Source: an uncultured bacterium
Lineage (GTDB): Bacteria > Verrucomicrobiota > Verrucomicrobiia > Verrucomicrobiales > Akkermansiaceae
DNA: 64,000 nt
NCBI GenBank assembly: GCA_945831585.1
Contig: CAMACY010000002.1
Span: forward strand, 1-64,000
Reading direction: 5' to 3'
Below, one piece after another: positions 1 to 64,000 of the stretch. Positions within the stretch are counted from its first letter, which is position 1. Each line of letters opens with the position of its first letter. The notes under the pieces are model-generated. The model made no database searches and was not told the DNA's origin. It saw only the letters and a program-made list of their open reading frames with translations. Made by a program: the position numbers and the translations under genes.

Positions 1-79
1 ACAAGGTGTTCTGCAACGGCTTTTCGGTGTCGCATTTGATTTTGCAACTTACAAATGTAGCTGCCGCCTCAGTTTAGTC

Positions 80-108
80 TTGCACGCTCGCGGCGGCTGT
101 GCTATAAA
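80..108 (+). promoter_or_regulatory. promoter of tRNA-Gln
   Basis: The -35 is TTGCAC (80-85), the spacer is 17 bases and the -10 is TATAAA (103-108). Transcription should start near 115, about 20 bases before the mature tRNA. I see no gene in bases 1-79. Confidence 0.8.
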
Positions 109-136
109 CGCCGCGCTGCTTCGGCGGCACCTGCGT

Positions 137-208
137 GGTCTCGTAGTGTAATGGTTAGCACCAGGGATTTTGATTCCCTTAGTCTTGGTTCGAATCCAGG
201 CGAGACTA
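137..208 (+). tRNA. tRNA-Gln (anticodon TTG)
   Basis: The full cloverleaf folds by eye. The acceptor stem is 137-143 with 201-207 (a G-T first pair), the D-stem 146-149 with 158-161, the anticodon stem 163-167 with 175-179 and the T-stem 184-188 with 196-200. The discriminator is A208. The anticodon is TTG at 170-172, so it reads CAA/CAG glutamine codons. CCA is not encoded. prfA follows 49 bases downstream without an obvious separate promoter and may be co-transcribed. Confidence 0.93.
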
Positions 209-257
209 TTTTCTTTGCTCTGCGCGCTGTCGTTCCCTTGCCCGTTCCGTTTTGTCT

Positions 258-1331
258 ATGGATTATGCTCCGCTGATTGAGAAACGCCGCGCGCGCTTGG
301 CCGAGCTGGAGCAGATGATGGCGCAGCCGGAGTTTTTTGCGGAGGCTCGCCGCGCGGGGGAGGCGCTGCGCGAGCGCCGCCGCATTCAGGAGTTGCTGGC
401 AGATTGGGAGCAGTGGGAGCAGGCGCAGCAACAGCTGCGGGAGAATCGCAGCCTGCTGGGCGATGAGGATGCCGCGCTGGCGGAGCTGGCTGCCGCCGAG
501 CTTGAGGAGCTGGAGCCCCGGGTGCAGACCTTGCAGGAGCGGGTGTGCTACGCTCTGCTGCCTCGCGATGCGACGGAGGAGCGCGATGCGCTTTTGGAGC
601 TGCGCGCGGGAACGGGAGGGGATGAGGCGGCGCTCTTTGCCGCCGATTTGCTGGAGATGTACCGGCGCTATGCCGAGAGCCGCGGCTGGACGATGGAGAT
701 TTTGGATGCCGCGCCTAACGCCTTGGGCGGTTTTCGCGAGGTGACGGCGCGCATCACGGGCGAGGAGGTGTTCCGCTTTCTCAAGTATGAGAGCGGGGTG
801 CATCGCGTGCAGCGCGTGCCCGCGACGGAGACGCAGGGGCGCATCCACACCTCGACGGCGACGGTGGCGGTGTTGCCCGAGGCGGAGGAGGTGGATGTGG
901 AGATTCGCCCTGAAGACCTCCGTATCGAGACCTGCCGCAGCGGTGGAGCAGGGGGGCAGCATGTGAACCGCACGGAATCCGCTGTGCAGATTTTCCACCT
1001 GCCCACGGGCATCATGGTGCGCTGCGAGCAGGAACGCTCGCAGATGAAGAACCGCGAGACGGGGATGCGCATTCTCCGCGCGCGCCTGTTCGAGATGAAG
1101 CAGCGCGAGGCGCAGCAGAGCTATTCGGCGCGGCGGCGGGCGCTCATCGGCAGCGGCGGGCGCGAGGAGAAGATTCGCACCTACAATTTTCCGCAGAACC
1201 GCATCACCGACCACCGCATCGGCTACACGGCCTACCATTTGGATCTGGTGATGTCAACGGGGGCGCTGGATGAGCTGGTGGCGCACATGCAGCGCGCCGA
1301 GATGGAGGAGCGTTTGAACGAAAGGAGCTGA
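258..1331 (+). CDS. prfA: Peptide chain release factor 1
   Basis: RF1 recognises UAA and UAG in the ribosomal A site and triggers hydrolysis of peptidyl-tRNA. The 357-residue product has the usual RF1 length. The GGQ motif is at residues 232-234 (SGGAGGQHVN), and the codon-recognition tripeptide is PAT at 188-190, as in RF1 rather than the SPF of RF2. I chose ATG 258; an in-frame TTG two codons upstream (252) is possible, but no ribosome-binding site favours either. The gene is followed after 2 bases by prmC, the methyltransferase that modifies the glutamine of GGQ, a classic functional pair. Confidence 0.95.
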   Translation: MDYAPLIEKRRARLAELEQMMAQPEFFAEARRAGEALRERRRIQELLADWEQWEQAQQQLRENRSLLGDEDAALAELAAAELEELEPRVQTLQERVCYALLPRDATEERDALLELRAGTGGDEAALFAADLLEMYRRYAESRGWTMEILDAAPNALGGFREVTARITGEEVFRFLKYESGVHRVQRVPATETQGRIHTSTATVAVLPEAEEVDVEIRPEDLRIETCRSGGAGGQHVNRTESAVQIFHLPTGIMVRCEQERSQMKNRETGMRILRARLFEMKQREAQQSYSARRRALIGSGGREEKIRTYNFPQNRITDHRIGYTAYHLDLVMSTGALDELVAHMQRAEMEERLNERS

Positions 1332-1333
1332 GG

Positions 1334-2233
1334 ATGAAAGTGATTCGCGAGGTGCTGCAGGGCGGCACCGCTTACCTGGAGGCGCGGGGTATCGAGGGCG
1401 CGCGCCACTCGATGCAGAGTCTGCTGGTGCATGTGCTGGGCTGTAATCGCACTTGGCTCTATCTGCACTACGAGGATCCGCTGCCGGAGGAGAAGCTGGA
1501 GCCTCTCCGTGCGCTGTTGCGCCGCCGCGGCAAGGGTGAGCCGCTGCAGCACTTGCTGGGCAGCACGGAGTTCTTCCGCCGCGAGTTCCGCACGGACGCG
1601 CGCGCCCTCATCCCCCGCCCGGAGACGGAGGAGCTGGTGGAGCTGGCCTTGCAGCGCTTGCCGAGGCGTCCGGGGCTGCGCTTGCTGGACATGGGCTGCG
1701 GCAGCGGGGTCATCGGGATTACGCTGGCGTTGGAGCTGGCAGACTGCCGCCCCACCGTGGTGATGGCGGATGTTTCGGAGGCGGCGCTGGCGCTGGCGCT
1801 GGAGAATGCGACGGCGCTGCGCGCCCGCGTGTCGACGCTGCACAGTGACCTGTTCGCGGCCTGGGATGCCCCTGTGGAGGGCTCGCTGCCCCCGGCGGAG
1901 GGCTGTTTTGAGGCGCTGCTGGCCAATTTGCCCTATGTGCCGGAGGGGGAGAGTGTGTCGGTCGAAGTGCGGCATGACCCTGCCGGGGCGCTTTATGGCG
2001 GCGCCGATGGCTTGGATGTGGTGCGTCGTTTCCTGCGCGAGGCCTTGCCGCACGCGGCGGCGGGGGCGCTCGTGATGCTGGAGGTGGGGCACGACCAGGG
2101 CGAGACGGTGCGCGCGTTGATGGAGCAGCTGGGCTACGAGCGCACGGAGCTTTTGCACGATTGCAGCGGCAAGGCTCGCTTCCCGCTGGGCTATGCGCCG
2201 AGCCGATCGGAGGAGGGGGCGGCGGATGCCTGA
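1334..2233 (+). CDS. prmC: Release factor glutamine N5-methyltransferase
   Basis: PrmC (HemK) methylates the glutamine of the GGQ motif of release factors with S-adenosylmethionine. The 299-residue protein has an N-terminal helical domain and a Rossmann methyltransferase domain, with the SAM-binding motif LDMGCGSG at about 118-125. The family's NPPY substrate-amide motif reads NLPY here (198-201), an unusual second position. The start lies 2 bases after the prfA stop, so translation is probably coupled. The 3' end overlaps the next gene by 8 bases. Confidence 0.93.
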   Translation: MKVIREVLQGGTAYLEARGIEGARHSMQSLLVHVLGCNRTWLYLHYEDPLPEEKLEPLRALLRRRGKGEPLQHLLGSTEFFRREFRTDARALIPRPETEELVELALQRLPRRPGLRLLDMGCGSGVIGITLALELADCRPTVVMADVSEAALALALENATALRARVSTLHSDLFAAWDAPVEGSLPPAEGCFEALLANLPYVPEGESVSVEVRHDPAGALYGGADGLDVVRRFLREALPHAAAGALVMLEVGHDQGETVRALMEQLGYERTELLHDCSGKARFPLGYAPSRSEEGAADA

Positions 2234-2852
2234 GGAGTGGATGCTGTTCCCTCTGGTGAAGGGGGCGATGGCGACCGCGGCGCGTGCGGCGCGCTGGGTG
2301 CTTTGGGGCTCGGTGGCGGGCACGGCGCTTGAGGTGCTGCTGTCTTTGGCAGGACTGCCGCTGCCGGCGGTTTGTTGCGGTTTGCTGGCGGAGGCTTTGC
2401 AGGCTGTGTTGCTGCTGTTGCTGGTGCTGCTGATGATGTGGTGCCAGTGTACGCTGGCGGCGCAGCGAGGTCTGCCGCTGACGCGGGCGGCGCTGTGGTT
2501 CGCGCTACCCGCTGCGGGGGCGGATGTGGCGAATGTCTTGTTCGCGCTCGTCACGGGGCGGGTGCTGTGGGCGGGGGCGGATCTGTTGCAGCCGGTGGTG
2601 TCGGCGGTGCTGCTGCTCACGATCTTGCTCAACCTGCCCATGGTGAGCGCGGCACCGCTGCGCCTACGCGCGGCATTGGTGGGGAGCGGGCTGCTGCTAG
2701 CGGCCGTGTGGGTGTGCAACGCGCCCGGTCCCATGTTGCTGTTGCTGCTGCCGCTGAAGATCGGCCTGGCGCTGCTGCTGCACCGCCTGCTCGGCCTGCT
2801 GGCGGGGGTGGCTCCGCGCATGATCGCGCTGCCGCCCTGCGGGAGCTTATGA
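2226..2852 (+). CDS. Hypothetical polytopic membrane protein
   Basis: This 208-residue protein is dominated by Leu, Ala and Val, with about six hydrophobic segments (roughly 25-48, 53-75, 88-105, 115-138, 148-165 and 172-192). It is likely an inner-membrane protein. No family is recognised. The ATG at 2226 overlaps the prmC stop (ATGCCTGA arrangement), which argues for translational coupling and against the in-frame start 11 codons upstream. The stop codon overlaps the convergent recombinase gene by 6 bases, leaving no room for a terminator. Confidence 0.7.
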   Translation: MPEEWMLFPLVKGAMATAARAARWVLWGSVAGTALEVLLSLAGLPLPAVCCGLLAEALQAVLLLLLVLLMMWCQCTLAAQRGLPLTRAALWFALPAAGADVANVLFALVTGRVLWAGADLLQPVVSAVLLLTILLNLPMVSAAPLRLRAALVGSGLLLAAVWVCNAPGPMLLLLLPLKIGLALLLHRLLGLLAGVAPRMIALPPCGSL

Positions 2853-3764
2853 ATGGTCTTTGCGCCCGCGGGGGTGGTAGCGCTGCACGATGCTCATCAG
2901 GCGCTTGCTGTCCACATGGGTGTAGATTTGGGTGGTGGCTAGGTCGGCATGCCCCAGCATGTCCTGAATGGCGCGCAAATCGGCGCCGTTCTCCAGCAGG
3001 TGCGTCGCAAAGGAATGCCGCAGGAGGTGGGGGTAGACGTTTTCGGGCAGCCCGGCCTCGGCGGCGCGCTGCTTGATGATTTGCCGCACGCGCTCGCGGG
3101 TGAGCGCTGTGCCGCGCTCGGAGAGGAAGAGCTCATCGGCTCGCTTGCCGCGGCGCTGCAGTAGGGGACGCGCCGCGCGCAGGTACTGCGCCAGTGCCGC
3201 TGCTGCTGCCTCGCCGAAGGGCACATAGCGCGTCTTGTTCCCCTTGCCCGTGATGCGCAGGAAACGCTCATCCCAGTCCACGCGGTCGGCGTGCAGAGCC
3301 GTTAGCTCGCTGACGCGCAGCCCGCTGCTGTAGAGCAGCTCCAGCAGCGCCCGATCGCGCGCGCCGAAGGGCAGCTCCTGCGGATCCACGGAATCCAGCA
3401 GTTGCCCCACGTGCTCAGCCGACAGCGTCTCGGGCACGGAGCGCTCCGCGCGCGGGCTCGCCATGAGGGTCGCCGGGTCGGTGGGCAGCAAGCCCTCCGC
3501 CGCCAGATAGCGGAAGAATATCCGCAGGTGCACCATGGTCACCCGTGCCGAGGAATCGGCAAACGCCGCCTCGTGCATGTTGCGGCGGTAGGCGGTCAAA
3601 TCCTCCGTGCGCACGCGTTCGAGAGCGAGCTCGCGGTCGCCGCACCACCGCCCAAAGCGCGTGAGCGACTGCGCCACCGAGGCGCGGTAGTGCGCGCTGA
3701 GCCCCCGCTCGGCGGTCAGGTAGTGCAGGAAAGACTCCTGCGCGTCGTGGAAGCTCTCGGGCAT
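2847..3764 (-). CDS. Tyrosine recombinase, XerC/XerD type
   Basis: Xer recombinases resolve chromosome dimers at dif during division. The 305-residue length is typical. The N-terminal SAM-like DNA-binding domain covers about 1-105. The catalytic domain carries all expected residues: R150 (SSGLRVSEL), K174, H246 and R249 (HLLRHSFATHLL), H272 (LGHADLATT) and the nucleophile Y281 (QIYTHV). Whether it is XerC or XerD cannot be told here. Its ATG overlaps the stop of the upstream lipoprotein gene by one base, so the two are one transcription unit driven from 4419-4447. Confidence 0.92.
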   Translation of the reverse strand: MPESFHDAQESFLHYLTAERGLSAHYRASVAQSLTRFGRWCGDRELALERVRTEDLTAYRRNMHEAAFADSSARVTMVHLRIFFRYLAAEGLLPTDPATLMASPRAERSVPETLSAEHVGQLLDSVDPQELPFGARDRALLELLYSSGLRVSELTALHADRVDWDERFLRITGKGNKTRYVPFGEAAAAALAQYLRAARPLLQRRGKRADELFLSERGTALTRERVRQIIKQRAAEAGLPENVYPHLLRHSFATHLLENGADLRAIQDMLGHADLATTQIYTHVDSKRLMSIVQRYHPRGRKDHS

Positions 3765-4408
3765 CAGCGCCCGCTCCCGGCGGGTTCGGGCAGGGGCTCG
3801 GCGGCGGGATCCGGCAGGGGAGCGGCAGGCAGTTCGTGCCCCTGTTGCAGTGCTTCCTTACGCTGCTGGAACTCGCTGTTGCTCTCCGATTTCTTGCTGA
3901 CGACCACCACCGTGCGTCCGGCTGTATTCGTCATGAGGGTTTGGTCGGCATCCAGCTGCACCGTGTCGGGTTGGTTGGTGGCGTCCACCCAGCCCTCGGG
4001 TCCGGGAGTTTCGCCCTCCGGCAGGGTGGAGACCAGCTTGACGGGATTCACCAAATCGCTTTCGCGCAGGAAGCCCTTGCTGCCTTCGTCGAGCTTGACA
4101 AAGTAATAGAGCCCTTCGCAGGAGATGATGGTCGCCTTTTCGCAGGCGACCATCCTGCCCGTGGCATGCTCGTTGGTATCTGGGTTGCGGTTGAAGAGGT
4201 ACACCTTGCCCTCTTGCACCTCCAGCTCCTCGCCGGGGGCGTACGCCCCCTCCTGCACCAGGCGGTTGCGCTGCGCCTCGCGCGCGGCGCCCATGCCCGG
4301 GGCATCCAGAGCGGAGGCCTCGTTGAGATATTCGGGATGATATTCGCCCGGGGTGCAGCTGCACAGGAGCACCGGGACGAGGGCGGGGAGGAAGAAAAGA
4401 GCTTTCAT
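3764..4408 (-). CDS. Putative lipoprotein with SH3-like domain
   Basis: The 214-residue product starts with a short signal peptide ending in the lipobox LLCSC (Cys at about 17). Residues 60-120 look like a small beta-rich SH3-like module (GKVYLFNR, FVKLDEGSKGFLRESDLVNPV). The C-terminal third is rich in Gln, Pro and Glu. ATG 4408 is preferred over the in-frame ATG at 4420, because the latter overlaps the -10 box. The gene is first in a unit with the Xer gene. No function can be assigned beyond envelope attachment. Confidence 0.72.
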   Translation of the reverse strand: MKALFFLPALVPVLLCSCTPGEYHPEYLNEASALDAPGMGAAREAQRNRLVQEGAYAPGEELEVQEGKVYLFNRNPDTNEHATGRMVACEKATIISCEGLYYFVKLDEGSKGFLRESDLVNPVKLVSTLPEGETPGPEGWVDATNQPDTVQLDADQTLMTNTAGRTVVVVSKKSESNSEFQQRKEALQQGHELPAAPLPDPAAEPLPEPAGSGR

Positions 4409-4418
4409 GCTACGCTCC

Positions 4419-4447
4419 ATTCTAGCGTAGGAGAGCTTCCTTTTCAA
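4419..4447 (-). promoter_or_regulatory. promoter of lipoprotein-xer unit
   Basis: Minus-strand -35 TTGAAA (4442-4447), 17-base spacer and -10 TAGAAT (4419-4424). The -10 ends 10 bases before ATG 4408, so the leader would be about 3 nt. Confidence 0.75.
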
Positions 4448-4484
4448 GCGATATGCATGACATGTTGAGCCGGGGAGCCTTGCC

Positions 4485-4509
4485 GCGCAACGCCACATGG
4501 GCGTTGCGC
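4485..4509 (-). terminator. hairpin downstream of antiporter gene
   Basis: A 10-bp inverted repeat (GCGCAACGCC at 4485-4494 and its complement at 4500-4509) lies about 70 bases past the antiporter stop on its strand. There is no clear T-run, so it may be a terminator only with help. Confidence 0.45.
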
Positions 4510-4580
4510 CACCCGCAAGGAATCCGATGCCCCGGGGTAGGCTCGCCCAGCGAGCGGAAAAGGTGTCTCCTTCGCGGCGT

Positions 4581-6314
4581 TTATTGTTGAGGCAACACGC
4601 TCTTCGGCTCATCTGAGGCGGTGGCCTGCGCCTTGAGTTCGCCGAAGAATTGGCGGCGGGCACCTTGGCGCGTGAGGTTCACCTGCTCTTCGGTGGCACC
4701 GTGCACGCGCAGCACGCGCGACAGCATGGCAAAGGCCACCTCGGCCTCACCGGAGTACACCTCTTGCACCCCCGAGCGCCGCAGCTCCACGGCGTTGCGG
4801 ATGTAGGTGGTGTGCGCCATCACGTAGATGTCCGGGTTGAGCGCCTTGGCCGCCTCGGAGATTTGCAGGGCGGGAGCCGCCGGCGCGGTGATGATGATGC
4901 CCACAGCTTTTTCCACCCCCGCCGCGCTCAGGATGGCGCGTCGACGGGCATCGCCGAGCAGGGCTGGGATGCCCGCCTTGGCCAGGCGGTTGACGGTGTC
5001 GATGTTCATCTCGACGACCACCACGTCGATGTTGAAGCGGCGCAGGTGGGTGCCGAGTAGCTCGCCCGTGGGGCCGTAGCCCACGAGGATGATGCGGTCG
5101 CGTAGTTCACCGGGCGGCGGCACGCTGCCCTCCACCGGGCGCTGGCCGATGCCGCGCGCCTCCAGCCGATTGACGATGCTCGGTACAAAGCGGTAGAGCG
5201 CGGCGTTAAGCACGATGGTGCAGATTGCAACCCCCGTGATAACATTGGCCGCCTCGGCGGGCAGCATCTTGTAGGTGCCGGCGATGAGGGTCGCCAGAAT
5301 GAAGGAAAATTCGCCGATTTGCGAGAGCGAGCCGCCCACCATGGCCGCCAGACGCAGGGGCTTGCCCTGCAGGTGCATGACGAAGCAGGCGCCCAGCGGC
5401 TTCATGCTGAAGCAGATGAAGAAGGTCGCCAGCGCGAGCGCCCAGTGCTCCAGCATGCCGGCGGGCTTGAAGCCCAGCCCCACGGAGACAAAGAAGAGCA
5501 CGGCGAAGGCATCGCGCATGGGCAGCGCATCGCTCGCCGCGCGGCTGGCGAAACGGCTTTGCCCCACAATCATGCCCGAGAGAAAGGCACCGAACTCCAT
5601 GCTGGCGTTGAACACGGCAGAGGAGACGACGGCGATGCCAAGCGCGCAGACCAGCACCGCGAGGGTGAAGAGCTCGCCGCTGCCGCTGCGCGAGATGGCG
5701 GTGAGCGTCTTGGTAATCAGGCTGCGCCCCGGCAGCGACATGAGCGCAATGAGCAGCACCAGCTTGAGCGCCATCATGCCCAGCGCGGGCGCGAGCGCCT
5801 GCCCGCTGAACACCGCCGGCAGCAGCACGAGCAGCACAATCGTGAAAATATCCTCGCAGACCAACCAGCCCAACGCCGTATGCCCTGCCGGGGTGTGGAA
5901 CACCTTGTTGTCCGTCAGCACGCGCGTGAGTACCACCGTGGAGCTCACGCAGATGCACAGCCCGTACATCAGCCCGTTGAGCCAGCCATGCTCGCCCATG
6001 CCCAGCAGGTAAAAGGCCAGCATGCCCAGCGAGGTGATGAGCGTCATGCAGAACAGCGAGCCCGGCACCGCCACCTTCTGCACCGCCAGCAAATCCTTGA
6101 AGTGGAACTGCAAGCCCACGCCGAAGAGCAGGAGAATGACGCCGATGTGCGAGAACTCCGCCACCATCTGCTCATCAATGGCGGTGCCGCTCCAGGGCTG
6201 TGCCGCCAGCATGCCGGCGACCAAATAGCCCACCAGCGGGGAAAGCCTCAGGCGCTGCGCGAGCATACCCAGCAGCAGCGCGAGCGTCAGGGCAATGGCA
6301 AGGGTGGCGATCAT
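4581..6314 (-). CDS. CPA2-family cation:proton antiporter (YbaL/KefB type)
   Basis: This 577-residue inner-membrane protein has about 12 hydrophobic segments forming the Na/H-exchanger fold (residues about 1-385). They are followed by an RCK/TrkA-N nucleotide-binding domain with a Rossmann GYGPTGELLG motif near residue 418 and an acidic residue ending strand 2. The architecture matches YbaL (RosB) and Kef proteins, which exchange K+ or Na+ for H+. The ligand (glutathione adduct, NAD(H), other) cannot be told. The gene lies 36 bases after the rRNA methyltransferase gene and is probably co-transcribed with it. Confidence 0.87.
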   Translation of the reverse strand: MIATLAIALTLALLLGMLAQRLRLSPLVGYLVAGMLAAQPWSGTAIDEQMVAEFSHIGVILLLFGVGLQFHFKDLLAVQKVAVPGSLFCMTLITSLGMLAFYLLGMGEHGWLNGLMYGLCICVSSTVVLTRVLTDNKVFHTPAGHTALGWLVCEDIFTIVLLVLLPAVFSGQALAPALGMMALKLVLLIALMSLPGRSLITKTLTAISRSGSGELFTLAVLVCALGIAVVSSAVFNASMEFGAFLSGMIVGQSRFASRAASDALPMRDAFAVLFFVSVGLGFKPAGMLEHWALALATFFICFSMKPLGACFVMHLQGKPLRLAAMVGGSLSQIGEFSFILATLIAGTYKMLPAEAANVITGVAICTIVLNAALYRFVPSIVNRLEARGIGQRPVEGSVPPPGELRDRIILVGYGPTGELLGTHLRRFNIDVVVVEMNIDTVNRLAKAGIPALLGDARRRAILSAAGVEKAVGIIITAPAAPALQISEAAKALNPDIYVMAHTTYIRNAVELRRSGVQEVYSGEAEVAFAMLSRVLRVHGATEEQVNLTRQGARRQFFGELKAQATASDEPKSVLPQQ

Positions 6315-6350
6315 CGCGGTGTGTGGGGGATTGGGTGGTTTGCGGGAAAC

Positions 6351-7676
6351 TCAGGCCAGCACGCGCGCCCACAGCACCTTGAGGTAGCGTCCCTCGGGGT
6401 AGGTGGACAGGAAGGGGTGATCCCAGCCCGGCCCGCTCATGGCGAGGATTTGCAGGCGGCGACCCAGCCGCTGCGCCGCCTTGATGACCACCTTCTCAAA
6501 CTCTGCGGGTGCCAGCAGTCCGCTGCAGGAGCAGGTGACGAAGAGCCCGCCGCGCCGCACGCACTGCAAGCCCAGCAGGTTGAGGTCGTGGTACTTCCTG
6601 AGTCCCTCCTCCTTCTCCTCATCGCGCCCGAGTACGAATTTGGGCGGGTCGAGCAGCACCACATCGAACTGCCGCCCGTTGCGCACCATCTGGCGCGCGT
6701 AGACAAAAGCATCGGCATGCACAAAATCGATGCGGCGCGCGCCCTGCAAGCCGTTGATGTTCGCATTGCGCTTGGCCATCTCGATGGCCTTCTCGTCCAA
6801 ATCCACCGCTGTGACCTCGCCCGCCTGCCCCTTGAGCTTGGCATAAATCGAAAAACCGCCCGAATAGCAGCAGAGATCCAGCAGCGACTTGCCCGCCACC
6901 AGCTGCGCCAGCCGCTCGCGGTTGTCGCGCTGGTCGCAGAAGAAGCCCGTCTTGTGCCCCTTGTCGAAATCCACCTCGAACTGCACGCCGTTCTCGGCAA
7001 TGCGCACCCGGTGCACGGGGGTGCTCCCGGGGCACTGCGCGGGGTCGATGCCCTCCATGCGCGCCACGCCCTCATCCACGCTGATGTGGTGGCGCTTGGT
7101 GCCGCAGAGCTCGTGGAGCAGCGGCAACCATTCCGGCAGGCGCAGCCACACCCCCAAACAGCTCACCTCCAAGCTCAGCACATCGCCGTAGCGGTCGCAA
7201 ATCAGCCCGCCCAGCCCGTCGGAATCGCCGTGCACCACGCGGTAGGCCGAGGTGGCGGCATCGAGCGCGCAATCCTCGCGCCGCCAAGCGACGGCGCGGC
7301 GCAGCGCCTCGCGCAGATCCTCCTCCGTCAGCGGCTCGCTGCCGTGGCGCAGCATGCGCAGCGGCGTGCGGCTGCGCGGGTTCCAAAAACCGCCGCCGAA
7401 GAGCTCGCCGTTCTTGTCGTACACATGAATCAGCCCCCCCGCGACGGCATCGGGGCTCACCGCCCCCAGCATGCGCGGAAACACCGCTGGATTGTAGGTA
7501 AAATACTTCAACTGCACCCAAGGGCGCAGCCAGTGCTCGCTCCCCTCGGGAGCATCGCCCCCCTGATAGGCGCGCGGGGCAGAAGCGGCAGGGTGTTTGC
7601 CCGCCGTTCGGCGGGCGGGAGCCCCCCGACGGGGAGCCTGCGGGCGCGGGGAAGCCTGATGTTCGGGGGCACTCAC
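6351..7676 (-). CDS. Class I SAM-dependent rRNA methyltransferase, RlmI-like
   Basis: The C-terminal about 390 residues match the RlmI family (23S rRNA m5C1962 methyltransferase). They have an N-terminal PUA-like region, the SAM motif LDLCCYSGGFSIYAK, DPPKF and the catalytic-type cysteines in TCSCSGLL. The N-terminal about 45 residues are a Pro/Arg-rich extension. I chose GTG 7676 (441 residues) because a strong promoter places its -10 exactly 6 bases upstream; the in-frame ATG at 7715 lies upstream of that promoter. Substrate position is by homology only. Confidence 0.83.
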   Translation of the reverse strand: MSAPEHQASPRPQAPRRGAPARRTAGKHPAASAPRAYQGGDAPEGSEHWLRPWVQLKYFTYNPAVFPRMLGAVSPDAVAGGLIHVYDKNGELFGGGFWNPRSRTPLRMLRHGSEPLTEEDLREALRRAVAWRREDCALDAATSAYRVVHGDSDGLGGLICDRYGDVLSLEVSCLGVWLRLPEWLPLLHELCGTKRHHISVDEGVARMEGIDPAQCPGSTPVHRVRIAENGVQFEVDFDKGHKTGFFCDQRDNRERLAQLVAGKSLLDLCCYSGGFSIYAKLKGQAGEVTAVDLDEKAIEMAKRNANINGLQGARRIDFVHADAFVYARQMVRNGRQFDVVLLDPPKFVLGRDEEKEEGLRKYHDLNLLGLQCVRRGGLFVTCSCSGLLAPAEFEKVVIKAAQRLGRRLQILAMSGPGWDHPFLSTYPEGRYLKVLWARVLA

Positions 7677-7682
7677 GCGCCC

Positions 7683-7711
7683 ATTGTAAGCCGTAGAACG
7701 CCGCTTGTCAA
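7683..7711 (-). promoter_or_regulatory. promoter of RlmI-like gene (leaderless)
   Basis: Minus-strand -35 TTGACA (7706-7711, full consensus), 17-base spacer and -10 TACAAT (7683-7688), then 6 bases to GTG 7676. The transcript should begin at or next to the start codon. Confidence 0.85.
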
Positions 7712-7861
7712 ACATCCTTTGGAACAATGTTGCACCGCATCCTATCGCGCGACCGCGCCGCGCGGAAACAGCCCCGCTTTTTGGGACAGCACGCATTTTG
7801 GGCTCGCTTTTTGGGGGAGAACATGGCAGACTGAGCAGGAACAGCAGAGCAGTTTTCGGAT

Positions 7862-8590
7862 ATGAGCAGCGACACTAGGCCGGTTTATACGCGTATCTTG
7901 TTGAAATTGAGCGGGGAGGCTCTTCGTGCCCCCGGGAGTCGCGACAACATCTCGCCCGAGATTGTCGCGCGCATCGCCAACGAGATTGCCGAGGCCACGC
8001 GCAAAGCGCCGCTGCAGATCGCCATCGTGGTGGGCGGCGGCAACATTTGGCGCGGGGCCAAGGCCAGCGTGCGCGGCATGGATCGCCCCACGGCAGACTA
8101 TGTGGGTATGCTCGCGACGGTGATGAATGCACTGTCCATCTGCTCGGCGGTGCAGGAGGCGGGCGTGCCCGCCCACGTGCTGAGCGCCATCGAGATGAAG
8201 AACGTGGCCGAGCCCTATGTGCGCAACACGGCGCGCGCTTACCTGCGCGCCGGGCATGTGGTCGTGTTCGCCGCCGGCACGGGCAATCCCTTCTTCAGTA
8301 CCGACACGGGGGCGGCGCTGCGCGCCTGCGAAATCAACGCCGAAGTGGTGATGAAGGCCACCAGTGTGGACGGTGTGTACACCGCAGATCCCAAGCTCGA
8401 CCCCGCCGCCACCCGCTTTGACACCATTTCCTACGAAGAGTGCATCGCCCGCAACCTCAAGGTGATGGATCAGACCGCTTTCACCCTGTGCAAGGATAAC
8501 CGCAAGCCCATCATGGTGTTCGACATGCACCGCAGCGGCAACATTACCCGCGCGCTGCTGGGTGAAACCATCGGCACCATCATCAGCTGA
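7862..8590 (+). CDS. pyrH: UMP kinase
   Basis: UMP kinase phosphorylates UMP to UDP with ATP in pyrimidine biosynthesis. The 242-residue product has the amino-acid-kinase fold. The N-terminal LLKLSGEAL binds phosphate, VVGGGNIWRG is the glycine-rich loop, and the substrate segment around FSTDTGAALRA is intact. pyrH-frr is a conserved bacterial order. The start ATG 7862 has no Shine-Dalgarno sequence. I could not find a convincing promoter in the 150 bases upstream, which separate it from the divergent methyltransferase gene. Confidence 0.95.
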   Translation: MSSDTRPVYTRILLKLSGEALRAPGSRDNISPEIVARIANEIAEATRKAPLQIAIVVGGGNIWRGAKASVRGMDRPTADYVGMLATVMNALSICSAVQEAGVPAHVLSAIEMKNVAEPYVRNTARAYLRAGHVVVFAAGTGNPFFSTDTGAALRACEINAEVVMKATSVDGVYTADPKLDPAATRFDTISYEECIARNLKVMDQTAFTLCKDNRKPIMVFDMHRSGNITRALLGETIGTIIS

Positions 8591-8617
8591 CCCGTTTCTC
8601 TAACACATCACACAACA

Positions 8618-9184
8618 ATGGACGCAGAAGAACTCTTGCTCGAGGTCGAATCCGCCATGGACGAGGCCTTGGAGCACCTCGACACCGACCTCGCCGGCGT
8701 GCGCACGGGGAAAGCCTCCCCCTCGCTCGTGGACAATATGGATATCTATGTGGCCTCCTACGGCACGAATATGAAGCTCAAGAGCCTTGCCGTGGTCTCC
8801 ACGCCCGATGCCCGCTCCATCCTCATCCAACCCTTTGACCCCGGCACCCTGAACGACATCAAGAAAGCCATCGCCGAGAGCAAGCTCAACCTCAACCCCA
8901 TCATCGACGCTCGCTCCGTGCGCCTGCCGATTCCTGAGCTCTCGGGCGAGCGCCGCAAGGAGCTTTGCAAGTATGTCAAGAGCCAGGGCGAGGACACCAA
9001 GGTGCGCGTGCGCGCCGCCCGCAAGCACGGCATGGACGGCGTGAAGAAGCTCAAGGCCGACAACGTCATCACCGAGGATGACGTGCGCCGTCTGGAAGAA
9101 AAAGTCCAGAAGCTGACGGACAAGTATGTCAAAACGGTGGACGAGAAGCTCGCCGCCAAGGAAAAGGAAATCATGACGGTGTAA
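8618..9184 (+). CDS. frr: Ribosome recycling factor
   Basis: RRF, with EF-G, splits post-termination ribosomes. The 188-residue product has the usual length, two-domain layout and signature segments (DLAGVRTGKASPSLVDN, FDPGTLNDIKKAI, LTDKYVKTVDE near the C terminus). It lies 27 bases after pyrH. The intergenic sequence contains no Shine-Dalgarno motif. Confidence 0.95.
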   Translation: MDAEELLLEVESAMDEALEHLDTDLAGVRTGKASPSLVDNMDIYVASYGTNMKLKSLAVVSTPDARSILIQPFDPGTLNDIKKAIAESKLNLNPIIDARSVRLPIPELSGERRKELCKYVKSQGEDTKVRVRAARKHGMDGVKKLKADNVITEDDVRRLEEKVQKLTDKYVKTVDEKLAAKEKEIMTV

Positions 9185-9215
9185 GCTACGCTTCATCTTA
9201 ACCAATTGTCTTGTT

Positions 9216-9536
9216 ATGAGTACTCCCAGCACGAATGTCTTGGCATCGGGAATCGAAATCATCGGTTCCATCCGCTTCCAGAACGACATGCATATCGACG
9301 GCAAAATCGAAGGCGAAATCCTGTCGGATTCCGGCAAGGTGACCATCGGTGAAATGGCCAACATCAAGGGCGATATCCACGCGGGTGAGGTGCACATCTA
9401 CGGCCATGTGGACGGCAATGTCCGCAGCGAGCGCTGCCATCTCAAGGGGCGCGCCGCCGTTGCTGGCGACATCACCACCGGCGTCCTTTCCATGGAGGAA
9501 GGGGTGCGCCTGTCCGGCCGCGCCGAAATCGGTTAA
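9216..9536 (+). CDS. Bactofilin-type cytoskeletal protein
   Basis: Bactofilins are short right-handed beta-helix proteins that polymerise without nucleotides and organise the envelope. The 106-residue product shows the repeated strand pattern of the domain (IEGEILSDSGKVTIGEMANIKGDIHAGEVHIYGHVDGNV). It lies 31 bases after frr in the same direction and is followed by a long hairpin. The tails outside the core are very short, so it is a minimal bactofilin. Confidence 0.88.
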   Translation: MSTPSTNVLASGIEIIGSIRFQNDMHIDGKIEGEILSDSGKVTIGEMANIKGDIHAGEVHIYGHVDGNVRSERCHLKGRAAVAGDITTGVLSMEEGVRLSGRAEIG

Positions 9537-9558
9537 GCCCCGTCGCTACGCTGTTTTG

Positions 9559-9601
9559 CAAGCCACCATGCATGGCCGCTCCGGCCGTGCATGGTGGCTT
9601 G
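9559..9601 (+). terminator. 19-bp hairpin ending the pyrH-frr-bactofilin unit
   Basis: A near-perfect 19-bp inverted repeat (9559-9577 with 9583-9601, one G-T pair, 5-base loop) lies 22 bases after the bactofilin stop. There is no T-run after it, so intrinsic termination would be atypical; it may also stabilise the 3' end. Confidence 0.6.
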
Positions 9602-9679
9602 TCGTGTGATGGTGGCGCGCGCCTGCGGGCGGGGGAGGGGGAGCGCTTCGGGATTCTGTGCGGGCGGGGCAATGCACGC

Positions 9680-9708
9680 TTGCATGCGCGGGCGGCATTT
9701 GCTAATAT
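9680..9708 (+). promoter_or_regulatory. promoter of mutarotase operon
   Basis: The -35 is TTGCAT (9680-9685), the spacer 17 bases and the -10 TAATAT (9703-9708). The start codon is 14 bases beyond the -10, a leader of about 7-8 nt. This supports ATG 9723 over in-frame starts further upstream. Confidence 0.82.
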
Positions 9709-9722
9709 CGCCTCAGCACGCC

Positions 9723-10571
9723 ATGGTCACCACCGAGTATCCTTACGGGGAGGATTTCCCCATCATCCGCATTGACACCAAGCTGTGCAGCGCCGAGGTT
9801 TCGCTCTACGGAGCGCAGGTGCTGCGCTGGGCTCCCGCCGGGCAGCGCCCCGTGCTCTACATGAGTCCCAAGGCCGTTTTCCGCAAGGGCAAGGCGCTGC
9901 GCGGGGGGATTCCCCTTTGCTGGCCCTGGTTCGGCAAGAACAGCGAAGATCCCTCACTGCCCTCGCACGGCATCGCGCGCACGAGCCTGTGGCAGGTGGG
10001 AAGTTGCGAGGAGGGTGAGGACGGGCGGGTGCGCCTGCTGCTGGCGCTGCCACCGGAGCAGGAGCTCATGCCGAGCGGCGCGGTGGCCATGGAAATCGGC
10101 GAGGAGCTCACGCTGAGCCTCATCACCCTCGATGTGCCGCGCAGCATGCCCTTCTCCGCAGCCATGCACAGCTACTTTGCCGTGAGCGACTACGAACAGG
10201 TGGCGCTCACGGGCTTGGAAGAATGCGCCTTCACCGAGTACGCTGCGGATGCCGTGCCCCACGCCGAGGATCCTCTCATCCCCGCCGGGCACATCGACCG
10301 CATCTACCACCCTGTTCCCGAGAACACCGAGCTGATTTTGCATGATCCCGCCTGGGGTCGCAGCATCCGCATCTGCCGCGCTGGCAGCGGGTCGGCGGTG
10401 GTGTGGAACCCCGGCGAAGCGCTGGGGGCGTCCATGGGCGACCTGGGCGCCGGGCAGGCGTGCGGCTTTCTCGCGGTGGAGACCACGGCGGTGCCGGCCG
10501 AGAACTTGTTGCTGCGCTGCGGCGAGCGGCATGAGCTGACGACGCGCATCCAAGTGATTCCCGTTTCCTGA
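9723..10571 (+). CDS. D-hexose-6-phosphate mutarotase / aldose 1-epimerase family
   Basis: The family interconverts the anomers of hexose (phosphates). The 282-residue product resembles YeaD. It has GAQVLRWAP, the segment KGKALRGGIPLCWPWFG (typical RGG.P..WP.FG motif), SHGIAR with the conserved His/Arg and AMHSYFAVSD. The start is set by the promoter. The stop overlaps the next start (TGATG), so the three genes to 12801 form one coupled operon. Confidence 0.85.
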   Translation: MVTTEYPYGEDFPIIRIDTKLCSAEVSLYGAQVLRWAPAGQRPVLYMSPKAVFRKGKALRGGIPLCWPWFGKNSEDPSLPSHGIARTSLWQVGSCEEGEDGRVRLLLALPPEQELMPSGAVAMEIGEELTLSLITLDVPRSMPFSAAMHSYFAVSDYEQVALTGLEECAFTEYAADAVPHAEDPLIPAGHIDRIYHPVPENTELILHDPAWGRSIRICRAGSGSAVVWNPGEALGASMGDLGAGQACGFLAVETTAVPAENLLLRCGERHELTTRIQVIPVS

Positions 10572-11284
10572 TGCCCGAGCGCGTTTCTCATCGGCATCCG
10601 CTGTTGCGTTGGCTGTGGCGCCTGAGTGCCGCGGCGGTGGTGGCGGTGCTGGTTCTCGTGGCGGCGGCTGACCTGTGGACGGAGCTGCAGGCAGCGCCCC
10701 ACTGCCGCAGCCGCGCAGAGGACTGCCGCAGCGGCGGGGTGGGGGTGGTGCTCGGGTGCAGCCGCTACCTGAGCCGTGGGGTGCGCAGCCCTTTCTTCGA
10801 GGGGCGCATGGAGGCCGCCGCCGCGCTCTGGCGTTCCGGGCGGGTGCGCTGCCTCATCGTCTCCGGCGACAACAGCGACCGCTACTACAACGAGCCGCGC
10901 GAGATGCGCACCGCCCTCGTGGCGCGCGGCGTGCCCGCGGAGCGCATCGTCTGCGACTACGCCGGGCTGCGTACCTATGACAGTGTGCTGCGCGCGCGCC
11001 GCATCTTCGGCGCCGAGCAAGTAGTGCTGGTGAGCCAAAAAGCCCATGTGCACCGCGCCGTGCTGCTGGCGCGCCACTTCGGCCTGGCCGCCGAGGGGCT
11101 GGAAGCTCCGCTGGTGGGGCTGTCGCGCAGCTCGCACCTGCGCCAGATGCTGCGGGAGCGCGCCGCGCGCGTCCTGATGCTGCTGGAGCTCTTCCTGCCG
11201 CATGCCCCCCGCTTCTTGGGCGAGCAGGTGGAGCTGCCCCTGTCTGTTTTACCTCCTCTCCCCCCAATCCGATGCACACGTTGA
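10571..11284 (+). CDS. SanA/ElyC/YdcF (DUF218) family membrane protein
   Basis: This 237-residue protein has one N-terminal membrane segment (about 15-35) followed by a DUF218-type domain facing the periplasm. The visible family motifs are VVLGCSRY, VRCLIVSGDNS, EPREMRTALVARGVP, CDYAGLRTYDSV and VLVSQKAHVHRAV. This is closest to SanA, tied to envelope barrier function in enterobacteria. The biochemical activity is unknown. It overlaps the mutarotase stop by one base and the next gene by 13 bases. Confidence 0.83.
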   Translation: MPERVSHRHPLLRWLWRLSAAAVVAVLVLVAAADLWTELQAAPHCRSRAEDCRSGGVGVVLGCSRYLSRGVRSPFFEGRMEAAAALWRSGRVRCLIVSGDNSDRYYNEPREMRTALVARGVPAERIVCDYAGLRTYDSVLRARRIFGAEQVVLVSQKAHVHRAVLLARHFGLAAEGLEAPLVGLSRSSHLRQMLRERAARVLMLLELFLPHAPRFLGEQVELPLSVLPPLPPIRCTR

Positions 11285-12801
11285 TTACCTGTACTGCCAT
11301 CGCCGGCACGGCCGAATGGGTGTGCTGCCCCGGCGCGGCCACGGCGCCGCTTTGCCGCAGCCTGAGCCTTTGCCCCGTGGTGCACCGCTGGGCGGTGAGC
11401 GATGCCGCGACCGCCGCCTTCTTTGCCCTCGGGCGCGCGCAAGCCACGGCGCGCCCCGTGGCCGTGGTCGCCGGCAGCGTGAGCGATGCCGCCGCCATGC
11501 TCCCCGCCGTTACCGCGGCCTACTACCAGCGACGCCCTCTGCTGGTGCTGAGCTTCGGCGAGGCTGCGGACGGCGGCGGCACCGGAACGCCCGGTGCCGA
11601 GGAAGCCGAGGGGCTCTTCGGGGGCTTTGCGCCCACCACCGTGCTGCAGTTGCCCTGCGCTGTCAGCGATTTGCCGCCCCTGAGCGAAATGCTGGCCGAC
11701 GGCTTCCCTCTGCATGTGCATGTGCGCTCGACCGGGGAGGATGAGGCGCGCGGCGAGCTCAGCCTGCTGGAGGTGGCGGAGGCACCCGCCCCGCCGCCCT
11801 TCCGCGGCTCGCTGGTGGCGCTCTCGCAGATGCTGCGCTTCCGCGCGGCGGAGGGGCTGGTGCTCATGCTGGGTGCGCTGGAGCCCGGCGAGCAGGAGGC
11901 TGTCCTGTGGCTGGCGCAGACCCTGCGCGTGCCCGTGATGGCGGATGCTACCAGCGGTCTGCGCGAGGAACTGGCTCCCTACCTGCTGCACGGTGGCGAC
12001 AAGCTGCTGCGCCGCTGCCCGCCCCGCTATGTGCTGCGGCTGGGCGAGGTGCCCGCTCACCCCTTCTGGCGCACGCTGGAGCAGCTGCCAGGCACGGAGG
12101 TGTTTTCCGTCACCCGCACCGGCTTTGCCGGGCTCAAGCGTCGGAGCACCGTCATTGAAGGCGACCCGGAGCAAGTGATGAAAGCCCTGGGCGATGTGCC
12201 CCATGTGGGCGACACCGAGCGGCTGCTGCCCGCCGCCCGCCGCGAGGCGGCGCGCGTGGAAGAGGCTCTGCTGGCCGAGCCCGAATCGGCGGCGGCGCTC
12301 GTGCGCGCCTTCTCCGGCTACGCCGCCGGGGCAGATGTCATCTGCCTCGGCAGCCCCACCGTGCGCGACCTGTGGAACAACTGCGCGCAGCTGCGCGTGC
12401 CCACCCTCTACGTGCGCGACGTGGCCGAGCGCGGGAGCGAGGGTGCGTTTGCCGCCTTTCTGGGCAATGCGGCTGATGCCGGTTTTGCCTGCTGCCTCAT
12501 CGGCGATTTGGCGCTGCTGCGCAGCGCGCTGGGGCTCTGCGAGCTCCTGCATGAGCTGCCCGCCGGGCGGCGCATCATCGCCGTGCTCAACAACGGCGGT
12601 GCCGGAGCAGCGCAGGACTGCTGCGAACCCGGCAGCGAGTGCGAGCGACTCCTCGTGCAGCCCCCGCGCCTGCAGCCTGCCGATGTGGCGAGGCTCTGGG
12701 GAGCGGAATATGTGCTCGTGCAAAGCGAGGGAGACCTCGACCTGCTCGACGGCATGGGGCAGGCGCCGCTTGTGCTTGTTGAGCTCCGTCCCCTGTCCTG
12801 A
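11272..12801 (+). CDS. MenD-like thiamine-diphosphate enzyme homologue, degenerate motifs
   Basis: The 509-residue protein follows the MenD (SEPHCHC synthase, menaquinone pathway) layout: an N-terminal PYR-like domain (DAATAAFFALGRAQA, PAVTAAYYQRRPLLVLS), a central domain and a C-terminal PP-like domain (GDLALLRSALGL, RIIAVLNNGGAGA). Key MenD features are altered. The DERSAAF-type segment lacks the acidic cofactor-activating residue pattern, SGTA.AN reads as AGSVSDAAAM, and the metal/diphosphate motif keeps GDL but not the later Asn. It may be a diverged MenD or an inactive relative. It overlaps the upstream gene and ends at a terminator. Confidence 0.65.
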   Translation: MHTLITCTAIAGTAEWVCCPGAATAPLCRSLSLCPVVHRWAVSDAATAAFFALGRAQATARPVAVVAGSVSDAAAMLPAVTAAYYQRRPLLVLSFGEAADGGGTGTPGAEEAEGLFGGFAPTTVLQLPCAVSDLPPLSEMLADGFPLHVHVRSTGEDEARGELSLLEVAEAPAPPPFRGSLVALSQMLRFRAAEGLVLMLGALEPGEQEAVLWLAQTLRVPVMADATSGLREELAPYLLHGGDKLLRRCPPRYVLRLGEVPAHPFWRTLEQLPGTEVFSVTRTGFAGLKRRSTVIEGDPEQVMKALGDVPHVGDTERLLPAARREAARVEEALLAEPESAAALVRAFSGYAAGADVICLGSPTVRDLWNNCAQLRVPTLYVRDVAERGSEGAFAAFLGNAADAGFACCLIGDLALLRSALGLCELLHELPAGRRIIAVLNNGGAGAAQDCCEPGSECERLLVQPPRLQPADVARLWGAEYVLVQSEGDLDLLDGMGQAPLVLVELRPLS

Positions 12802-12833
12802 GCCGGGAACGGCAAGAGCTCTCCTGAGCACAC

Positions 12834-12864
12834 AAAAACCCCGCTCGGGAATACCGAACGGGGG
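12834..12864 (-). terminator. terminator between convergent genes
   Basis: An imperfect hairpin (12839-12848 with 12854-12863) lies between the ends of the MenD-like and glucosaminidase-like genes. On the minus strand it is followed by TTTTT, so it fits the 12882-13316 gene best. Confidence 0.7.
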
Positions 12865-12881
12865 TAAAAATGTCGGCGAGC

Positions 12882-13316
12882 TCAGGACTTCTGCTTGGCA
12901 GGCTCCTTCTCCAGCTCGCCCCACTTGCCCTGCTCAATCGAGCGCATATGCGCCGTCACCGAGCGCGTCCAGGGAGCAGGACCGGTGCAGTACACACGCC
13001 CGATCTGAGCCACCGTCACGCGACCCTTCGCCTTGTACTCCCCGAGAATACGCGCCAAATCACGCACACAAGCCTCCTTGGACGCATAGCGGCGCTGACC
13101 GTTGCGCCCCATAATCCCCGCCAGATTATTCTTCTTCTGCGCCGCGTGCGAAGTCGCATGCGCCGACTCATAGCGGATAATCGCCTCCACCAGCACGGGA
13201 TCCACCCCGTGTTCCGCCGCCGCCGCTTGAATCACGGGGCGCAAATCCGTCACCGTATCGGCAAGAGAAAAGCACGACAGGCACAAACAAAACAGAATGG
13301 TCAGGAACTCTCTCAT
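12882..13316 (-). CDS. Secreted glucosaminidase/lysozyme-like protein
   Basis: This 144-residue product has a signal peptide (MREFLTILFCLCLSCFSLA). It then has a small domain resembling the catalytic region of FlgJ/glucosaminidase-type wall hydrolases. EAIIRYESAHAT holds a candidate catalytic Glu near residue 50, and KKNNLAGIMGRNGQRRYASKE matches the NN..GI.....Y.S pattern. The C terminus is lysine/glutamate-rich. It may cleave peptidoglycan. MREF at 13316 is preferred to the in-frame ATG at 13358, which lies upstream of the promoter. Confidence 0.68.
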   Translation of the reverse strand: MREFLTILFCLCLSCFSLADTVTDLRPVIQAAAAEHGVDPVLVEAIIRYESAHATSHAAQKKNNLAGIMGRNGQRRYASKEACVRDLARILGEYKAKGRVTVAQIGRVYCTGPAPWTRSVTAHMRSIEQGKWGELEKEPAKQKS

Positions 13317-13325
13317 GTCGCAGAC

Positions 13326-13354
13326 ATGATAGCAGGCAGAACGGGACTTGTCAA
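13326..13354 (-). promoter_or_regulatory. promoter of glucosaminidase-like gene
   Basis: Minus-strand -35 TTGACA (13349-13354), 17-base spacer and -10 TATCAT (13326-13331). The start codon follows 9 bases after the -10, so the leader is about 2 nt. Confidence 0.85.
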
Positions 13355-13602
13355 GCATATAGCGCGCGGCGGGGGTGTTCGGGGTTCCGCTTACAAGCTG
13401 TAGTGTGCCCTTTCAGGATGCAAAAATTGAGGCATTCAACTTTATCCCAAAACAATTAAGGAAACTCAATAATTGCAGATTTCATGCGGGTTGCGGGGGT
13501 GCGGCGCGAAGCGCTCAGGGCAGCGTCCAAAACACCCCGCCCACTGAGGGCGAGGTGCGGCAAAAAAAATCAAAAAAATCTGCGAACGGGCGGAACCGGG
13601 GC

Positions 13603-14283
13603 TCAGTGAACCCACTTACCCGCCCCGACGGGCAGCTTGCCGTCGCCGACGGGCTGGTAGCGGGTCGACTCCGTGTTGCCCCACAGGGGCACCCCCGTCG
13701 CCTTCTTCCAAAAAGCGCTCATGCTTTGCCCCGTGTAGCAGCCGTAGCTGCGGCAATCCGCCTGCGGATGGAACAGCTCGGGCGACAAGTGCTTGGCCAA
13801 ATCCTTCTCGTGCATCCACTGCGTGCTGGCGGCAATGATCCGGTTGCTGTAATCCAGCATAAACGCATGTGCATTCGAATGCCCGAAATAATAAAACGCG
13901 CTGATGGGCTCGCGGCGCCCCTCGCGCGCAATCGCGGCAAAAGCCTGCTCCGCCGTATCAATCCACAGCAGTTTCACCCCCAGCTTGCGCCCTGTATCCG
14001 TCACGCGCGACACATAATCAATCCCGTTCTCGCGCCCGCGCGTGACGTAGGAGGGGCGGAAAATAATCCACGTGATGCGCGCCTGGGGATTCTGCGCGCG
14101 CAGCAGCCCAATCTCCACCGTCGAGGCTCGCACAAAATTCGCCCACCAGTTGTCATGCGCCGCCGGACCGCGATTGTTCTCCCACGAGCGCAGCGCCACT
14201 CCCCCGGTGAGGATGACCGTAGCGGCCTCGGCAAGAGGGCAGAGCAGGGCGGCGGCAAGGGCGGCAAACAGGCGCATCTTCAT
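13603..14283 (-). CDS. Secreted protein of unknown function with His/Cys motifs
   Basis: The 226-residue product has a signal peptide (MKMRLFAALAAALLCPLAEAA) and a mature alpha/beta-type domain. Two segments stand out: FYYFGHSNAHAF and CRSYGCYTGQSM. A Gly-His pair followed about 60 residues later by a Gly-Cys pair is the layout of caspase-like clan CD peptidases, but this is only suggestive. ATG 14283 is set by the promoter. It is monocistronic, and a long T-rich stretch (minus strand of 13562-13583) follows its stop and may terminate it. Confidence 0.65.
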   Translation of the reverse strand: MKMRLFAALAAALLCPLAEAATVILTGGVALRSWENNRGPAAHDNWWANFVRASTVEIGLLRAQNPQARITWIIFRPSYVTRGRENGIDYVSRVTDTGRKLGVKLLWIDTAEQAFAAIAREGRREPISAFYYFGHSNAHAFMLDYSNRIIAASTQWMHEKDLAKHLSPELFHPQADCRSYGCYTGQSMSAFWKKATGVPLWGNTESTRYQPVGDGKLPVGAGKWVH

Positions 14284-14292
14284 CGTGCGACC

Positions 14293-14321
14293 AGCATACC
14301 CCGAGCCGGGCGGGCTGTCAA
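14293..14321 (-). promoter_or_regulatory. promoter of the 13603-14283 gene
   Basis: Minus-strand -35 TTGACA (14316-14321), 17-base spacer and -10 TATGCT (14293-14298), then 9 bases to ATG 14283. Confidence 0.83.
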
Positions 14322-14335
14322 GCACGCGGCTCGGC

Positions 14336-15472
14336 TTACAACGCTCGAAACCGCGCGCCGGGCAGCGGCTGCACGCGGTGCTGAATCTGCAACTTCAGCA
14401 GCAGCGGCGTGAGCACCGACGCGCCCAGTCCCAGCGCTGTGCACAGCAGATCCACCGTATCATTCCCCGCCTCCAGCGCGCGGAGCAGCAGCGCCTCCTG
14501 CGACCCCGGCTGCAACGGCTCGGGACGCGACGTGGTGGCCTGCGGGCGCGGCCGTTGCTCCGCAAACAAATCCCCTTGCTGCGGCACACCCGACCAGCCC
14601 AAATCGTCCAGCAACTCGTGCGGCGCGCTGCACAGCACCGCCCCATCGCGAATCAGCGCGTGACAACCCTCCGAGCAACGGCTCTCCGCTGCCCCCGGCA
14701 GCGCAAAAACCGGGCGCCCGTAGCGCTCTGCCGCCAGCCCCGCCGTCAGCATCGCCCCGCTGTGCAGCGGCGCCTCCACCACCATCGTCGCCCGAGCCCA
14801 AGCCGCCACCAAGCGATTGCGCTGCGGAAAGGTGCCGCGATCCGGGCGGCGGTAGAGCGGGAACTCACTCACCAGCGCCCCATGCCCCGCCGCAATCGCC
14901 TCCGCCAGCGCCGCATTCTCCGAGCGGCCGAGTTGCCCCAAGCCGAAACCCAGCACCGCAATCGTCCGCCCCCCTGCATCCAGCGCCCCGCTGTGCGCCG
15001 CGTAATCAATCCCCCGCGCCAGCCCCGAGATGATCGTGCAGCCCGCATCCGCCAGCTCGCGACCGAAACGGCGCGCCTGCACCAGCCCGTAGGGCGTTGC
15101 CTGCCGTGTCCCCACCAGCGCCACCCCCCGCTCCCCATCGCGGGGAGCAAGCTCGCCCCGCACGGTGAGCACCATCGGCGGGTCGCTCATGCAGCGCAGC
15201 GCCGCGGGGTAGTCATCATCCGTCAGCACCACTAGCCGCGCCCCCAGCGCCTCCGCCGCCCGCAGCTCCGCCCCCGCATCCGTGCAATTGCGCCAATCCG
15301 CAATGGCCGCCGCCAGCGCCGGGCCGATGCGCGGCACCTGCGCCAGCATCGCGGCGGGAGCGGCCAGCACCAGCTCCGCCGAGCCGAAACACTCCAGCAG
15401 CGATTGGATGCGCACCGAGCCCAGCCCCGGAATCAGGTTGAGCGTTATCAGCGCTTCTCGGGGGCTCAGCAT
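14336..15472 (-). CDS. dprA: DNA processing protein DprA
   Basis: DprA binds incoming single-stranded DNA and loads RecA in natural transformation. The 378-residue product has an N-terminal HhH/SAM-like region (LNLIPGLGSVRIQSLLECFG). Its Rossmann-like core has VGTRQATPYG (usually VGSR) and ISGLARGIDYAAHSGAL, with TFPQRNRLVA following. A C-terminal winged-helix domain sits at about 320-378. It begins 10 bases after the nadC stop and is expressed from the nadC promoter. No other competence genes are in the window. Confidence 0.92.
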   Translation of the reverse strand: MLSPREALITLNLIPGLGSVRIQSLLECFGSAELVLAAPAAMLAQVPRIGPALAAAIADWRNCTDAGAELRAAEALGARLVVLTDDDYPAALRCMSDPPMVLTVRGELAPRDGERGVALVGTRQATPYGLVQARRFGRELADAGCTIISGLARGIDYAAHSGALDAGGRTIAVLGFGLGQLGRSENAALAEAIAAGHGALVSEFPLYRRPDRGTFPQRNRLVAAWARATMVVEAPLHSGAMLTAGLAAERYGRPVFALPGAAESRCSEGCHALIRDGAVLCSAPHELLDDLGWSGVPQQGDLFAEQRPRPQATTSRPEPLQPGSQEALLLRALEAGNDTVDLLCTALGLGASVLTPLLLKLQIQHRVQPLPGARFRAL

Positions 15473-15481
15473 GGGCGTGGC

Positions 15482-16345
15482 TTAGGGCTGCAGCGTCGTA
15501 AAATCCAGCCCCAAATCCAGCGAGGGAACCGAGTGCGTCAGGCAGCCGAAACTCATGAAATCCACCCCCGTCTCCGCCGCAGCGGGCGCCGTCTCCAACG
15601 TCAGCCCGCCGCTCGCCTCCAGGTAGGGCTTGGCGGCACCGCCGCGCAGCTCCACCGCGCGGCGCATCTCCTCGCAGCTCATGTTGTCCAGCAGAATGTA
15701 ATCTACCCCCTCCAGCTTGAGGAAAGCCGCCACCTGTTCGAGCGTGTCCGCCTCCAGCTCCACCTCCACCCCCGGGCGCTCGCTCTTCAGCCTGGCGATG
15801 CAGGCCTGCAAATGCGCCGTGTTGCCATCCGTCATCAGGTGATTATCCTTGACCATCGCGCGGTCGTAGAGCCCTAGGCGGTGGTTGTTGCCGCCGCCGT
15901 GGCGCACCGCCGCCTTCTCCAGCAGGCGATAGCCCGGCGTCGTCTTGCGCGTATCAAGCAGCTTGCAAGAGGTGTGCGCAATTGCCTGCACATAGCGGCG
16001 GGTCATCGTCGCCACCCCCGACAGGCGCTGGATAAAATTGAGCGCCGTGCGCTCCGCCCCCAAAATCGAACGCGCCGAGCCCTCGATGCTCATCACCATC
16101 GCGCCGGGCGCCACCTGCTCCCCGTCGTGCAAGTGAATCTCCACCTTCAGGGAGGGATCCACCGTGCGGAACACCAGCGCCGCCACCTCCGTGCCGGAAA
16201 TCACCCCCGCCTTGCGCGTGCGCATCAGCGCCCGCGCCTGCAAGCCCTCCGGCACAAAGTAAAGCGAGGTCACATCCCCGCTGCCGAAATCCTCATCCAG
16301 CGCCAAACGCACCAGTGCCTCCGCATTGTCAGAAACAGAACTCAT
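15482..16345 (-). CDS. nadC: Nicotinate-nucleotide pyrophosphorylase (carboxylating)
   Basis: The enzyme converts quinolinate and PRPP to nicotinate mononucleotide in NAD synthesis. The 287-residue protein shows the family core: DEDFGSGDVTS, NFIQRLSGVAT, LLDTRKTTPGYRLLEK, RHGGGNNHRLGLYD, the EVELEADTLEQ segment, DYILLDNM and LEASGGLTLE. ATG 16345 is decided by the promoter ending 6 bases upstream. It is the first gene of a nadC-dprA unit. Confidence 0.95.
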   Translation of the reverse strand: MSSVSDNAEALVRLALDEDFGSGDVTSLYFVPEGLQARALMRTRKAGVISGTEVAALVFRTVDPSLKVEIHLHDGEQVAPGAMVMSIEGSARSILGAERTALNFIQRLSGVATMTRRYVQAIAHTSCKLLDTRKTTPGYRLLEKAAVRHGGGNNHRLGLYDRAMVKDNHLMTDGNTAHLQACIARLKSERPGVEVELEADTLEQVAAFLKLEGVDYILLDNMSCEEMRRAVELRGGAAKPYLEASGGLTLETAPAAAETGVDFMSFGCLTHSVPSLDLGLDFTTLQP

Positions 16346-16351
16346 GCGCCC

Positions 16352-16380
16352 ATCATAGCCCCCGCGCCCCGCCATGTAAA
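16352..16380 (-). promoter_or_regulatory. promoter of nadC-dprA (leaderless)
   Basis: Minus-strand -35 TTTACA (16375-16380), 17-base spacer and -10 TATGAT (16352-16357), then exactly 6 bases to ATG 16345. Confidence 0.82.
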
Positions 16381-16399
16381 GCCGAAACACGCGGGCGGC

Positions 16400-19258
16400 T
16401 CAACCCTGCTGCGCCAGCACCTCGCGCGGGCGGCTGGGGCCCAGCGAGGGGCCGATGATGCCGTGCGCCTCCATGAGGTCCATCATGGCCGAGGCGCGGC
16501 CGTAGCCGATGCGCAGGCGGCGCTGCAGCAGCGAGGTGCTCGCCTTGTTCTCGGCAATCACGACGCTCACGCAGCGGTTGTAGAGCTCGTTGTCCTCCTC
16601 GCTCAGCCCCTTGGAGGTCATGCGGTCGTTGTCGGGGGCGGGTGCGCCGTCCGCATTGTTCATCTCGGCGGTGACGCTCTGCTCAAAATGCTGTTTGGCG
16701 TGCGAAGCGCACCACGCGATAATCTGCTGGATCTCCGCATCGGACACAAAAGCCCCTTGCACGCGTGTCAGCTGCGAGATGCCCCCCGGCGGCAGGAAGA
16801 GCAGGTCGCCGTTGCCCAGCAGATTCTCCGCTCCCTTGGTTTCCAGGATGATGCGACTGTCCAGCGGGCTGGCCACCTTGAGCGCGATGCGGCTGGGGAT
16901 GTTCGCCTTGATGGTGCCCGTGACGACGTTGGAGCGCGGGGTCTGCGTGGCGGCGACCAGGTGGATGCCCGCCGCACGTGCCTTCTGCGTCAGGCGGCTG
17001 ATGTAGTTCTCCAAATCCTCCTTGACTTGCTGCATGAGGTCGGCCAACTCATCGATGATGATGACCACGTAGGGCAGACGGCGCGGCAGCGGCTCGCCCG
17101 CATCGAAATCGAACTCGCCCTGCGTCTCCTCCTCCTCGGGCAGGTCGCGCCCGTCGTTCGAGTTCTCAATCTCGCGCACGATGTCGCTCGCCACATCGCT
17201 CGTGGCGTAGTAGTCCTCGTCGACCTCCTCCTCCGGAACCCCGGTGTCGGGATCCAGCATGGGGTCGCGGGCGTTGAAGTCCACAAAATTGCGCACGCCC
17301 ACACGGCTGAAGTAGGCGTAGCGCTTCTCCATCTCGTTGACCGCCCAGCGCAGCGCGCCGATGACGCGGGCGGGGTTGGTGACCACGGGGCAGGCCAGAT
17401 GCGGCAGCTTGCGGTAGGGCTGCATCTCCACCACCTTGGGATCCACGAGAATGAGCCGCAGCTCATCGGGGCGGAACTTGTAGAGCATGGAGAGAATCAT
17501 GCTGTTGATGCACACCGACTTGCCCGAGCCCGTGGTGCCCGCGACGAGGGTGTGGGGCATGCGCGCCAAGTCGCCGATGACGGCGTTGCCGTATACATCC
17601 TTGCCCAGCGCCACGGGAATATGGAGCTTGGGGTTGCGGAAGGCGGGCGATTGCAACAGCTCGCGCAGGTAGACGGGGGTCTTGCGCGCATTGGCCAGCT
17701 CGATCGCCACCGTGTCCTTGCCCGGCACGGGTGCCAAAATGTTGATGGAGGACGAGCGCGTGGACTGCATGAGGTTCTTGTCCAAGCTCTCGAACTTGCT
17801 CATCAGGAGTCCCGAGGGCGGGAAAAACTCGTAGCGGGTGATGGAGGGACCGCGTGTGATGTCGCCCGGCGTCACCTCGATGCGGAAGCTGGCGAGGGTG
17901 TCGATGATGCGCTGCTGCATCTCGGCCATCTCGGCCTGCACCGCCTCGTTCATCTCCTCCGAAATCGGCTCGTACTTCAGTAGCTCATAGGGCGGCAGGG
18001 GATAGTCGGCCTCCTGCGGGCGCTCGTCGGCGATGGGCGCGGGCTGCGGGCGGGGAGGGGCGCTCGGCTCCGAACGGCGGCGGGCGGGGGAGCGCTCCTC
18101 CGCAGCGGGCGTGCGGGGCGGCGCGGGGCGTGACTCGGCTCGGGAATCCGGGTGGGGAGCCTCGCGGCGGCGCGGGGCGGGGTCGGTAAAGGGCTCGCAA
18201 TCGTGGTCGGCGGTGAGGGCAATCTCCTCCTCCACCTGCTCCATGAGCGTGAGCAGGTTGGGGCGGTCGGCGCGGATGGCGCGCGCGCCGCGGCGGGGCT
18301 GCGCGGCGGGGCTAGCGTTCGTTCGGCTCGGCTCAGGGGTCGGTTCAGGGCTTGGCTCGGGGGCGGGTGCGGGATGGAGCGCCTCGGGCAGCGGTGCGTC
18401 CTCAAAGGTGGGCACCGGGTCGACCATGGGCTCGATCTCGGACAGCGGTACAGGCTCCGGCTCGGTAGATTGGGCATGCCGTTTTTCCCAGAGGCTGCCT
18501 CGGCTGCGCGGCGGCAGGGTCGGGCGGGGCTCGGGCGTTGGCGCGGCTTCCTCGGGCGCTTCGGGAGCGGATGGTTGCGCCGCGAGCGCACGCTGTTGCC
18601 AGGCGAGCTGCTCGGCCTGCCGGCGCTCGGCGCGTTGTTCACGGCGGCTGTGCCACCATGCGGCAAGGCGGTGGGCATCCTCGGCCACGCCCTGCGCGAA
18701 GCTGCGGAAATTGAGTCGCGAAAAGTAGAGCAGGGCGCACCAATGCGCTGCCACCAGCAGGCAGAGCGCCCCCGTCTGCCCCAGCAGCGGCTCCAGCAGA
18801 CAGCTGCCGTCCAGATAGCCCAGATAGCCCCCGCTACCGACGAGACCGCGTGCCTGCGCCCACTCGCGCAGCCCATAGGGCTGCACCGCCAGCGCGGCAC
18901 AGGCGCAGAGCACCAGCCCTAGCAGCGCCGGGAGCTGCCCGCCCCGCAGCGCCCTCGGATGCAGGAGCAGGTCGAACCCCAGCAGCAGACCCAGCAGCGC
19001 CGTGTAGAGCGCCCCGGCACCCAGTAGCCAATAGAGCATGCCTGCCGTGTAGAGCCCTATGAGCCCCAGCGCGTTGCTGCATGGCTCGGCGGGGTGTGCC
19101 GTGGGGTGCAGCCAAGCCCAGCTGACCTCCTCGGCGCGATAGCTGAGGAGCGCGCCCAGCAGTAGGACGCTTAATAGCACCAGCGTAAAGCCTCGCAGAC
19201 GCGCGGGCCACGCCGGGGGCTCGGGGAGACACTCAGGGCTGTCGGGCATCAACTCCAT
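16400..19258 (-). CDS. ftsK: DNA translocase FtsK
   Basis: FtsK pumps DNA at the division septum and activates Xer recombination. The 952-residue protein has four N-terminal membrane segments (about 22-180), a Pro/Glu/Arg-rich linker (about 200-420) and the hexameric motor. The Walker A motif GTTGSGKS is at about 573-580 and Walker B VVIIIDELADLM at about 731-742. The C-terminal gamma winged helix recognises KOPS. An acidic stretch of about 65 residues (663-727) sits between the RNFVDFN segment and Walker B, longer than usual. Confidence 0.94.
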   Translation of the reverse strand: MELMPDSPECLPEPPAWPARLRGFTLVLLSVLLLGALLSYRAEEVSWAWLHPTAHPAEPCSNALGLIGLYTAGMLYWLLGAGALYTALLGLLLGFDLLLHPRALRGGQLPALLGLVLCACAALAVQPYGLREWAQARGLVGSGGYLGYLDGSCLLEPLLGQTGALCLLVAAHWCALLYFSRLNFRSFAQGVAEDAHRLAAWWHSRREQRAERRQAEQLAWQQRALAAQPSAPEAPEEAAPTPEPRPTLPPRSRGSLWEKRHAQSTEPEPVPLSEIEPMVDPVPTFEDAPLPEALHPAPAPEPSPEPTPEPSRTNASPAAQPRRGARAIRADRPNLLTLMEQVEEEIALTADHDCEPFTDPAPRRREAPHPDSRAESRPAPPRTPAAEERSPARRRSEPSAPPRPQPAPIADERPQEADYPLPPYELLKYEPISEEMNEAVQAEMAEMQQRIIDTLASFRIEVTPGDITRGPSITRYEFFPPSGLLMSKFESLDKNLMQSTRSSSINILAPVPGKDTVAIELANARKTPVYLRELLQSPAFRNPKLHIPVALGKDVYGNAVIGDLARMPHTLVAGTTGSGKSVCINSMILSMLYKFRPDELRLILVDPKVVEMQPYRKLPHLACPVVTNPARVIGALRWAVNEMEKRYAYFSRVGVRNFVDFNARDPMLDPDTGVPEEEVDEDYYATSDVASDIVREIENSNDGRDLPEEEETQGEFDFDAGEPLPRRLPYVVIIIDELADLMQQVKEDLENYISRLTQKARAAGIHLVAATQTPRSNVVTGTIKANIPSRIALKVASPLDSRIILETKGAENLLGNGDLLFLPPGGISQLTRVQGAFVSDAEIQQIIAWCASHAKQHFEQSVTAEMNNADGAPAPDNDRMTSKGLSEEDNELYNRCVSVVIAENKASTSLLQRRLRIGYGRASAMMDLMEAHGIIGPSLGPSRPREVLAQQG

Positions 19259-19272
19259 GAAATCGCAGCCCG

Positions 19273-19301
19273 ATTGTAGGCGCGTGCTCCCCGCGCGGCA
19301 A
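19273..19301 (-). promoter_or_regulatory. promoter of ftsK
   Basis: Minus-strand -35 TTGCCG (19296-19301), 17-base spacer and -10 TACAAT (19273-19278). The start codon is 14 bases beyond, a leader of about 7 nt. Confidence 0.8.
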
Positions 19302-19380
19302 GCGCAAAGTGCGTCCTATCTCCGCCCCCTTGCTGCGAAGAGCCGCCGAAACGGTGTTCCCTGATGCGAAGGCATGGAAA

Positions 19381-19408
19381 CGCCCCTGCTGCGGGGGCAG
19401 CAGGGGCG
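19381..19408 (-). terminator. terminator of glucan phosphorylase gene
   Basis: A perfect 12-bp stem (19381-19392 with 19397-19408) with a GGGG loop lies 28 bases after the phosphorylase stop. The following T-tract on the minus strand is short. Confidence 0.6.
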
Positions 19409-19436
19409 TGGGAGGGGGCGGGAGCCTGCGGTGTCG

Positions 19437-21116
19437 TTAGGCTTGCGCGTTGTACATCTTGGTGTAGTACTCGTCGGCCATGCGGTCGGAATCGAAGAAG
19501 GGGCAGATGTCGCCCAGCGCGCGGAAGACGAGGTCGAGCCAGGCCTCGCGGTTGTCGTAGTAGAGCGGCAGTACCTTGGACTCCAGCACATTGTAAAAAT
19601 TGTCGCGGTCGGAGCGGTCGCGCGCTTCGGGTGCCAGACCGGGGTGCGCTTCGGGGATGATGAAGCAGTTTTCACCGTCCTTGGCAAACTCGCGCACCCA
19701 GCCGTCGTTGGTGGAGATGGAGATGGAGCCGTTCATGGTGGCGCTCATGCCGCTGGTGCCGCTGGCTTCGCGCGTGACGACGGGGTTGTTGAGCCAGAGG
19801 TCGGAGCCGTCCTTGAGCAGGCGGCTGAGACCCAGCTCGTAGCCCGTGAGCACGGCGCAACGCGGGTACTTCTCGCTCAGGCGGTTGAGGCGGTTGAAAA
19901 TGTCGACCGCCGCAAAGTCCGTCGGGAAGGGCTTGCCCGCCCAAATCATCTGCACAGGGCGGTTGGTGCGCTGCAACATGCGCTCGAACATGACGGGGTT
20001 TTCCGTGATGAGCCCCGGGCGCTTGTAGGCGGCAAAGCGGCGCGCCCAGACGATGGTGAGGGTATCTTGGTCGAAGAGGTGCCCGGTTTGTTCGCCCACG
20101 GTGCGGAAGAGCTCCTTCTTGAGGGCGCGCTTGCGGTTGAGGAAAGCCTTGCGGTCGCCGGCTGCAAAGGCCTCGGCCAGCTCGGGATCCTGCCAGTATT
20201 CGCGGTTTTGCGCGTTGGTGACGTGGGTGATGGGGCAAATGTCGCTGTAGTCCTTCCACATTTGGCGGGAGACTTCGCCGTGCAGGGCGGAGACGCCGTT
20301 GGCGATGTGAGAGAGCCGCAGCGCGGCCAAGCTGTAGTTGAAGCTCTGCTCGTTGGGGTCGAGCTTGAGCATGCGGCGCACTTGGTCGAGGGTCAGCCCG
20401 TCGAAGAAAGAGAAGTTGGCCATGAGGTTGATGTCCATCTTCTCGTTGCCGGCTTCCTCCGGCGTGTGGGTGGTAAAGACGAAGCGCTTGCGCACGGCTT
20501 CCACATCGCCGCCGTTGCGCGCCAGCATGTTAAACGCGGCGGCGATGGCGTGCGCCTCGTTCATGTGGTAGATTTCCGGCTCCACACCCAGCTCCTCGAA
20601 GAGGCGGGCACCTCCGCGCCCCAGTACGATGTACTGCGAGATGCGGGTCATGGGGTTGGAGTCGTACAGGCGCTGGGTGATGCTGCGCGAGAGGTCGTCG
20701 TTCTCAGGCAGGTCGGTGGAGAGGAAGAACATCGGCGCGGTGCCGAAGGTTTCGGGGCGCAGGAAGTAGGCCTTGACCCACACGGGAGCCCCGCAGATGC
20801 GGATGAGGAACTTGATGTTGTGATCTTCCAGGAAGCTGTATTCTTTGCGGCGGTACTGCACGGCCATGGAGCCGTCCTCGGCGCGGATCTGGTTGTAATA
20901 GCCGTAGGACCACAGAATACCGACCCCGACAAGGTTTTGGCGCAGCGCGCCTGCCGAACGCATGTGCGACCCGGCCAGGTAGCCCAGACCGCCCGAGTAA
21001 ATCTTGAACACGTTGTCGATGGCGTACTCCATGCAGAAGTAGGCGACGGACTTGCTGTAGCGGGGATCGATGTCGTAGGGATGGGCGTATTGAGCCGGCA
21101 GGAAGGATGAACTCAT
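19437..21116 (-). CDS. Alpha-glucan phosphorylase family protein (GT35-like, short form)
   Basis: GT35 enzymes release glucose-1-phosphate from glycogen or maltodextrins. The 559-residue product matches the short alpha-glucan phosphorylase type. AYFCMEYAIDNVFKIYSGGLGYLAGSH is split across residues about 17-43, with HMNEAHAIAAAF, FTTHTPEEAGNE and RRFAAYKRPGLI further on. In the PLP region EASGTSGMSATMNG, the residue after GM is Ser458, where phosphorylases carry the PLP-binding Lys (GMK). Catalysis by the classical mechanism is therefore doubtful. MSSSF at 21116 was chosen over upstream in-frame starts because it begins the conserved domain. Confidence 0.78.
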   Translation of the reverse strand: MSSSFLPAQYAHPYDIDPRYSKSVAYFCMEYAIDNVFKIYSGGLGYLAGSHMRSAGALRQNLVGVGILWSYGYYNQIRAEDGSMAVQYRRKEYSFLEDHNIKFLIRICGAPVWVKAYFLRPETFGTAPMFFLSTDLPENDDLSRSITQRLYDSNPMTRISQYIVLGRGGARLFEELGVEPEIYHMNEAHAIAAAFNMLARNGGDVEAVRKRFVFTTHTPEEAGNEKMDINLMANFSFFDGLTLDQVRRMLKLDPNEQSFNYSLAALRLSHIANGVSALHGEVSRQMWKDYSDICPITHVTNAQNREYWQDPELAEAFAAGDRKAFLNRKRALKKELFRTVGEQTGHLFDQDTLTIVWARRFAAYKRPGLITENPVMFERMLQRTNRPVQMIWAGKPFPTDFAAVDIFNRLNRLSEKYPRCAVLTGYELGLSRLLKDGSDLWLNNPVVTREASGTSGMSATMNGSISISTNDGWVREFAKDGENCFIIPEAHPGLAPEARDRSDRDNFYNVLESKVLPLYYDNREAWLDLVFRALGDICPFFDSDRMADEYYTKMYNAQA

Positions 21117-21196
21117 AGTTGTGTATGGTGAAACGAGAGATGCGTGTGCCGCAGACCGAGAAGGGGAGAGATCCCTCATCGGGGGCAACGCTCCCC

Positions 21197-21225
21197 CTTA
21201 TACATCAGAATGCGCCGGTCGAAAA
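21197..21225 (-). promoter_or_regulatory. possible promoter of glucan phosphorylase gene
   Basis: Minus-strand -10 TATAAG (21197-21202) with a weak -35 TTTTCG (21220-21225) at 17 bases. The leader would be about 75 nt and contains a G-run/C-run hairpin (GGGGG...CCCCC). Confidence 0.45.
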
Positions 21226-21269
21226 GGAAAAAATCGTACCGATTGCGCCATCTGTACGTTCGGGGAGTG

Positions 21270-21494
21270 TCATATTTGGTCGGCAAAGGGGGTGGCGTCG
21301 CCGCCCTCCTCCACCGCATGCACCAAGGCAAAGAGGTCGAGCTCGCGGATTTCGGGGCGCTCCGCGAAGCGCAGGAAGGAGTCCAGCGCGCGGCAGATGA
21401 GATCGGTGCGGTTTTGCGGGGTGTTTCCCAGAGCGGCATGAAGGCGTGCGTACTGTGCATCGGCACAGCGGAAGGTGATGGATTTGAGTTTCAC
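21270..21494 (-). CDS. Small ribbon-helix-helix-type protein
   Basis: This 74-residue protein begins VKLKSITFRCADAQYARL, a beta strand followed by two helices, the ribbon-helix-helix layout. It is similar at its N terminus (ITFRC) to the 50566-50811 product. It probably binds DNA. The start is GTG 21494, supported by a promoter-like element ending 6 bases upstream. It is divergent from the AP2-like gene at 21600, with 105 bases between. No toxin partner is adjacent. Confidence 0.62.
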   Translation of the reverse strand: MKLKSITFRCADAQYARLHAALGNTPQNRTDLICRALDSFLRFAERPEIRELDLFALVHAVEEGGDATPFADQI

Positions 21495-21500
21495 GGCGCC

Positions 21501-21529
21501 ACTATGGTAGCGCTTGTGTGATTTGTTAG
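21501..21529 (-). promoter_or_regulatory. weak promoter of small RHH-type gene (leaderless geometry)
   Basis: Minus-strand -35 CTAACA (21524-21529), 17-base spacer and -10 CATAGT (21501-21506), then 6 bases to GTG 21494. Both boxes match 4 of 6 consensus bases. Confidence 0.5.
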
Positions 21530-21540
21530 AAAGAAAATTC

Positions 21541-21569
21541 TTGTATGACGCGTAACAGGTGTAGATAAC
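21541..21569 (+). promoter_or_regulatory. weak promoter of AP2-like gene
   Basis: The -35 is TTGTAT (21541-21546), the spacer 17 bases and the -10 GATAAC (21564-21569). A second -10-like TATACT is at 21572-21577 without a matching -35. Confidence 0.45.
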
Positions 21570-21599
21570 CGTATACTACTGCGCTAGAATGCCGTCTGC

Positions 21600-21890
21600 A
21601 TGAAATCGCTCAAGAATATTACCCGTTTTACCTACCAGTTCACTTCGTTTCAGGGCTGGCGTGTGACGCTGTGCCGTAATCAGGTGCATTACACGCGTTA
21701 TTTTTCCGATAAGCAGTATGGGGGCGAACAGGCGGCGCTCCGGGCTGCCATTGCCACGCGCAATCATGTGCTGGAGTGTTTGCGTAAGCATCCGTGCGAC
21801 CCGGAGCGGGCGTTCGAGTTGTGCCGGGCAGAGGAGCTGGAGAGCTGCTTCCCCCGCGGGCTGCGTCCGCGCAAGAACTCGCTGTCCTGA
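21600..21890 (+). CDS. AP2-like small DNA-binding-type protein (copy 1)
   Basis: The 96-residue product opens with NITRFTYQFTSFQGWRVTLC and continues YFSDKQYGGEQAALRAAIATRN. That is three short strands with a GW, a YFSD turn and an Ala-rich helix, as in AP2 and integrase-arm DNA-binding domains. It is about half identical, without gaps, to the 45959-46228 product over some 71 residues. No recombinase domain is attached. The C terminus is basic (PRGLRPRKNSLS). The function is unknown; DNA binding is inferred from the fold pattern. Confidence 0.68.
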   Translation: MKSLKNITRFTYQFTSFQGWRVTLCRNQVHYTRYFSDKQYGGEQAALRAAIATRNHVLECLRKHPCDPERAFELCRAEELESCFPRGLRPRKNSLS

Positions 21891-21945
21891 GGGGTGAGCG
21901 GGGCGTCCGGTTCCCTAGGCGCGGCGCGCTGTCGAGGGAATATAA

Positions 21946-21974
21946 AAACCGCATGCCAAGGAGGCATGCGGTTT
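21946..21974 (-). terminator. terminator of rplM-rpsI
   Basis: A perfect 12-bp stem (21946-21957 with 21963-21974) and 5-base loop lies 26 bases after the rpsI stop. On the minus strand it is followed by a run of T. Confidence 0.82.
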
Positions 21975-21999
21975 GGAGAGGTTCGTGCCGTGGGGCAGC

Positions 22000-22404
22000 T
22001 TAGCGCTTGCTGAACTGGAAGCGCTTGCGGGCTCCCGGGCGGCCGGCCTTCTTGCGCTCCTTCATGCGGGAGTCGCGGGTGAGCAGACCCTGAGCGCGCA
22101 GCAGGGGGCGGTTCTCCTCGTCGAGCATGACGAGGGCGCGGGCAATCGCCAGGCTGATGGCGCCTGTCTGACCGTGGATGCCGCCGCCGCGGGTGACGAC
22201 CAGCACATCATACTTCTTGATGGTGTTGGTGGCGTAGAAGGGTTGCAGCACGGCGTTCTGCAGGGTGTCCGTCGGGAGGTATTCCTCGAAGCTGCGGCGG
22301 TTGATGGTGATCTTGCCGGACTTGCCTTCCTCGACGGGGGTGAGCCAAGCGTGGGCGATGGCTTCCTTGCGGCGGCCGGTGGCGTTGTAGGGAGTAGTAG
22401 ACAT
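22000..22404 (-). CDS. rpsI: 30S ribosomal protein S9
   Basis: S9 sits in the 30S head and its C-terminal tail reaches the P-site tRNA. The 134-residue product shows the family hallmarks: ATGRRKEAIAHAWL, GGGIHGQTGAISLAIARAL and the C-terminal basic tail ending RKRFQFSKR. It lies 14 bases after rplM, the conserved operon order, without a Shine-Dalgarno sequence. Confidence 0.96.
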   Translation of the reverse strand: MSTTPYNATGRRKEAIAHAWLTPVEEGKSGKITINRRSFEEYLPTDTLQNAVLQPFYATNTIKKYDVLVVTRGGGIHGQTGAISLAIARALVMLDEENRPLLRAQGLLTRDSRMKERKKAGRPGARKRFQFSKR

Positions 22405-22418
22405 AGTCGGAAAGGGGC

Positions 22419-22850
22419 TTAGGCGATGGTGACGGCTTCGGGTTGCTGAGCAGCGTGGGGATGCTCGGCACCGCAGTAGACCTTGAGGCGGACAGCCTGC
22501 GCGCGCCCTTGGCGGGTGTGCGGAACCATGCCGAGCACAGCGTGCTCCAGCAGCATCTCGGGGTGCTTGCGGCGCAGCTTGGCGGGGGTGGTCACCACCT
22601 GATTGCCAACGTAACCGGTGTAGCGGGTGTAGATCTTGGCGTGCTCCTTGTTGCCCGTGAGCACCACCTTTTCGGCGTTGACGATCACCACATAGTCACC
22701 GCAATCCACATGGGGGGTGAAAATCGTCTTGTTCTTGCCGCGCAGCAGATTGGCTGCTTCCACGGCCACCTGACCGAGTACCTTGTCGGCGGCATCGATC
22801 ACATACCACTTGCGCTCGATATCCTGAGCTTTGGCAGAGAAGGTTTTCAT
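22419..22850 (-). CDS. rplM: 50S ribosomal protein L13
   Basis: L13 is an early-assembly 50S protein. The 143-residue product has the family core: RKWYVIDAADKVLGQVAVEAA, LRGKNKTIFTPHVDCGDYVVIVNAEK and the conserved YTRYTGY and GMVPHTRQGR segments. MKTF at 22850 is the start. The open frame continues upstream but is not conserved in sequence type and crosses the promoter. It is the first gene of the rplM-rpsI unit. Confidence 0.96.
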   Translation of the reverse strand: MKTFSAKAQDIERKWYVIDAADKVLGQVAVEAANLLRGKNKTIFTPHVDCGDYVVIVNAEKVVLTGNKEHAKIYTRYTGYVGNQVVTTPAKLRRKHPEMLLEHAVLGMVPHTRQGRAQAVRLKVYCGAEHPHAAQQPEAVTIA

Positions 22851-22911
22851 ATTGTTGTCTGTTTTCCGGTTATGGCTTGCGCCTGGCGAACCTCTGGTGT
22901 TCGGGGCGGCT

Positions 22912-22940
22912 ACTCTACTCTCAAATGCCTCTTTTGTCAA
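22912..22940 (-). promoter_or_regulatory. promoter of rplM-rpsI
   Basis: Minus-strand -35 TTGACA (22935-22940, consensus), 17-base spacer and -10 TAGAGT (22912-22917). The leader is about 55 nt; L13 leaders are autoregulatory targets in some bacteria, but no defined structure is visible. Confidence 0.85.
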
Positions 22941-23002
22941 TCGCATTTTTATGAATGCGGAAAATTTTTTGTGGCTTAGGCATGCCGAGGGTGAAAAATC
23001 TC

Positions 23003-23031
23003 TTGCCAAAGCGCGGCGGCGGCGCTAAACT
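23003..23031 (+). promoter_or_regulatory. promoter of infA
   Basis: The -35 is TTGCCA (23003-23008), the spacer 17 bases and the -10 TAAACT (23026-23031). The leader is about 48 nt, one of the few long leaders in the window. Confidence 0.78.
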
Positions 23032-23085
23032 CTGCGCGCCGCGCCCGCAGTAGGTCGCGCGCTCCCGAACCATACCGAACGACAC

Positions 23086-23406
23086 ATGGCAAACATCCCC
23101 AATCGCGGCAGCAGGCCGCAGCGTCCCAACGGCTCCGCCGGCGCCCAGCGCCCGGCTCCCGCTCCCAAGGTCAAAAAAGCAAGCGACGACGATGATGAGA
23201 GCGCGGTGGAGATGGAGGGTGTTGTTTCGGCGGTGTTGGCCGGCACGATGTTCCGCGTGAAGGTGGCGGGCGGGCATGAGTTCCTCGCCCACATCTCCGG
23301 CAAGATGCGCAAGCGCTTTATTCGCTTGGTCGTGGGCGATCGTGTGCGCATTGAGGTTTCCCCTTATGACATGAGCAAGGCGCGCATCACGTTCCGCTTG
23401 GGTTGA
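23086..23406 (+). CDS. infA: Translation initiation factor IF-1 with N-terminal extension
   Basis: IF-1 occupies the 30S A site during initiation. The OB-fold core starts near residue 40 (AVEMEGVVSAVLAGTMFRVKV, then LAHISGKMRKRFIRLVVGDRV, and VSPYDMSKARITFR) and is complete. The 106-residue length exceeds the usual about 72. An extra about 37 residues at the N terminus are rich in Pro, Arg, Ala and Lys, ending in the acidic patch DDDDES. The start is ATG 23086; no later Met allows a normal-length product before the core. Confidence 0.9.
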   Translation: MANIPNRGSRPQRPNGSAGAQRPAPAPKVKKASDDDDESAVEMEGVVSAVLAGTMFRVKVAGGHEFLAHISGKMRKRFIRLVVGDRVRIEVSPYDMSKARITFRLG

Positions 23407-23432
23407 GTCTTTCTGCTCCTGTCGCTGAACGA

Positions 23433-23465
23433 AGCCGTCGGCCGCTGCGGTCGGCGGTCTTTTTT
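23433..23465 (+). terminator. terminator of infA
   Basis: A hairpin of about 10 bp (23433-23443 with 23449-23458, two G-T pairs) is followed by TTTTTT (23460-23465). Confidence 0.8.
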
Positions 23466-23490
23466 GTGTGCGGTGGGGGGCGGTGTTGGC

Positions 23491-23519
23491 TTGCCTTGGG
23501 GGGCGGCGAGTGCTACACT
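23491..23519 (+). promoter_or_regulatory. promoter of ppk1
   Basis: The -35 is TTGCCT (23491-23496), the spacer 17 bases and the -10 TACACT (23514-23519). The leader is about 5 nt before ATG 23531. A GGGGGAGG sequence lies too close to the ATG to act as a normal ribosome-binding site. Confidence 0.75.
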
Positions 23520-23530
23520 GGGGGGAGGTC

Positions 23531-25636
23531 ATGTTGATTAATCGTGAGATTTCGTGGTTGGAGTTCAACCAGCGGGTGCTGAATCAGGCTCACCGGCAGG
23601 ATTTGCCCTTGCTCGAGCGCGTGAAGTTCCTGTCGATTACGGCGAGTAATCTGGATGAGTTTTTTCAGGTGCGCGTCGGGGGGCTGATGCTGCTGCGCCG
23701 CAGCGGTAAGCCGCGCCGGGATTTGACGGGGCTCTCGCCCGCCGAGCAGTTGGAGCGCATCGGGCAGCGGGCGGAGCGCATGGTGGCTGAGCAGTATGCT
23801 CTGCTGGAGGAGCTGCGCCCCTTGCTGGAGGAGGCGGGGCTCTACCCCCGCTCCATGAGCTCGCTGAATGAGGCGCAGCGGGGGGCTTTGGAGACCTATT
23901 TCGCAGCGGATGTGGCGCCGCTGCTCACGCCCATGGCGATGGAGACGGAGCAGCCGCCCGTGCTGCCGAATCTCAGCCTGATTCTCGCGCTGGAATTGCA
24001 GGCAGAGGGGGCAGAGAGCAGTCGCTTGGTGGCGGTGACGCTGCCCGAGCAGCTCCCGCGTTGTGTGCATGCGGCGGTGTTGGGGCGCGATGCCTATGTG
24101 TTGCTGGAGGATTTGGTGATGACCTTCATCGACAAGTTGTTCCCGCAGGAGCGGCTGTTGAACATGCTGCCGTTCCGCGTGACGCGCAACGGCGATATCG
24201 CTGTGATGGAGGAGGAGGGGGGCGATTTTGCCCGCGAGATGGAGGAGGTGTTGGTGGCGCGCAAGTTTTCCGAGTGCGTGCGGCTGGAGCTGCCGCTGGG
24301 GGGCGATGCGGCGCTGGCCGCGCGTGTGGTGCACATGGTGGGTGGTGAGGAGGCGGCGTTGTTCCGCGTTCCGGGCATGTTGAGGTTGGTCGATTTGCAG
24401 CGTTTGGTTTTTGAGCCCGGTCACGAGCAGCTCAAGGTGGAGCCCTGGGTGAGTGCTTGGCCGGCGGATGTCGATCCCGATTTGTCGATGTTTGAGAATA
24501 TCGCGCAGGGGGATATTCTCATCCACAATCCCTTCGAGTCTTACGAGCCCGTGGTGCGCTTGGCGGAGGAGGCTGCCGCCGACCCTGACACGCTGGCCAT
24601 CAAGCAGGTGCTGTACCGCACGGCGCCCAACTCGCGCTTTATCGCGGCACTGTGCCGTGCGGCGGAGTCGGGCAAGCAAGTGACGGTGCTGGTGGAGCTC
24701 AAGGCGCGCTTTGATGAGCGCTTGAACCTGGCGCAGGCGGAGAAGTTACAGCGCGCGGGGGTGCAGGTGATTTACGGGGTGCGCGGGTTTAAGACACATG
24801 CCAAAATCATGCTGATTGTGCGGCGGGAGAATGGGACGCTGCGCCGCTATTGCCACTTTGGCACGGGTAATTACAACGAGAAGACCGCGCGCCTGTACAG
24901 TGATCTTTCGCTGCTGACCTGCGAGGAGGCTTTCGGCGCGGATGCCTCGCAGTTTTTTAATTCGGTGACGGGGCTGACGCGGTTGACGAGTTTTCGCCGC
25001 CTGTTTCCGAGCCCGGCGCTGATGAAGGCGCGGCTGCTGGAGCTGGTGGAGGCCGAGACGCGGCGCGCGCGCCAGGGGGAGCGCGCGCAGATCCGCGCCA
25101 AGATGAACTCGCTCAACGATGTGGAGATGATGGAGGCGCTGGAGCGCGCAGCGGAGGCCGGGGTGCAGATTCGCCTCAACATTCGCGGCATTTGCTGCTG
25201 GGCGCCCACGAGTGCGCGCGGGCGCGCCTGCACGAGGATTGTGTCCATCGTGGATCGCTACCTGGAGCATGCGCGCATTTTCAGCTTCTACAACGGGGGC
25301 AGCCCGCTGTGCTTTATCGCCAGCGCGGATTGGATGAGCCGCAACCTCGACCGACGCGTGGAGCTGATGGTGCCCATCGAGGAGCCGCGTTTGGCACTAC
25401 GCGTGCGGCAGATTCTCGACGCCTGCTTCAAGGATTCGCGGCAGGCTTCGGTGATGGAGCCGGACGGCAGCTCGCACCCCGTGCCGCGCGGGCGCGCCTT
25501 TGCCATGCAGGCTTATTTGCAGCATCAGGCCAAACGCCGGGCTCGCACGCGCGAGCTGAGCCGCCGCCAAACGCTGGAGCCACACCGCCCCAAGCGCCGC
25601 CGCCGCTCCCCCCTCCCGCCGGAGGCGGAGAGCTGA
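23531..25636 (+). CDS. ppk1: Polyphosphate kinase 1
   Basis: PPK1 reversibly makes inorganic polyphosphate from ATP. The 701-residue product has the family length. It has the N-terminal NREISWLEFNQRVL and SNLDEFFQVRV segments and two phospholipase-D-like domains. The autophosphorylated-His segment is RYCHFGTGNYNEKTARLYSD, and a second His/Arg motif region carries RNLDRRVELMVPI. The C-terminal about 40 residues are Arg-rich and Pro-rich. MLINREISW at 23531 is preferred because the family begins there and the promoter sits immediately upstream. Confidence 0.95.
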   Translation: MLINREISWLEFNQRVLNQAHRQDLPLLERVKFLSITASNLDEFFQVRVGGLMLLRRSGKPRRDLTGLSPAEQLERIGQRAERMVAEQYALLEELRPLLEEAGLYPRSMSSLNEAQRGALETYFAADVAPLLTPMAMETEQPPVLPNLSLILALELQAEGAESSRLVAVTLPEQLPRCVHAAVLGRDAYVLLEDLVMTFIDKLFPQERLLNMLPFRVTRNGDIAVMEEEGGDFAREMEEVLVARKFSECVRLELPLGGDAALAARVVHMVGGEEAALFRVPGMLRLVDLQRLVFEPGHEQLKVEPWVSAWPADVDPDLSMFENIAQGDILIHNPFESYEPVVRLAEEAAADPDTLAIKQVLYRTAPNSRFIAALCRAAESGKQVTVLVELKARFDERLNLAQAEKLQRAGVQVIYGVRGFKTHAKIMLIVRRENGTLRRYCHFGTGNYNEKTARLYSDLSLLTCEEAFGADASQFFNSVTGLTRLTSFRRLFPSPALMKARLLELVEAETRRARQGERAQIRAKMNSLNDVEMMEALERAAEAGVQIRLNIRGICCWAPTSARGRACTRIVSIVDRYLEHARIFSFYNGGSPLCFIASADWMSRNLDRRVELMVPIEEPRLALRVRQILDACFKDSRQASVMEPDGSSHPVPRGRAFAMQAYLQHQAKRRARTRELSRRQTLEPHRPKRRRRSPLPPEAES

Positions 25637-25702
25637 GGGCGGGAGGGCTCGCGGCGCAGGGGATGCATGGCGGTGCGGGACGGGAGGGCTCGCGTCGGGG
25701 GC

Positions 25703-27244
25703 TTACTCCGTCGTTTCGCTGCTCAGCACGCGCAGGGCAGGGATGCCGCGGCGGCGCAGCTGCTCATCGCTGGCATCGGCGGTGCGGCGGTCTAGGTAGA
25801 GCTCGTAGGGGGCTTTGTTGATGCGGATGCGGATGATGTTGTCCTCCGTGTCGCGCTCGAGCAGCTCGGCCAGCTCATCGAGGTGGTGCACCGTGCAGCC
25901 GTTGACGGCGGTGACCAGCGCCTCGCCGGCTTGCTCGTAGCCGGAGGTGGCGGGGGTGGGGATGACGAGGGTGAGGGCAACGGGTTCGCGGATGCCCTGC
26001 TCACTCAGCTTGGTCTCCTGCTGCTGCGCGCGGAGGAAGGCGAGGGGGATTCCCGTGTTGTTATTTTTCTTCAGGGCATCGATATAGGTGGCATCGAGGG
26101 GTTGGAAGACGAGCCCACCGCGGATGATGTAGCGCGGGCGGCTGCCGGGTTCTGCGACGGCACGGAGCCCGCTGCGGAGCACATCGCGGTTGAGGGGAAC
26201 CTGCAGCTCCTGCTGCTCGCCCCGGCGGCGGATGCTTAGCGTGAGCTCCTCCCCCAAGGGCTTGAGGATGCTCAGCAGCGAGCCTGCCGCGCAGCGCCCG
26301 TAGAGGGGGTGCTCGCAGCGTCCGCTCGCATCGATGGGCATGCCCTCGATGGTGGTGATGACGTCCCCTTCCTGCAGCCCGGCTGCCGCGGCTGCTCCCC
26401 CCGGAAAGACGCGGGAGATGTAGAGCCCGCCGGAGCCTTCGGTCAAGCCGAGGTAGTGGTGCAGCACCGGATCCTGAACGGCGCGGAGCTGCACCCCCAA
26501 CAGGGGGGTGCCTGTCTGCTCCTCGCGCAGGAAGCGGGCGATGAGCTCTGCGTTGACGATGTTGAGCTGCTCGCCGCTCCCGGAGGTGGCGAGCCCCACC
26601 AGTTTGCCCTCGCGGATGACGGGGGTGCCGGGACCGCTCCCCTCGGGGAGTCGCTCGACTTGCAGCATCAGCTGCGGCACATTCCCCGAGACGCCGCAGA
26701 CTTCGCCCCGGCGGGCAAAGGCGTGCAGCCCGTTGGCCTTGCCCACGACATCGGCGGTGTCGCCGAGCTTCAGCGGGCTGCCGATGGCAAGCTCGGGCAT
26801 GTCGTGGAAGAGGGCGGCGGCATCGGCCTCCTGCGCCACGCTGAGCAGCGCCAGGTTGAGATCGCGGTCGCAGCGCAGGACGCGCGCGGGGACGCTGAGC
26901 GAGTCATCGGGCAGCGAGAGCTCGGCGTAGGTGGCGGCGGTGAGCGGCTCGGCGGTGCTGAGCACCAGCCCGCGCCCCAGGTAGATGCCGAGGGCTTTCC
27001 TGTAGCGCATCTCCTGCTTGAGCCAGGGAACCAGCCGGTTGTAGTCCTGTTGCGCGGTGCGCACGAGCACGAGCCCGCGCGCCGCCTCGGCGGAGGGCGA
27101 TGCCGCCGGCTCGGCGGGAGCCGCCTGCGCCGGAGCCGGGGTGGCGGGGGCGGGGCGGTGCGCATCGGGTGCGGTGCGCGGGGTGGGTTTGCAGGCCGCG
27201 AGCGCGAGGCCGCATAGTGCCGGCAGAATCAGAGAGCGAGACAT
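25703..27244 (-). CDS. Deg-like PDZ lipoprotein, catalytically dead
   Basis: The 513-residue product has a signal peptide and a lipobox-like LAAC (Cys at about 18), a Pro/Ala linker, a trypsin-like domain and two PDZ-type regions. One of these has GGAAAAAGLQEGDVITTIEGMP, and RYIIRGGLVFQPL begins the C-terminal DegP-type module. The protease triad is lost. The His-loop reads LVLSTAEPLTAA, and the serine position in the GNSGGP equivalent reads as Pro205 (GSGPGTPV). The Asp segment (DLNLALLSV) remains. It lies 17 bases after an intact Deg protease gene in the same operon. It is likely a regulatory or scaffold partner. Confidence 0.8.
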   Translation of the reverse strand: MSRSLILPALCGLALAACKPTPRTAPDAHRPAPATPAPAQAAPAEPAASPSAEAARGLVLVRTAQQDYNRLVPWLKQEMRYRKALGIYLGRGLVLSTAEPLTAATYAELSLPDDSLSVPARVLRCDRDLNLALLSVAQEADAAALFHDMPELAIGSPLKLGDTADVVGKANGLHAFARRGEVCGVSGNVPQLMLQVERLPEGSGPGTPVIREGKLVGLATSGSGEQLNIVNAELIARFLREEQTGTPLLGVQLRAVQDPVLHHYLGLTEGSGGLYISRVFPGGAAAAAGLQEGDVITTIEGMPIDASGRCEHPLYGRCAAGSLLSILKPLGEELTLSIRRRGEQQELQVPLNRDVLRSGLRAVAEPGSRPRYIIRGGLVFQPLDATYIDALKKNNNTGIPLAFLRAQQQETKLSEQGIREPVALTLVIPTPATSGYEQAGEALVTAVNGCTVHHLDELAELLERDTEDNIIRIRINKAPYELYLDRRTADASDEQLRRRGIPALRVLSSETTE

Positions 27245-27261
27245 GGCAGAAGAGGGGAAAT

Positions 27262-29115
27262 TTAGGGGATGAGCCGCGCGTGAGCCGGCAGGTTGTAGTG
27301 GGCGCGGATACGCGCGTTGGCGGTGTCGATGACGGCGTTGTCAAAGACCAGCGGCAGCGGGGCATCGGCCAGCTCGATGACGGTGTAGGGCGGGCGTTCG
27401 CTGCCCTCGGTCGGGTAGAGCAGCTCGGCGAGCTGCGACAGCCCGGTGACGGGGACACCGTTGACCTTCGTGACGACGCGACGCCCGAAGTTGGCGAAGC
27501 GGGCGTTGACCTCATCGCGGAGCACGTTGGTGAGCATCACGATGTCGTTCTGCTCGGTGCCCCGCCCGCTGCGCAGGTGGGCGTCTGCCTCGAGGGCAAC
27601 GCCCGCCTCGGTGATGCCGTGCGCCTGCGCTACATCCACCCCCAGCGGTTGGAAGACCAGACCGCCGAAGACGATGTAGCGCGGCTGCTCATCGTAAATT
27701 TTGGCGGTGAGCCGCTGGCTCTTCAACGGGGCGAGGGTGACATCGACGCTGAGCCGCTGCCCGGCGCGCAAGAGTTCGAAGCGGATCACATCGCCGCTGA
27801 AAGCGCGCTCGGCCAGTTCCTGAAGCGCGACGCGCACGCCGTCCAGCTCAATCATGCCGGAGCTGTCCACGGGGTGTCCCCCGACGGTCAGCACGATGTC
27901 CCCGACTTGTAGGGCGCCGTCGCAGCTGCTGCCCTCGATGACATCGGCCACGCGGCAGCCCATGCCGTCATCGGGCAGTCCCGCATGGCGGCGCAGGGCG
28001 GGGTTGGAAGAGTCCTCAAAGAGGGCTCCCAACTCTGTGTAGCCGTCGTAGTGCCCGTCCTCGATGTCGCGCAGAAAGTGGCGGATAACGGGGATGGGGA
28101 TCATGTAGCCCGTGGCGTTGGCGCCTTGCAGCCCTTGGAAAGCGACCCCAACCACCACATCGTCCTTCAGCACGGGGCCGCCGCTGTTGCCGGGGTTGAT
28201 GGCGGCATCGATCTGCACAGCCAGGTGCGATTGGTTTCGGGGGTGAGAGTAGGGGATGGTGTCGATGCGCGAGACAATGCCGCGCGTGACGGAGAGTCGG
28301 CGGCCGCCCATGGGGTAGCCCACGGCGCGCACGGCGTCCTCCAGCTGCGGCAACTCGCTGCCGAGTTTCAGGCAGGGGATGTCGGCAAAGGAACTCGCAT
28401 CTTCCACCTCCAGTAGAGCCAAATCAGCATCGTGGGCGATGAACTTGACGCGCGCGGGGATTTTGCGCGCATCGCCGTAGGGGGCAATGAGGATGCGCTC
28501 GGCGTTGGAGACAACGTGAGCATTGGTCAGGAAACGCCCCGGCGCCACCATGAAGCCCGTGCCGTTGCCTTGGGCGTACTCCCCGGTGTTCCAGGGAATG
28601 TCAAAATCCGGCTGTTGCTGCGCGACTTCGACCTTGACGATGCTGCGGTAGGCTGCTTGCGCGTCGGTGGCAGCGGGGGGAGCAGGCGGCGCGGGCTCCT
28701 GGTCAGGTGCTGCGAGCTCTCCGGCAGGCGGCGCAGCTTGCTTGGCGGGTGCTTCTTCGGCGGGCTGGGTCGCAGCCTTGGCGGGTGCCGCAGGGGTATC
28801 GGCAGGCGGCGCAGCTTGCTTGGCGGGTGTTTCTTCGGCGGGCGGGGTCGCAGCCTCGGCGGGTGTTTCTCCGGCAGGCGGCGCAGCTTGCTCGGCGGGT
28901 GCTTCTTCGGTGGGCGGGGCCGCAGCCTCGGCGGGTGCCGCAGGGGTATCGGCAGGCGGCGCAACGTGTTCGGCGGGCGCTTCGGGCGTGGGGCAAACAG
29001 CGTCCGGGGCTGTGGCCGGAGCTTGTTCCGCCGTCGGGGCTTCGGGAAGCGCTTCCTGAGCGCAGAGCGGAAGAGCTGCCAGCAGGGCGAGGGGCGTCAG
29101 GGAAAAGAATTTCAC
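27262..29115 (-). CDS. Secreted Deg/HtrA-type serine protease with Pro/Ala repeat linker
   Basis: The 617-residue product has a signal peptide ending near LPLCAQEA. A long Ala/Pro/Glu repeat region follows at about 25-155. The trypsin-like domain has an intact triad: His200 (FLTNAHVVS), Asp231 (DADLALLEV) and Ser311 (GNSGGPV). PDZ-type domains follow, with RYIVFGGLVFQPLG in the C-terminal module as in plant-type Deg proteases. It probably degrades misfolded envelope proteins. GTG 29115 is the start: a consensus promoter ends 6 bases upstream. It is the first gene of a two-gene operon with the dead paralogue. Confidence 0.88.
   Translation of the reverse strand: MKFFSLTPLALLAALPLCAQEALPEAPTAEQAPATAPDAVCPTPEAPAEHVAPPADTPAAPAEAAAPPTEEAPAEQAAPPAGETPAEAATPPAEETPAKQAAPPADTPAAPAKAATQPAEEAPAKQAAPPAGELAAPDQEPAPPAPPAATDAQAAYRSIVKVEVAQQQPDFDIPWNTGEYAQGNGTGFMVAPGRFLTNAHVVSNAERILIAPYGDARKIPARVKFIAHDADLALLEVEDASSFADIPCLKLGSELPQLEDAVRAVGYPMGGRRLSVTRGIVSRIDTIPYSHPRNQSHLAVQIDAAINPGNSGGPVLKDDVVVGVAFQGLQGANATGYMIPIPVIRHFLRDIEDGHYDGYTELGALFEDSSNPALRRHAGLPDDGMGCRVADVIEGSSCDGALQVGDIVLTVGGHPVDSSGMIELDGVRVALQELAERAFSGDVIRFELLRAGQRLSVDVTLAPLKSQRLTAKIYDEQPRYIVFGGLVFQPLGVDVAQAHGITEAGVALEADAHLRSGRGTEQNDIVMLTNVLRDEVNARFANFGRRVVTKVNGVPVTGLSQLAELLYPTEGSERPPYTVIELADAPLPLVFDNAVIDTANARIRAHYNLPAHARLIP
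28724..28975. repeat. 78/72/78-bp in-frame tandem repeat
   Basis: Units begin with GCAGGCGGCGCAGCTTG or a close variant at 28724, 28802, 28874 and 28952, giving periods of 78, 72 and 78 bases, all multiples of 3. They encode 24-26-residue blocks of the APPADTPAAPAEAA type in the linker of the Deg protease. Confidence 0.85.
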
Positions 29116-29121
29116 GCTGAC

Positions 29122-29150
29122 ATTCTGCCTCGCCCGGCAGAGCCTGTCAA
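29122..29150 (-). promoter_or_regulatory. promoter of Deg protease operon (leaderless)
   Basis: Minus-strand -35 TTGACA (29145-29150), 17-base spacer and -10 CAGAAT (29122-29127), then 6 bases to GTG 29115. Confidence 0.82.
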
Positions 29151-29185
29151 GTGCAAAGACCGCGAGGGCGTGGCTCCGCACTTGC

Positions 29186-29662
29186 TCATTCCCAAAGGTA
29201 GGATTGCTCGGAGTCGACGAGCTTGCCGTCGCAATAGAGCTCGATTTTCCAGGAGAGAATGTCCCCCCTGCGGGCGCGTTCGGCTCCCGCAAAGAAGAAA
29301 TGCTCGCGGTGGCTGCCGCTGCTCTCGCGGGGCTCGCGGTAGTCGATACGACGCTCGAGAACCTGCGGCCCCGTGCTTGCTTGGGTGTAGTGCATGACGA
29401 GGCTTACGGGTTTGGTCGGTTCGCTGTCGTACCAGCGCACGAAGTAGTAGTCGCCCAATTTGTCGCGGCGTTCGTGGTCCGAATTGCTCTCAAAGAGGAC
29501 ATAGCGAGCGTTGGCGCGCAGGGGCGAGCTTTTCCATTCAAAGCCCGGTGTTTCGGTCGTTTTGAGGGGGAGATCCGCCACGGAGGTGATGCGCGTCTTT
29601 TGCTCCTGGCAGGAGAGGAGCGCAGCAGAGAGGAGGAACAGGGGGAGCAATCGGCGGAGCAT
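29186..29662 (-). CDS. Putative lipoprotein
   Basis: The 158-residue product has a signal peptide with lipobox LLSC (Cys at about 18), then a beta-rich domain with many charged residues (YVLFESNSDHERRDKLGDYY, ILSWKIELYCDGKLVDSEQS). No family is recognised. ATG 29662 is fixed by a promoter ending 6 bases upstream. It is monocistronic. Its promoter lies 87 bases from the uvrC promoter, pointing the other way. Confidence 0.7.
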   Translation of the reverse strand: MLRRLLPLFLLSAALLSCQEQKTRITSVADLPLKTTETPGFEWKSSPLRANARYVLFESNSDHERRDKLGDYYFVRWYDSEPTKPVSLVMHYTQASTGPQVLERRIDYREPRESSGSHREHFFFAGAERARRGDILSWKIELYCDGKLVDSEQSYLWE

Positions 29663-29668
29663 GCTCCC

Positions 29669-29697
29669 ATTTAATATCAAGGTCGGGCTGTTGTCAA
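29669..29697 (-). promoter_or_regulatory. promoter of lipoprotein gene (leaderless)
   Basis: Minus-strand -35 TTGACA (29692-29697), 17-base spacer and -10 TTAAAT (29669-29674), then 6 bases to ATG 29662. Confidence 0.8.
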
Positions 29698-29782
29698 ACG
29701 CAAAGAGCCGCAACGCCCCACGGCACGGTATCTTCCGCTGCGGGCAGGGCAGGGGAATGTCGCGCGGTGGGGCATTCGGTGG

Positions 29783-29811
29783 TTGCGGGCGCGCGCGCCT
29801 TGTGCTAGGAT
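29783..29811 (+). promoter_or_regulatory. promoter of uvrC (leaderless)
   Basis: The -35 is TTGCGG (29783-29788), the spacer 17 bases and the -10 TAGGAT (29806-29811), then 6 bases to ATG 29818. Confidence 0.72.
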
Positions 29812-29817
29812 GCGCGC

Positions 29818-31368
29818 ATGGCAGGGGTGAATCTGAAAGCCAAGTGGCGCACGACGCCGCATTGCCCGGGGGTATACCTGATGAAGGACGCGGGCGGTGG
29901 GGTGATTTATGTGGGCAAGGCCAAGGATTTGCACCGCCGCTTGGCCAATTATTTTTCGCCGAGCCGCCAGACGCTGGAGAACGGCAAGACGCGCGCGCTG
30001 ATTGCGGCCATCGAGGATTTCGATTGGTATGAGGTGCGCAATGAGAGCGAGTCGCTGCTCTTGGAACAGAAGCTCATCAAGGAGTATCGCCCGCACTACA
30101 ATATCCAGCTCAAGGATGACAAGCGCTACCTGCTGCTGCGGGCGACGCGGCAGGAGCCGCTGCCGCGCTTCGCGACGGTGCGCCTGCGCCGCGAGGACGG
30201 CGCGCGCTACCTCGGCCCTTTTGTGCATGCGGCGGCGCTCAAGGACACGGTGGAGTGGCTCAACCATCGCTTTCGGCTCCGCACCTGCACCTGTCGGCAC
30301 CCGGGGGAGGAGGAGTACCGCCACTGCCACGATGATGTGATTCGCCACTGCTCGGCTCCCTGCGTGGGGCGCATCAGCGAGGAGGCGTATCGCGAGCAGT
30401 TCGAGGCGGCGCTGGGGCTGCTGGAGGGGCGGGGGCGCCGCGAGCATCTGGAGGCGTTGACGGAGGAGATGACGGCGGCGGCCGAGGCGCTGGACTTTGA
30501 GCGGGCGGCGCGCTTGCGCGATATTCGCGAGAATATCCGCAAGACGCTGGAGCCTGCGCGTGTGTTTTCCGGGCGAGTGCCGGATCTGCCGGGGACGGTG
30601 AATCCCGATGCCGATTTGGCGGAGTTGGCGCAGCTGTTGGGGATGGAGGTGCCGCCGACGGTGATGGAGTGTTTCGATATTTCCAATTTGTCGGACAACC
30701 ACATCGTGGCGTCGATGGTGCGTTTTACGCAGGGGCGCCCGGAGCCCCGTGCGTACCGCCGCTACCGCATTCGCGGGGTGGAGGGGCAGAATGATTTCGC
30801 GAGCATGCTGGAGGTGGTGCGGCGCCGTTACAGCCGCATTGTGCATGAGAGCGCGGCGGTGGCGGAAAAGCCCGAGGGTATGGATTTATACGCGTGGCTG
30901 CGCGCTTTGGGTGCGGAGGGGCGCGCACCCATCACGGTGCCGGATTTGGTGGTGGTGGATGGTGGCAAGGGGCAGTTGGCGGTGGCGAGCCGGGTGCTGG
31001 CGGACATCGGGCTGGGGGGGATGCCGCTGTTGGGGCTGGCGAAGCGCAACGAGGAGCTCTATGTGCCGGGGTGCGAGGAGCCGCTGCGGGTGTCGCGCGA
31101 GTGTGGGGCGCTGCGCCTGTTGCAGCGCCTGCGCGATGAGGCACATCGTTTCGCGAACAATTACAACGAGCTGCTGGTGCGCAAGAGGGTGCGCGAGAGT
31201 AAGTTGGACGCCTTTCCGGGGATGACACCCAAGCGCAAGGAGTTGCTGCTGGCGCGTTTCCGCACGGTGCCGGGAATTCGCAGCCGCCGTGCGGAGGAGA
31301 TTGCGGCGTTGCCGGGGATTTCGCTCGCCTGGGCGGAGCGTTTTGTGGCGTGGCTGGCGGAGCATTGA
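29818..31368 (+). CDS. uvrC: UvrABC excinuclease subunit C
   Basis: UvrC makes both incisions in nucleotide excision repair. The 516-residue protein has, in order, a GIY-YIG nuclease domain (CPGVYLMKDAGGGVIYVGKA), a Cys cluster region (TCTCRHPG, HCSAPCVGR), a UVR motif (LTEEMTAAAEALDFERAARLR) and the RNase-H-like 5' incision domain (MECFDISNLSDNHIVASMV, PDLVVVDGGKGQ). C-terminal helix-hairpin-helices follow (TVPGIRSRRAEEIAALPGIS). It is shorter than the E. coli protein (about 610) but no domain is missing. Confidence 0.95.
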   Translation: MAGVNLKAKWRTTPHCPGVYLMKDAGGGVIYVGKAKDLHRRLANYFSPSRQTLENGKTRALIAAIEDFDWYEVRNESESLLLEQKLIKEYRPHYNIQLKDDKRYLLLRATRQEPLPRFATVRLRREDGARYLGPFVHAAALKDTVEWLNHRFRLRTCTCRHPGEEEYRHCHDDVIRHCSAPCVGRISEEAYREQFEAALGLLEGRGRREHLEALTEEMTAAAEALDFERAARLRDIRENIRKTLEPARVFSGRVPDLPGTVNPDADLAELAQLLGMEVPPTVMECFDISNLSDNHIVASMVRFTQGRPEPRAYRRYRIRGVEGQNDFASMLEVVRRRYSRIVHESAAVAEKPEGMDLYAWLRALGAEGRAPITVPDLVVVDGGKGQLAVASRVLADIGLGGMPLLGLAKRNEELYVPGCEEPLRVSRECGALRLLQRLRDEAHRFANNYNELLVRKRVRESKLDAFPGMTPKRKELLLARFRTVPGIRSRRAEEIAALPGISLAWAERFVAWLAEH

Positions 31369-31392
31369 GGCGTTCCGCCACGCATAAAAAAA

Positions 31393-31416
31393 CGCTGCTC
31401 CTTGTGGGGAGCAGCG
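31393..31416 (-). terminator. terminator between uvrC and outer-membrane protein gene
   Basis: A perfect 9-bp stem (31393-31401 with 31408-31416) is followed by a T-run on the minus strand. It sits between convergent gene ends. Confidence 0.78.
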
Positions 31417-31442
31417 GATGTCATGGAAGAGGGCTGCGCGGT

Positions 31443-32330
31443 TCAGAAGCGGTAGCCCAAGCCGAATTGCAGCACGGGGTAGACGTGAAGATTGTCGGCG
31501 ACTTTGAAGAAGTCCTTGCCTTCCTCACGAACGGAGTGCTCCAGCGAACTGTTGTCGACGGCAACCCAGTTCCCCATCGGATCCTTCATTTGGATGTTAT
31601 CGGAGGCGTTGACCTTCAGTTTGCCCGAACCAATGAAGTTGACACCCAAATCGGCTGTGAAGTAGAAACTGCGATCCCCATCGCCATCGGATGACCAGCC
31701 GATGCCCAGGTAAGGTTGCACGGTGTTCCAGCTGTATTTGCCGTTGATATCGCCTTCGGAGCCAAGCGCTCTGTAAGTCACCCCGCCGAATTCGTATTCT
31801 TTGTTGGCAAGCTGAGCAATGCCGTTTCCGGAGGCTTTCAGGTGCGTCTTCGCTTTGAGTTCCATGTTCGAGAAGTTCAGACCGCCGGAGACGCGGAACG
31901 TGCCGCCGAAGGGATGGACATCCAAAATGATGCCCGCGTTGTTGCCGTCGAACTCGAACTTGGCATCAGCCTTTGCATCGTATGCAAAGTTTTGCGCGTT
32001 GAGTTGGCCCCATTGTTCATTGCGGTCGTAGGCGAGGTAGGCCCCGCGGAGTCGCATTTTAAGGTATTTGTTGAACTCATACCCCACGCTCAGCCCGGCG
32101 CCTTGCGTGCCGACGTTGATGTCGAACAAGATGCCAATCGCATCTGCCTCCGGGGTGTCGATGACGCTTTGTTCCGTGGCGATGGTGGGTTCTGCAGCTG
32201 ACTGCGTCGGAGCCGCCGTAGCATCATCGGCAGCTTTCAGCGCAGGATCGTGGATGCTGGTGGCAGCTTCCTCCGCTGCCAGCAGGGTGGGCACAAGGGT
32301 GATGGCAACACAAATGGGATGGAGCCTCAT
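31443..32330 (-). CDS. Outer-membrane beta-barrel protein
   Basis: The 295-residue product has a signal peptide (MRLHPICVAITLVPTLLAA), an Ala/Thr-rich spacer and then alternating aromatic/polar strands (GLSVGYEFNKYLKMRLRGAY, FYFTADLGVNFIGSG). It ends in the barrel-type FGLGYRF with terminal Phe, the usual BAM recognition end. It is probably an eight-stranded barrel of unknown ligand. It has its own promoter and terminator. Confidence 0.78.
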   Translation of the reverse strand: MRLHPICVAITLVPTLLAAEEAATSIHDPALKAADDATAAPTQSAAEPTIATEQSVIDTPEADAIGILFDINVGTQGAGLSVGYEFNKYLKMRLRGAYLAYDRNEQWGQLNAQNFAYDAKADAKFEFDGNNAGIILDVHPFGGTFRVSGGLNFSNMELKAKTHLKASGNGIAQLANKEYEFGGVTYRALGSEGDINGKYSWNTVQPYLGIGWSSDGDGDRSFYFTADLGVNFIGSGKLKVNASDNIQMKDPMGNWVAVDNSSLEHSVREEGKDFFKVADNLHVYPVLQFGLGYRF

Positions 32331-32362
32331 AAAGAAAGAAATGATAGATGTTAGAGGTGGTG

Positions 32363-32391
32363 ATTCTAACATTGCCCGGGCTGCGTGTCAA
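32363..32391 (-). promoter_or_regulatory. promoter of outer-membrane barrel gene
   Basis: Minus-strand -35 TTGACA (32386-32391), 17-base spacer and -10 TAGAAT (32363-32368). The leader is about 25 nt and pyrimidine-rich. Confidence 0.85.
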
Positions 32392-32534
32392 GATGATGGG
32401 GCTCAATTTTTAGGCTCGACGCCACATGCCGGGACGCGGAAACTTGTTTTTCGGCGGAATGAAGTGGATGTTGCCGGGGAGCTTTGCCTCCATCAACACG
32501 TTCCGTGCAGACTTCCGGGAGGGGGGGGATGTAA

Positions 32535-32567
32535 AAGGGCGCGCGGCTCCTCCTACCGCGCGCCCTT
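32535..32567 (-). terminator. terminator of small membrane protein gene
   Basis: A perfect 12-bp G+C-rich stem (32535-32546 with 32556-32567) is followed on the minus strand by TTTT. It lies 22 bases past the stop at 32590. Confidence 0.65.
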
Positions 32568-32589
32568 GCCGTCCTCGGTGGGCGGCCGT

Positions 32590-32745
32590 TCAGAAACTGA
32601 AGCCCAGCAGGGCAGCGGCGGCCGCCAGTGCCCCGGTGGCGGCTCCGGCCAGAATGTGCGCCCAGCTGTTGTTTACACCCTTACCGGTCAGCAGACTGAT
32701 GAGGCGTGTGGTCAGTTTCTCGCGTTGTTCGGTGTTGTTGCCCAT
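32590..32745 (-). CDS. Small single-span membrane protein (51 residues)
   Basis: The product begins MGNNTEQREKLTTRLISLLT, continues GKGVNNSWAHILAGAATGAL and ends in an Ala/Leu-rich hydrophobic helix closing with GFSF. A polar/charged N-terminal half and one membrane helix are clear. Evidence that it is real: own hairpin terminator with T-run, codon use like its neighbours, and a possible weak promoter (TGGTCA-17-CATCAT) upstream. The function is unknown. It sits between the barrel protein and the nuo terminator. Confidence 0.6.
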   Translation of the reverse strand: MGNNTEQREKLTTRLISLLTGKGVNNSWAHILAGAATGALAAAAALLGFSF

Positions 32746-32853
32746 GTTCGTTCAGCAGGGGGATGATGGCATGAATCCGCGTGTTTGACCAGCGGGGACG
32801 CCGGAGGCTGCTTCCTGCCCGGGTGGGGGCGGGGAGCGCTTGCGCAAAAAAAA

Positions 32854-32876
32854 ACGCCCGGCGCTTGGCCGGGCGT
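32854..32876 (-). terminator. terminator of the nuo operon
   Basis: A perfect 9-bp stem (32854-32862 with 32868-32876), 5-base loop and nine T on the minus strand lie 28 bases after the nuoN stop. Confidence 0.88.
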
Positions 32877-32903
32877 CTGTGTGAGGGGCTGTGCTCACCG
32901 GGC

Positions 32904-34376
32904 TTACCAATTCAGGAGCAGGGGCAGGGTGCCCAGGACGATGAGGCCGATGGCGCAGAGGCTGAGCACGATGCCGGTGGTCGGGGGTACCTGCAGGGGG
33001 GAGTCCTCGGGGCGGGGAGCATCCCAGTACATGGCGCGGATGATTTTGAAGTAGTAGTAGAACCCGGCTGCGGCGCAGAGAATCATGATGGGCAGCAGGA
33101 TGAGCAGATTCCCCCACAGGGACATGGAGTTGACCAGCACGACGAAGCTGTTGAGTTTGGCGATGAAGCCGAGGGTCAACGGCACACCGGCCAGCGAGGC
33201 CAGCGCAACGACGATGAGGAAGGCCGTGCGGGGGTTGGTTTTGCCCAGCCCGCGGAAGGCGGCAATTTCCTCGCTGCCGCGCTGGGTGCGCACCATGGCG
33301 ATGGCGTAGAAGACGGCCGTGGTGGCCAGCGCATAGGCCAGCAGGTAGCCGGCAGTCATGACCGGGGTCGCTGCCGAGGGGGTGATGAAGAAGACGAGGA
33401 TGAAGCCGGCCTGGCCGATGGAGGAGTAGCCGAGCAGGCGCTTGGCGTTGTTCTGGGTCAGCGCGCCGAGGTTGCCGATGAGCAGGGTGGCGGCGGCCAC
33501 GACAGCGAAGACCGTGACGAAGAGGCGTGCAACCGTGATGCCCGGGATGATGAAGGGCATCCAGGGAGCGATGAGGATGAGCAACACGGCAAAGCCCGCC
33601 GTTTTGGAGGCAACGGCGAGGAAGGTCGACACCGGGGTGGGCGCGCCCTGATACACGTCGGGAATCCACAGGTGCATGGGTACGGCGCCTACCTTGAAGA
33701 AGGCCCCGGCAAAGAGCAGGGCGTTGGCCATGAGGAAGCCGCCCACCACGGCGTTGGAGGCCGCCGTGCCGCCGCTGATGGCACGCTGCACCGTGTCAAA
33801 GCTCAGAAGGAAGGAGCCCGTGGTGCCGAAGTACCAAGCGGCACCGAAGACGAGCAGCCCCGTGCTCATGGCGCCGAGGATGAGGTACTTGATGCCGGCC
33901 TCGACGGAGCCTTGGTTGCGGCGGAAGTAGCCCGCCAGCACATAGGAGCTGAGGGTGACAACCTCCAGACTGACGAAGAGCAGGATGAGGTCGCGAGCTT
34001 GCAGGAGGCAGAGGATGCCCGCGCAGGCAACGAGCGGCAGGGTGTAGAACTCACCGGTGCCTTCTTCGCAGTCCCCGCCCGCGACGGAATCGCAGGTGAT
34101 TTTCTTGTAGTCAAAGGCCAGCATGATGCTGAGCGCGGTGGCGCCGCAGGCGATGACCCCGAGCAGGGTGAGGGGGGCACCGGAGTCGGCGATGAGGTAG
34201 CCGGCGGTGCCGAGGCAGCCGAGCGCGGCGACGATGGCCAGGCTGCGCTTGGGCAGCTTGGGCAGGAAGGCGTCGGTCAGCAGGAGGAGGGCTGCCAGAA
34301 TGACCAGCGCAAAGGTCGGGCAGAACTGGCACCATGTGTAGTCGGCTGAGACCAGATTGGAGATATGTTCTTCCAT
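32904..34376 (-). CDS. nuoN: NADH-quinone oxidoreductase subunit N
   Basis: NuoN is one of three antiporter-like proton-pumping subunits of the complex I membrane arm. The 490-residue product has about 14 hydrophobic segments and the conserved core around residues 215-330 (FFKVGAVPMHLWIPDVYQGA, then GNLGALTQNNAKRLLGYSSIGQ). The Lys in FFKVGAVP is the channel lysine. It is the last gene of the nuoD-N operon and is directly followed by its terminator. Confidence 0.96.
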   Translation of the reverse strand: MEEHISNLVSADYTWCQFCPTFALVILAALLLLTDAFLPKLPKRSLAIVAALGCLGTAGYLIADSGAPLTLLGVIACGATALSIMLAFDYKKITCDSVAGGDCEEGTGEFYTLPLVACAGILCLLQARDLILLFVSLEVVTLSSYVLAGYFRRNQGSVEAGIKYLILGAMSTGLLVFGAAWYFGTTGSFLLSFDTVQRAISGGTAASNAVVGGFLMANALLFAGAFFKVGAVPMHLWIPDVYQGAPTPVSTFLAVASKTAGFAVLLILIAPWMPFIIPGITVARLFVTVFAVVAAATLLIGNLGALTQNNAKRLLGYSSIGQAGFILVFFITPSAATPVMTAGYLLAYALATTAVFYAIAMVRTQRGSEEIAAFRGLGKTNPRTAFLIVVALASLAGVPLTLGFIAKLNSFVVLVNSMSLWGNLLILLPIMILCAAAGFYYYFKIIRAMYWDAPRPEDSPLQVPPTTGIVLSLCAIGLIVLGTLPLLLNW

Positions 34377-34400
34377 AGTGGGGGAATGGGGGATGAGGGG

Positions 34401-35897
34401 TTACAGGCAGGTGGGGGGCAGGATGCCGAAGAGGACGATGAAGAGCGCCAGGAAAGCCGCTGCAACCATGTCGGCGAGGCTGAGCTTGTCGGCTCGGGCG
34501 GATGCGTGGGCGACATCGGCTTCAAAAATGTGGCGGAAAGCCCGCAGCATGTAGATGGCGCTGATGACCAAGCCCCACAGGGCAAAGACGAGCGTGAGCT
34601 GCACGGGACCAAGCCCGCCCAGCATCTGCGAGAGGGCGCTGAAGGGGCGGCTGAGGATGCAGTCGCAGGTCGTCAGGCAGCTGCCGGGAACCCAGTCCGC
34701 AAAGGCGGAGACGAAGATGGTGAACTCACCGGCAAAGTTGGCCAGCAGCGGCAGACCGACCGAGGCGAGACCCGCCAGACCGAACATGAAGCCGAGGTAG
34801 GGGAGTTTCTGCGCCAGCCCACCCATGGAGTCGAGCTCCAGGGTGCGGGTCTGGGCTTCGATTTGCCCGGTGAGCAGGAAGAGCAGGGCGATGCTCAGGC
34901 CGTGCGCCAGCATGAGCAGCGCAGCACCTTGCAGGGCGAGCTCGTTGTGCCCTTGCCCGGCGATAAAGGCGGCAAAGGCGAGGAAGAGGTAACCCATGTG
35001 CATGACGGAGGAGTTGCCGAGCATGTCATCCAGCCGAGTCTGGCAGACGGTGACGTAGCCGACCCAGAGCACGTTGCCCAGCAGCAGCAGGAGCAGCAGG
35101 TTGTTCCAGCAGCCAAAGAGCGCGCCGCACTTGTCGCCGAAGATGCCGGCGATGGTGAAGAGCCCGTAGAGGCCGAACTTCTTGAGCACGCCGGCATGCA
35201 GCATGGCGATGGGCGTGGGGGCGCTGGCGTAGGCCGGGGCAGCCCAAGTGTGGAAGGGGAAGAGCGAGACGAGCGTGCCGAAGCCCAGCAGCAGCAGCCC
35301 GCCGATGAGGGCGGGGGAGCCGGGCTCGATGCCGGCTTGCACGGCAGCGGCCAGCGTGCTGAAGCTCCAGGCGTGCATCTCGCTGCACAGGATGAGCAGC
35401 CCCGCCAGCAGCACCATGGAGGCCAGCCCGAGGTAGAGGGTGGCGGTCCAGGCGATGGTGCGGCGGTTGCCGCGCCCGTAGCAGCCGATCATCACGAAGG
35501 TGGGGATGAGGGCGAGCTCGTGGAAGCCGTAGAAGGCGATGATGTTGTCGCTGAGGAAGGCACCTGTGGCGCCGGCGGAGAGCAGCAGGGCAGAGATGGC
35601 CCAGCTGCGCGCGGCATCTTTGTCGGGGGCCTTGAGCCCGAGGACGGCGGCAAAGGTGACCAGCACGGTGAGCAGGAGCATGATGCGGCTGAGCGGCAGC
35701 GCCAGCGAGAGCTGCAGGGGCATGCCGCAGAAGCTGCTCAGGCAGTCATGACCGCAGTCGGTGGGCGAGAGCACGGCGCAGAGACCGAGCACGAGAGTCA
35801 GCCCGGCGCTGAGCAGCGCTGTAGCGCGCCCGGGGGTACGCAGCAGACCGATGCAGGCAGCTGCGATGACGGGGATGAGAATGAGCCAAATGAGCAT
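34401..35897 (-). CDS. nuoM: NADH-quinone oxidoreductase subunit M
   Basis: NuoM is an antiporter-like proton channel of complex I. The 498-residue product has about 14 membrane segments. Key elements are the Glu in YGFHELALIPTFVMIG, the Lys in LFPFHTWAAPAYASAPTPIA/LKKFGLYGL and the following VMHMGYLFLA helix. It lies 24 bases upstream of nuoN and 15 bases after nuoL in the operon, with no Shine-Dalgarno sequence before the ATG. Confidence 0.96.
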   Translation of the reverse strand: MLIWLILIPVIAAACIGLLRTPGRATALLSAGLTLVLGLCAVLSPTDCGHDCLSSFCGMPLQLSLALPLSRIMLLLTVLVTFAAVLGLKAPDKDAARSWAISALLLSAGATGAFLSDNIIAFYGFHELALIPTFVMIGCYGRGNRRTIAWTATLYLGLASMVLLAGLLILCSEMHAWSFSTLAAAVQAGIEPGSPALIGGLLLLGFGTLVSLFPFHTWAAPAYASAPTPIAMLHAGVLKKFGLYGLFTIAGIFGDKCGALFGCWNNLLLLLLLGNVLWVGYVTVCQTRLDDMLGNSSVMHMGYLFLAFAAFIAGQGHNELALQGAALLMLAHGLSIALLFLLTGQIEAQTRTLELDSMGGLAQKLPYLGFMFGLAGLASVGLPLLANFAGEFTIFVSAFADWVPGSCLTTCDCILSRPFSALSQMLGGLGPVQLTLVFALWGLVISAIYMLRAFRHIFEADVAHASARADKLSLADMVAAAFLALFIVLFGILPPTCL

Positions 35898-35912
35898 GGT
35901 GGTGTGCGGGTT

Positions 35913-37754
35913 TTAGAAGTTGAAGGCCAGGAGGATGATGAGGACGAGCAGCCCCAAGCCGGAGAGGAAGGTGTAGGCGCGCAGCGAGCCGCCCTGCAGC
36001 TTGCTGAGCAGGAGCCCGAAGCGCGAGGTGAGCCATGCGGAGCCCTGCACGCAGAGTCCGCGGATGATGGCGGCGTCGATGAACTCGATGATGTGGGCGA
36101 TGATGGCCTGCACCCCGCCGATGAGCACCTTGTCGTAGAACTCGTCGATGTAGAGGCGCTCGCGGAGAGCGGCAGAGAGGGCGTTGCCCGCGAGCGGGTC
36201 GCTGCTGCGCTTGCCGCAGCCGTAGACGAGGAGGGCAGCCACAAGCCCGAGACCGAGCGAGCCGAGACTCACGTAGAAAGGCAGCCCGACGGCAAAGCCG
36301 TGTGCCTCAAAGCCGGCATAGGGCACCAGCGCATCGGCGATGAAGCCGTAGCCCGAGATGATGGCCATCACCGCGAGGATGAGCAGTGGCAGCAGCATGC
36401 TGGCTCCGGCTTCGTGCGCCTGCTCGGCTCCGTGGGCGCGGGCGCTGCCGCAGAAGGCCACGAGGCAGAGGCGGGTCATGTAGAAGGTGGTCAGCGCGGC
36501 CACGCCGGCACCCACCCAGAAGAAGACGGGGCAGTGTTCCAGAGCGGCATCCAGGATGGCTTCCTTGGAGAAGAAGCCGCTGAAGCCGGGGATGGCGATG
36601 AGGGCGCAGGTGCCCATGAGGAAGCAGAGGACGGTCAGCGGCATGCGCTTGGCCAGCCCGCCCATCTTCCAGATGTTCTGCTCGTGGTGGCAGCAGACGA
36701 TGACGGCACCGGCACCGAGGAAGAGCAGCGCCTTGAACCAGGCGTGGGTATAGAGGTGGAACATGGCGGCTTCTCCGGCGAGCAGACCCACGGCCATGAC
36801 CATGTAGCCGAGCTGGGAGAGGGTGGAGTAGGCGAGCACACGCTTGATGTCGTCCTGCTGGGTCGCGATGAGCGCGGCCAGCGCGGCCGTGATGGCGCCG
36901 ACCGAGGCGATGACGGCGCAGGCGGTGTCGGTGAACGCGGCATGGCCCATGGCGATTTGCAGGCGCACGAGCATGTAGACACCCGCAGCCACCATCGTGG
37001 CGGCGTGGATGAGGGCGGAGACGGGGGTGGGACCCTCCATGGCATCCGGCAGCCACACATGCAGCGGGAACTGGGCGGATTTGCCGACCGCGCCGCAGAA
37101 GAGGCAGAGTACGGTGGCGGTGAGCAGGGCGGCGGGGATGCCCGCGGCCTTGCCGGCCATGTCGGCGAAGTTCATGCTGCCGAAGACGCCGAGCGTGAGC
37201 AGAATGCCGATGAGGAAGCCGAAGTCGCCCACACGGTTGGTGATAAAGGCTTTTTTGGCGGCATCGGCGGCGGAGGCCTTGTGGTACCAGTGCCCGATGA
37301 GCAGGTAGGAGGAGAAGCCGACCATTTCCCAGCCGATGAAGGTCATGGCGAGGTTGTCAGCCAGCACGATGCAGCTCATGCTGAACATGAAGATGCTCAG
37401 CCCCGCGAAGTAGCGGCTGAGGTTGCTGGTGTCGCCCTTCATGTAGCCGAGGGAGAAGATGTGCACCAGCAGACCGATGCCCGTGACGACGAGCATCATG
37501 CGCATGGCGAGCGGATCGGTCAGCAGCCCGAGGTGCAGGCTGAGCCGCTCCTCGGCCACGGGCATCCAGGTGTAGACATCCGGGGCGCCGGTGTTGAGCC
37601 CGGCGAGGTAGGCGACGCAGAGCGCCAAGGTGGCGGCTGCGGAGAGGATAGAGAGCGTGGCGGCTGTCTTGGAACACTTGCTGAAGAGGACCCAGTCGAG
37701 GGCCGCTGCCAGCAGGGGCAGCAGGAGGAAGAGCCAGGGGAGATTCTGCATCAT
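35913..37754 (-). CDS. nuoL: NADH-quinone oxidoreductase subunit L
   Basis: NuoL is the distal antiporter-like subunit with the long lateral helix. The 613-residue product shows FIGWEMVGFSSYLLIGHWY with the essential Glu. SAQFPLHVWLPDAMEGPTPV, LIHAATMVAAGVYMLVR and DDIKRVLAYSTLSQLGYMV follow. The C-terminal about 100 residues include the lateral helix and a final anchor segment. It is positioned between nuoK and nuoM as in other bacteria. Confidence 0.97.
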   Translation of the reverse strand: MMQNLPWLFLLLPLLAAALDWVLFSKCSKTAATLSILSAAATLALCVAYLAGLNTGAPDVYTWMPVAEERLSLHLGLLTDPLAMRMMLVVTGIGLLVHIFSLGYMKGDTSNLSRYFAGLSIFMFSMSCIVLADNLAMTFIGWEMVGFSSYLLIGHWYHKASAADAAKKAFITNRVGDFGFLIGILLTLGVFGSMNFADMAGKAAGIPAALLTATVLCLFCGAVGKSAQFPLHVWLPDAMEGPTPVSALIHAATMVAAGVYMLVRLQIAMGHAAFTDTACAVIASVGAITAALAALIATQQDDIKRVLAYSTLSQLGYMVMAVGLLAGEAAMFHLYTHAWFKALLFLGAGAVIVCCHHEQNIWKMGGLAKRMPLTVLCFLMGTCALIAIPGFSGFFSKEAILDAALEHCPVFFWVGAGVAALTTFYMTRLCLVAFCGSARAHGAEQAHEAGASMLLPLLILAVMAIISGYGFIADALVPYAGFEAHGFAVGLPFYVSLGSLGLGLVAALLVYGCGKRSSDPLAGNALSAALRERLYIDEFYDKVLIGGVQAIIAHIIEFIDAAIIRGLCVQGSAWLTSRFGLLLSKLQGGSLRAYTFLSGLGLLVLIILLAFNF

Positions 37755-37763
37755 GGTCGTGGG

Positions 37764-38081
37764 TTAGTCTTTGAGGGTGTTCAGCGCGGTGCTCTCCACG
37801 GTCTTGCGGGCGCGGAAGAGGGCGACAATCAGCGCGAGGCCGATGGCGACCTCCGCCGCCGCAATGCCGGTGACGAAGAGCGAGAGGATTTGAACGTCAT
37901 ACACGGGCAAACCCGCTGTGCCTTGGGCGCGGGAGAATGCCACGAGCGAGATATTGGCGGCGGTGAGCATCAGCTCCAGGCACATGAACACCACGAGGAT
38001 GTTCTTGCGGATGATGATGCCGGCCAGCCCGATGGAGAAGAGAAGCCCCGAGAGAATCAGGTAATGTGCTAAGGGAATCAT
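37764..38081 (-). CDS. nuoK: NADH-quinone oxidoreductase subunit K
   Basis: NuoK is a three-helix membrane subunit. The 105-residue product has the usual length. It includes the two conserved membrane glutamates, in LVVFMCLELMLTAANISLVAF and in ILSLFVTGIAAAEVAIGLAL. It lies 9 bases upstream of nuoL and 15 after nuoJ. Confidence 0.96.
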   Translation of the reverse strand: MIPLAHYLILSGLLFSIGLAGIIIRKNILVVFMCLELMLTAANISLVAFSRAQGTAGLPVYDVQILSLFVTGIAAAEVAIGLALIVALFRARKTVESTALNTLKD

Positions 38082-38096
38082 GGTGGCGAATGAGGG

Positions 38097-38795
38097 TTAG
38101 TTTTTGCGGATGCGGCGGGCGAGCGCCGTAGCGCCGACGGTGCCGGCCAGCAGGGCGAAGCCGAGGATGACAAAGGCGATGTTGTAGCGTGTGTAGAGGC
38201 ACTGAGCCAGCAGCTTGACATCCGGGTAGGAGGTGGCGGCAGCCGCCTCTTCGGGGCTGATGCCGGGCTTGAGGGCGCGGGCGGCGGCGGCGGGGTCGAG
38301 CTTGGGCAGGGCGCCGCCGAAGCGGGCGGCGGCGGGAGCTTCCGCCGCCGGGGCGGCGGTCGGGCTCAGCGCGAGTTCGCCGATGCTGCTGCACAGGGCT
38401 TTGGCGGGGCAGCCGCTGTCTTGCGCGCCCGGCAGGGCGAGGGAGAGGTTGCTGACGAGTCCGAAGAAGACCGTACCGATGAGCACGGCGCCCAGCGCGG
38501 GCGCGGAGGGCAGCCAGCAGTTGCGGGAGGCGGGTTTCTCCTCGGCCTTGATGTCGAGCATCATGGTGACGAAGAGGAAGAGCACGAGGATGGCGCCTGC
38601 GTAGACGATGAGCTGCACGATGCCGAGGAACTGCGCCCCGAGACCGAAGAAGATGGCTGCAACGAAGCCGAAGCAGAGCGCCATATTCATGGCCGAGGTG
38701 ACGGGGTTGCGCGAGATGACGACACCCAGCGCGCAGCCGGCGGCCAGCAGCGCAAAGATGTAGAAGACAATCTGGCAGAAAGCGGATTCAAACAT
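38097..38795 (-). CDS. nuoJ: NADH-quinone oxidoreductase subunit J
   Basis: NuoJ is a five-helix membrane subunit. Residues 1-85 hold the conserved helices (FGLGAQFLGIVQLIVYAGAI with the pi-bulge helix, then LVLFLFVTMML). The 232-residue length includes a Pro/Ala-rich stretch of about 50 residues (about 138-185, PTAAPAAEAPAAARFGGALP) before the final helix, longer than in typical NuoJ. It is in the operon between nuoI and nuoK. Confidence 0.93.
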   Translation of the reverse strand: MFESAFCQIVFYIFALLAAGCALGVVISRNPVTSAMNMALCFGFVAAIFFGLGAQFLGIVQLIVYAGAILVLFLFVTMMLDIKAEEKPASRNCWLPSAPALGAVLIGTVFFGLVSNLSLALPGAQDSGCPAKALCSSIGELALSPTAAPAAEAPAAARFGGALPKLDPAAAARALKPGISPEEAAAATSYPDVKLLAQCLYTRYNIAFVILGFALLAGTVGATALARRIRKN

Positions 38796-38816
38796 ACGCG
38801 TGTTCGGGGGTGAGGG

Positions 38817-39386
38817 TTATTTGTATTGGTTCCACTTGTTGACCAGCCCCTTGCGCATGCCCCCCAGTCGGTAGAGGGTTTCCTTGTTGCGGACGGCGCG
38901 GTCGCGGTCGGTCAGGGTGATGAGGTATTCCTTGGAGAGGAAGATGGCTTGCTCGGGGCAGGCCTCCTGGCACATGCCGCAGTAGATGCAGCGCAGCATG
39001 TCGATTTCGAACTCGGCGGGGGCTTTCTCCTGCTTTTGGCAGGAGGCGGAGGGCTCGACCGCGCCCGGGGTCACCTTGATGGCGCGGGCGGGGCAGATGA
39101 ACTCGCAGAGCTGGCAGGAGACGCAGCGCTCGCGACCGTCCTCGCCGCGGACGAGGACGGGGGCGCCGCGGTAGTATTCCGGCAGGCGCTCGTCCCAGCG
39201 CTGCTCGGGGAACTGCATGCAGACGCCGACGCCGCTCGGGCTGTTGAAGTCTTTTTTGCCGCGGCTCTTGCCGAGGAGCGAGAGCACGAGGTGCTTGAGG
39301 GTGATGCCGAGCCCCTTGACCAGCTCGACCACGTAGAGGCGATCCAGCAGGCTGAACTTGGGGCGTTTGAGGGGAAGATAGGCCAT
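38817..39386 (-). CDS. nuoI: NADH-quinone oxidoreductase subunit I
   Basis: NuoI carries the two [4Fe-4S] clusters N6a and N6b that pass electrons to NuoB. The 189-residue product has both ferredoxin motifs, CVSCQLCEFICP and CIYCGMCQEACP, and the PEQRWDERLPEYYRGAP segment. About 20 residues separate the cluster motifs more widely than usual (KQEKAPAEF region). Confidence 0.96.
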   Translation of the reverse strand: MAYLPLKRPKFSLLDRLYVVELVKGLGITLKHLVLSLLGKSRGKKDFNSPSGVGVCMQFPEQRWDERLPEYYRGAPVLVRGEDGRERCVSCQLCEFICPARAIKVTPGAVEPSASCQKQEKAPAEFEIDMLRCIYCGMCQEACPEQAIFLSKEYLITLTDRDRAVRNKETLYRLGGMRKGLVNKWNQYK

Positions 39387-39402
39387 GATGAAAGGGGGGT
39401 GT

Positions 39403-40665
39403 TTACTTGACGAAGTAGAGGACGGCGGCGGTCAGGAAGATGTTGGCGACGGTCAGCTCCAGGAAGACGAGCCAGCCGAGCTTCATCACCTGATCCCAGC
39501 GGAAGCGCGGCAGGGTCCAGCGCACCCACACGAAGAAGAAGATGAAGGCCAGCAGCTTGAGGATGAACATGGCGAATTGGCAGCAGACGGCGAGCCAGGG
39601 GCAGATGCCGGCCAGCGCGGCATCGGCGCCGAAGCCGATGCTCCAGCCGCCGAGGAAGAGCGTGACGACGATGGCGGAGCCGATGACCATGGCGGCGTAT
39701 TCGCCCATGAAGAAGGAGGCGAACTTCATGGAGGAGTATTCCGTGTGGTAGCCGCCCACGAGGTCGGTTTCACACTCGGCCATGTCGAAGGGCGTGCGGT
39801 TCGCTTCGGCAAAGACGCAGGTGACAAAGACGAGGAAGCTGATGAGCAGCGGCAGCATGAGCGCCCAGCGCTGCGGGCTGAGTCCCTCGCCCCAGAGCGG
39901 CAGCAGGGTCCAGCCGTTGGCGGCCTGTGCCTGCACGATTTCCTGCAGGTTGAGAGTGCCGAACATCATGAAGAGCGGGATGACGGAGAGCCCCATGGCC
40001 ACCTCGTAGGAGATGAGCTGGGCGGTGGCGCGCATGCCGCCGATGAAGGGGTACTTGGAGTTGGAGGCCCAGCCGGCCAGCGTCAGACCGTAGACGGAGA
40101 GTCCGGAGATAGCGAAGACCCACAGCGGTCCGATGCCGAGGTTGGCCACGCACATGGAGATGCTGCCGTAGGCGGTCTCCACGCTGCTGGCAAAGGGAAT
40201 GACGGCGGCAGCGACCATGGGCGGCCCCAACACCAGCATGGGCGCGACGATGAAGTAGGCCTTGCGCACGTAGGAGGGGGTGAGCTCCTGCTTGAGGAAG
40301 AGCTTGCCGCCGTCCAGGCAGGGCTGGATGAGCCCGAAGAAGGGAATCTCGCGGTCAAAGCGCAGCCACTGGCAGAGCTTGGCGATGCAGGAGCCCTCGG
40401 GGATGCCGAAGAAGTGCAGCAGCTCCTTGAGAGGTTGCTTTTCCTTGCTACCGAAGCGCTGCAGCAGGAAGAGGGGCAGACCCGCGCGGTTGGGACCGGG
40501 GCGATCCTGAATCCAGCCCGCCACGCGGCGCTCGATCCAGACGGAGATGACCACAAAGGCCAAAATGACGGCGAACATGAGCACCAGCTTGAGCACCGTG
40601 GTGATGAGGTAGAACCAAATCGGGTTGCTCAGCAGGGCGTCACACCAGTTGCAGATTGCGTCCAT
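39403..40665 (-). CDS. nuoH: NADH-quinone oxidoreductase subunit H
   Basis: NuoH forms much of the quinone chamber. The 420-residue product has eight or more helices. Hallmark segments are ERRVAGWIQDRPGPNRAG near residue 47, the loop RATAQLISYEVAMGLSVIP, NRTPFDMAECETDLVGGYHTEY and FFFVWVRWTLPRFRWDQVM. It is longer than E. coli NuoH (325), mainly through an insertion around residues 70-130. Confidence 0.95.
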   Translation of the reverse strand: MDAICNWCDALLSNPIWFYLITTVLKLVLMFAVILAFVVISVWIERRVAGWIQDRPGPNRAGLPLFLLQRFGSKEKQPLKELLHFFGIPEGSCIAKLCQWLRFDREIPFFGLIQPCLDGGKLFLKQELTPSYVRKAYFIVAPMLVLGPPMVAAAVIPFASSVETAYGSISMCVANLGIGPLWVFAISGLSVYGLTLAGWASNSKYPFIGGMRATAQLISYEVAMGLSVIPLFMMFGTLNLQEIVQAQAANGWTLLPLWGEGLSPQRWALMLPLLISFLVFVTCVFAEANRTPFDMAECETDLVGGYHTEYSSMKFASFFMGEYAAMVIGSAIVVTLFLGGWSIGFGADAALAGICPWLAVCCQFAMFILKLLAFIFFFVWVRWTLPRFRWDQVMKLGWLVFLELTVANIFLTAAVLYFVK

Positions 40666-40688
40666 ATCGTATTGTGTGCGTTAGGGGG

Positions 40689-42422
40689 TTACTTCTTGGC
40701 TTGTTCGCGTTCGATGAGCGGGATGCTGACTCCGGTGTCGATGATGGCTTTGCCCTCGTTGCCGATGCTGCCCCAGCTGAGCCCCTTCATGGGCTCGAAT
40801 TCCTCGGCCATCTGCTCGAGCACCATCATGGGGCTGGGGCAGGCGATGACGGTCACGCAGTCGCAGCCGAGTGCCTCGGAGATGCTGCGGTAGATGCCCC
40901 AGTCGGCGCGGGCTTCGCCCAGCGGCTCGATAGCCTTGTTGAGGCGCTGGATGCGCCCGGTCACGTTGATCATCGTGCCGTATTTCTCCGCGAAGGTGAC
41001 GCCCGGCAGCACGACATCGGCCGCGCGGGTGGTGTCGTTGGCGCTGTGGGAGACGCAGAGCAGGTAGTCCAGCCCGGCGAGGTCGTCCTTGGTGAAGCCG
41101 GCCTCGGGCGCGGTCAAATCCTCGCCCAGGGCGATGAGGAAGCGGATGCTGCCGTTGCGCACGCCACGGCGGATGGTGGCCAGCCCGCTGCCGGATTTGC
41201 CGAGCACGAGCTTGGCGCCCACGCTGTTGGGGTTGGCATCGGCGCTCTTGAGCATGTTGTCGGGCTCACAGCTGCGGGGCACGATGTCGAGCTTGGTGAT
41301 GCCCAGCTGCTTGGCCAGCGCGCGCACCATGTAGAGCTCCTCGTTGGTCATGCGGGCGCTGGCAATCATGGCGAGCTCGGAGGGTGCGCACTTGTGCAGC
41401 TGCTCCACAACCAGGCCGATGGCGGCGTCCCAGGTGGAGGGGCGCTGCGGGGCTCCGGCATCGGTGCGCACCAGCGGAGTGAGCAGGCGCTCGGGGGCGT
41501 TGATGTACTTGTAGGCCAGGCGCGCATCATCGGGCATCCAGCAGCTGTTCACCTCGTCGTTCTGCCGCGGGGTGATGCGGTAGACCTGCTGCTCACGGGT
41601 CCAGAGGTTGATGTTGGTGCCGGTGCCGTTGGTCACGTCGATGGTCGGGGTGCTCTTGAGGAACCAGACGCGCATCTTGAAGCGGAAGTCCTTGCTGGTC
41701 ATGGCACCTACGGGGCAGATGTCCACCACGTTCATGCTGTAGTTGCTGTCGAGCGCTTTGCCGGGGTAGCAGGCGATGGCGTTGTGCGTGCCGCGCCCGA
41801 CGACGCCCAGCACCTCCTCGCCCACGATTTCTTTCATGAAGCGCACGCAGCGGCGGCAGAGCACGCAGCGCTCCTGGTCGAGGTTGACGCGCGGCCCGAT
41901 GGAGATGTTCTTGCCCTTCTTCGTCTTGGCTTCGGTGAAGCGGTGGGTGCCGCTGCCGTAGTCAGCGGTGTATTCCTGCAGCTTGCATTCGCCGGCCTGG
42001 TCGCAGATGGGGCAGTCGAGCGGGTGGTTGGAGAGCAGGAATTCCAGCACGCCCCGGCGCGCCTCGGCGCAGAGCTTGCCGTCGGTGCGGATGCCCATGT
42101 TCTCCGCTACGGTGTTGGCGCAGGCGATGACGGCGCGGGGCATCCAGCTGATGCTCTGGTAGCCGTCCTCGTTGTAGGTGGGGGTGGCGCCGGGCGCCAG
42201 GCGCGGGGGCATGCCCTGCTCCACGAGGCACATGCGGCAGGAGCCGGCCACGGAGAGCTTGGGGTGGTAGCAGAAGCAGGGGACGTGGACACCGACGGAG
42301 TTGCAGGCATCGGCAATGCGCATGCCCTTGGGGAAGCGGTACCACTTGCCGTTGATTTGGACATTCACCTTGCCCTCGGCAGCGGCGGCATCCTTCGGCA
42401 GAATTGCGGGTTGTGTACTCAT
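40689..42422 (-). CDS. nuoG: NADH-quinone oxidoreductase subunit G
   Basis: NuoG carries [2Fe-2S] N1b and [4Fe-4S] N4 and N5. The 577-residue product has the N-terminal cluster motif VPCFCYHPKLSVAGSCRMC, the HxxxCxxCxxxxxC segment NHPLDCPICDQAGECKLQ, and RCVLCRRCVRF with the later CPVGAM. The molybdopterin-oxidoreductase-like C-terminal part is short compared with E. coli (908). That is common in compact complex I and not a truncation at the ends seen here. Confidence 0.95.
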   Translation of the reverse strand: MSTQPAILPKDAAAAEGKVNVQINGKWYRFPKGMRIADACNSVGVHVPCFCYHPKLSVAGSCRMCLVEQGMPPRLAPGATPTYNEDGYQSISWMPRAVIACANTVAENMGIRTDGKLCAEARRGVLEFLLSNHPLDCPICDQAGECKLQEYTADYGSGTHRFTEAKTKKGKNISIGPRVNLDQERCVLCRRCVRFMKEIVGEEVLGVVGRGTHNAIACYPGKALDSNYSMNVVDICPVGAMTSKDFRFKMRVWFLKSTPTIDVTNGTGTNINLWTREQQVYRITPRQNDEVNSCWMPDDARLAYKYINAPERLLTPLVRTDAGAPQRPSTWDAAIGLVVEQLHKCAPSELAMIASARMTNEELYMVRALAKQLGITKLDIVPRSCEPDNMLKSADANPNSVGAKLVLGKSGSGLATIRRGVRNGSIRFLIALGEDLTAPEAGFTKDDLAGLDYLLCVSHSANDTTRAADVVLPGVTFAEKYGTMINVTGRIQRLNKAIEPLGEARADWGIYRSISEALGCDCVTVIACPSPMMVLEQMAEEFEPMKGLSWGSIGNEGKAIIDTGVSIPLIEREQAKK

Positions 42423-42437
42423 GAACGAATGTGTGTG

Positions 42438-43856
42438 TTAGGCTTCGTCGTCGCGGGTGAGGAACTTGCGCGCCTCGGCGGCTTCTGCCGAGTGCGGCTT
42501 GAGCGCGTTGATGGGTTTGGTGAGAGCCAGGAATTCCTCGCGGAACTTGGTGGTGAAGGCCTGGGTGGGCCAGGAGCAGGCCTCGCCGAAGGCGCAGACG
42601 GTGCGCCCGCAGATGTTGTCGGCCACGCTCTTGAGCAGGTCGACATCCTCGGGCGAGCCCTTGCCCTCGCAGATGCGGGTGGAGAGCTTGAGCATCCAGG
42701 GGTTGCCCTCGCGGCAGGGCGAGCACTGGCCGCAGGATTCCCAGGCAAAGAAGCGGTTGAGGTTGTTGAGAACCTTGGGCATGCTGCGTGAGTCGTCCAT
42801 GACGATGACGCCGCCCGAGCCGCTCATGGAGCCGTGCTGGGCGATGGAGTCCAAATCCATGGGCACGTCAAAGATGCTCATCTTGCGCACGGAACCGTCG
42901 GGGTTGCGCCCCTTGAGCACTTCGTCGCAGCGCATGACCTTGGCGGAGGCGCCGCCGGGGATGATGGCTTTGAAGGTGCGCCCGCGGCGCGGACCGCCGC
43001 AGACCTCGTTGAGCATCTCGCCATAGGTGAGCGAGCCGGAGATGATTTCGTAGACGCCGGGGCGCTTTACATCGCCCGAGACGCCGATGATGCGCGTGCC
43101 GGGGGAGCGCTGGGCGCCCTCGGCGGCGTAGGCCTCGCCACCGCGCATGAGCACCTGGCGCACCTGGCAGAGCGATTCGACGTTGTTGACAATGGTCGGG
43201 CAGCCGTAGAGACCGATGGCGGCGGGGAAGAAGGGCGGTTTGATGCGCGGGTAGGGGCGCAGACCCTCGATGGAGTTGATGAGCCCCGTTTCCTCACCGC
43301 AGATGTAGGCGCCCGCACCGCGGTGCAGGATGATTTTCAGGTCAAAGCCGCTGCCGAGGATGTCCTTGCCCAAAAAGCCTTTCTTTTCGGCCTCGGCCAG
43401 CGCTTTTTTCATGATGTTGGCGGCCTCGGGGAACTCCTCGCGCATGTAGATGACGGCGAAGTGCGCCTGCACGGCGTAGCAGGCGATGATCATGCCCTCG
43501 ATGAGCTGGTGCGGGTCTTGGTGGACGATGTAGCGATCCTTGAAGGTGCCGGGCTCGGACTCGTCGCAGTTGCAGACGAGGTAGACGGGCTTGGTGTTGC
43601 CGCGCGGGATGAAGGTCCACTTGACTCCGGTGGGGAAGCCGGCGCCACCGCGCCCGCGCAGACCGCTCTTTTTCACCTCGGCAATGACCTCGGCGGGCTC
43701 CATGGTGAGCGCTTTTTTGAGGGTTTCGTAGCCGCCGTCTTTGATGAAGCACTTGATGGAGGTGTCGTACCCGACGCGGTAGATGTTGCGGAAGATGCGG
43801 CGCGTCTCCCGAGGGTGGGGTTCGTGGCCGGGCAGGTACTTGATGTCGTCACTCAT
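42438..43856 (-). CDS. nuoF: NADH-quinone oxidoreductase subunit F
   Basis: NuoF binds NADH, FMN and [4Fe-4S] N3. The 472-residue product contains LRGRGGAGFPTGVKW and YLVCNCDESEPGTFKDR (NADH/FMN site), GAGAYICGEETGLINSIEG and the cluster motif CGQCSPCREG with its distal Cys. It lies 15 bases after nuoE. Translation starts at ATG 43856 without a Shine-Dalgarno sequence. Confidence 0.97.
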   Translation of the reverse strand: MSDDIKYLPGHEPHPRETRRIFRNIYRVGYDTSIKCFIKDGGYETLKKALTMEPAEVIAEVKKSGLRGRGGAGFPTGVKWTFIPRGNTKPVYLVCNCDESEPGTFKDRYIVHQDPHQLIEGMIIACYAVQAHFAVIYMREEFPEAANIMKKALAEAEKKGFLGKDILGSGFDLKIILHRGAGAYICGEETGLINSIEGLRPYPRIKPPFFPAAIGLYGCPTIVNNVESLCQVRQVLMRGGEAYAAEGAQRSPGTRIIGVSGDVKRPGVYEIISGSLTYGEMLNEVCGGPRRGRTFKAIIPGGASAKVMRCDEVLKGRNPDGSVRKMSIFDVPMDLDSIAQHGSMSGSGGVIVMDDSRSMPKVLNNLNRFFAWESCGQCSPCREGNPWMLKLSTRICEGKGSPEDVDLLKSVADNICGRTVCAFGEACSWPTQAFTTKFREEFLALTKPINALKPHSAEAAEARKFLTRDDEA

Positions 43857-43871
43857 GGCTGGGAAAGCGGG

Positions 43872-44453
43872 TTACTTCTGTTTCTTCAGGTCGGCAATCA
43901 CCTTGTCGACAATCTTGGGGGTCACTTGGCTGTAGAGGGTGTCGTTGACGAGCATGTTGGGCCCGAAACCACAGTTGGCCAAGCATTCGACGGCTTCCAC
44001 GCTGAAGAGCCCGTCGGGGCTGACGCCCATCGGCTCCTCATCGGTGAGCGCGGCGGGGTCGACGCCGATTTTTTCGCAGATGTAAGGCACGAGCGCCTCG
44101 CCGTCGCTCAGGGCGCAGGCGATGCCGCGGCAGACGCGGAAGTGGTACTTGCCGGGGCAGCTGCGGTGAATGCCGGGGTAGAAGGTGACAATGCCCGCCA
44201 CGTGGATGGGCGTGCTCTTGCACATCTCGGCAATCCAGGGCATGGCCTCGGGGCAGACATAGCCGAAGCGCTCCTGCACGAGGTGGATGATGGGCAGCAC
44301 GGCCGACTGTTCCTTGCCTTCGGGGTACTGATCAACCAGTTCCTGCGCTTCCTTGACCAGCTTGGGCGTGACCTCAAACTTGGGGAAGTGCTGCTCGCCG
44401 GGGGAGGGAATGGGGGTCGTGATGGCGTCGATGGCGTTGGTGGGTTCAGACAT
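43872..44453 (-). CDS. nuoE: NADH-quinone oxidoreductase subunit E
   Basis: NuoE is the thioredoxin-like [2Fe-2S] (N1a) subunit. The 193-residue product has the four cluster cysteines in VCRGIACAL and ECLANCGFGPNM. The N-terminal helical region PKLVKEAQELVDQYPEGKEQ and VTFYPGI are typical. The N terminus has about 25 extra residues. Confidence 0.95.
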   Translation of the reverse strand: MSEPTNAIDAITTPIPSPGEQHFPKFEVTPKLVKEAQELVDQYPEGKEQSAVLPIIHLVQERFGYVCPEAMPWIAEMCKSTPIHVAGIVTFYPGIHRSCPGKYHFRVCRGIACALSDGEALVPYICEKIGVDPAALTDEEPMGVSPDGLFSVEAVECLANCGFGPNMLVNDTLYSQVTPKIVDKVIADLKKQK

Positions 44454-44486
44454 GGGAGAAAGTTCGTGGTAAGGGGTTCGGGATAA

Positions 44487-45731
44487 TCAGCGGTCGCACT
44501 CGCCCTGCACGAAGTCAAAGGAGCCGAGGATGGCGCCGATGTCGCTGACGAGGTGCCCGGGCAGCAGCTCCGGCAGGATGGAGAGGGTGCAGTAGGAGGG
44601 GCTGCGCATCTTGAGACGGTTGGGCAGACCGCCGCCCTGCGAGTCGATGAAGAAGCCCAGCTCGCCCTTGGGGTTCTCGGCGGCGAAGTAGACCTGCCCC
44701 GCCGGGGCGTTGACGCACTGGGTGGTGACCATGAATTGGCGGATGAGCTCCTCCATGCCCATCATGGCGGCCTCCTTGGGCGGCAGGATGCCCTTGTCGT
44801 TCTGCACCCAGATGGGGCCGCCGGGCAGGGTGGCCATCACCTGACGGATGATGCGGACGGACTGGCGGATTTCCTCCATGCGAACCTGGAAGCGCGCGTA
44901 GCAGTCGCCCTCGTAGGCCACGGGGACATCGAACTCGTACTTGTCGTAGCCGAGGTAGGGGTTGGTCTTGCGCAGGTCGCGGCAGACACCGCTGGCGCGC
45001 AGGTTGTTGCCCGTCATGCCGTTCTGCAGCGCCATCTCCTTGGTGATGACGCCGACGCCGACAAGGCGGTCGATGAAAATCTTGTTGTGCAGCAGCAGTT
45101 TTTCCATCTCATCGACGGTCTTGAGGGCGCTGTCGCAGAACTCGAGAATCGGCTTTTCGATTCCCTTGGGCAGGTCGCGGGTCATGCCGCCGATGCGGGT
45201 GTAGCTGCTGGTGAAGCGGGCGCCGCAAATCTGTTCGTAGAGGTTGTGGACGCGCTCCTTTTCCTCGAAGGCGTAGAGGAAAGCGGTCATGGCGCCCGTG
45301 TCCATGGCGTAGACACCCGTGCCGAGGAAGCAGGAGGAGATGCGCGAGAGCTCGCAGCAGAGCACGCGGATGGCCTGACCGCGCTCGGGGAGCTCCCAGC
45401 CCAGCAGTTTCTCCACGGCGCAGGCATAGGCGATGTTGTTGCTCATGGGCGCCAGGTAGTCCATGCGGTCCGTGTAGGTGACGAACTGGTTGTAGTGGCA
45501 GTTTTCGGCGATTTTCTCCATGCCGCGGTGCAGGTAGCCGATGACGGGGTCGCAGGAGACAATCTCTTCACCGTCAATGACTATCTTGAGGCGGAGAACA
45601 CCGTGGGTCGCGGGGTGGGAGGGGCCGACATTCAGCGTCACCGGCTCGCCGTGGTCGTCGGCATCGTTGCTGAGGTATCCGGCTGCAGCCGTGGCTGCGT
45701 CAGGCACTTGTACAAATTGTGTCGTCTTCAT
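44487..45731 (-). CDS. nuoD: NADH-quinone oxidoreductase subunit D
   Basis: NuoD forms the quinone site with NuoB and is related to [NiFe]-hydrogenase large subunits. The 414-residue product contains VTLNVGPSHPATHGVLRL, CDPVIGYLHRGMEKIAE, YTDRMDYLAPMSNN and, at the end, LPGHLVSDIGAILGSFDFVQGECDR. It is not fused to NuoC. MKTTQF at 45731 was chosen over an in-frame ATG 7 codons upstream. It is the first gene of the operon. The promoter lies directly upstream, with no nuoA, B or C between. Confidence 0.96.
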   Translation of the reverse strand: MKTTQFVQVPDAATAAAGYLSNDADDHGEPVTLNVGPSHPATHGVLRLKIVIDGEEIVSCDPVIGYLHRGMEKIAENCHYNQFVTYTDRMDYLAPMSNNIAYACAVEKLLGWELPERGQAIRVLCCELSRISSCFLGTGVYAMDTGAMTAFLYAFEEKERVHNLYEQICGARFTSSYTRIGGMTRDLPKGIEKPILEFCDSALKTVDEMEKLLLHNKIFIDRLVGVGVITKEMALQNGMTGNNLRASGVCRDLRKTNPYLGYDKYEFDVPVAYEGDCYARFQVRMEEIRQSVRIIRQVMATLPGGPIWVQNDKGILPPKEAAMMGMEELIRQFMVTTQCVNAPAGQVYFAAENPKGELGFFIDSQGGGLPNRLKMRSPSYCTLSILPELLPGHLVSDIGAILGSFDFVQGECDR

Positions 45732-45776
45732 ATGCTGTGAATACAGGGCCACCTGCGGCCGCTATCGTGCGCACAC

Positions 45777-45805
45777 ATTAAACCCCTTTTGCCTCTGTCT
45801 TTCAA
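45777..45805 (-). promoter_or_regulatory. promoter of the nuoD-N operon
   Basis: Minus-strand -35 TTGAAA (45800-45805), 17-base spacer and -10 TTTAAT (45777-45782). The leader before nuoD is about 40 nt and G+C-rich. Confidence 0.75.
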
Positions 45806-45886
45806 GCCTAAAGTGCGGGCCGGGCAGAAAAGCACAGCGCGTGGGGCGGGGTAGCGTCGGAGCGCCTTGCCCCCGGATACCAAACA

Positions 45887-45919
45887 CCCCGGTGAGCCGG
45901 GAGTGGGCTCGAACCGGGG
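45887..45919 (-). terminator. terminator of AP2-like gene (copy 2)
   Basis: A hairpin of 7 + 5 bp with a 2-base bulge (45887-45898 with 45906-45919) lies 40 bases after the AP2-like stop and upstream of the nuo promoter. The T-tract is weak. The GGTTCGAGCC in one arm resembles a tRNA T-loop by chance. Confidence 0.55.
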
Positions 45920-45958
45920 GCGTGTTCTCATTCGGTAGGGTAGCGGGTGTTCGGTGTG

Positions 45959-46228
45959 TCAGGACGAGGCCGGGCGGCTGTGTTGTTCTTCCGCTGCGCC
46001 GTTCTTGAAGCGCTCGAAGACGCCGCGCGGATCATCGGGTGTCTGCCGCAGGGCTTCAAAGATGCGATCCCGCATGTCCAGCGCCGCTTGAAACGCGGCT
46101 TCCTCGCTGCCATACTGGCGGTCGGAGAAGTATTTGGTAAACTGGTTCCACTTGCGGCAGATACTCAACCGCCAGCCTTGAAAGGAGGTGGTTTCGTAGG
46201 TATATCGGGTGATATTACGCTGTGTCAT
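45959..46228 (-). CDS. AP2-like small DNA-binding-type protein (copy 2)
   Basis: The 89-residue product, MTQRNITRYTYETTSFQGWR then YFSDRQYGSEEAAFQAAL, is a paralogue of the 21600-21890 product (about half of 71 aligned positions identical, no gaps). It has the same strand-strand-strand-helix pattern expected of AP2/integrase-arm DNA-binding domains. The C terminus differs (acidic and polar rather than basic). It stands alone between pfp and the nuo promoter, on the same strand as both. The function is unknown. Confidence 0.67.
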   Translation of the reverse strand: MTQRNITRYTYETTSFQGWRLSICRKWNQFTKYFSDRQYGSEEAAFQAALDMRDRIFEALRQTPDDPRGVFERFKNGAAEEQHSRPASS

Positions 46229-46282
46229 GATATGTTGTGTGATCTGGGTTTACCGCAGGATTGCCGCTGCGGCAGTATAGCC

Positions 46283-46311
46283 ACTATGTCATGAGCACAG
46301 GGTGGGCGCAA
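46283..46311 (-). promoter_or_regulatory. weak promoter of AP2-like gene (copy 2)
   Basis: Minus-strand -35 TTGCGC (46306-46311), 17-base spacer and -10 CATAGT (46283-46288). A second -10-like TATACT lies just downstream, as it does before copy 1. Confidence 0.5.
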
Positions 46312-46351
46312 GCTAACAAAATAGTTGTTTTCCCGCACTCCGAATGATAAG

Positions 46352-46385
46352 ACGAGGTTGCACCGCTTTCGCCGTGCAACCTCGT
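46352..46385 (-). terminator. terminator of pfp
   Basis: A perfect 12-bp stem (46352-46363 with 46374-46385) lies 31 bases after the pfp stop. Its T-tract is poor. Confidence 0.65.
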
Positions 46386-46416
46386 GAAAAGGATGTTGGT
46401 TTTTGCCGCGCGGGGC

Positions 46417-47673
46417 TTAGGCCTCGCAGCAGGGTTTGGCCAGCACCTTGCGCAGGCGCGCAAAGCGGGGCAGAGCCTGCACGGTCTTCATGCCCGTGTC
46501 GCCCTGGATGAGGGGCAGCGCGTAGTCGATGAAGGCCATCTCGATGCCGTTGCCGGCCGCGTTGATCCACTCGCGGGGAACCTTGCGCTCGAAGTTGGCC
46601 ACGCTCTCCAGCGGCAGCAGCTTGGTGTTGCAGACGTACTGCCCGTAGAGGTTGTTGCGCTCGAAGGCCACCATCTTGTCGGTGTCGCCGTTGACGGCGG
46701 CGGTGACGGCGGTCTTGCCGGCGAGGTAGGCTTCCATGGCATCCGTGGTCGAGGCCAGGTGCGTGGCGCAGCGCTGCAGCAGGCTGGGCTCGATGGCGCG
46801 CACCTTGGCGCTGGTGATGCGCTCGCGCACCACCTCGGCCAGCTTGTTGGCCAAACCGCCGAGCTGGGCGTGGCCGAAGCCGTCGTTGCCGTTGGTCTTG
46901 GCCTGCGAGATGAAGTTGCCGTTCTTGTCGTGGATGCCCTCGGAGACGACAACCATGCACTTGTTGGTGGCGTTGTAGACGCGCTCCACATCGTTGAGGA
47001 AGTTGTCCATGTCGAAGTCAACCTCGGGCAGGTAGATGAGGTCGGGACCGGCACCGGCGTAGGAGGCGAGCGCCGCAGCCGCCGTCAGCCAGCCGGCGTG
47101 GCGTCCCATCACCTCGATGATGGTCACCATGCCCGTGTCGTAGCAGCAGGCGTCGTGCTTGACCTCCATGCAGGAGGTGGCGATGTACTTGGCCGCCGAG
47201 GCGTAGCCGGGGCAGTGGTCGGTGCCGAAGAGGTCGTTGTCGATGGTCTTGGGAATGCCCATCACGCGGCACTCGTAGCCGCTCTTCTGCATGAACTTGG
47301 AGATTTTGTTGCAGGTGTCCATCGAGTCGTTGCCGCCGTTGTAGAAGAAGTAGCGCACGTCAAACTTCTTGAAGCACTCCAGAATCTTCTCGTAATCAGT
47401 GGGATCCACCTCGGGATCCTTCATCTTGTAGCGGCAGGTGCCCAGAGCCGAGGAAGGCGTGAACTTGAGCAGCTCGAGCTCCACGGGGTCTTCCATCCCC
47501 ATATCGTAGAGCTGCTGGTTGAGCACGCCCGTGATGCCGTGAGCCGCACCCAGCACGCGGGTGATCTGCGGGCAGTTAAGAGCGGTTTGAATCGCTCCCA
47601 GGACGCTGGCGTTGATCACAGCGGTAGGACCGCCGGACTGACCGATGATACATGCACCTTTGAGTTCTTTCAT
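46417..47673 (-). CDS. pfp: PPi-dependent 6-phosphofructokinase
   Basis: This enzyme reversibly phosphorylates fructose-6-phosphate with pyrophosphate. The 418-residue product has GQSGGPTAVINAS, YNGGNDSMDTCNKI (an Asp where ATP enzymes have the Gly of GGDGS), GIPKTIDNDLFGTDHCPG with the Lys typical of PPi enzymes, and EVMGRHAGWLTAAAAL. The phosphoryl-donor assignment rests on those residues. It is monocistronic with its own promoter and terminator. It may save ATP in fermentative glycolysis. Confidence 0.9.
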   Translation of the reverse strand: MKELKGACIIGQSGGPTAVINASVLGAIQTALNCPQITRVLGAAHGITGVLNQQLYDMGMEDPVELELLKFTPSSALGTCRYKMKDPEVDPTDYEKILECFKKFDVRYFFYNGGNDSMDTCNKISKFMQKSGYECRVMGIPKTIDNDLFGTDHCPGYASAAKYIATSCMEVKHDACCYDTGMVTIIEVMGRHAGWLTAAAALASYAGAGPDLIYLPEVDFDMDNFLNDVERVYNATNKCMVVVSEGIHDKNGNFISQAKTNGNDGFGHAQLGGLANKLAEVVRERITSAKVRAIEPSLLQRCATHLASTTDAMEAYLAGKTAVTAAVNGDTDKMVAFERNNLYGQYVCNTKLLPLESVANFERKVPREWINAAGNGIEMAFIDYALPLIQGDTGMKTVQALPRFARLRKVLAKPCCEA

Positions 47674-47714
47674 AAGACGTGGAATTCAGAGATAGCCGCA
47701 ACTGCGGGCGCCTC

Positions 47715-47743
47715 ATTCTACACTTTCGCTGACGGGTTGGCAA
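47715..47743 (-). promoter_or_regulatory. promoter of pfp
   Basis: Minus-strand -35 TTGCCA (47738-47743), 17-base spacer and -10 TAGAAT (47715-47720). The leader is about 35 nt. Confidence 0.83.
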
Positions 47744-47791
47744 GCAAAATCCCCGCTTGGAACATAAGTTTCAACCGGGCCGATTCCTTTT

Positions 47792-49174
47792 TCAAGGCAC
47801 AATGCCGAGCGGAGTCGTGTGCTTCCAGTCGCCACGCGTGAAATCCGGGAAGAGTTGGGGCATTCCTCCCTCGTGCACGGATTTCTCGGAGAGCGGGGCA
47901 ATAGCCGACCACAGAGCGCCCTCGTAGACGTTCTGATCGAGCGCCTCGCCCCGGTGCAAGCATTCGATGATGCGGGCGAAGAGCAGGTAGTTCATGCCTC
48001 CCCGCTTGTCGAGAGCAATGGCGCGAGCTCCCAGGCGACGGTAGAGGGGGTGATCCCAGCGCGCGTGCATCTCGGCCTCCGCCTCGGCGCCGCACCACCA
48101 GGGATGAAGGTCGCGGTTGTATCCGTCTGCGGGATGGGGATTGACCGGGGTTGCTTCCCCGAGAAAATCGCCTGCCATCCGCGTCGGAAAGCCGGCCAGG
48201 GTGCCGCGCGTGCCTTGGATGAGGTTTTTGCGGTCGTAGGGGCGCGGGCTGGTTTCATCCCACTGCACCATGATGGTGCGACCGAGACGGGTGCGGATGA
48301 TGGAGGTGTTGATGTCGGCACAGTCGAAGCGCGTTCCCTGCAAGGGGTGATTGTCCGACAGCTCCGCGCGGGCAAACAGTTCGCGCCCGCGCGCCGGGCT
48401 GCCGAGTGAGACGATGCGTTCGAAGGTGTCCTCCCCGCGGGCGATGCTCATATATTGGGCGATGGGACCTACGCCGTGTGTGGGATAAAGGTTGCCGTTG
48501 CGAGCCGCGAAATGCCCGCTGCGCCAGTCATGCTCCGCGAGCATCTGATGCCTCAGTTCGTGGATATAGGCGGCCTCGCCGTGCAGAAGCTCGCCGATGA
48601 GCCCCTGACGCACCATGTTGAGGAACATGAGCTCATCGCGACCATAGTTGACATTTTCGAGCATCATGCAATGCCGCTGGGTGCGCTCGGCGGCATCGAC
48701 CACCTGCCACAGCCCGTCCAGCGTGGTCGCCAAGGGGACTTCAACGAGTGCGTGGGCGCCATGTTCCATGACGGCAATCGCCATGGAGGCGTGCTGCTCC
48801 CATGCTGTGTTGATCATCACGGCGTCGGGGCGCAACTCACGGAGCATCCGCAGGTAGGCATCCGCATCGCCGCAGAAGAGCGCGGGGCGGGTGCCGCAGA
48901 GAGCTTCCACCTGGGATGCCGCTGCGGTCGCCGCCTCGGCGTTCAGGTCGCAGAGACCCACAATGTCGGCATGGGGAATCTGCGCCAAAAGCTCGATTTG
49001 AGACATGCTGCGTTCCCCGATGCCGATGATGGCCAGATGGACGTCGGCCAGCGCCGGAGCGCGGAAACCACCCATGTAGACCGACCCCACGGGGCGCGGT
49101 CGCGCGGTGTCCGTGGGGCCGGGGGCTGTGTTGCGAGTATGAATGAGCTCGGCAATGGGGATCGCCCGAGACAT
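47792..49174 (-). CDS. GH109-family glycosidase (alpha-N-acetylgalactosaminidase type)
   Basis: GH109 enzymes use NAD+ transiently to cleave glycosides such as terminal GalNAc. The 460-residue product has a Gfo/Idh/MocA Rossmann domain (LAIIGIGERS, DIVGLCDLNAEAA). Family segments include CMMLENVNYGRDELMFLNMV, EAAYIHELRHQM, YPTHGVGPIAQYMSIARG, HPWWCGAEAEAEMHARWDHP and WSAIAPLSEKSV. No signal peptide or Tat motif is visible, whereas many GH109 proteins are exported, so it may act in the cytoplasm. It follows the stump of a second copy by 4 bases. The substrate is by family only. Confidence 0.85.
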   Translation of the reverse strand: MSRAIPIAELIHTRNTAPGPTDTARPRPVGSVYMGGFRAPALADVHLAIIGIGERSMSQIELLAQIPHADIVGLCDLNAEAATAAASQVEALCGTRPALFCGDADAYLRMLRELRPDAVMINTAWEQHASMAIAVMEHGAHALVEVPLATTLDGLWQVVDAAERTQRHCMMLENVNYGRDELMFLNMVRQGLIGELLHGEAAYIHELRHQMLAEHDWRSGHFAARNGNLYPTHGVGPIAQYMSIARGEDTFERIVSLGSPARGRELFARAELSDNHPLQGTRFDCADINTSIIRTRLGRTIMVQWDETSPRPYDRKNLIQGTRGTLAGFPTRMAGDFLGEATPVNPHPADGYNRDLHPWWCGAEAEAEMHARWDHPLYRRLGARAIALDKRGGMNYLLFARIIECLHRGEALDQNVYEGALWSAIAPLSEKSVHEGGMPQLFPDFTRGDWKHTTPLGIVP

Positions 49175-49178
49175 GGGG

Positions 49179-49280
49179 TCAGTCGACGATGCCGAGCGGC
49201 TCGGTGGTTTTCCAATCGCCGCGGGTGAAGTCGGGGAAGATCTGGGGTGCGCCGCCCTCATGCACGGATTTTTCGGCTAG
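49179..49280 (-). pseudogene. 3' remnant of a second GH109 gene
   Basis: About 33 codons, ending in a stop, read LAEKSVHEGGAPQIFPDFTR and on to PLGIVD. They match the C terminus of the adjacent GH109 protein at 27 of 33 positions. Everything upstream of about 49280 is gone. The fragment sits between the operon promoter (49322-49349) and the intact copy, so it is the end of a deleted upstream tandem gene now acting as leader. Confidence 0.85.
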
Positions 49281-49315
49281 CAGCAGATGTCGCACGGAGT
49301 GTGCAACATTCGCTC

Positions 49316-49331
49316 GTGCTAAGTATAGCAC
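49316..49331. promoter_or_regulatory. palindromic operator-like site over the -10 of the GH109 promoter
   Basis: GTGCTAAGTATAGCAC is an inverted repeat (GTGCTA and TAGCAC arms, 4-base centre) that contains the -10 box (49322-49327). A repressor bound here would block RNA polymerase. A second imperfect inverted repeat (GTCGCAC, GTGCAAC arms) lies at 49289-49307 in the leader. Confidence 0.5.
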
Positions 49332-49349
49332 ATAGAGTATCCGCGTCAA
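49322..49349 (-). promoter_or_regulatory. promoter of the GH109 locus
   Basis: Minus-strand -35 TTGACG (49344-49349), 16-base spacer and -10 TATACT (49322-49327). It reads through the pseudogene stump into the intact GH109 gene. Confidence 0.8.
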
Positions 49350-49418
49350 GCGAAAAGACGGGGGGTGCCTTTTCGGTGCGTTGATTGTTGAGGCAATGCG
49401 GATGCGACTCTCTTTTTC

Positions 49419-49447
49419 TTGCATTGGCGTTGCTTCTCTGCTAGAGT
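49419..49447 (+). promoter_or_regulatory. promoter of DUF3472-type gene (leaderless)
   Basis: The -35 is TTGCAT (49419-49424), the spacer 17 bases and the -10 TAGAGT (49442-49447), then 6 bases to ATG 49454. Confidence 0.82.
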
Positions 49448-49453
49448 AGTTGC

Positions 49454-50455
49454 ATGAAAGGCTTGACCTACTTACTGTTGGGAGCCGCTCTGCTGGGCGC
49501 GGTGCCGCGGGTTTCGGCTGTGGCCGGGGGCGATGATTACTGGGCTCCGGAGCGCATGGCGGCGCGTGAGTGTCCGAGCGTGCATTTGAAATATCTTCCG
49601 AGCGTGGAGAGCGATGCTTGTTATCAGGAGATGACGGTGGAGGCGAGTGCGCCGGGCACCTACTTCGCCTGCAACAATTTTTCCTGCGGCTACATCGGGA
49701 TTCAGCAGTTGCCCTTGTGGTATCCCGACGGGCGCCCCGTGCGCGTGGCCATCTTTTCGGTGTGGGATGCCGCTTCCAGCGGCGATGACCCCCACGCTGC
49801 GCCCGAGAGCGAGCGCGCGCTGTTGGTGCAGCGCGGCGAGGGGGTGGAGACGGAGCGCTTCGGCGGCGAGGGCACGGGCGGTAAGTCCATGCGCCTGTTC
49901 GATTGGAAGGAGGGCGAGGCCGTGCGGACGCTGGTGATTGAGAAGGCCGACGGACCGGATTTCCGCCGCTTGGCGGGCTACCTGTTCAACCCCGAGACGC
50001 AGCGCTGGGAGCTGATGAGCTGCTGGCGCATTCAGGCGCTGCGCCGCGGGCTGGGCGATTGCTGCGGCTTCGTGGAGGATTTTGCCCGCAACGGTGAATC
50101 CCGCTTCCACGAGCGTCGCGCGACCTACGGCCCCGTGTGGCGGCACACGCCGCAGGGCTGGTCGCTCGCCACGGAGTTTGCGGCGTCTAAAAACCAGAAT
50201 CCCAACACGAACGTCAACTTCCGCTTCAATGCCAAACTGGGCTGGTTCTCGATGGCGACCGGCGGCGCGATTGCCGAGGAGCCGGCCTTCCGTGTGGGCA
50301 TGCGCCGTGAGTTGCCTGTCATGCACAAGGTGTTGCCCCCCGGGGAGGACGTGACGGCGCTCATCGAGGCTCCGCTCATGCCCCTGTTGCAGCAGCCGCG
50401 CTTCCGCGACCCGCGCCGCGAGCAGATGCTGCCCAAGCCGCCCGCTGCGTCCTGA
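49454..50455 (+). CDS. Secreted DUF3472-type protein
   Basis: The 333-residue product has a signal peptide (MKGLTYLLLGAALLGAVPRV). Its beta-sandwich-like core has CNNFSCGYIGIQQLPLWYPD and VRVAIFSVWDAA, matching the DUF3472 pattern (GY.GIQ followed by a FSVWD strand). Later segments CWRIQALRRGLGDCCGFVED and FNAKLGWFSMATGG fit the same domain. Such proteins are found with carbohydrate-active enzymes, but the activity is not established. It is divergent from the GH109 promoter and monocistronic with a strong terminator. Confidence 0.75.
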   Translation: MKGLTYLLLGAALLGAVPRVSAVAGGDDYWAPERMAARECPSVHLKYLPSVESDACYQEMTVEASAPGTYFACNNFSCGYIGIQQLPLWYPDGRPVRVAIFSVWDAASSGDDPHAAPESERALLVQRGEGVETERFGGEGTGGKSMRLFDWKEGEAVRTLVIEKADGPDFRRLAGYLFNPETQRWELMSCWRIQALRRGLGDCCGFVEDFARNGESRFHERRATYGPVWRHTPQGWSLATEFAASKNQNPNTNVNFRFNAKLGWFSMATGGAIAEEPAFRVGMRRELPVMHKVLPPGEDVTALIEAPLMPLLQQPRFRDPRREQMLPKPPAAS

Positions 50456-50481
50456 GCCTGCGGGCGCACGCCCGGTGCGCT

Positions 50482-50514
50482 AAAAACGCCGTTCCTTTGC
50501 GGAACGGCGTTTTT
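50482..50514. terminator. bidirectional terminator
   Basis: A perfect 14-bp stem (50482-50495 with 50501-50514) begins with AAAAA and ends with TTTTT. It can serve the DUF3472-type gene on the plus strand and the RHH gene on the minus strand. Confidence 0.88.
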
Positions 50515-50565
50515 CAGTCGTTGAAACTTGTCGTATCGAATCCTTCGGGGAATCTTTCTCCGTCC

Positions 50566-50811
50566 TCAGGGCTTCGGCGCATTCTTGCGGGGGCGCCCGC
50601 CCTTGCTCTCGGGACGGGGGAAGAGCTCCTTGTCCTCCAAGAGAGCCTCCGGAGGAATGTTGAAACCATTATTCTCCTCCATTTGGCGGCGGAGCAGACG
50701 GATGGCGGCCAGCAGCATGGTGCTGCGGCTCCGTTTCAGCGTTTGGGCTGTCTCGTCAACCAGTTGGAGCAGCTCAGGAGGGCAACGGAACGTGATAACC
50801 TTTGTTTCCAT
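50566..50811 (-). CDS. Ribbon-helix-helix-type DNA-binding protein
   Basis: The 81-residue product METKVITFRCPPELLQLVDE, then TLKRSRSTMLLAAIRLLRRQ, shows the strand-helix-helix pattern and the basic second helix start of RHH (CopG/Arc-like) regulators. The C terminus ends in a Gly-Arg-Pro-rich KGGRPRKN, an AT-hook-like tail that could add minor-groove contacts. ATG 50811 is set by a promoter ending 7 bases upstream. It has no toxin neighbour and probably acts as a stand-alone regulator. Confidence 0.75.
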   Translation of the reverse strand: METKVITFRCPPELLQLVDETAQTLKRSRSTMLLAAIRLLRRQMEENNGFNIPPEALLEDKELFPRPESKGGRPRKNAPKP

Positions 50812-50818
50812 GGGTGTG

Positions 50819-50847
50819 ATTCTACAGTGTTTGGGATGCTTTGGCAA
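50819..50847 (-). promoter_or_regulatory. promoter of RHH gene (leaderless)
   Basis: Minus-strand -35 TTGCCA (50842-50847), 17-base spacer and -10 TAGAAT (50819-50824), then 7 bases to ATG 50811. Confidence 0.83.
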
Positions 50848-51070
50848 TCGAAAAATCAAGATAACAGGTTTAGAAGACTGAAATCTTTTGATAATAAGTT
50901 GCTTTTAATATGTCGTTCGGTTGTTTCTGTGTGTTGTCAGCAGCATGCGGGCGAGTTGCGACTGAGCTCGGGGCAAGGCTGCATGACAAAGTGTATACTG
51001 CCGGCGCTGCCGGATGAGCAAGCATTTCGGCGTCTCCGTCATTCCTGCCCGCCCCCGGGAAGAAAGGTGT

Positions 51071-52699
51071 TTAGTCGTTCTCGGCGGCAAAGACCGGGCG
51101 CCCGGTGACCCACAGGAAGAGCAGGCCGATGCCCACGGCGAGCCCGCCGTAGAGCAGGAAGGTGCTTGTGGCCGCCGGGTGGCTCACCAGCGAGGTGAGG
51201 TAGATGACGAGGCAGTTGCCCAGCGTGCTGGTGAGAAACCAAAAGCCCGAGACGAGGCTCTTCATGTCCTTGCCCGCGGCCGTGTAGGCGTATTCCAAGC
51301 CCGTGGTGCTCACGAGAATCTCCGAGCAGGTGAGTATGAAGTAAGGCAGCATCTGCCACAGGATGGAGAGCTGCTCACCGGCATCGAGCCGCATCTGCAA
51401 CCAAGCGACCGCGCCGTAGGAGAGCCCCGCCAGCACAATGCCCGAGCCCATGCGCCGCAGGGGGCGGCTCCACCGGCCCATGCGGGGGTAGAGCAGCAGG
51501 GTGACGGCGGGCACCAGCAGCATGACCAGCAGGGGATTGAAGCTCTGCATCTCCTCGGCGCCGAAGCGCAGCCCCGTGGTGCCGAGCACGAGGGGGCGCA
51601 TCTGCTCCCCCTGAATCACCCAGCTGCTCATCGTCTGGTCGTAGAGGCTCCAGAAGGGGATAATCATGGCAAAGACGGTGAGCACGCGCAGGAGATTGCG
51701 CGCCCCTCGCCGCTGCTCGGGGGAGAAGCGCGCCGCGCAGGCAGCGCTCCCCGCGAACAGACGCGTGCCCAGAAGCCCCGCCAGTCCGCCGGCGCGCAGG
51801 GTGGCGGCCAGCCGCAGCCCGGCGGCGGTGAGTGCTGCCAGACAAAGCAGGAGGCTCACCAGCCCGCAAAGCGAGGCCGCGACAGCACTCGCCCCGAGGA
51901 GCGCGGCCAGCTGCTCGGCGCCCTGTTGGCTGCAACGCAGCGCGCCCACTACCAGGGGAGCGATGACGATAAAGGCCGCGATGCGCAGGGCGGTGGCATC
52001 CGTGCGCTCGAGTGCCGGGGCGCCGAAGCGCTCGCGAGCGGCGCGCGTGCCGCGCAACAGGCGGCAGCCGAGGACGCGGGCAAAGTCCGGCTGTGCGGGG
52101 TCGCGGTGGCGGTAGTGGCGGCGCCCGCACCAAAAGACCAGCGTGGCCAGCGCCATGAAGAGCCCCGGGATGCCGAAGGCCCAGCTGTAGCCCCAGCTCT
52201 GCCGCACCCAGGGAATGACGAGGAAGGAGAAGAAGCTGCCGAGGTTGATGGCCCAGTAAAAGGCGGCGTACACGCGCGTCATGGTGCGGCTGTCGCCCTC
52301 CTGCGCCACCTGGTCACCGACAAAGGCCGAGACGCAGGGCTTGATGCCGCCCGCGCCCAGCGCGATGATGAACAGACCGATGAAGAGGATGCTCTTGCGC
52401 GTTTCCAAATCGCTTGCCCAGTCGGCGGTGGCCAGCACGCCATGGCCGAGGCAGTAGAAGAGCGAAATGTAGAGGATGGTCTTGTAGCGCCCCAGGAAAC
52501 GATCCGCAATCCACGCTCCCAGCAAGGGCAGGATGTAAATGCCGGCGTTGAAGAGGTGCGCCACCGCCACGGCCTCGCTCTCGCTCATGAGCAGGAGGTT
52601 GGTCATGTAGAGCGTCAGGATGCTGCGCATGCCGTAAAAGCTGAAGCGCTCGCAGGCTTCGTTGCCGACAATGTATTTGGTTTGGGGGGGCAGGGACAT
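51071..52699 (-). CDS. POT-family proton-coupled peptide transporter
   Basis: POT transporters import di- and tripeptides with protons. The 542-residue protein has 12-14 hydrophobic segments. The N-terminal ERFSFYGMRSILTLYM carries the ExxERxxYY-like motif in reduced form (ERFSFYG). The PTR2 signature region GAGGIKPCVSAFVGDQV and AFYWAINLGSFFSFLVIPW are present. A hydrophobic insert of two helices in the middle is usual for bacterial POT. MSLPPQTKY at 52699 was taken as the start, since sequence upstream is a terminator. Substrate is by family. Confidence 0.88.
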   Translation of the reverse strand: MSLPPQTKYIVGNEACERFSFYGMRSILTLYMTNLLLMSESEAVAVAHLFNAGIYILPLLGAWIADRFLGRYKTILYISLFYCLGHGVLATADWASDLETRKSILFIGLFIIALGAGGIKPCVSAFVGDQVAQEGDSRTMTRVYAAFYWAINLGSFFSFLVIPWVRQSWGYSWAFGIPGLFMALATLVFWCGRRHYRHRDPAQPDFARVLGCRLLRGTRAARERFGAPALERTDATALRIAAFIVIAPLVVGALRCSQQGAEQLAALLGASAVAASLCGLVSLLLCLAALTAAGLRLAATLRAGGLAGLLGTRLFAGSAACAARFSPEQRRGARNLLRVLTVFAMIIPFWSLYDQTMSSWVIQGEQMRPLVLGTTGLRFGAEEMQSFNPLLVMLLVPAVTLLLYPRMGRWSRPLRRMGSGIVLAGLSYGAVAWLQMRLDAGEQLSILWQMLPYFILTCSEILVSTTGLEYAYTAAGKDMKSLVSGFWFLTSTLGNCLVIYLTSLVSHPAATSTFLLYGGLAVGIGLLFLWVTGRPVFAAEND

Positions 52700-52720
52700 G
52701 GCGGGGAGGGGGAACAAAAA

Positions 52721-52742
52721 GGGCGCCGGGGAACCGGCGCCC
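52721..52742 (-). terminator. terminator of PpiD-like gene
   Basis: A perfect 9-bp G+C-only stem (52721-52729 with 52734-52742) is followed by TTTTT on the minus strand. It lies 16 bases after the PpiD-like stop and only 22 bases before the POT start, so it could also act as an attenuator for that gene. Confidence 0.75.
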
Positions 52743-52757
52743 GTGGAAGTGGGAAAA

Positions 52758-54512
52758 TCAGCGGTTGAGCTTGATGTGCTCCGAAAGCTGCACCTTGTAG
52801 CGCAGGTAGGCATCGTGCAGCCACTGGTGCAGGGTCATCTCCGCCAGTTGTGCGTTCTGCATGGGGATGAGGTTAAAGACCTTGGCGGCGTTGTACTCGG
52901 CCGAATCGACCACGCTGCGCCCCGTCACGGCGGTGATGCGGGCTCCCGTTTCCCGCAGGACGAGGGGCGCCAGCTTGCCGCTCGGCACGCTCAGCAGCGC
53001 CTGCGGGTCGCAGCCCTCGGGCAGCTCGGATGCATCGCCGAGCCCGGCGGGACCGAAGTCCGCCACCGTGGCGCCGGCCGCCGTTGCGAGATTCATGGCC
53101 GCCTCCACGCCGCCCTCGGGCAGGGCAGCCTCCATCTTGGCGAAGAGCTCCTGCGCGGCCAGCTCCAGCGCGCGACCCGCGCGCTCGCGGTTCAAGTCGG
53201 CCAGGGCGGCTTCGCGCGCCTCCTCAAAGGGCAGCACGGTGGGTGCCTCGATGGCCTCGACCCGCAGGAACACCAGCTTGCCGTCCTTGGTGGGGAAGTA
53301 GCCGCGCACCTGCGTGATGCTCGCCGTCTCATCGGTTGTGCCCGCCTGTTCTGCGGCCTGATAAGCCTCGACACTCGGGGCGCTCTCCACCTCGTTAAAG
53401 GCGATATCGCCCAGCGTGGTGGTCTGCCCGTTGTGCTCCACCGGTGTTTGCAGCGCCTCGGGGGCGGCGGCGCGGGTGCTGAGCGGCAGGGTGATGTGCG
53501 ATGTGTTCTCGGACGTCAGGTAGGTGAAGGGTTCATTCTCCGGATTCTCGGCAGCAGCGGCCAGCAGGCGGTCAAAGCCCTTGCCGTTGGCCTGCGAGAG
53601 ATCCTGCATGATATTGTCGGCCGTGCTCATGAGCGACTCGATGTTCGAGCCCTCACCCGGGCAGAGGGTGTAGACGGAGACGATGCGGCGCTCGGCCGTG
53701 CGGTAGTTGTCCTTGTGCTCCTCCCACCAGGCGCGCAGCTCCTCCTCCGTGGGGGCGGCGGGGGCGGGAGCCGCCTCGGCGGGCAGCCAAGCCGTCTTGC
53801 CGCTGAGGCGCTGCGTGAGCATATCCACCAAGTCCGAGATGCTCTGCGTCTGGAAATGCAGCCCGTCGGTCAGCAACTGCTCCAGCGCTTCCGTCACCAT
53901 CATGTCGGCAATCACGCTGCGGAATGCAGCCTCCTGCGCGTTGTTGCTCACGCCGTTCACATAGCCCGTCAGGCGGCGATAGAGAGCCTGGTCAAAGCTG
54001 CCGTCGGGCGCGATGAAGGCGGGCATGCGGCGCAGGTAGAGGTCAATTTGCTCCTTGGTGGGTGCCATGCCCAGCGCGGCGGACTCCTCGTGCAGAACGG
54101 CGCGGTTGACCGCGGTGTTGACGGCGGCATCATCGGCGTAGCCGTAGCTCCACACATTGAGCATGTGGCTCAGCAGACCGAGGAAGTGCCGCGTCTCGGG
54201 GTGTGAGGCAATCCAGGCATCCATGGCGGCGGCCTCATCCTCGCTGAGGGCATCGTCCTCGTTCTTGTCGAACTGCGTGCGCAGCCGCCCCGTGGTGGCG
54301 GAGTAGAGCGAGTGCAGGTACTGCTGCCCGTTTTCGCCCAGCGCCGTGGCCTCGGGGTAGGAATAGGCGGTGCCGTTGACCTGAATGTAGAAATCGCGTG
54401 AGAAGTAGCTGCCCTTGCCGCTGTAGTCCATCATGACCAAGCCCAGCCCGACGGCGGCGATGACGATGAGAACCAGCAGAGAGTTGCGGCGGATGAATTC
54501 GAGAACGTTCAT
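52758..54512 (-). CDS. PpiD-like periplasmic foldase with EF-hand loop
   Basis: The 584-residue product has an N-terminal membrane anchor (NSLLVLIVIAAVGLGLVMM) and a large periplasmic part. It resembles SurA/PpiD: an N-terminal chaperone region, a Pro/Ala linker near 265-280, then parvulin-like regions (EEELRAWWEEHKDNYR, LVFLRVEAIEAPTVLPFEEA). The peptidyl-prolyl isomerase core looks poorly conserved. Residues 82-93 (DKNEDDALSEDE) match a canonical EF-hand calcium loop, unusual for this family. It has its own promoter and terminator. Confidence 0.72.
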   Translation of the reverse strand: MNVLEFIRRNSLLVLIVIAAVGLGLVMMDYSGKGSYFSRDFYIQVNGTAYSYPEATALGENGQQYLHSLYSATTGRLRTQFDKNEDDALSEDEAAAMDAWIASHPETRHFLGLLSHMLNVWSYGYADDAAVNTAVNRAVLHEESAALGMAPTKEQIDLYLRRMPAFIAPDGSFDQALYRRLTGYVNGVSNNAQEAAFRSVIADMMVTEALEQLLTDGLHFQTQSISDLVDMLTQRLSGKTAWLPAEAAPAPAAPTEEELRAWWEEHKDNYRTAERRIVSVYTLCPGEGSNIESLMSTADNIMQDLSQANGKGFDRLLAAAAENPENEPFTYLTSENTSHITLPLSTRAAAPEALQTPVEHNGQTTTLGDIAFNEVESAPSVEAYQAAEQAGTTDETASITQVRGYFPTKDGKLVFLRVEAIEAPTVLPFEEAREAALADLNRERAGRALELAAQELFAKMEAALPEGGVEAAMNLATAAGATVADFGPAGLGDASELPEGCDPQALLSVPSGKLAPLVLRETGARITAVTGRSVVDSAEYNAAKVFNLIPMQNAQLAEMTLHQWLHDAYLRYKVQLSEHIKLNR

Positions 54513-54564
54513 AGTGTGCGTGCAGAAGTGCCGCCGCAGCCCGGCGCCGCAGCGTTATGCGCCC

Positions 54565-54592
54565 ATTGTAGTGGATTTGCGCCCGCTTGCAA
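54565..54592 (-). promoter_or_regulatory. promoter of PpiD-like gene
   Basis: Minus-strand -35 TTGCAA (54587-54592), 16-base spacer and -10 TACAAT (54565-54570). The leader is about 45 nt. Confidence 0.75.
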
Positions 54593-54599
54593 GCATGAA

Positions 54600-54629
54600 A
54601 AACAGCCCGCGTGTCATGGCGGGCTGTTT
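54600..54629 (-). terminator. terminator of pdxH-pepP
   Basis: An 11-bp stem (54600-54610 with 54619-54629) with an 8-base loop is followed by TT-rich sequence on the minus strand, 35 bases after the aminopeptidase stop. Confidence 0.72.
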
Positions 54630-54663
54630 CCCATTCGTCGGTGCAGGGGAGGGAGGAGGAGGC

Positions 54664-55968
54664 TCAGGCGCGAGCCGCCATGGCGGCCTCGATGTCGGCT
54701 GCCTCGAGGGGGGCGTTGGGGATGAGATCCTCCACCCCGTCCTCGAGGATGAGCACATCGGTCTCGATGCGCACGCCGATGCCTTCCTCGGCGATGTAGA
54801 TGCCCGGCTCGATGGTCCACACCTGGCCCGGCGCAAAGGTCGGGTCGGCGGGGCCGACATCATGCACATCGAGCCCCAGCGGGTGCGAGGTGCCGTGCAT
54901 GTAGTAGCGGCGCACGCAGAGGGGATTCTGCGCCTCGGCATCCACCTGCTCCTGCGTCAGCAGCCCCAGCTGCACCAGCTGCCCCGCCATAAAGACGCGG
55001 ATGAGCCGCTCGTACTCACTCTTGAGCAGCCCCGGGCGCATGATGGACGCCGCATAGCGGTGCACGGCGAGCACGGCGTTGTAGACCTCCTTTTGGCGGG
55101 GCGTGAAGCGCCCGTCGGCGGGGATGGTGCGGGTCATGTCGCCCGCGTAGCCGCCGTATTCGGCGCCGATGTCGCAGAGGATGAGCGAGCCGGGCGCGAC
55201 CTCCTTGTGGTTGCTGATGTAGTGCAGCACACAGGTATCCGCCCCGCTGGCGATGATGGGCAGGAAGGAGAATTTGCGGGCGCGGCGCTTGAGGTAGTTG
55301 GCACTCAGCCCGGCCTCGATTTCCCACTCGCCCATGCCGGGGCGGATGTGCGGCAGCAGCTCGGTGAAGCCCGCGCCGGTGATGCGGCAGGCTTCGCGCA
55401 GCTGGGCAATCTCCTCGGGCTGCTTGACCAGGCGCATCTCCGCGAGGATGGGGTAGAGGCTGTGCAGGGTGACATCGGGGTAGGAAGCCTTGAGCGCCGC
55501 ATTCAGGCGCTCATTGCGCGTTTGTACATAGGTGTAGCGGCGCGGGTGGTTGTCCGTCTCCACCCACAGCTCGTGGGCGGCGGGCACCAGCTCGGCCAGC
55601 AAGGCGTTGTAGCCATCGTTCCAGCGCACATCTGCAATGCCCGAGAGCTGCGTGGCCGTTGCTTGGCTGAGGCGCGCGCCCTCCCAGATGACAATGCGCT
55701 CGTTCGTCTCGCGCAGCAGCAGGATGTCCTCGTGAGCGCCGTTCTCGCCCACGCGCATGAGCAGCGTGGTCTCCTCCTGGTCAATACCGGTCAGGTAGAA
55801 GAGGTTGGCGTTCTGGTGGTGCGGCAGGGTGCCGTCGGCGTTGGTGGGGTAAATGTCGTTGGCGTGGATGATGACGAGGCTGCCCGCCGGCAGGTGGGAG
55901 GCCAGAACATCGCGCCGCCCCTCGTAGAACGCGGCGGGAATGGGTTGATAGCGCAGGGTGTGAATCAT
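54664..55968 (-). CDS. pepP: Xaa-Pro aminopeptidase (M24B)
   Basis: Aminopeptidase P removes N-terminal residues before proline. The 434-residue product has the N-terminal creatinase-like domain and the pita-bread domain with all five metal ligands: two Asp in CDIGAEYGGYAGDMTRTIP, His in YYMHGTSHPLGLDVHDVG, and Glu in TIEPGIYI and the final RIETDVLI. MIHTLRYQPIPAAF at 55968 is the natural family start. It lies 25 bases after pdxH and shares its promoter. It may process imported proline peptides from the nearby transporter. Confidence 0.93.
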   Translation of the reverse strand: MIHTLRYQPIPAAFYEGRRDVLASHLPAGSLVIIHANDIYPTNADGTLPHHQNANLFYLTGIDQEETTLLMRVGENGAHEDILLLRETNERIVIWEGARLSQATATQLSGIADVRWNDGYNALLAELVPAAHELWVETDNHPRRYTYVQTRNERLNAALKASYPDVTLHSLYPILAEMRLVKQPEEIAQLREACRITGAGFTELLPHIRPGMGEWEIEAGLSANYLKRRARKFSFLPIIASGADTCVLHYISNHKEVAPGSLILCDIGAEYGGYAGDMTRTIPADGRFTPRQKEVYNAVLAVHRYAASIMRPGLLKSEYERLIRVFMAGQLVQLGLLTQEQVDAEAQNPLCVRRYYMHGTSHPLGLDVHDVGPADPTFAPGQVWTIEPGIYIAEEGIGVRIETDVLILEDGVEDLIPNAPLEAADIEAAMAARA

Positions 55969-55993
55969 AGCGGTTTGGTGGTAAAAGGGGACA

Positions 55994-56632
55994 TCAGGGT
56001 TGCAGGCGTTCGAGGCTCCAGCTGCCGTCTGCCTGCAGGCTGTAGAGGAAGCGGTCGTGGACGCGCCCGGGGCCGCCCTGCCAGAACTCGGTGTGGTGGG
56101 GAACAATGCGGTAGCCGCCCCAGAAATCCGGCAGGGGTACCTGACCCTCCGCGAATTTGTGGCGCAGCTCCTGCAGCTTCATCATGAGAAGCTTGCGGGT
56201 GGAGATGACCTGACTCTGGTGCGAGACCCAGGCGCCCAGCTGGCTCTCGCGCGGGCGCGTGAGGAAATATTTGAGCGTCTCGGCGCGCGAGATTTTTTCG
56301 GCGCGCCCGTAGACGATGATCTGCCGCTCCAGCGTGACCCAGGGCAGCAGCATGCACACCTCGGGGTTCTCCTCGATTTCGCGCGCTTTGCGGCTGGTGT
56401 AGTTGGTGAAGAAGACATAGCCGCGCTCGTCGTAGTACTTGAGCAGCACGGTGCGCAGCGAGGGCGCGCCCTGCGGTGTCGCGGTGGCGATGCTCATGGC
56501 GTTGGGCTCGGGGATGCCCGCGCGCAGCGCCTGCTGAAACCAGCGGTCAAACTGTTCAGCGGGCGTGGCAGCCATGTCTGCGCGGTGCAGGGTATCCTTG
56601 AGGTATTCTTCGCGGAAAGCCGACAAATCCAT
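55994..56632 (-). CDS. pdxH: Pyridoxamine 5'-phosphate oxidase
   Basis: PdxH oxidises pyridoxine/pyridoxamine 5'-phosphate to PLP with FMN. The 212-residue product has RTVLLKYYDERGYVFFTNYTSRKA and the FMN-binding VTLERQIIVYGRAEKIS. The C-terminal segment with FWGGYRIVPHHTEFWQGG and RVHDRF is also present. ATG 56632 is set by the promoter ending 6 bases upstream. It is the first gene of the pdxH-pepP unit. Confidence 0.95.
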   Translation of the reverse strand: MDLSAFREEYLKDTLHRADMAATPAEQFDRWFQQALRAGIPEPNAMSIATATPQGAPSLRTVLLKYYDERGYVFFTNYTSRKAREIEENPEVCMLLPWVTLERQIIVYGRAEKISRAETLKYFLTRPRESQLGAWVSHQSQVISTRKLLMMKLQELRHKFAEGQVPLPDFWGGYRIVPHHTEFWQGGPGRVHDRFLYSLQADGSWSLERLQP

Positions 56633-56638
56633 ACCCGC

Positions 56639-56667
56639 ACTCTAGCACCCCCTCGCCCGCGCGGCAA
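56639..56667 (-). promoter_or_regulatory. promoter of pdxH-pepP (leaderless)
   Basis: Minus-strand -35 TTGCCG (56662-56667), 17-base spacer and -10 TAGAGT (56639-56644), then 6 bases to ATG 56632. Confidence 0.78.
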
Positions 56668-56703
56668 GCGCAAAGCGCGTGCGCAGCCACATTGGGGGCG
56701 CGT

Positions 56704-57525
56704 TTAGTTTCGGCGGGTTTGTAGCCGCAGCATCGCGCAGCAGGTGGGCCAATCGGTGTCGCTGCTCATGAGCTCCGTGAGCCAGGGCTCATTCGGCAGG
56801 CGGGCGGCGTTGTTGAAGGCGGCGGGCTGGGTGATGCGGGTGAAGAGCACGCGGCGCACGGCGCTCTTGGGCAGGCGACGGATGCCGTAGCCGGCGTTTT
56901 GACCGTCGCGCGCCATGTTGGCCGACCAGAAGCGGAACTGCTCCCCCTCGTCCTGCACGAGCACGACGAGGTGCCCGCGCTCCCCGGCGCCGATGGCGTC
57001 GTTCCACCACAGCTTGGCCACATCGCCGGGGCGGGCTTGAGCCCAGTCTGTAAAGCTGACGCCCGCGCCGAGGCGGGCGATGAGCAGGGCATAGCCGGGA
57101 CCGTTGGCGTTGGCATAGCCCCAAGCGCCCACCCCGTCGGGCACGAGCTGCGGCAGCAGCGCCTGCCAAGCCTCGGGGGAGATGAGGCGCTGCCCCCGGC
57201 TCTCCTCCCAGCGCAGCAGGGCGCTGAGCACGGCGGCGTAGACAGCGGCCGAGCAGAAGGAGGGGCGCGCCGTGCGGGCATCGAAGCGCGGGCGGCGGCG
57301 CACCTCGTCCCAGCGGAAAGCGTTTTTGAGCGCCTGCTTGGCGGTATCATCGGTGCTGTAGCCCCCGGCGCCGTGCCGCTGGAGCTCGACCATAGCCCCT
57401 TGCAGCGCGTGCGACCAGGGCAGGGGCGCGCGGGCGCTGCTGTGGCGGCGCACCTTGAGCTGCGGCGCGGCCGCTGCGGGCAGCAGGGCGAGGGCGAGCA
57501 GGAGCAGAAGCAGCGTGCGGAGCAT
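56704..57525 (-). CDS. Secreted NlpC/P60-like cysteine peptidase candidate
   Basis: The 273-residue product has a signal peptide (MLRTLLLLLLALALLPAAAA). Its papain-like layout has Cys in RPSFCSAAVYAAVL (about residue 92), His in ERGHLVVLV and Asn in RFWSANM. RPGDVAKLWW precedes the His strand, as the R.GD segment does in CHAP and NlpC/P60 wall amidases. The likely role is peptidoglycan peptide cleavage, by motif order only. It has its own promoter and no obvious terminator before pdxH. Confidence 0.65.
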   Translation of the reverse strand: MLRTLLLLLLALALLPAAAAPQLKVRRHSSARAPLPWSHALQGAMVELQRHGAGGYSTDDTAKQALKNAFRWDEVRRRPRFDARTARPSFCSAAVYAAVLSALLRWEESRGQRLISPEAWQALLPQLVPDGVGAWGYANANGPGYALLIARLGAGVSFTDWAQARPGDVAKLWWNDAIGAGERGHLVVLVQDEGEQFRFWSANMARDGQNAGYGIRRLPKSAVRRVLFTRITQPAAFNNAARLPNEPWLTELMSSDTDWPTCCAMLRLQTRRN

Positions 57526-57530
57526 GCCGC

Positions 57531-57559
57531 AGTGTAGCGCGGGGGAGCCGCCGGTGCAA
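57531..57559 (-). promoter_or_regulatory. promoter of NlpC/P60-like gene (leaderless)
   Basis: Minus-strand -35 TTGCAC (57554-57559), 17-base spacer and -10 TACACT (57531-57536), then 5 bases to ATG 57525. Confidence 0.8.
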
Positions 57560-57582
57560 GTAAGAAAAATATCAAATAGGGC

Positions 57583-57610
57583 TTGTCATTTAGTTAAGTT
57601 CTGATAATAT
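57583..57610 (+). promoter_or_regulatory. promoter of outer-membrane protein gene (leaderless)
   Basis: The -35 is TTGTCA (57583-57588), the spacer 16 bases and the -10 TAATAT (57605-57610), then 7 bases to ATG 57618. The surrounding 60 bases are A+T-rich, unlike the rest of the region. Confidence 0.8.
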
Positions 57611-57617
57611 ATTCCGC

Positions 57618-58508
57618 ATGAAAACTAAATGCTTCTTCCTCTGGCTTGCTCTGTCGGCTTTTCCGGCGGGGGCGGCGTGGCAGTACAACTTGCCGGACAC
57701 GGGCTTGCTGCCCTATGCGGCGCGTGTTTCGGGCACCAACGCCATGGGGGAGCGCCACGGGGGCTCCACCCTGCAGTGGGAGCGCGTCAACGTGCAGGTG
57801 CCGCTGGCCGACCCCTTCCGCAGCGGGGGCGAGGGCTGGATGTTCAACGCGAGCCTGGGGCTGGATTGGACGCATTTAAAGGCAACGGGGCCGGTGCGCC
57901 CGGAGCACGAGGAGCTTTTCACGATGAGACTTCCGCTGGGGGTGGTCTGCCCCTTGGCGCAGGGGCAGCATGTGGCTTTTTGCTTTCTCCCCACGGTGGC
58001 GACGGACGGCGCGGGCAGCGGGCACAGCTTTGTGCCGGTCAGCGCGGTGGATTACCGCCTGTGTCGGAGTGAGACCTTTACCTGCTCCGTGGGGCTGGTC
58101 TACGATTCGCACACCATCGACAGCTACGTGTCGCCCTATCTCACCTTTGTCTGGAAACCGACGCCGGACTGGCGCATCAGCCTGACGGACTGCGCCCTGC
58201 GCGGCATGCGCGAGCTGGGCGGCGGCTGGGCGGCCGGGCTGTTTGCCGGCGGCGTGTTCGGCACCTGGGCGATGCACGAGCAGGAGGGCACCACGCTGCT
58301 GCGCCTGCGTACGCTGGTGGTGGGCGCGCGGGTGGAGCGCGAGTTCTCCCGCAACGAGCACACCACGAGCTTCTTCTTTGCGGATGTGGGCTCGACGCTC
58401 ACAACCTCGCTGCAGCGCGTGCGTCCCCGCGCGCTCGATGAGCCCCTATCGAATCACCATTACCACCCCGGGCTCTACGTGTCGCTGGGCTTTGACTGCC
58501 GCTTCTGA
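57618..58508 (+). CDS. Outer-membrane beta-barrel protein (DUF6268-like)
   Basis: The 296-residue product has a signal peptide (MKTKCFFLWLALSAFPAGAA) and many amphipathic strands. One hairpin contains LGLDWTHLKATG, another LVVGARVEREFSRNEHTTSF, and it ends GLYVSLGFDCRF with terminal Phe. The spacing of strands resembles DUF6268-type barrels, but this is a visual impression. It has its own leaderless promoter, divergent from the NlpC/P60-like gene. Confidence 0.7.
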   Translation: MKTKCFFLWLALSAFPAGAAWQYNLPDTGLLPYAARVSGTNAMGERHGGSTLQWERVNVQVPLADPFRSGGEGWMFNASLGLDWTHLKATGPVRPEHEELFTMRLPLGVVCPLAQGQHVAFCFLPTVATDGAGSGHSFVPVSAVDYRLCRSETFTCSVGLVYDSHTIDSYVSPYLTFVWKPTPDWRISLTDCALRGMRELGGGWAAGLFAGGVFGTWAMHEQEGTTLLRLRTLVVGARVEREFSRNEHTTSFFFADVGSTLTTSLQRVRPRALDEPLSNHHYHPGLYVSLGFDCRF

Positions 58509-58578
58509 GCGCCCGACGAGGCTTTTTTGGGGTCTGTTTCAAAACAGCCCCGCAATTGCCGGATATTCCATATTTTCG

Positions 58579-58607
58579 TTGACACAGCATGCACAATGCT
58601 GTAGCAG
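58579..58607 (+). promoter_or_regulatory. promoter-like element with inverted repeat in its spacer
   Basis: Consensus -35 TTGACA (58579-58584), a 17-base spacer that is itself an inverted repeat (CAGCAT, 5 bases, ATGCTG) and a weak -10 TAGCAG (58602-58607). It points antisense into the 58611-59150 gene. Confidence 0.35.
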
Positions 58608-58610
58608 CGC

Positions 58611-59150
58611 TCAGTGTCGGCGGCGGCGCTTGCGCTTGGGCGGGCGGCTCGGGTGCTGGCGCTCCAGCTCCACCTGCATGAGCAGGAGGGTGAAGAGCCC
58701 GGCGGCGCTGATGCGGACCGGCGAGTGCTCGGACACCGCCGCCGCGAGCTCGACCGTGCGCCGCAGCTCGGCGGCGTATTCCTCCGGGTCAATGTCCGGC
58801 AGGGTGTTGCTCACCTGCACGTGCAGCAGCATGAGCGCGCGGTAGAAGGACGGCCAGTTGTCGGAAGGACCGGCGGCGAGAGCCGCCATCAGCTCGGCGG
58901 GCAGGGCGTTGAGCGTGCGCTCCAGCGCGCGCAGGCGGCAGCGCAGGCGTCGGTCGGTCGCCCCGGCCAAGGCGGCCTCCAGCCGATGGCGCAGCGGCGT
59001 CTCCCAAGCGCCGTAGGTCTCCAGCACGGCGAGCGGCACATGCCCCGGCTCGGGGGGCGCGCTGCCCTCGCGTCGCACCAGCTCCTCGAAGAGACGCTCG
59101 ATGGCTTCTAAGCGCCCCTGCGGGCTCAGGCTGGTAGATTCAAAGAGCAT
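58611..59150 (-). CDS. Hypothetical helical protein with basic tail
   Basis: The 179-residue product is nearly all helical, rich in Leu, Ala, Arg and Glu, with no signal peptide or membrane span. It ends in PPKRKRRRRH, a strongly basic tail suggesting contact with nucleic acid or membrane. No family is recognised. It lies 6 bases after the GH95 stop and is the third gene of the FHA-GH95 operon, so its product is made with them. Confidence 0.62.
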   Translation of the reverse strand: MLFESTSLSPQGRLEAIERLFEELVRREGSAPPEPGHVPLAVLETYGAWETPLRHRLEAALAGATDRRLRCRLRALERTLNALPAELMAALAAGPSDNWPSFYRALMLLHVQVSNTLPDIDPEEYAAELRRTVELAAAVSEHSPVRISAAGLFTLLLMQVELERQHPSRPPKRKRRRRH

Positions 59151-59156
59151 GGAAGC

Positions 59157-61631
59157 TCAGGCGGCGCTTTTCCCCTTGGCTTTCTTGGCCTTTTTCTTGT
59201 TCGGGGCGCTGTATTCGGGCACGACCTTCTTCTTCTCCCCATTGACTACCAGCGTCACTTCCGGGGGATTCTTGGTGCTTGTGCTGAGTTTGTAGTGGGT
59301 TACCTTGCCGTTTTTCCACTCCATGTCTACGGTGATGTTGCCGCGCGCGCGGATGCCGCGCACATGACCCTCGCTCCAAGCCTCGGGCAGCGCCGGCAGC
59401 AGCGCGATTTCCTCCGCATGGCTTTGCAGCAGGAGCTCGCTCATGCCGCCCGTGATGCCGTAGGTGCCGTCCATCTGCATGGGTGGGTGGTTGCCGAAAA
59501 GGTTGTCGAGAACATTGTGCGTCAGGTAGCCCCGCACCATCTCATAAGCCTTTTCCGGCTTGAGGAAACGCGCCCACAGGGCGGCGCGCCAGGGCCAGGT
59601 CCAGCTGCGGCGGTTGTCGCCGCCCATGCCGCGCAGCTCCAAGCTCTTCTCGGCAGCGGCGGCCAGTTCGGGCGTGCGCGCGGGCGAGATGATGGTGCCG
59701 GGGAACACGCCGATGAGGTGAGAGGTGTGGCGGTGACCGGCCACCATGTTGGGGCGGTCGATAATCCATTCCTGCAGGTAGCCGCCGGGCGCCACACGCT
59801 CGGGCGCAAGCCGCTTAGCCTTGTCCTGCAACTTGGACGCCCAGCCGCTGTCCACCCCCAGTTCCCCGGCCGCTTTGGCGGTGTTGCGGAAGAGCTCGCG
59901 GATGAGCTGGTGGTCGTGCGAGACGCCGTCCTCCACGGGACCCCACTCGTGCGACCAGCCGTTGGGCGCCACGAGGGTGCCCTTGGGCAGCTTCTTCAGC
60001 TCGGGGTGCTGCGCGGCGCTGAGCGGTTTGCCGGCCGAGATGAGCCCCTGACCATCGGCGCCCAGTTCCTTGAGCTGCGATTCCCAGAAGGCGCAGATGT
60101 TCTTCATGACGGGGTAGGCCGTATCCTGCAGGTACTCCTTGTCGCGCGTGAAGGTGTAGTGATCCCAAATGTGCAGCGCATACCAGGCATTGACCGGCGG
60201 GTTCCACTTGCTCCAACCGCCGCCGCCCCAGGGGTTTTGCGAGATGCGGGTCGTCCAGCCGGGCGTGCCCTTGCCGAACTGCTTTTCCGTCATGCGGTGC
60301 AGGGGTGCTTCCATGGCTTTGAGGTAGTCGATGAGCGTGCGGTGGCACTCGGAGAGGTTGCCCACCTCGGCGCCCCAGTAGCACATCTGCAGGTTGATGT
60401 TGTTGTGGTAGTCGCAGGCCCAGGCGGCGTGCACGGCATCGTTCCAGATGCCTTGCAGAGTCAGCGGCAGATTACCCGGCCGCGAGCCGCTGATGAGCAC
60501 ATAGCGCCCGTACTGGTAGGCCAGCGCCTCCAGCTCGGGGTCGCTGCCGCCCTTGCGGTAGCGCGCCAGACGCTCATCGGTCGGCAGCTTGGCTGCGGAT
60601 TCCTCGGTCTTGCCCAGGTGGATGCTCAGGCGTTTGAAGAGCTTGCTGAAGTCCGCGATGTGGCTCTTGCGGATGTCCTTGAGCGATTTCTTCGTCACGG
60701 CGGTCAGCACCTTCTTGTTGAGCTGGGCGGGGTCGCTGCCCTTCCAGTCGGCGGCGTCGTCCATCTTGTAGTCCGTGGCGAGGCTGATGTAGAGTTCCGC
60801 GCTGTCGGCCTTGGAGATACTGATGGCGGGCGCCCCCTTGAGGTCGAAGACGGGTACCTGTTCGCGCGCCGGCTTGCCCTCGTAGGTGACGGCAACGGCC
60901 TTGCCGCTGCCCGTGAGCTTGGCGGAGGCTTTTTTGCCCTTGACGCGCACGAACACACGCCCCTCGAACTTCTCGCCGTTGGCCAGCGTGCCGCGCATGA
61001 TGAGGGTATTCTCGGCGCCGCTGTAGCTGACATCGTGGCAGGGGGCGAGCGCCACCTTGGCATTGATGCTGCCTTCTTTGTCCGCGCTCATGGTATACAC
61101 GAGCACCTTGTCGGGGTGGCTGGCGAAGCATTCGCGGCGGTGGTGCACCCCGCCGTTGGCGAATTCGACCGTGGCGATGCCGGTGCTGAGGTTGAGCGAG
61201 CGGCTGTACTCCGTGCTCTTGCCGGGGAGTTCGCTCTGAATGTAGAGATTGCCGAAAGGCTGGTAGGAGCCGAACTCATCCTTGCCGGCCTTGGGGCCGA
61301 AGGAGTATCCGGCGCCGTTGTTGGGCAGGTTGCGACCGCCTGTCCACAGGCTGCTCTCGTTGAGATTGAGGCGCTCCAGATGGTCACCGCCGAAAATGGT
61401 GGCACCCAGCCGCCCATTGCCCACGGGCAGGGTTTGCGATTCCCAAATGCGGTGGGGCGAGGTTTGGGCGGCGGATTTGCCGACATTGGACTCGCCGTCG
61501 ACCTTGCCCCAGGGCAGGGCGGCGGGGTGGACATAGGCGGGCTGCTGATACCAAAGGACGGGGGCGTCATCGGCCGCATACGCGGGGAGCAGCAGACCGA
61601 CTGCCGACAGAAGCATGGGGGCGGATTTCAT
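59157..61631 (-). CDS. GH95-family alpha-L-fucosidase
   Basis: GH95 enzymes mostly remove terminal alpha-1,2-fucose from host glycans. The 824-residue product has a signal peptide (MKSAPMLLSAVGLLLPAYAA), the N-terminal beta domain (ESQTLPVGNGRLGATIFGG, LNESSLWTGG) and the (alpha/alpha)6 barrel. Barrel segments are LQGIWNDAVHAAWACDYHNN and INLQMCYWGAEVGNL, which hold the catalytic Asn pair. Glu in APNGWSHEWGP and Asp in MQMDGTYGITGGMSELLLQS are also kept. The C terminus is unusually Lys-rich (NKKKAKKAKGKSAA). It sits second in an operon, 3 bases after an FHA gene. Confidence 0.9.
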   Translation of the reverse strand: MKSAPMLLSAVGLLLPAYAADDAPVLWYQQPAYVHPAALPWGKVDGESNVGKSAAQTSPHRIWESQTLPVGNGRLGATIFGGDHLERLNLNESSLWTGGRNLPNNGAGYSFGPKAGKDEFGSYQPFGNLYIQSELPGKSTEYSRSLNLSTGIATVEFANGGVHHRRECFASHPDKVLVYTMSADKEGSINAKVALAPCHDVSYSGAENTLIMRGTLANGEKFEGRVFVRVKGKKASAKLTGSGKAVAVTYEGKPAREQVPVFDLKGAPAISISKADSAELYISLATDYKMDDAADWKGSDPAQLNKKVLTAVTKKSLKDIRKSHIADFSKLFKRLSIHLGKTEESAAKLPTDERLARYRKGGSDPELEALAYQYGRYVLISGSRPGNLPLTLQGIWNDAVHAAWACDYHNNINLQMCYWGAEVGNLSECHRTLIDYLKAMEAPLHRMTEKQFGKGTPGWTTRISQNPWGGGGWSKWNPPVNAWYALHIWDHYTFTRDKEYLQDTAYPVMKNICAFWESQLKELGADGQGLISAGKPLSAAQHPELKKLPKGTLVAPNGWSHEWGPVEDGVSHDHQLIRELFRNTAKAAGELGVDSGWASKLQDKAKRLAPERVAPGGYLQEWIIDRPNMVAGHRHTSHLIGVFPGTIISPARTPELAAAAEKSLELRGMGGDNRRSWTWPWRAALWARFLKPEKAYEMVRGYLTHNVLDNLFGNHPPMQMDGTYGITGGMSELLLQSHAEEIALLPALPEAWSEGHVRGIRARGNITVDMEWKNGKVTHYKLSTSTKNPPEVTLVVNGEKKKVVPEYSAPNKKKAKKAKGKSAA

Positions 61632-61634
61632 GTT

Positions 61635-62171
61635 TCAGAGAAGAAAGCTGATGGTGATGTCCACAGCGGCGAGGCGCAGCGTGTCGCCGTCCAAAAGGGT
61701 CATCGCGGTGTTGGGAGCGAGCGGTATGCCGTTGACCGCGCTGCCGTTCGTCGAGCCGAGATCGCGGGCGGTGACGCCCTGATCGCCGAGCTCCAGCAGC
61801 ACATGGCGGCGCGAGATGCCGGGGTCATCCAACAAAAGGTCTGCCAGCTCGGGCGAGCGCCCGATGCTGACGCCGCCGGGGCGGGTGAGCTCGCTGAAGG
61901 GAACGGCGATGTCCCACCGGGAACCATCGCTCAGGGTGGCACTCAGGCGCAGGCAGTCGTGCGGGAGCTCGGGCGCTTCCGCAGGTATCTCCGGCTCTTC
62001 CTGCGGCTCCGGTGCCTTCGCTACATCGGCGGATGGGGGAGCCGCCGAAACATCCTGCAGAGCCCATTCGGTTGCGCGGCGGGCGGCGATGACGGATCTC
62101 AACGCCTCGAGCTCCTGCTCCAGAGCGGCAGCGCGTTGTTCCAGCTCAGCGATGCTGACCTCCGTGCTCAT
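61635..62171 (-). CDS. FHA-domain protein
   Basis: FHA domains bind phosphothreonine. The 178-residue product has an N-terminal coiled-coil-like helix (EVSIAELEQRAAALEQELEA), a Pro/Glu-rich linker and a complete FHA domain at about 95-178 (VSIGRSPELADLLLDDPGIS, RRHVLLEL, LGSTNGSAVNG). The GR, SRRH and STNG hallmarks are intact. ATG 62171 is chosen because the in-frame ATG 62183 overlaps the -10 box. It is first in the operon with GH95. A cognate kinase is not visible in the window. Confidence 0.88.
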   Translation of the reverse strand: MSTEVSIAELEQRAAALEQELEALRSVIAARRATEWALQDVSAAPPSADVAKAPEPQEEPEIPAEAPELPHDCLRLSATLSDGSRWDIAVPFSELTRPGGVSIGRSPELADLLLDDPGISRRHVLLELGDQGVTARDLGSTNGSAVNGIPLAPNTAMTLLDGDTLRLAAVDITISFLL

Positions 62172-62181
62172 GATGCTGCCC

Positions 62182-62211
62182 ATACTACCAAAGCAGACGG
62201 GCAGGGCGCAA
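62182..62211 (-). promoter_or_regulatory. promoter of FHA-GH95 operon
   Basis: Minus-strand -35 TTGCGC (62206-62211), 18-base spacer and -10 TAGTAT (62182-62187), then 10 bases to ATG 62171. Confidence 0.65.
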
Positions 62212-62253
62212 GCTCAAAATACATGCCGCCCGCGCTTTCACGCGATGGGCAGG

Positions 62254-63057
62254 TCAGTTTGATCGGGGGCTGCTCAGGTCGCGCTCGACCATCGCGTAGG
62301 CGCTGTGGTTGTGAATCGACTCAAAGTTTTCCGCCTCCGCCCGATACCAGCTGAAAGCCTGGTAGCGCTCGGTGGCGACGGCGATGTTGCGCACGAGATC
62401 CTCCACAAAGACCGGGTGCTCGTAGGCATAATCCGTGACAAACTTTTCATCGGGGCGCTTGAGCAGGCTGTAGAGTTGGCAGCTGGCGCAGCCCTCCACC
62501 AGATCGATGAGATCCTCAATCCACACGGCGGCTCCCGCAAAGCGCACGGAGTAGGTGACGAGCCCCCGCTGGTTGTGTGCGCTGTGCTCGCTCATGGCCT
62601 TGGAGCAGGGGCAGAGCGTGGTGACCGGCACCCGCAGCGTGAGGGTGAAGCGACCGGGGCGGTCGCGCTCGGCATCGATTTCGTAGCGCACATCGTAGTC
62701 CATCATCCCCTCCTTGCCGCTGACCGGGGCTTTTTTGAGCCGGAAGAAGGGGAACTCAATTTCCACATGCGCGCGGCGGGCGTTGAGCTTGGTCAGCAGG
62801 CGGTTGGGCAGTCGCACGGCGGTGTGAACATCCAAGTAGCGCTTGTGCTCGTGCAGCGCCTCTACAAAGCGGCTCATGTGGGTGCCCTTGTACTGCTCGG
62901 GCAGGTCGACCATGAGGGCGACGGTCGCGACAGTGGACTGCGTGCGCCGTTCTTTGTCGCTGACGATGATGGGGAAGCGGATGCCGCGCACACCGACGCG
63001 GTCGATGGCGATTTGGCGGGTATCCCGCTCCATCTGCATGTCCTTGAGCTCTTTCAT
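62254..63057 (-). CDS. folE2: GTP cyclohydrolase IB
   Basis: FolE2 converts GTP to dihydroneopterin triphosphate for folate and queuosine, using metals other than zinc. The 267-residue product has the family segments IAIDRVGVRGIRFPI, LTLRVPVTTLCPCSKAMSEH (with the metal/active Cys), HNQRGLVTYSVRF and DYAYEHPVFVEDLVRNIA. MKELKDMQ at 63057 is the family-like start. It lies after the rpsR transcript hairpin; a separate promoter is not clear, so it may partly depend on read-through. Confidence 0.94.
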   Translation of the reverse strand: MKELKDMQMERDTRQIAIDRVGVRGIRFPIIVSDKERRTQSTVATVALMVDLPEQYKGTHMSRFVEALHEHKRYLDVHTAVRLPNRLLTKLNARRAHVEIEFPFFRLKKAPVSGKEGMMDYDVRYEIDAERDRPGRFTLTLRVPVTTLCPCSKAMSEHSAHNQRGLVTYSVRFAGAAVWIEDLIDLVEGCASCQLYSLLKRPDEKFVTDYAYEHPVFVEDLVRNIAVATERYQAFSWYRAEAENFESIHNHSAYAMVERDLSSPRSN

Positions 63058-63092
63058 GGTGTCGGTAGCGCCGGGAAGGAGGTGAAACGAGA

Positions 63093-63126
63093 GGAGCTTG
63101 CAAGCCCCTTGCGGCTTACAAGCTCC
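63093..63126 (-). terminator. hairpin after rpmG-rpsR
   Basis: A 13-bp stem with one mismatch (63093-63106 with 63113-63126) lies 59 bases after the rpsR stop. It is followed by CTCTCGTTTC on the minus strand, a weak T-tract, so partial read-through to folE2 is possible. Confidence 0.6.
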
Positions 63127-63184
63127 CTCTGTCAACGACGTCAGGCCGTCGAGACGCCTCTTGGGGAAGAGGGGAAATGGGGGG

Positions 63185-63430
63185 TTAGGGAAGCAGGTTG
63201 ACGGCACGAGCACGGCGGATTTCGCGCGTGATCTTGCGGTGCATCTTGGCGGAGACGCCGGTGACGCGGCGGGGCAGGATCTTGCCCGTCTCCGAGGTGA
63301 ACTTGGAAAGGAATTCGGGGTTGGTCATGTCGACGGCGCCGTTGGGGATGTCGAGACGGCGGCGGGGCATGCAACGGTTGCAGGTGCGGAAGCGGATGCG
63401 GCTTTGAACGCTGTGGAATTCTCCCATCAT
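63185..63430 (-). CDS. rpsR: 30S ribosomal protein S18
   Basis: S18 binds S6 on the 30S platform. The 81-residue product has the core [20 protein letters not shown] followed by [20 protein letters not shown]. The two Cys in [10 protein letters not shown] suggest a zinc-type N terminus. It lies 23 bases after rpmG in the same unit. Confidence 0.95.
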
Positions 63431-63453
63431 ATCGGTAATCAGTCGGTAAAGAG

Positions 63454-63627
63454 TTAGCGCATTTCGCGATGCAGGGTGCGACGCTTCAGGAAGGGGTTGA
63501 ACTTAATCTTCTCCAGACGCCCGGGGGTGCGCTGGCTCTTCTTGTTGCGGGTGGTGACGTAGCGGGAGGGCGTTTTGCCTTCCGCCTTGGCCTCCGTGCA
63601 TTCCAAAATGATGATATCTCTAGGCAT
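63454..63627 (-). CDS. rpmG: 50S ribosomal protein L33
   Basis: The 57-residue product begins [20 protein letters not shown], has [20 protein letters not shown] and ends in [16 protein letters not shown], a textbook L33. Only one Cys is present, so it is the zinc-free form. It is transcribed with rpsR from a near-consensus promoter that overlaps the end of the upstream DksA-like gene. Confidence 0.95.
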
Positions 63628-63656
63628 ATTGGCGTGATGTTGACTTGCGGGGGCAG

Positions 63657-63684
63657 ATTATACCTCAATTCTCGTCATCGTCAA
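63657..63684 (-). promoter_or_regulatory. promoter of rpmG-rpsR
   Basis: Minus-strand -35 TTGACG (63679-63684), 16-base spacer and -10 TATAAT (63657-63662, full consensus). The -35 lies inside the DksA-like coding sequence. The leader is about 23 nt. Confidence 0.83.
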
Positions 63685-64000
63685 GCGAAATCGCGTTTTC
63701 CATGTCATTTTGCAGCCCGGCATAGCCGACTCGGTCGTTATTGCGAGCTCGGTAGTTGGCGTAAGAACCGTATTTTTTCTCGTATTCCTCCTGACATTTG
63801 ACGGTGAGGCGGCAGAAGGGGCGCACCTGCAGGCGCTTCCTGGGGATGGGGTCGAGCGAAATCTCGCAGATGCCGTAGTAGCCGCGGCGGATGCGCTCCA
63901 GCGCGGCATCAATCTCAAAGAGTTGCTCGCGATCTTTGTCGAGCAGGCGGATGGTGAGGTCGCGCACCTCGGCCTCGCTGCCGGCATCGCCGATGTGCTG
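63665..64000 (-). CDS. DksA/TraR-family protein (5' end outside window)
   Basis: At least 111 codons continue past the window edge without a start. The sequence DKDREQLFEIDAALERIRRG then YYGICEISLDPIPRKRLQVR is the DksA/TraR pattern before and inside the zinc finger. Of the four zinc Cys, the first and last remain (GICE, VKCQEE); the second and third positions are Ser and Thr, while a new Cys occurs in RPFCR. It probably binds RNA polymerase like DksA but with weak or no zinc. The C terminus is acidic (ISLDDDEN). Confidence 0.8.
   Translation of the reverse strand, partial: QHIGDAGSEAEVRDLTIRLLDKDREQLFEIDAALERIRRGYYGICEISLDPIPRKRLQVRPFCRLTVKCQEEYEKKYGSYANYRARNNDRVGYAGLQNDMENAISLDDDEN

Follow-up and report, generated by a model that had tools for sequence, protein, structure and literature searches.

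On balance, we read three genes of the analyzed window, a 64,000-nucleotide stretch of DNA from a 1.92 Mb draft genome, as a co-expressed string, whose core would be an old, probably translationally coupled pair of an FHA-domain gene and a GH95 fucosidase gene in a herbivore-gut branch of Akkermansia. The three genes are encoded on the minus strand. The FHA-domain protein (182 aa; 61635..62183; Pfam FHA, PF00498, E 7.7e-15) is followed by the GH95 alpha-L-fucosidase (824 aa; 59157..61631; Pfam GH95 catalytic domain, E 4.4e-129), and a gap of 3 bases (61632..61634) separates the stop codon of the former from the start codon of the latter (TGA AAC ATG). A second gap, of 6 bases (59151..59156), leads from the GH95 stop to an ORF without known family, which encodes a six-helix protein with a K/R-rich C-terminal tail (179 aa; 58611..59150). 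The earlier note had described these genes as one tight operon; their common strand and both gaps are confirmed in the sequence, and the trio does lie within the span 58611-62211 given there, but the FHA ORF starts at 62183 and not at 62211. A spacer of 70 bases (62184..62253), in which the promoter scan found no sigma-70-like promoter, separates the stop of folE2 from the FHA start; since folE2 lies on the same strand this close upstream, the trio transcript may begin earlier. Inside the string, the same scan, which is weak evidence, detected neither a sigma-70-like site nor a minus-strand terminator, and no Shine-Dalgarno-like sequence was recognized upstream of GH95 or the third gene in this genome. 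Elsewhere in the window, an ORF convergent with the third gene (57618-58508, plus strand) has a signal-peptide-like start and no family above cut-off, and its homolog occurs near the FHA gene in G019 (locus L081); pdxH lies about 5 kb from the trio.

Relatives of the FHA protein were identified in 52 of the 59 genomes of the genus, and relatives of the fucosidase in 55 of the 59. The neighborhood was read for 55 genomes with an orthologous FHA gene (G036, whose FHA protein is of a different, membrane-anchored type, was left out), and GH95 was mapped by tblastn for the linkage counts, because some gene calls in G013, G033, G059, and G193 are on the wrong strand. A full-length GH95 gene is located directly downstream of the FHA gene on the same strand in 33 of these 55 genomes; the two genes do not adjoin in 19, are separated by pdxH on the other strand in two (G063 and G077), and in one (G059) only a GH95 remnant is found beside the FHA gene. 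The gap between the paired genes ranges in most relatives from -4 (an ATGA overlap) to about +30 bases, and the stop and start codons overlap in five genomes, as ATGA in G002, G006, and G030 and as TGATG in G020 and G026; most of the other junctions have gaps of 3-28 bases. The full trio occurs in 11 genomes, so that the order is not unique to the source genome, and the promoter scan, itself weak evidence, gave no sign of independent promoters inside the string; the refuting case named in the earlier note, a unique order combined with independent promoters, thus does not apply. The claim of the earlier note that the three products are made together thus gains from the recurring linkage and from the overlapping codons found in some relatives. 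We regard the FHA–GH95 pairing as genuinely conserved in this Akkermansia branch.

The pairing has also been broken repeatedly. In the unlinked genomes, the gene next to FHA is mutS, metK, an ankyrin-repeat gene, an aldo-keto reductase gene, pdxH, or others (the mutS, metK, ankyrin, and aldo-keto reductase names were read from the sequence, not from a family scan), and, by the test applied, none of the 19 unlinked loci sits at the end of a contig. We considered FHA as a general glycosidase partner and rejected this, as no glycosidase was recognized downstream in genomes without an adjacent GH95. A GH95 relative was not found in G029 and G071, although FHA occurs there. In G195 and G196, the FHA gene stands between genes c16 and c26, an order that G194 shares with GH95 in between; thus, GH95 appears to have been cleanly deleted from these two genomes with FHA retained. 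On the GH95 tree, for which the root is a midpoint only, linked genomes fall on both sides of the midpoint split, and the pair is therefore probably ancestral and was broken later. Four genomes have pdxH as the immediate neighbor of FHA, encoded on the opposite strand (L118 in G063, L184 in G077, L075 in G016, and L183 in G200). On contig C35 of G059 (L132, L186), the FHA gene and the third gene are both intact, with a GH95 remnant of ~260 bases in between, and a full GH95 lies elsewhere in that genome.

The FHA protein consists of a coiled-coil-like N-terminal segment (approximately residues 8-38), an acidic linker, and a C-terminal FHA domain (residues 105-171), with no signal peptide or membrane segment seen. 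The domain scores 55.5 bits, above the curated cut-off of 20.7, and the best PDB matches of the AlphaFold model of an ortholog are FHA domains. The GR, SRxH, and STNG elements and the N of the binding face are intact (window residues 108-109, 124-127, 144-147, and 151), and the invariant positions of the alignment (A2) are G108, R109, S124, R125, H127, D141, S144, N146, G147, and N151; the protein thus keeps its predicted phosphothreonine-binding site. Its orthologs share the N-terminal coiled coil and the C-terminal FHA domain, and most of them carry in between a linker motif, xIxLxPLxxxDxLRxKWxLGxGL, termed here the KW motif (examples at L138:3875-4495 and L130:6413-7123). A profile of this motif alone matches 53 of 76 genomes of the genus with E below 1e-4. 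It is absent from the source genome, from G019, and from larger genomes without an FHA ortholog (e.g., G004, G017, G070, and G074), and a search of the family and order outside the genus gave only weak, chance-like matches. We also considered whether the motif belongs to other proteins, and rejected this: the strong in-genus matches for which loci were read all fall in the FHA ortholog. The KW motif of this FHA subfamily is undescribed. A second FHA gene of the source genome (L002; G000:C9, about 241-780) encodes an N-terminal FHA domain and a C-terminal membrane segment, a layout resembling the FHA-plus-membrane proteins of G004 and G036.

In the fucosidase, the N-terminal, catalytic, and C-terminal GH95 domains (PF14498, PF22124, and PF21307) are all above cut-off, and the solved structures nearest to the enzyme are 7ZNZ (E 7e-223) and 7ZO0, both of FucOB. 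Residues N385, N387, E541, and D699 of FucOB were reported to be critical (PMC10063614); they align to N411, N413, E562, and D721 of the window protein, so that the predicted catalytic residues are all kept. A specificity for alpha-1,2-linked fucose, as in FucOB, is predicted from this alignment. The GH95 family also includes other specificities. By eye, the protein begins with a Sec-type signal peptide (MKSAPMLLSAVGLLLPAYA/AD). Lys-rich GH95 tails are common in clades that include the source genome and are missing from the main pair-only clade; in the enzymes of G061 (L103) and G073 (L109), a C-terminal membrane anchor comes after a Lys-rich stretch and takes the place of the free basic tail, and the enzyme of G020 has a lipobox-like start. 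The KRKRRRRH and KKKAKKAKGK tails of the third protein and the fucosidase, which the earlier note had pointed out as unusual, are present and are unusual beyond chance: among the 744 proteins longer than 100 aa that were called in the surroundings of these loci, 30 have at least seven K/R in the last 15 residues, and 22 of these 30 belong to GH95 (13) or the third family (9). The fucosidase activity of A. muciniphila is mainly cell-attached (PMC10067855), and we infer that the basic tail may retain the enzyme on the envelope.

The third protein was found in 28 of 59 relatives, all of the same genus. Its gene follows GH95 in 11 genomes including the source genome, at distances of 10 to 348 bases in the trio genomes other than this one; it comes after FHA in G019, which has no GH95 at that place, and in G059, which has a remnant there; and in many genomes it is located away from GH95 in a different neighborhood. 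Since it accompanies the pair in only 11 genomes and has another neighborhood elsewhere, the third gene is probably a later arrival behind FHA–GH95. A common set of convergent genes, which encode a DnaJ-domain protein, an epimerase, IspD, and YqeY, often comes after it in both the outgroup clade and the trio clade, and these shared neighbors suggest that the third gene originally stood beside them and moved behind FHA–GH95 later. The protein has six predicted helices (AlphaFold mean pLDDT 82) and a pI of about 5.3 without its tail, i.e., an acidic core in this genome, whereas the K/R-rich tail is kept across the family. No family in Pfam, NCBIfam, PHROGs, or PADLOC was above cut-off, with no defense or phage families among PHROGs and PADLOC, and Foldseek gave no significant fold match. 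An assignment to the antitoxin family Unstab_antitox was rejected (13.3 of 23.3 bits, below cut-off, in 1 of 20 members only). When 117 genomes of the family were searched with a profile, the protein was recovered in five, all in this genus, and its named relatives are all from metagenome-assembled genomes that carry the label Akkermansia or Akkermansiaceae, with ruminants, rabbits, and other herbivores as the main sources. As judged by these searches, the third protein belongs to a family that is undescribed and confined to a single branch of the genus.

Thus, we propose the following scheme. The FHA protein would be a cytosolic phosphothreonine-binding adaptor with a function of its own; because its stop codon touches, overlaps, or nears the fucosidase start, the fucosidase would be translated in step with it, presumably by reinitiation on a single transcript. 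The fucosidase would then be exported via the Sec route, remove alpha-1,2-linked fucose from host mucus glycans, and probably be held on the cell envelope, here by its basic tail and in some relatives by a lipobox or a membrane anchor. The helical protein would have joined downstream in part of the branch and, in the source genome, share the same message. As FHA stands apart from GH95 in 19 of 55 genomes, the coupling is not required, and a pairing that is old and common but breakable looks like shared expression, rather than a dedicated signaling or secretion machine.

The earlier note had suggested a signaling or secretion-related module around host-glycan use. In a dedicated signaling module, the FHA protein would read a phosphothreonine signal of a Ser/Thr kinase and control the production or export of the fucosidase, for example by attaching to a regulator or export partner that is phosphorylated when mucus sugars are sensed. 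The intact phosphothreonine site, the tight pair kept in 33 of 55 genomes, and the KW linker, which looks like a docking element, agree with such a module, as does the presence of four Ser/Thr kinases in the genome. These kinases are encoded on contigs C3, C16, C20, and C56, however, with none on the window contig (C2), and the only homolog of any of them near the relatives' loci is a fragment ~8 kb away in G016, so that the search for a linked kinase came out negative. Moreover, no secretion genes were recognized in the region checked around the trio, FHA is retained at loci that hold mutS, metK, ankyrin, or other genes instead of GH95, the FHA protein of the source genome lacks the KW motif and the pair is still kept there, and there are loci from which GH95 has disappeared but in which FHA, and in two cases the third gene, remains. 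We therefore regard the module as improbable. Somewhat more doubtful still is a variant in which the FHA protein of mucus-living Akkermansia belongs to an undescribed phosphothreonine-controlled switch for the output or export of the fucosidase; in most species the KW motif would serve as its docking element, and the tight FHA–GH95 junction would fix the ratio of the two products. The evidence, as far as gene order and sequence features go, supports coupled FHA–GH95 expression rather than signaling or secretion.

The pair could also be an inherited neighborhood without functional tie, in which an ancestral order has been kept and compact genomes keep short gaps. Repeated loss of the linkage without loss of FHA, the other neighbors of the third gene in many genomes, and the clade-wise distribution of the trio and pair states on the tree are all consistent with this. 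Yet both flanks have been reshuffled at the same divergence at which the FHA–GH95 junction was kept, with overlapping codons in five genomes: among 22 linked genomes, only 6-13% of genome pairs share a family at positions 1-4 on the upstream side of FHA or at positions 2-4 beyond GH95, and 32% do so just after GH95, mainly owing to the third gene (these 22 were picked for linkage, so that 33 of 55 is the fair measure of the pair as such). We consider inheritance alone unlikely. A role of the helical protein as a nucleic-acid-binding regulator of the string would fit its conserved K/R-rich tail on a helical core, acidic in this genome, and its weak top Foldseek matches to S23/Avd-type bundles; these matches are not significant (E 0.3), the profile comparison with the S23 family gave a probability of 0.2%, and the third gene lies apart from GH95 in many genomes, which makes such a role very improbable.

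In the open-licence papers searched for FHA together with Akkermansia or GH95, we found no report of the FHA–GH95 pair. A functional coupling would link eukaryote-like phosphothreonine signaling with host-mucus foraging in Akkermansia, a connection likewise unreported in the papers searched. Even if the coupling is not functional, the locus points to two lineage-specific protein features that no family model covers, namely the FHA subfamily with the KW motif and the family of helical proteins with a basic tail.

Among known systems, the FHA adaptors of the OdhI/GarA and FhaB type share with the FHA protein a single FHA domain, an intact phosphothreonine site, and a cytosolic location predicted by sequence; however, the protein described here has an N-terminal coiled coil, and most of its orthologs the KW motif, and its score as OdhI/GarA is 32.6 bits against a cut-off of 200. 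With the secretion-associated FHA proteins TagH (type VI) and SctD (type III) it has only the FHA domain in common, and both assignments were rejected (31.3 of 120.25 and 18.5 of 86 bits, respectively). The third protein resembles the S23/Avd four-helix proteins (PF05635) in being all-helical and in its weak Foldseek similarity, but there is no sequence or profile relation, and with no Pfam match, Foldseek E 0.3, and 0.2% in hhalign, membership was rejected; S23-type proteins are numerous in relatives (15 in G010), with none found in the source genome. The fucosidase is closest to FucOB (AmGH95B, Amuc_1120) and other GH95 alpha-1,2-fucosidases in its GH95 domains, four catalytic residues, and signal peptide. 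It differs from FucOB, the gene of which adjoins the mucinase gene ogpA in A. muciniphila (PMC10063614), in having an FHA gene directly upstream and a Lys-rich C-terminal tail.
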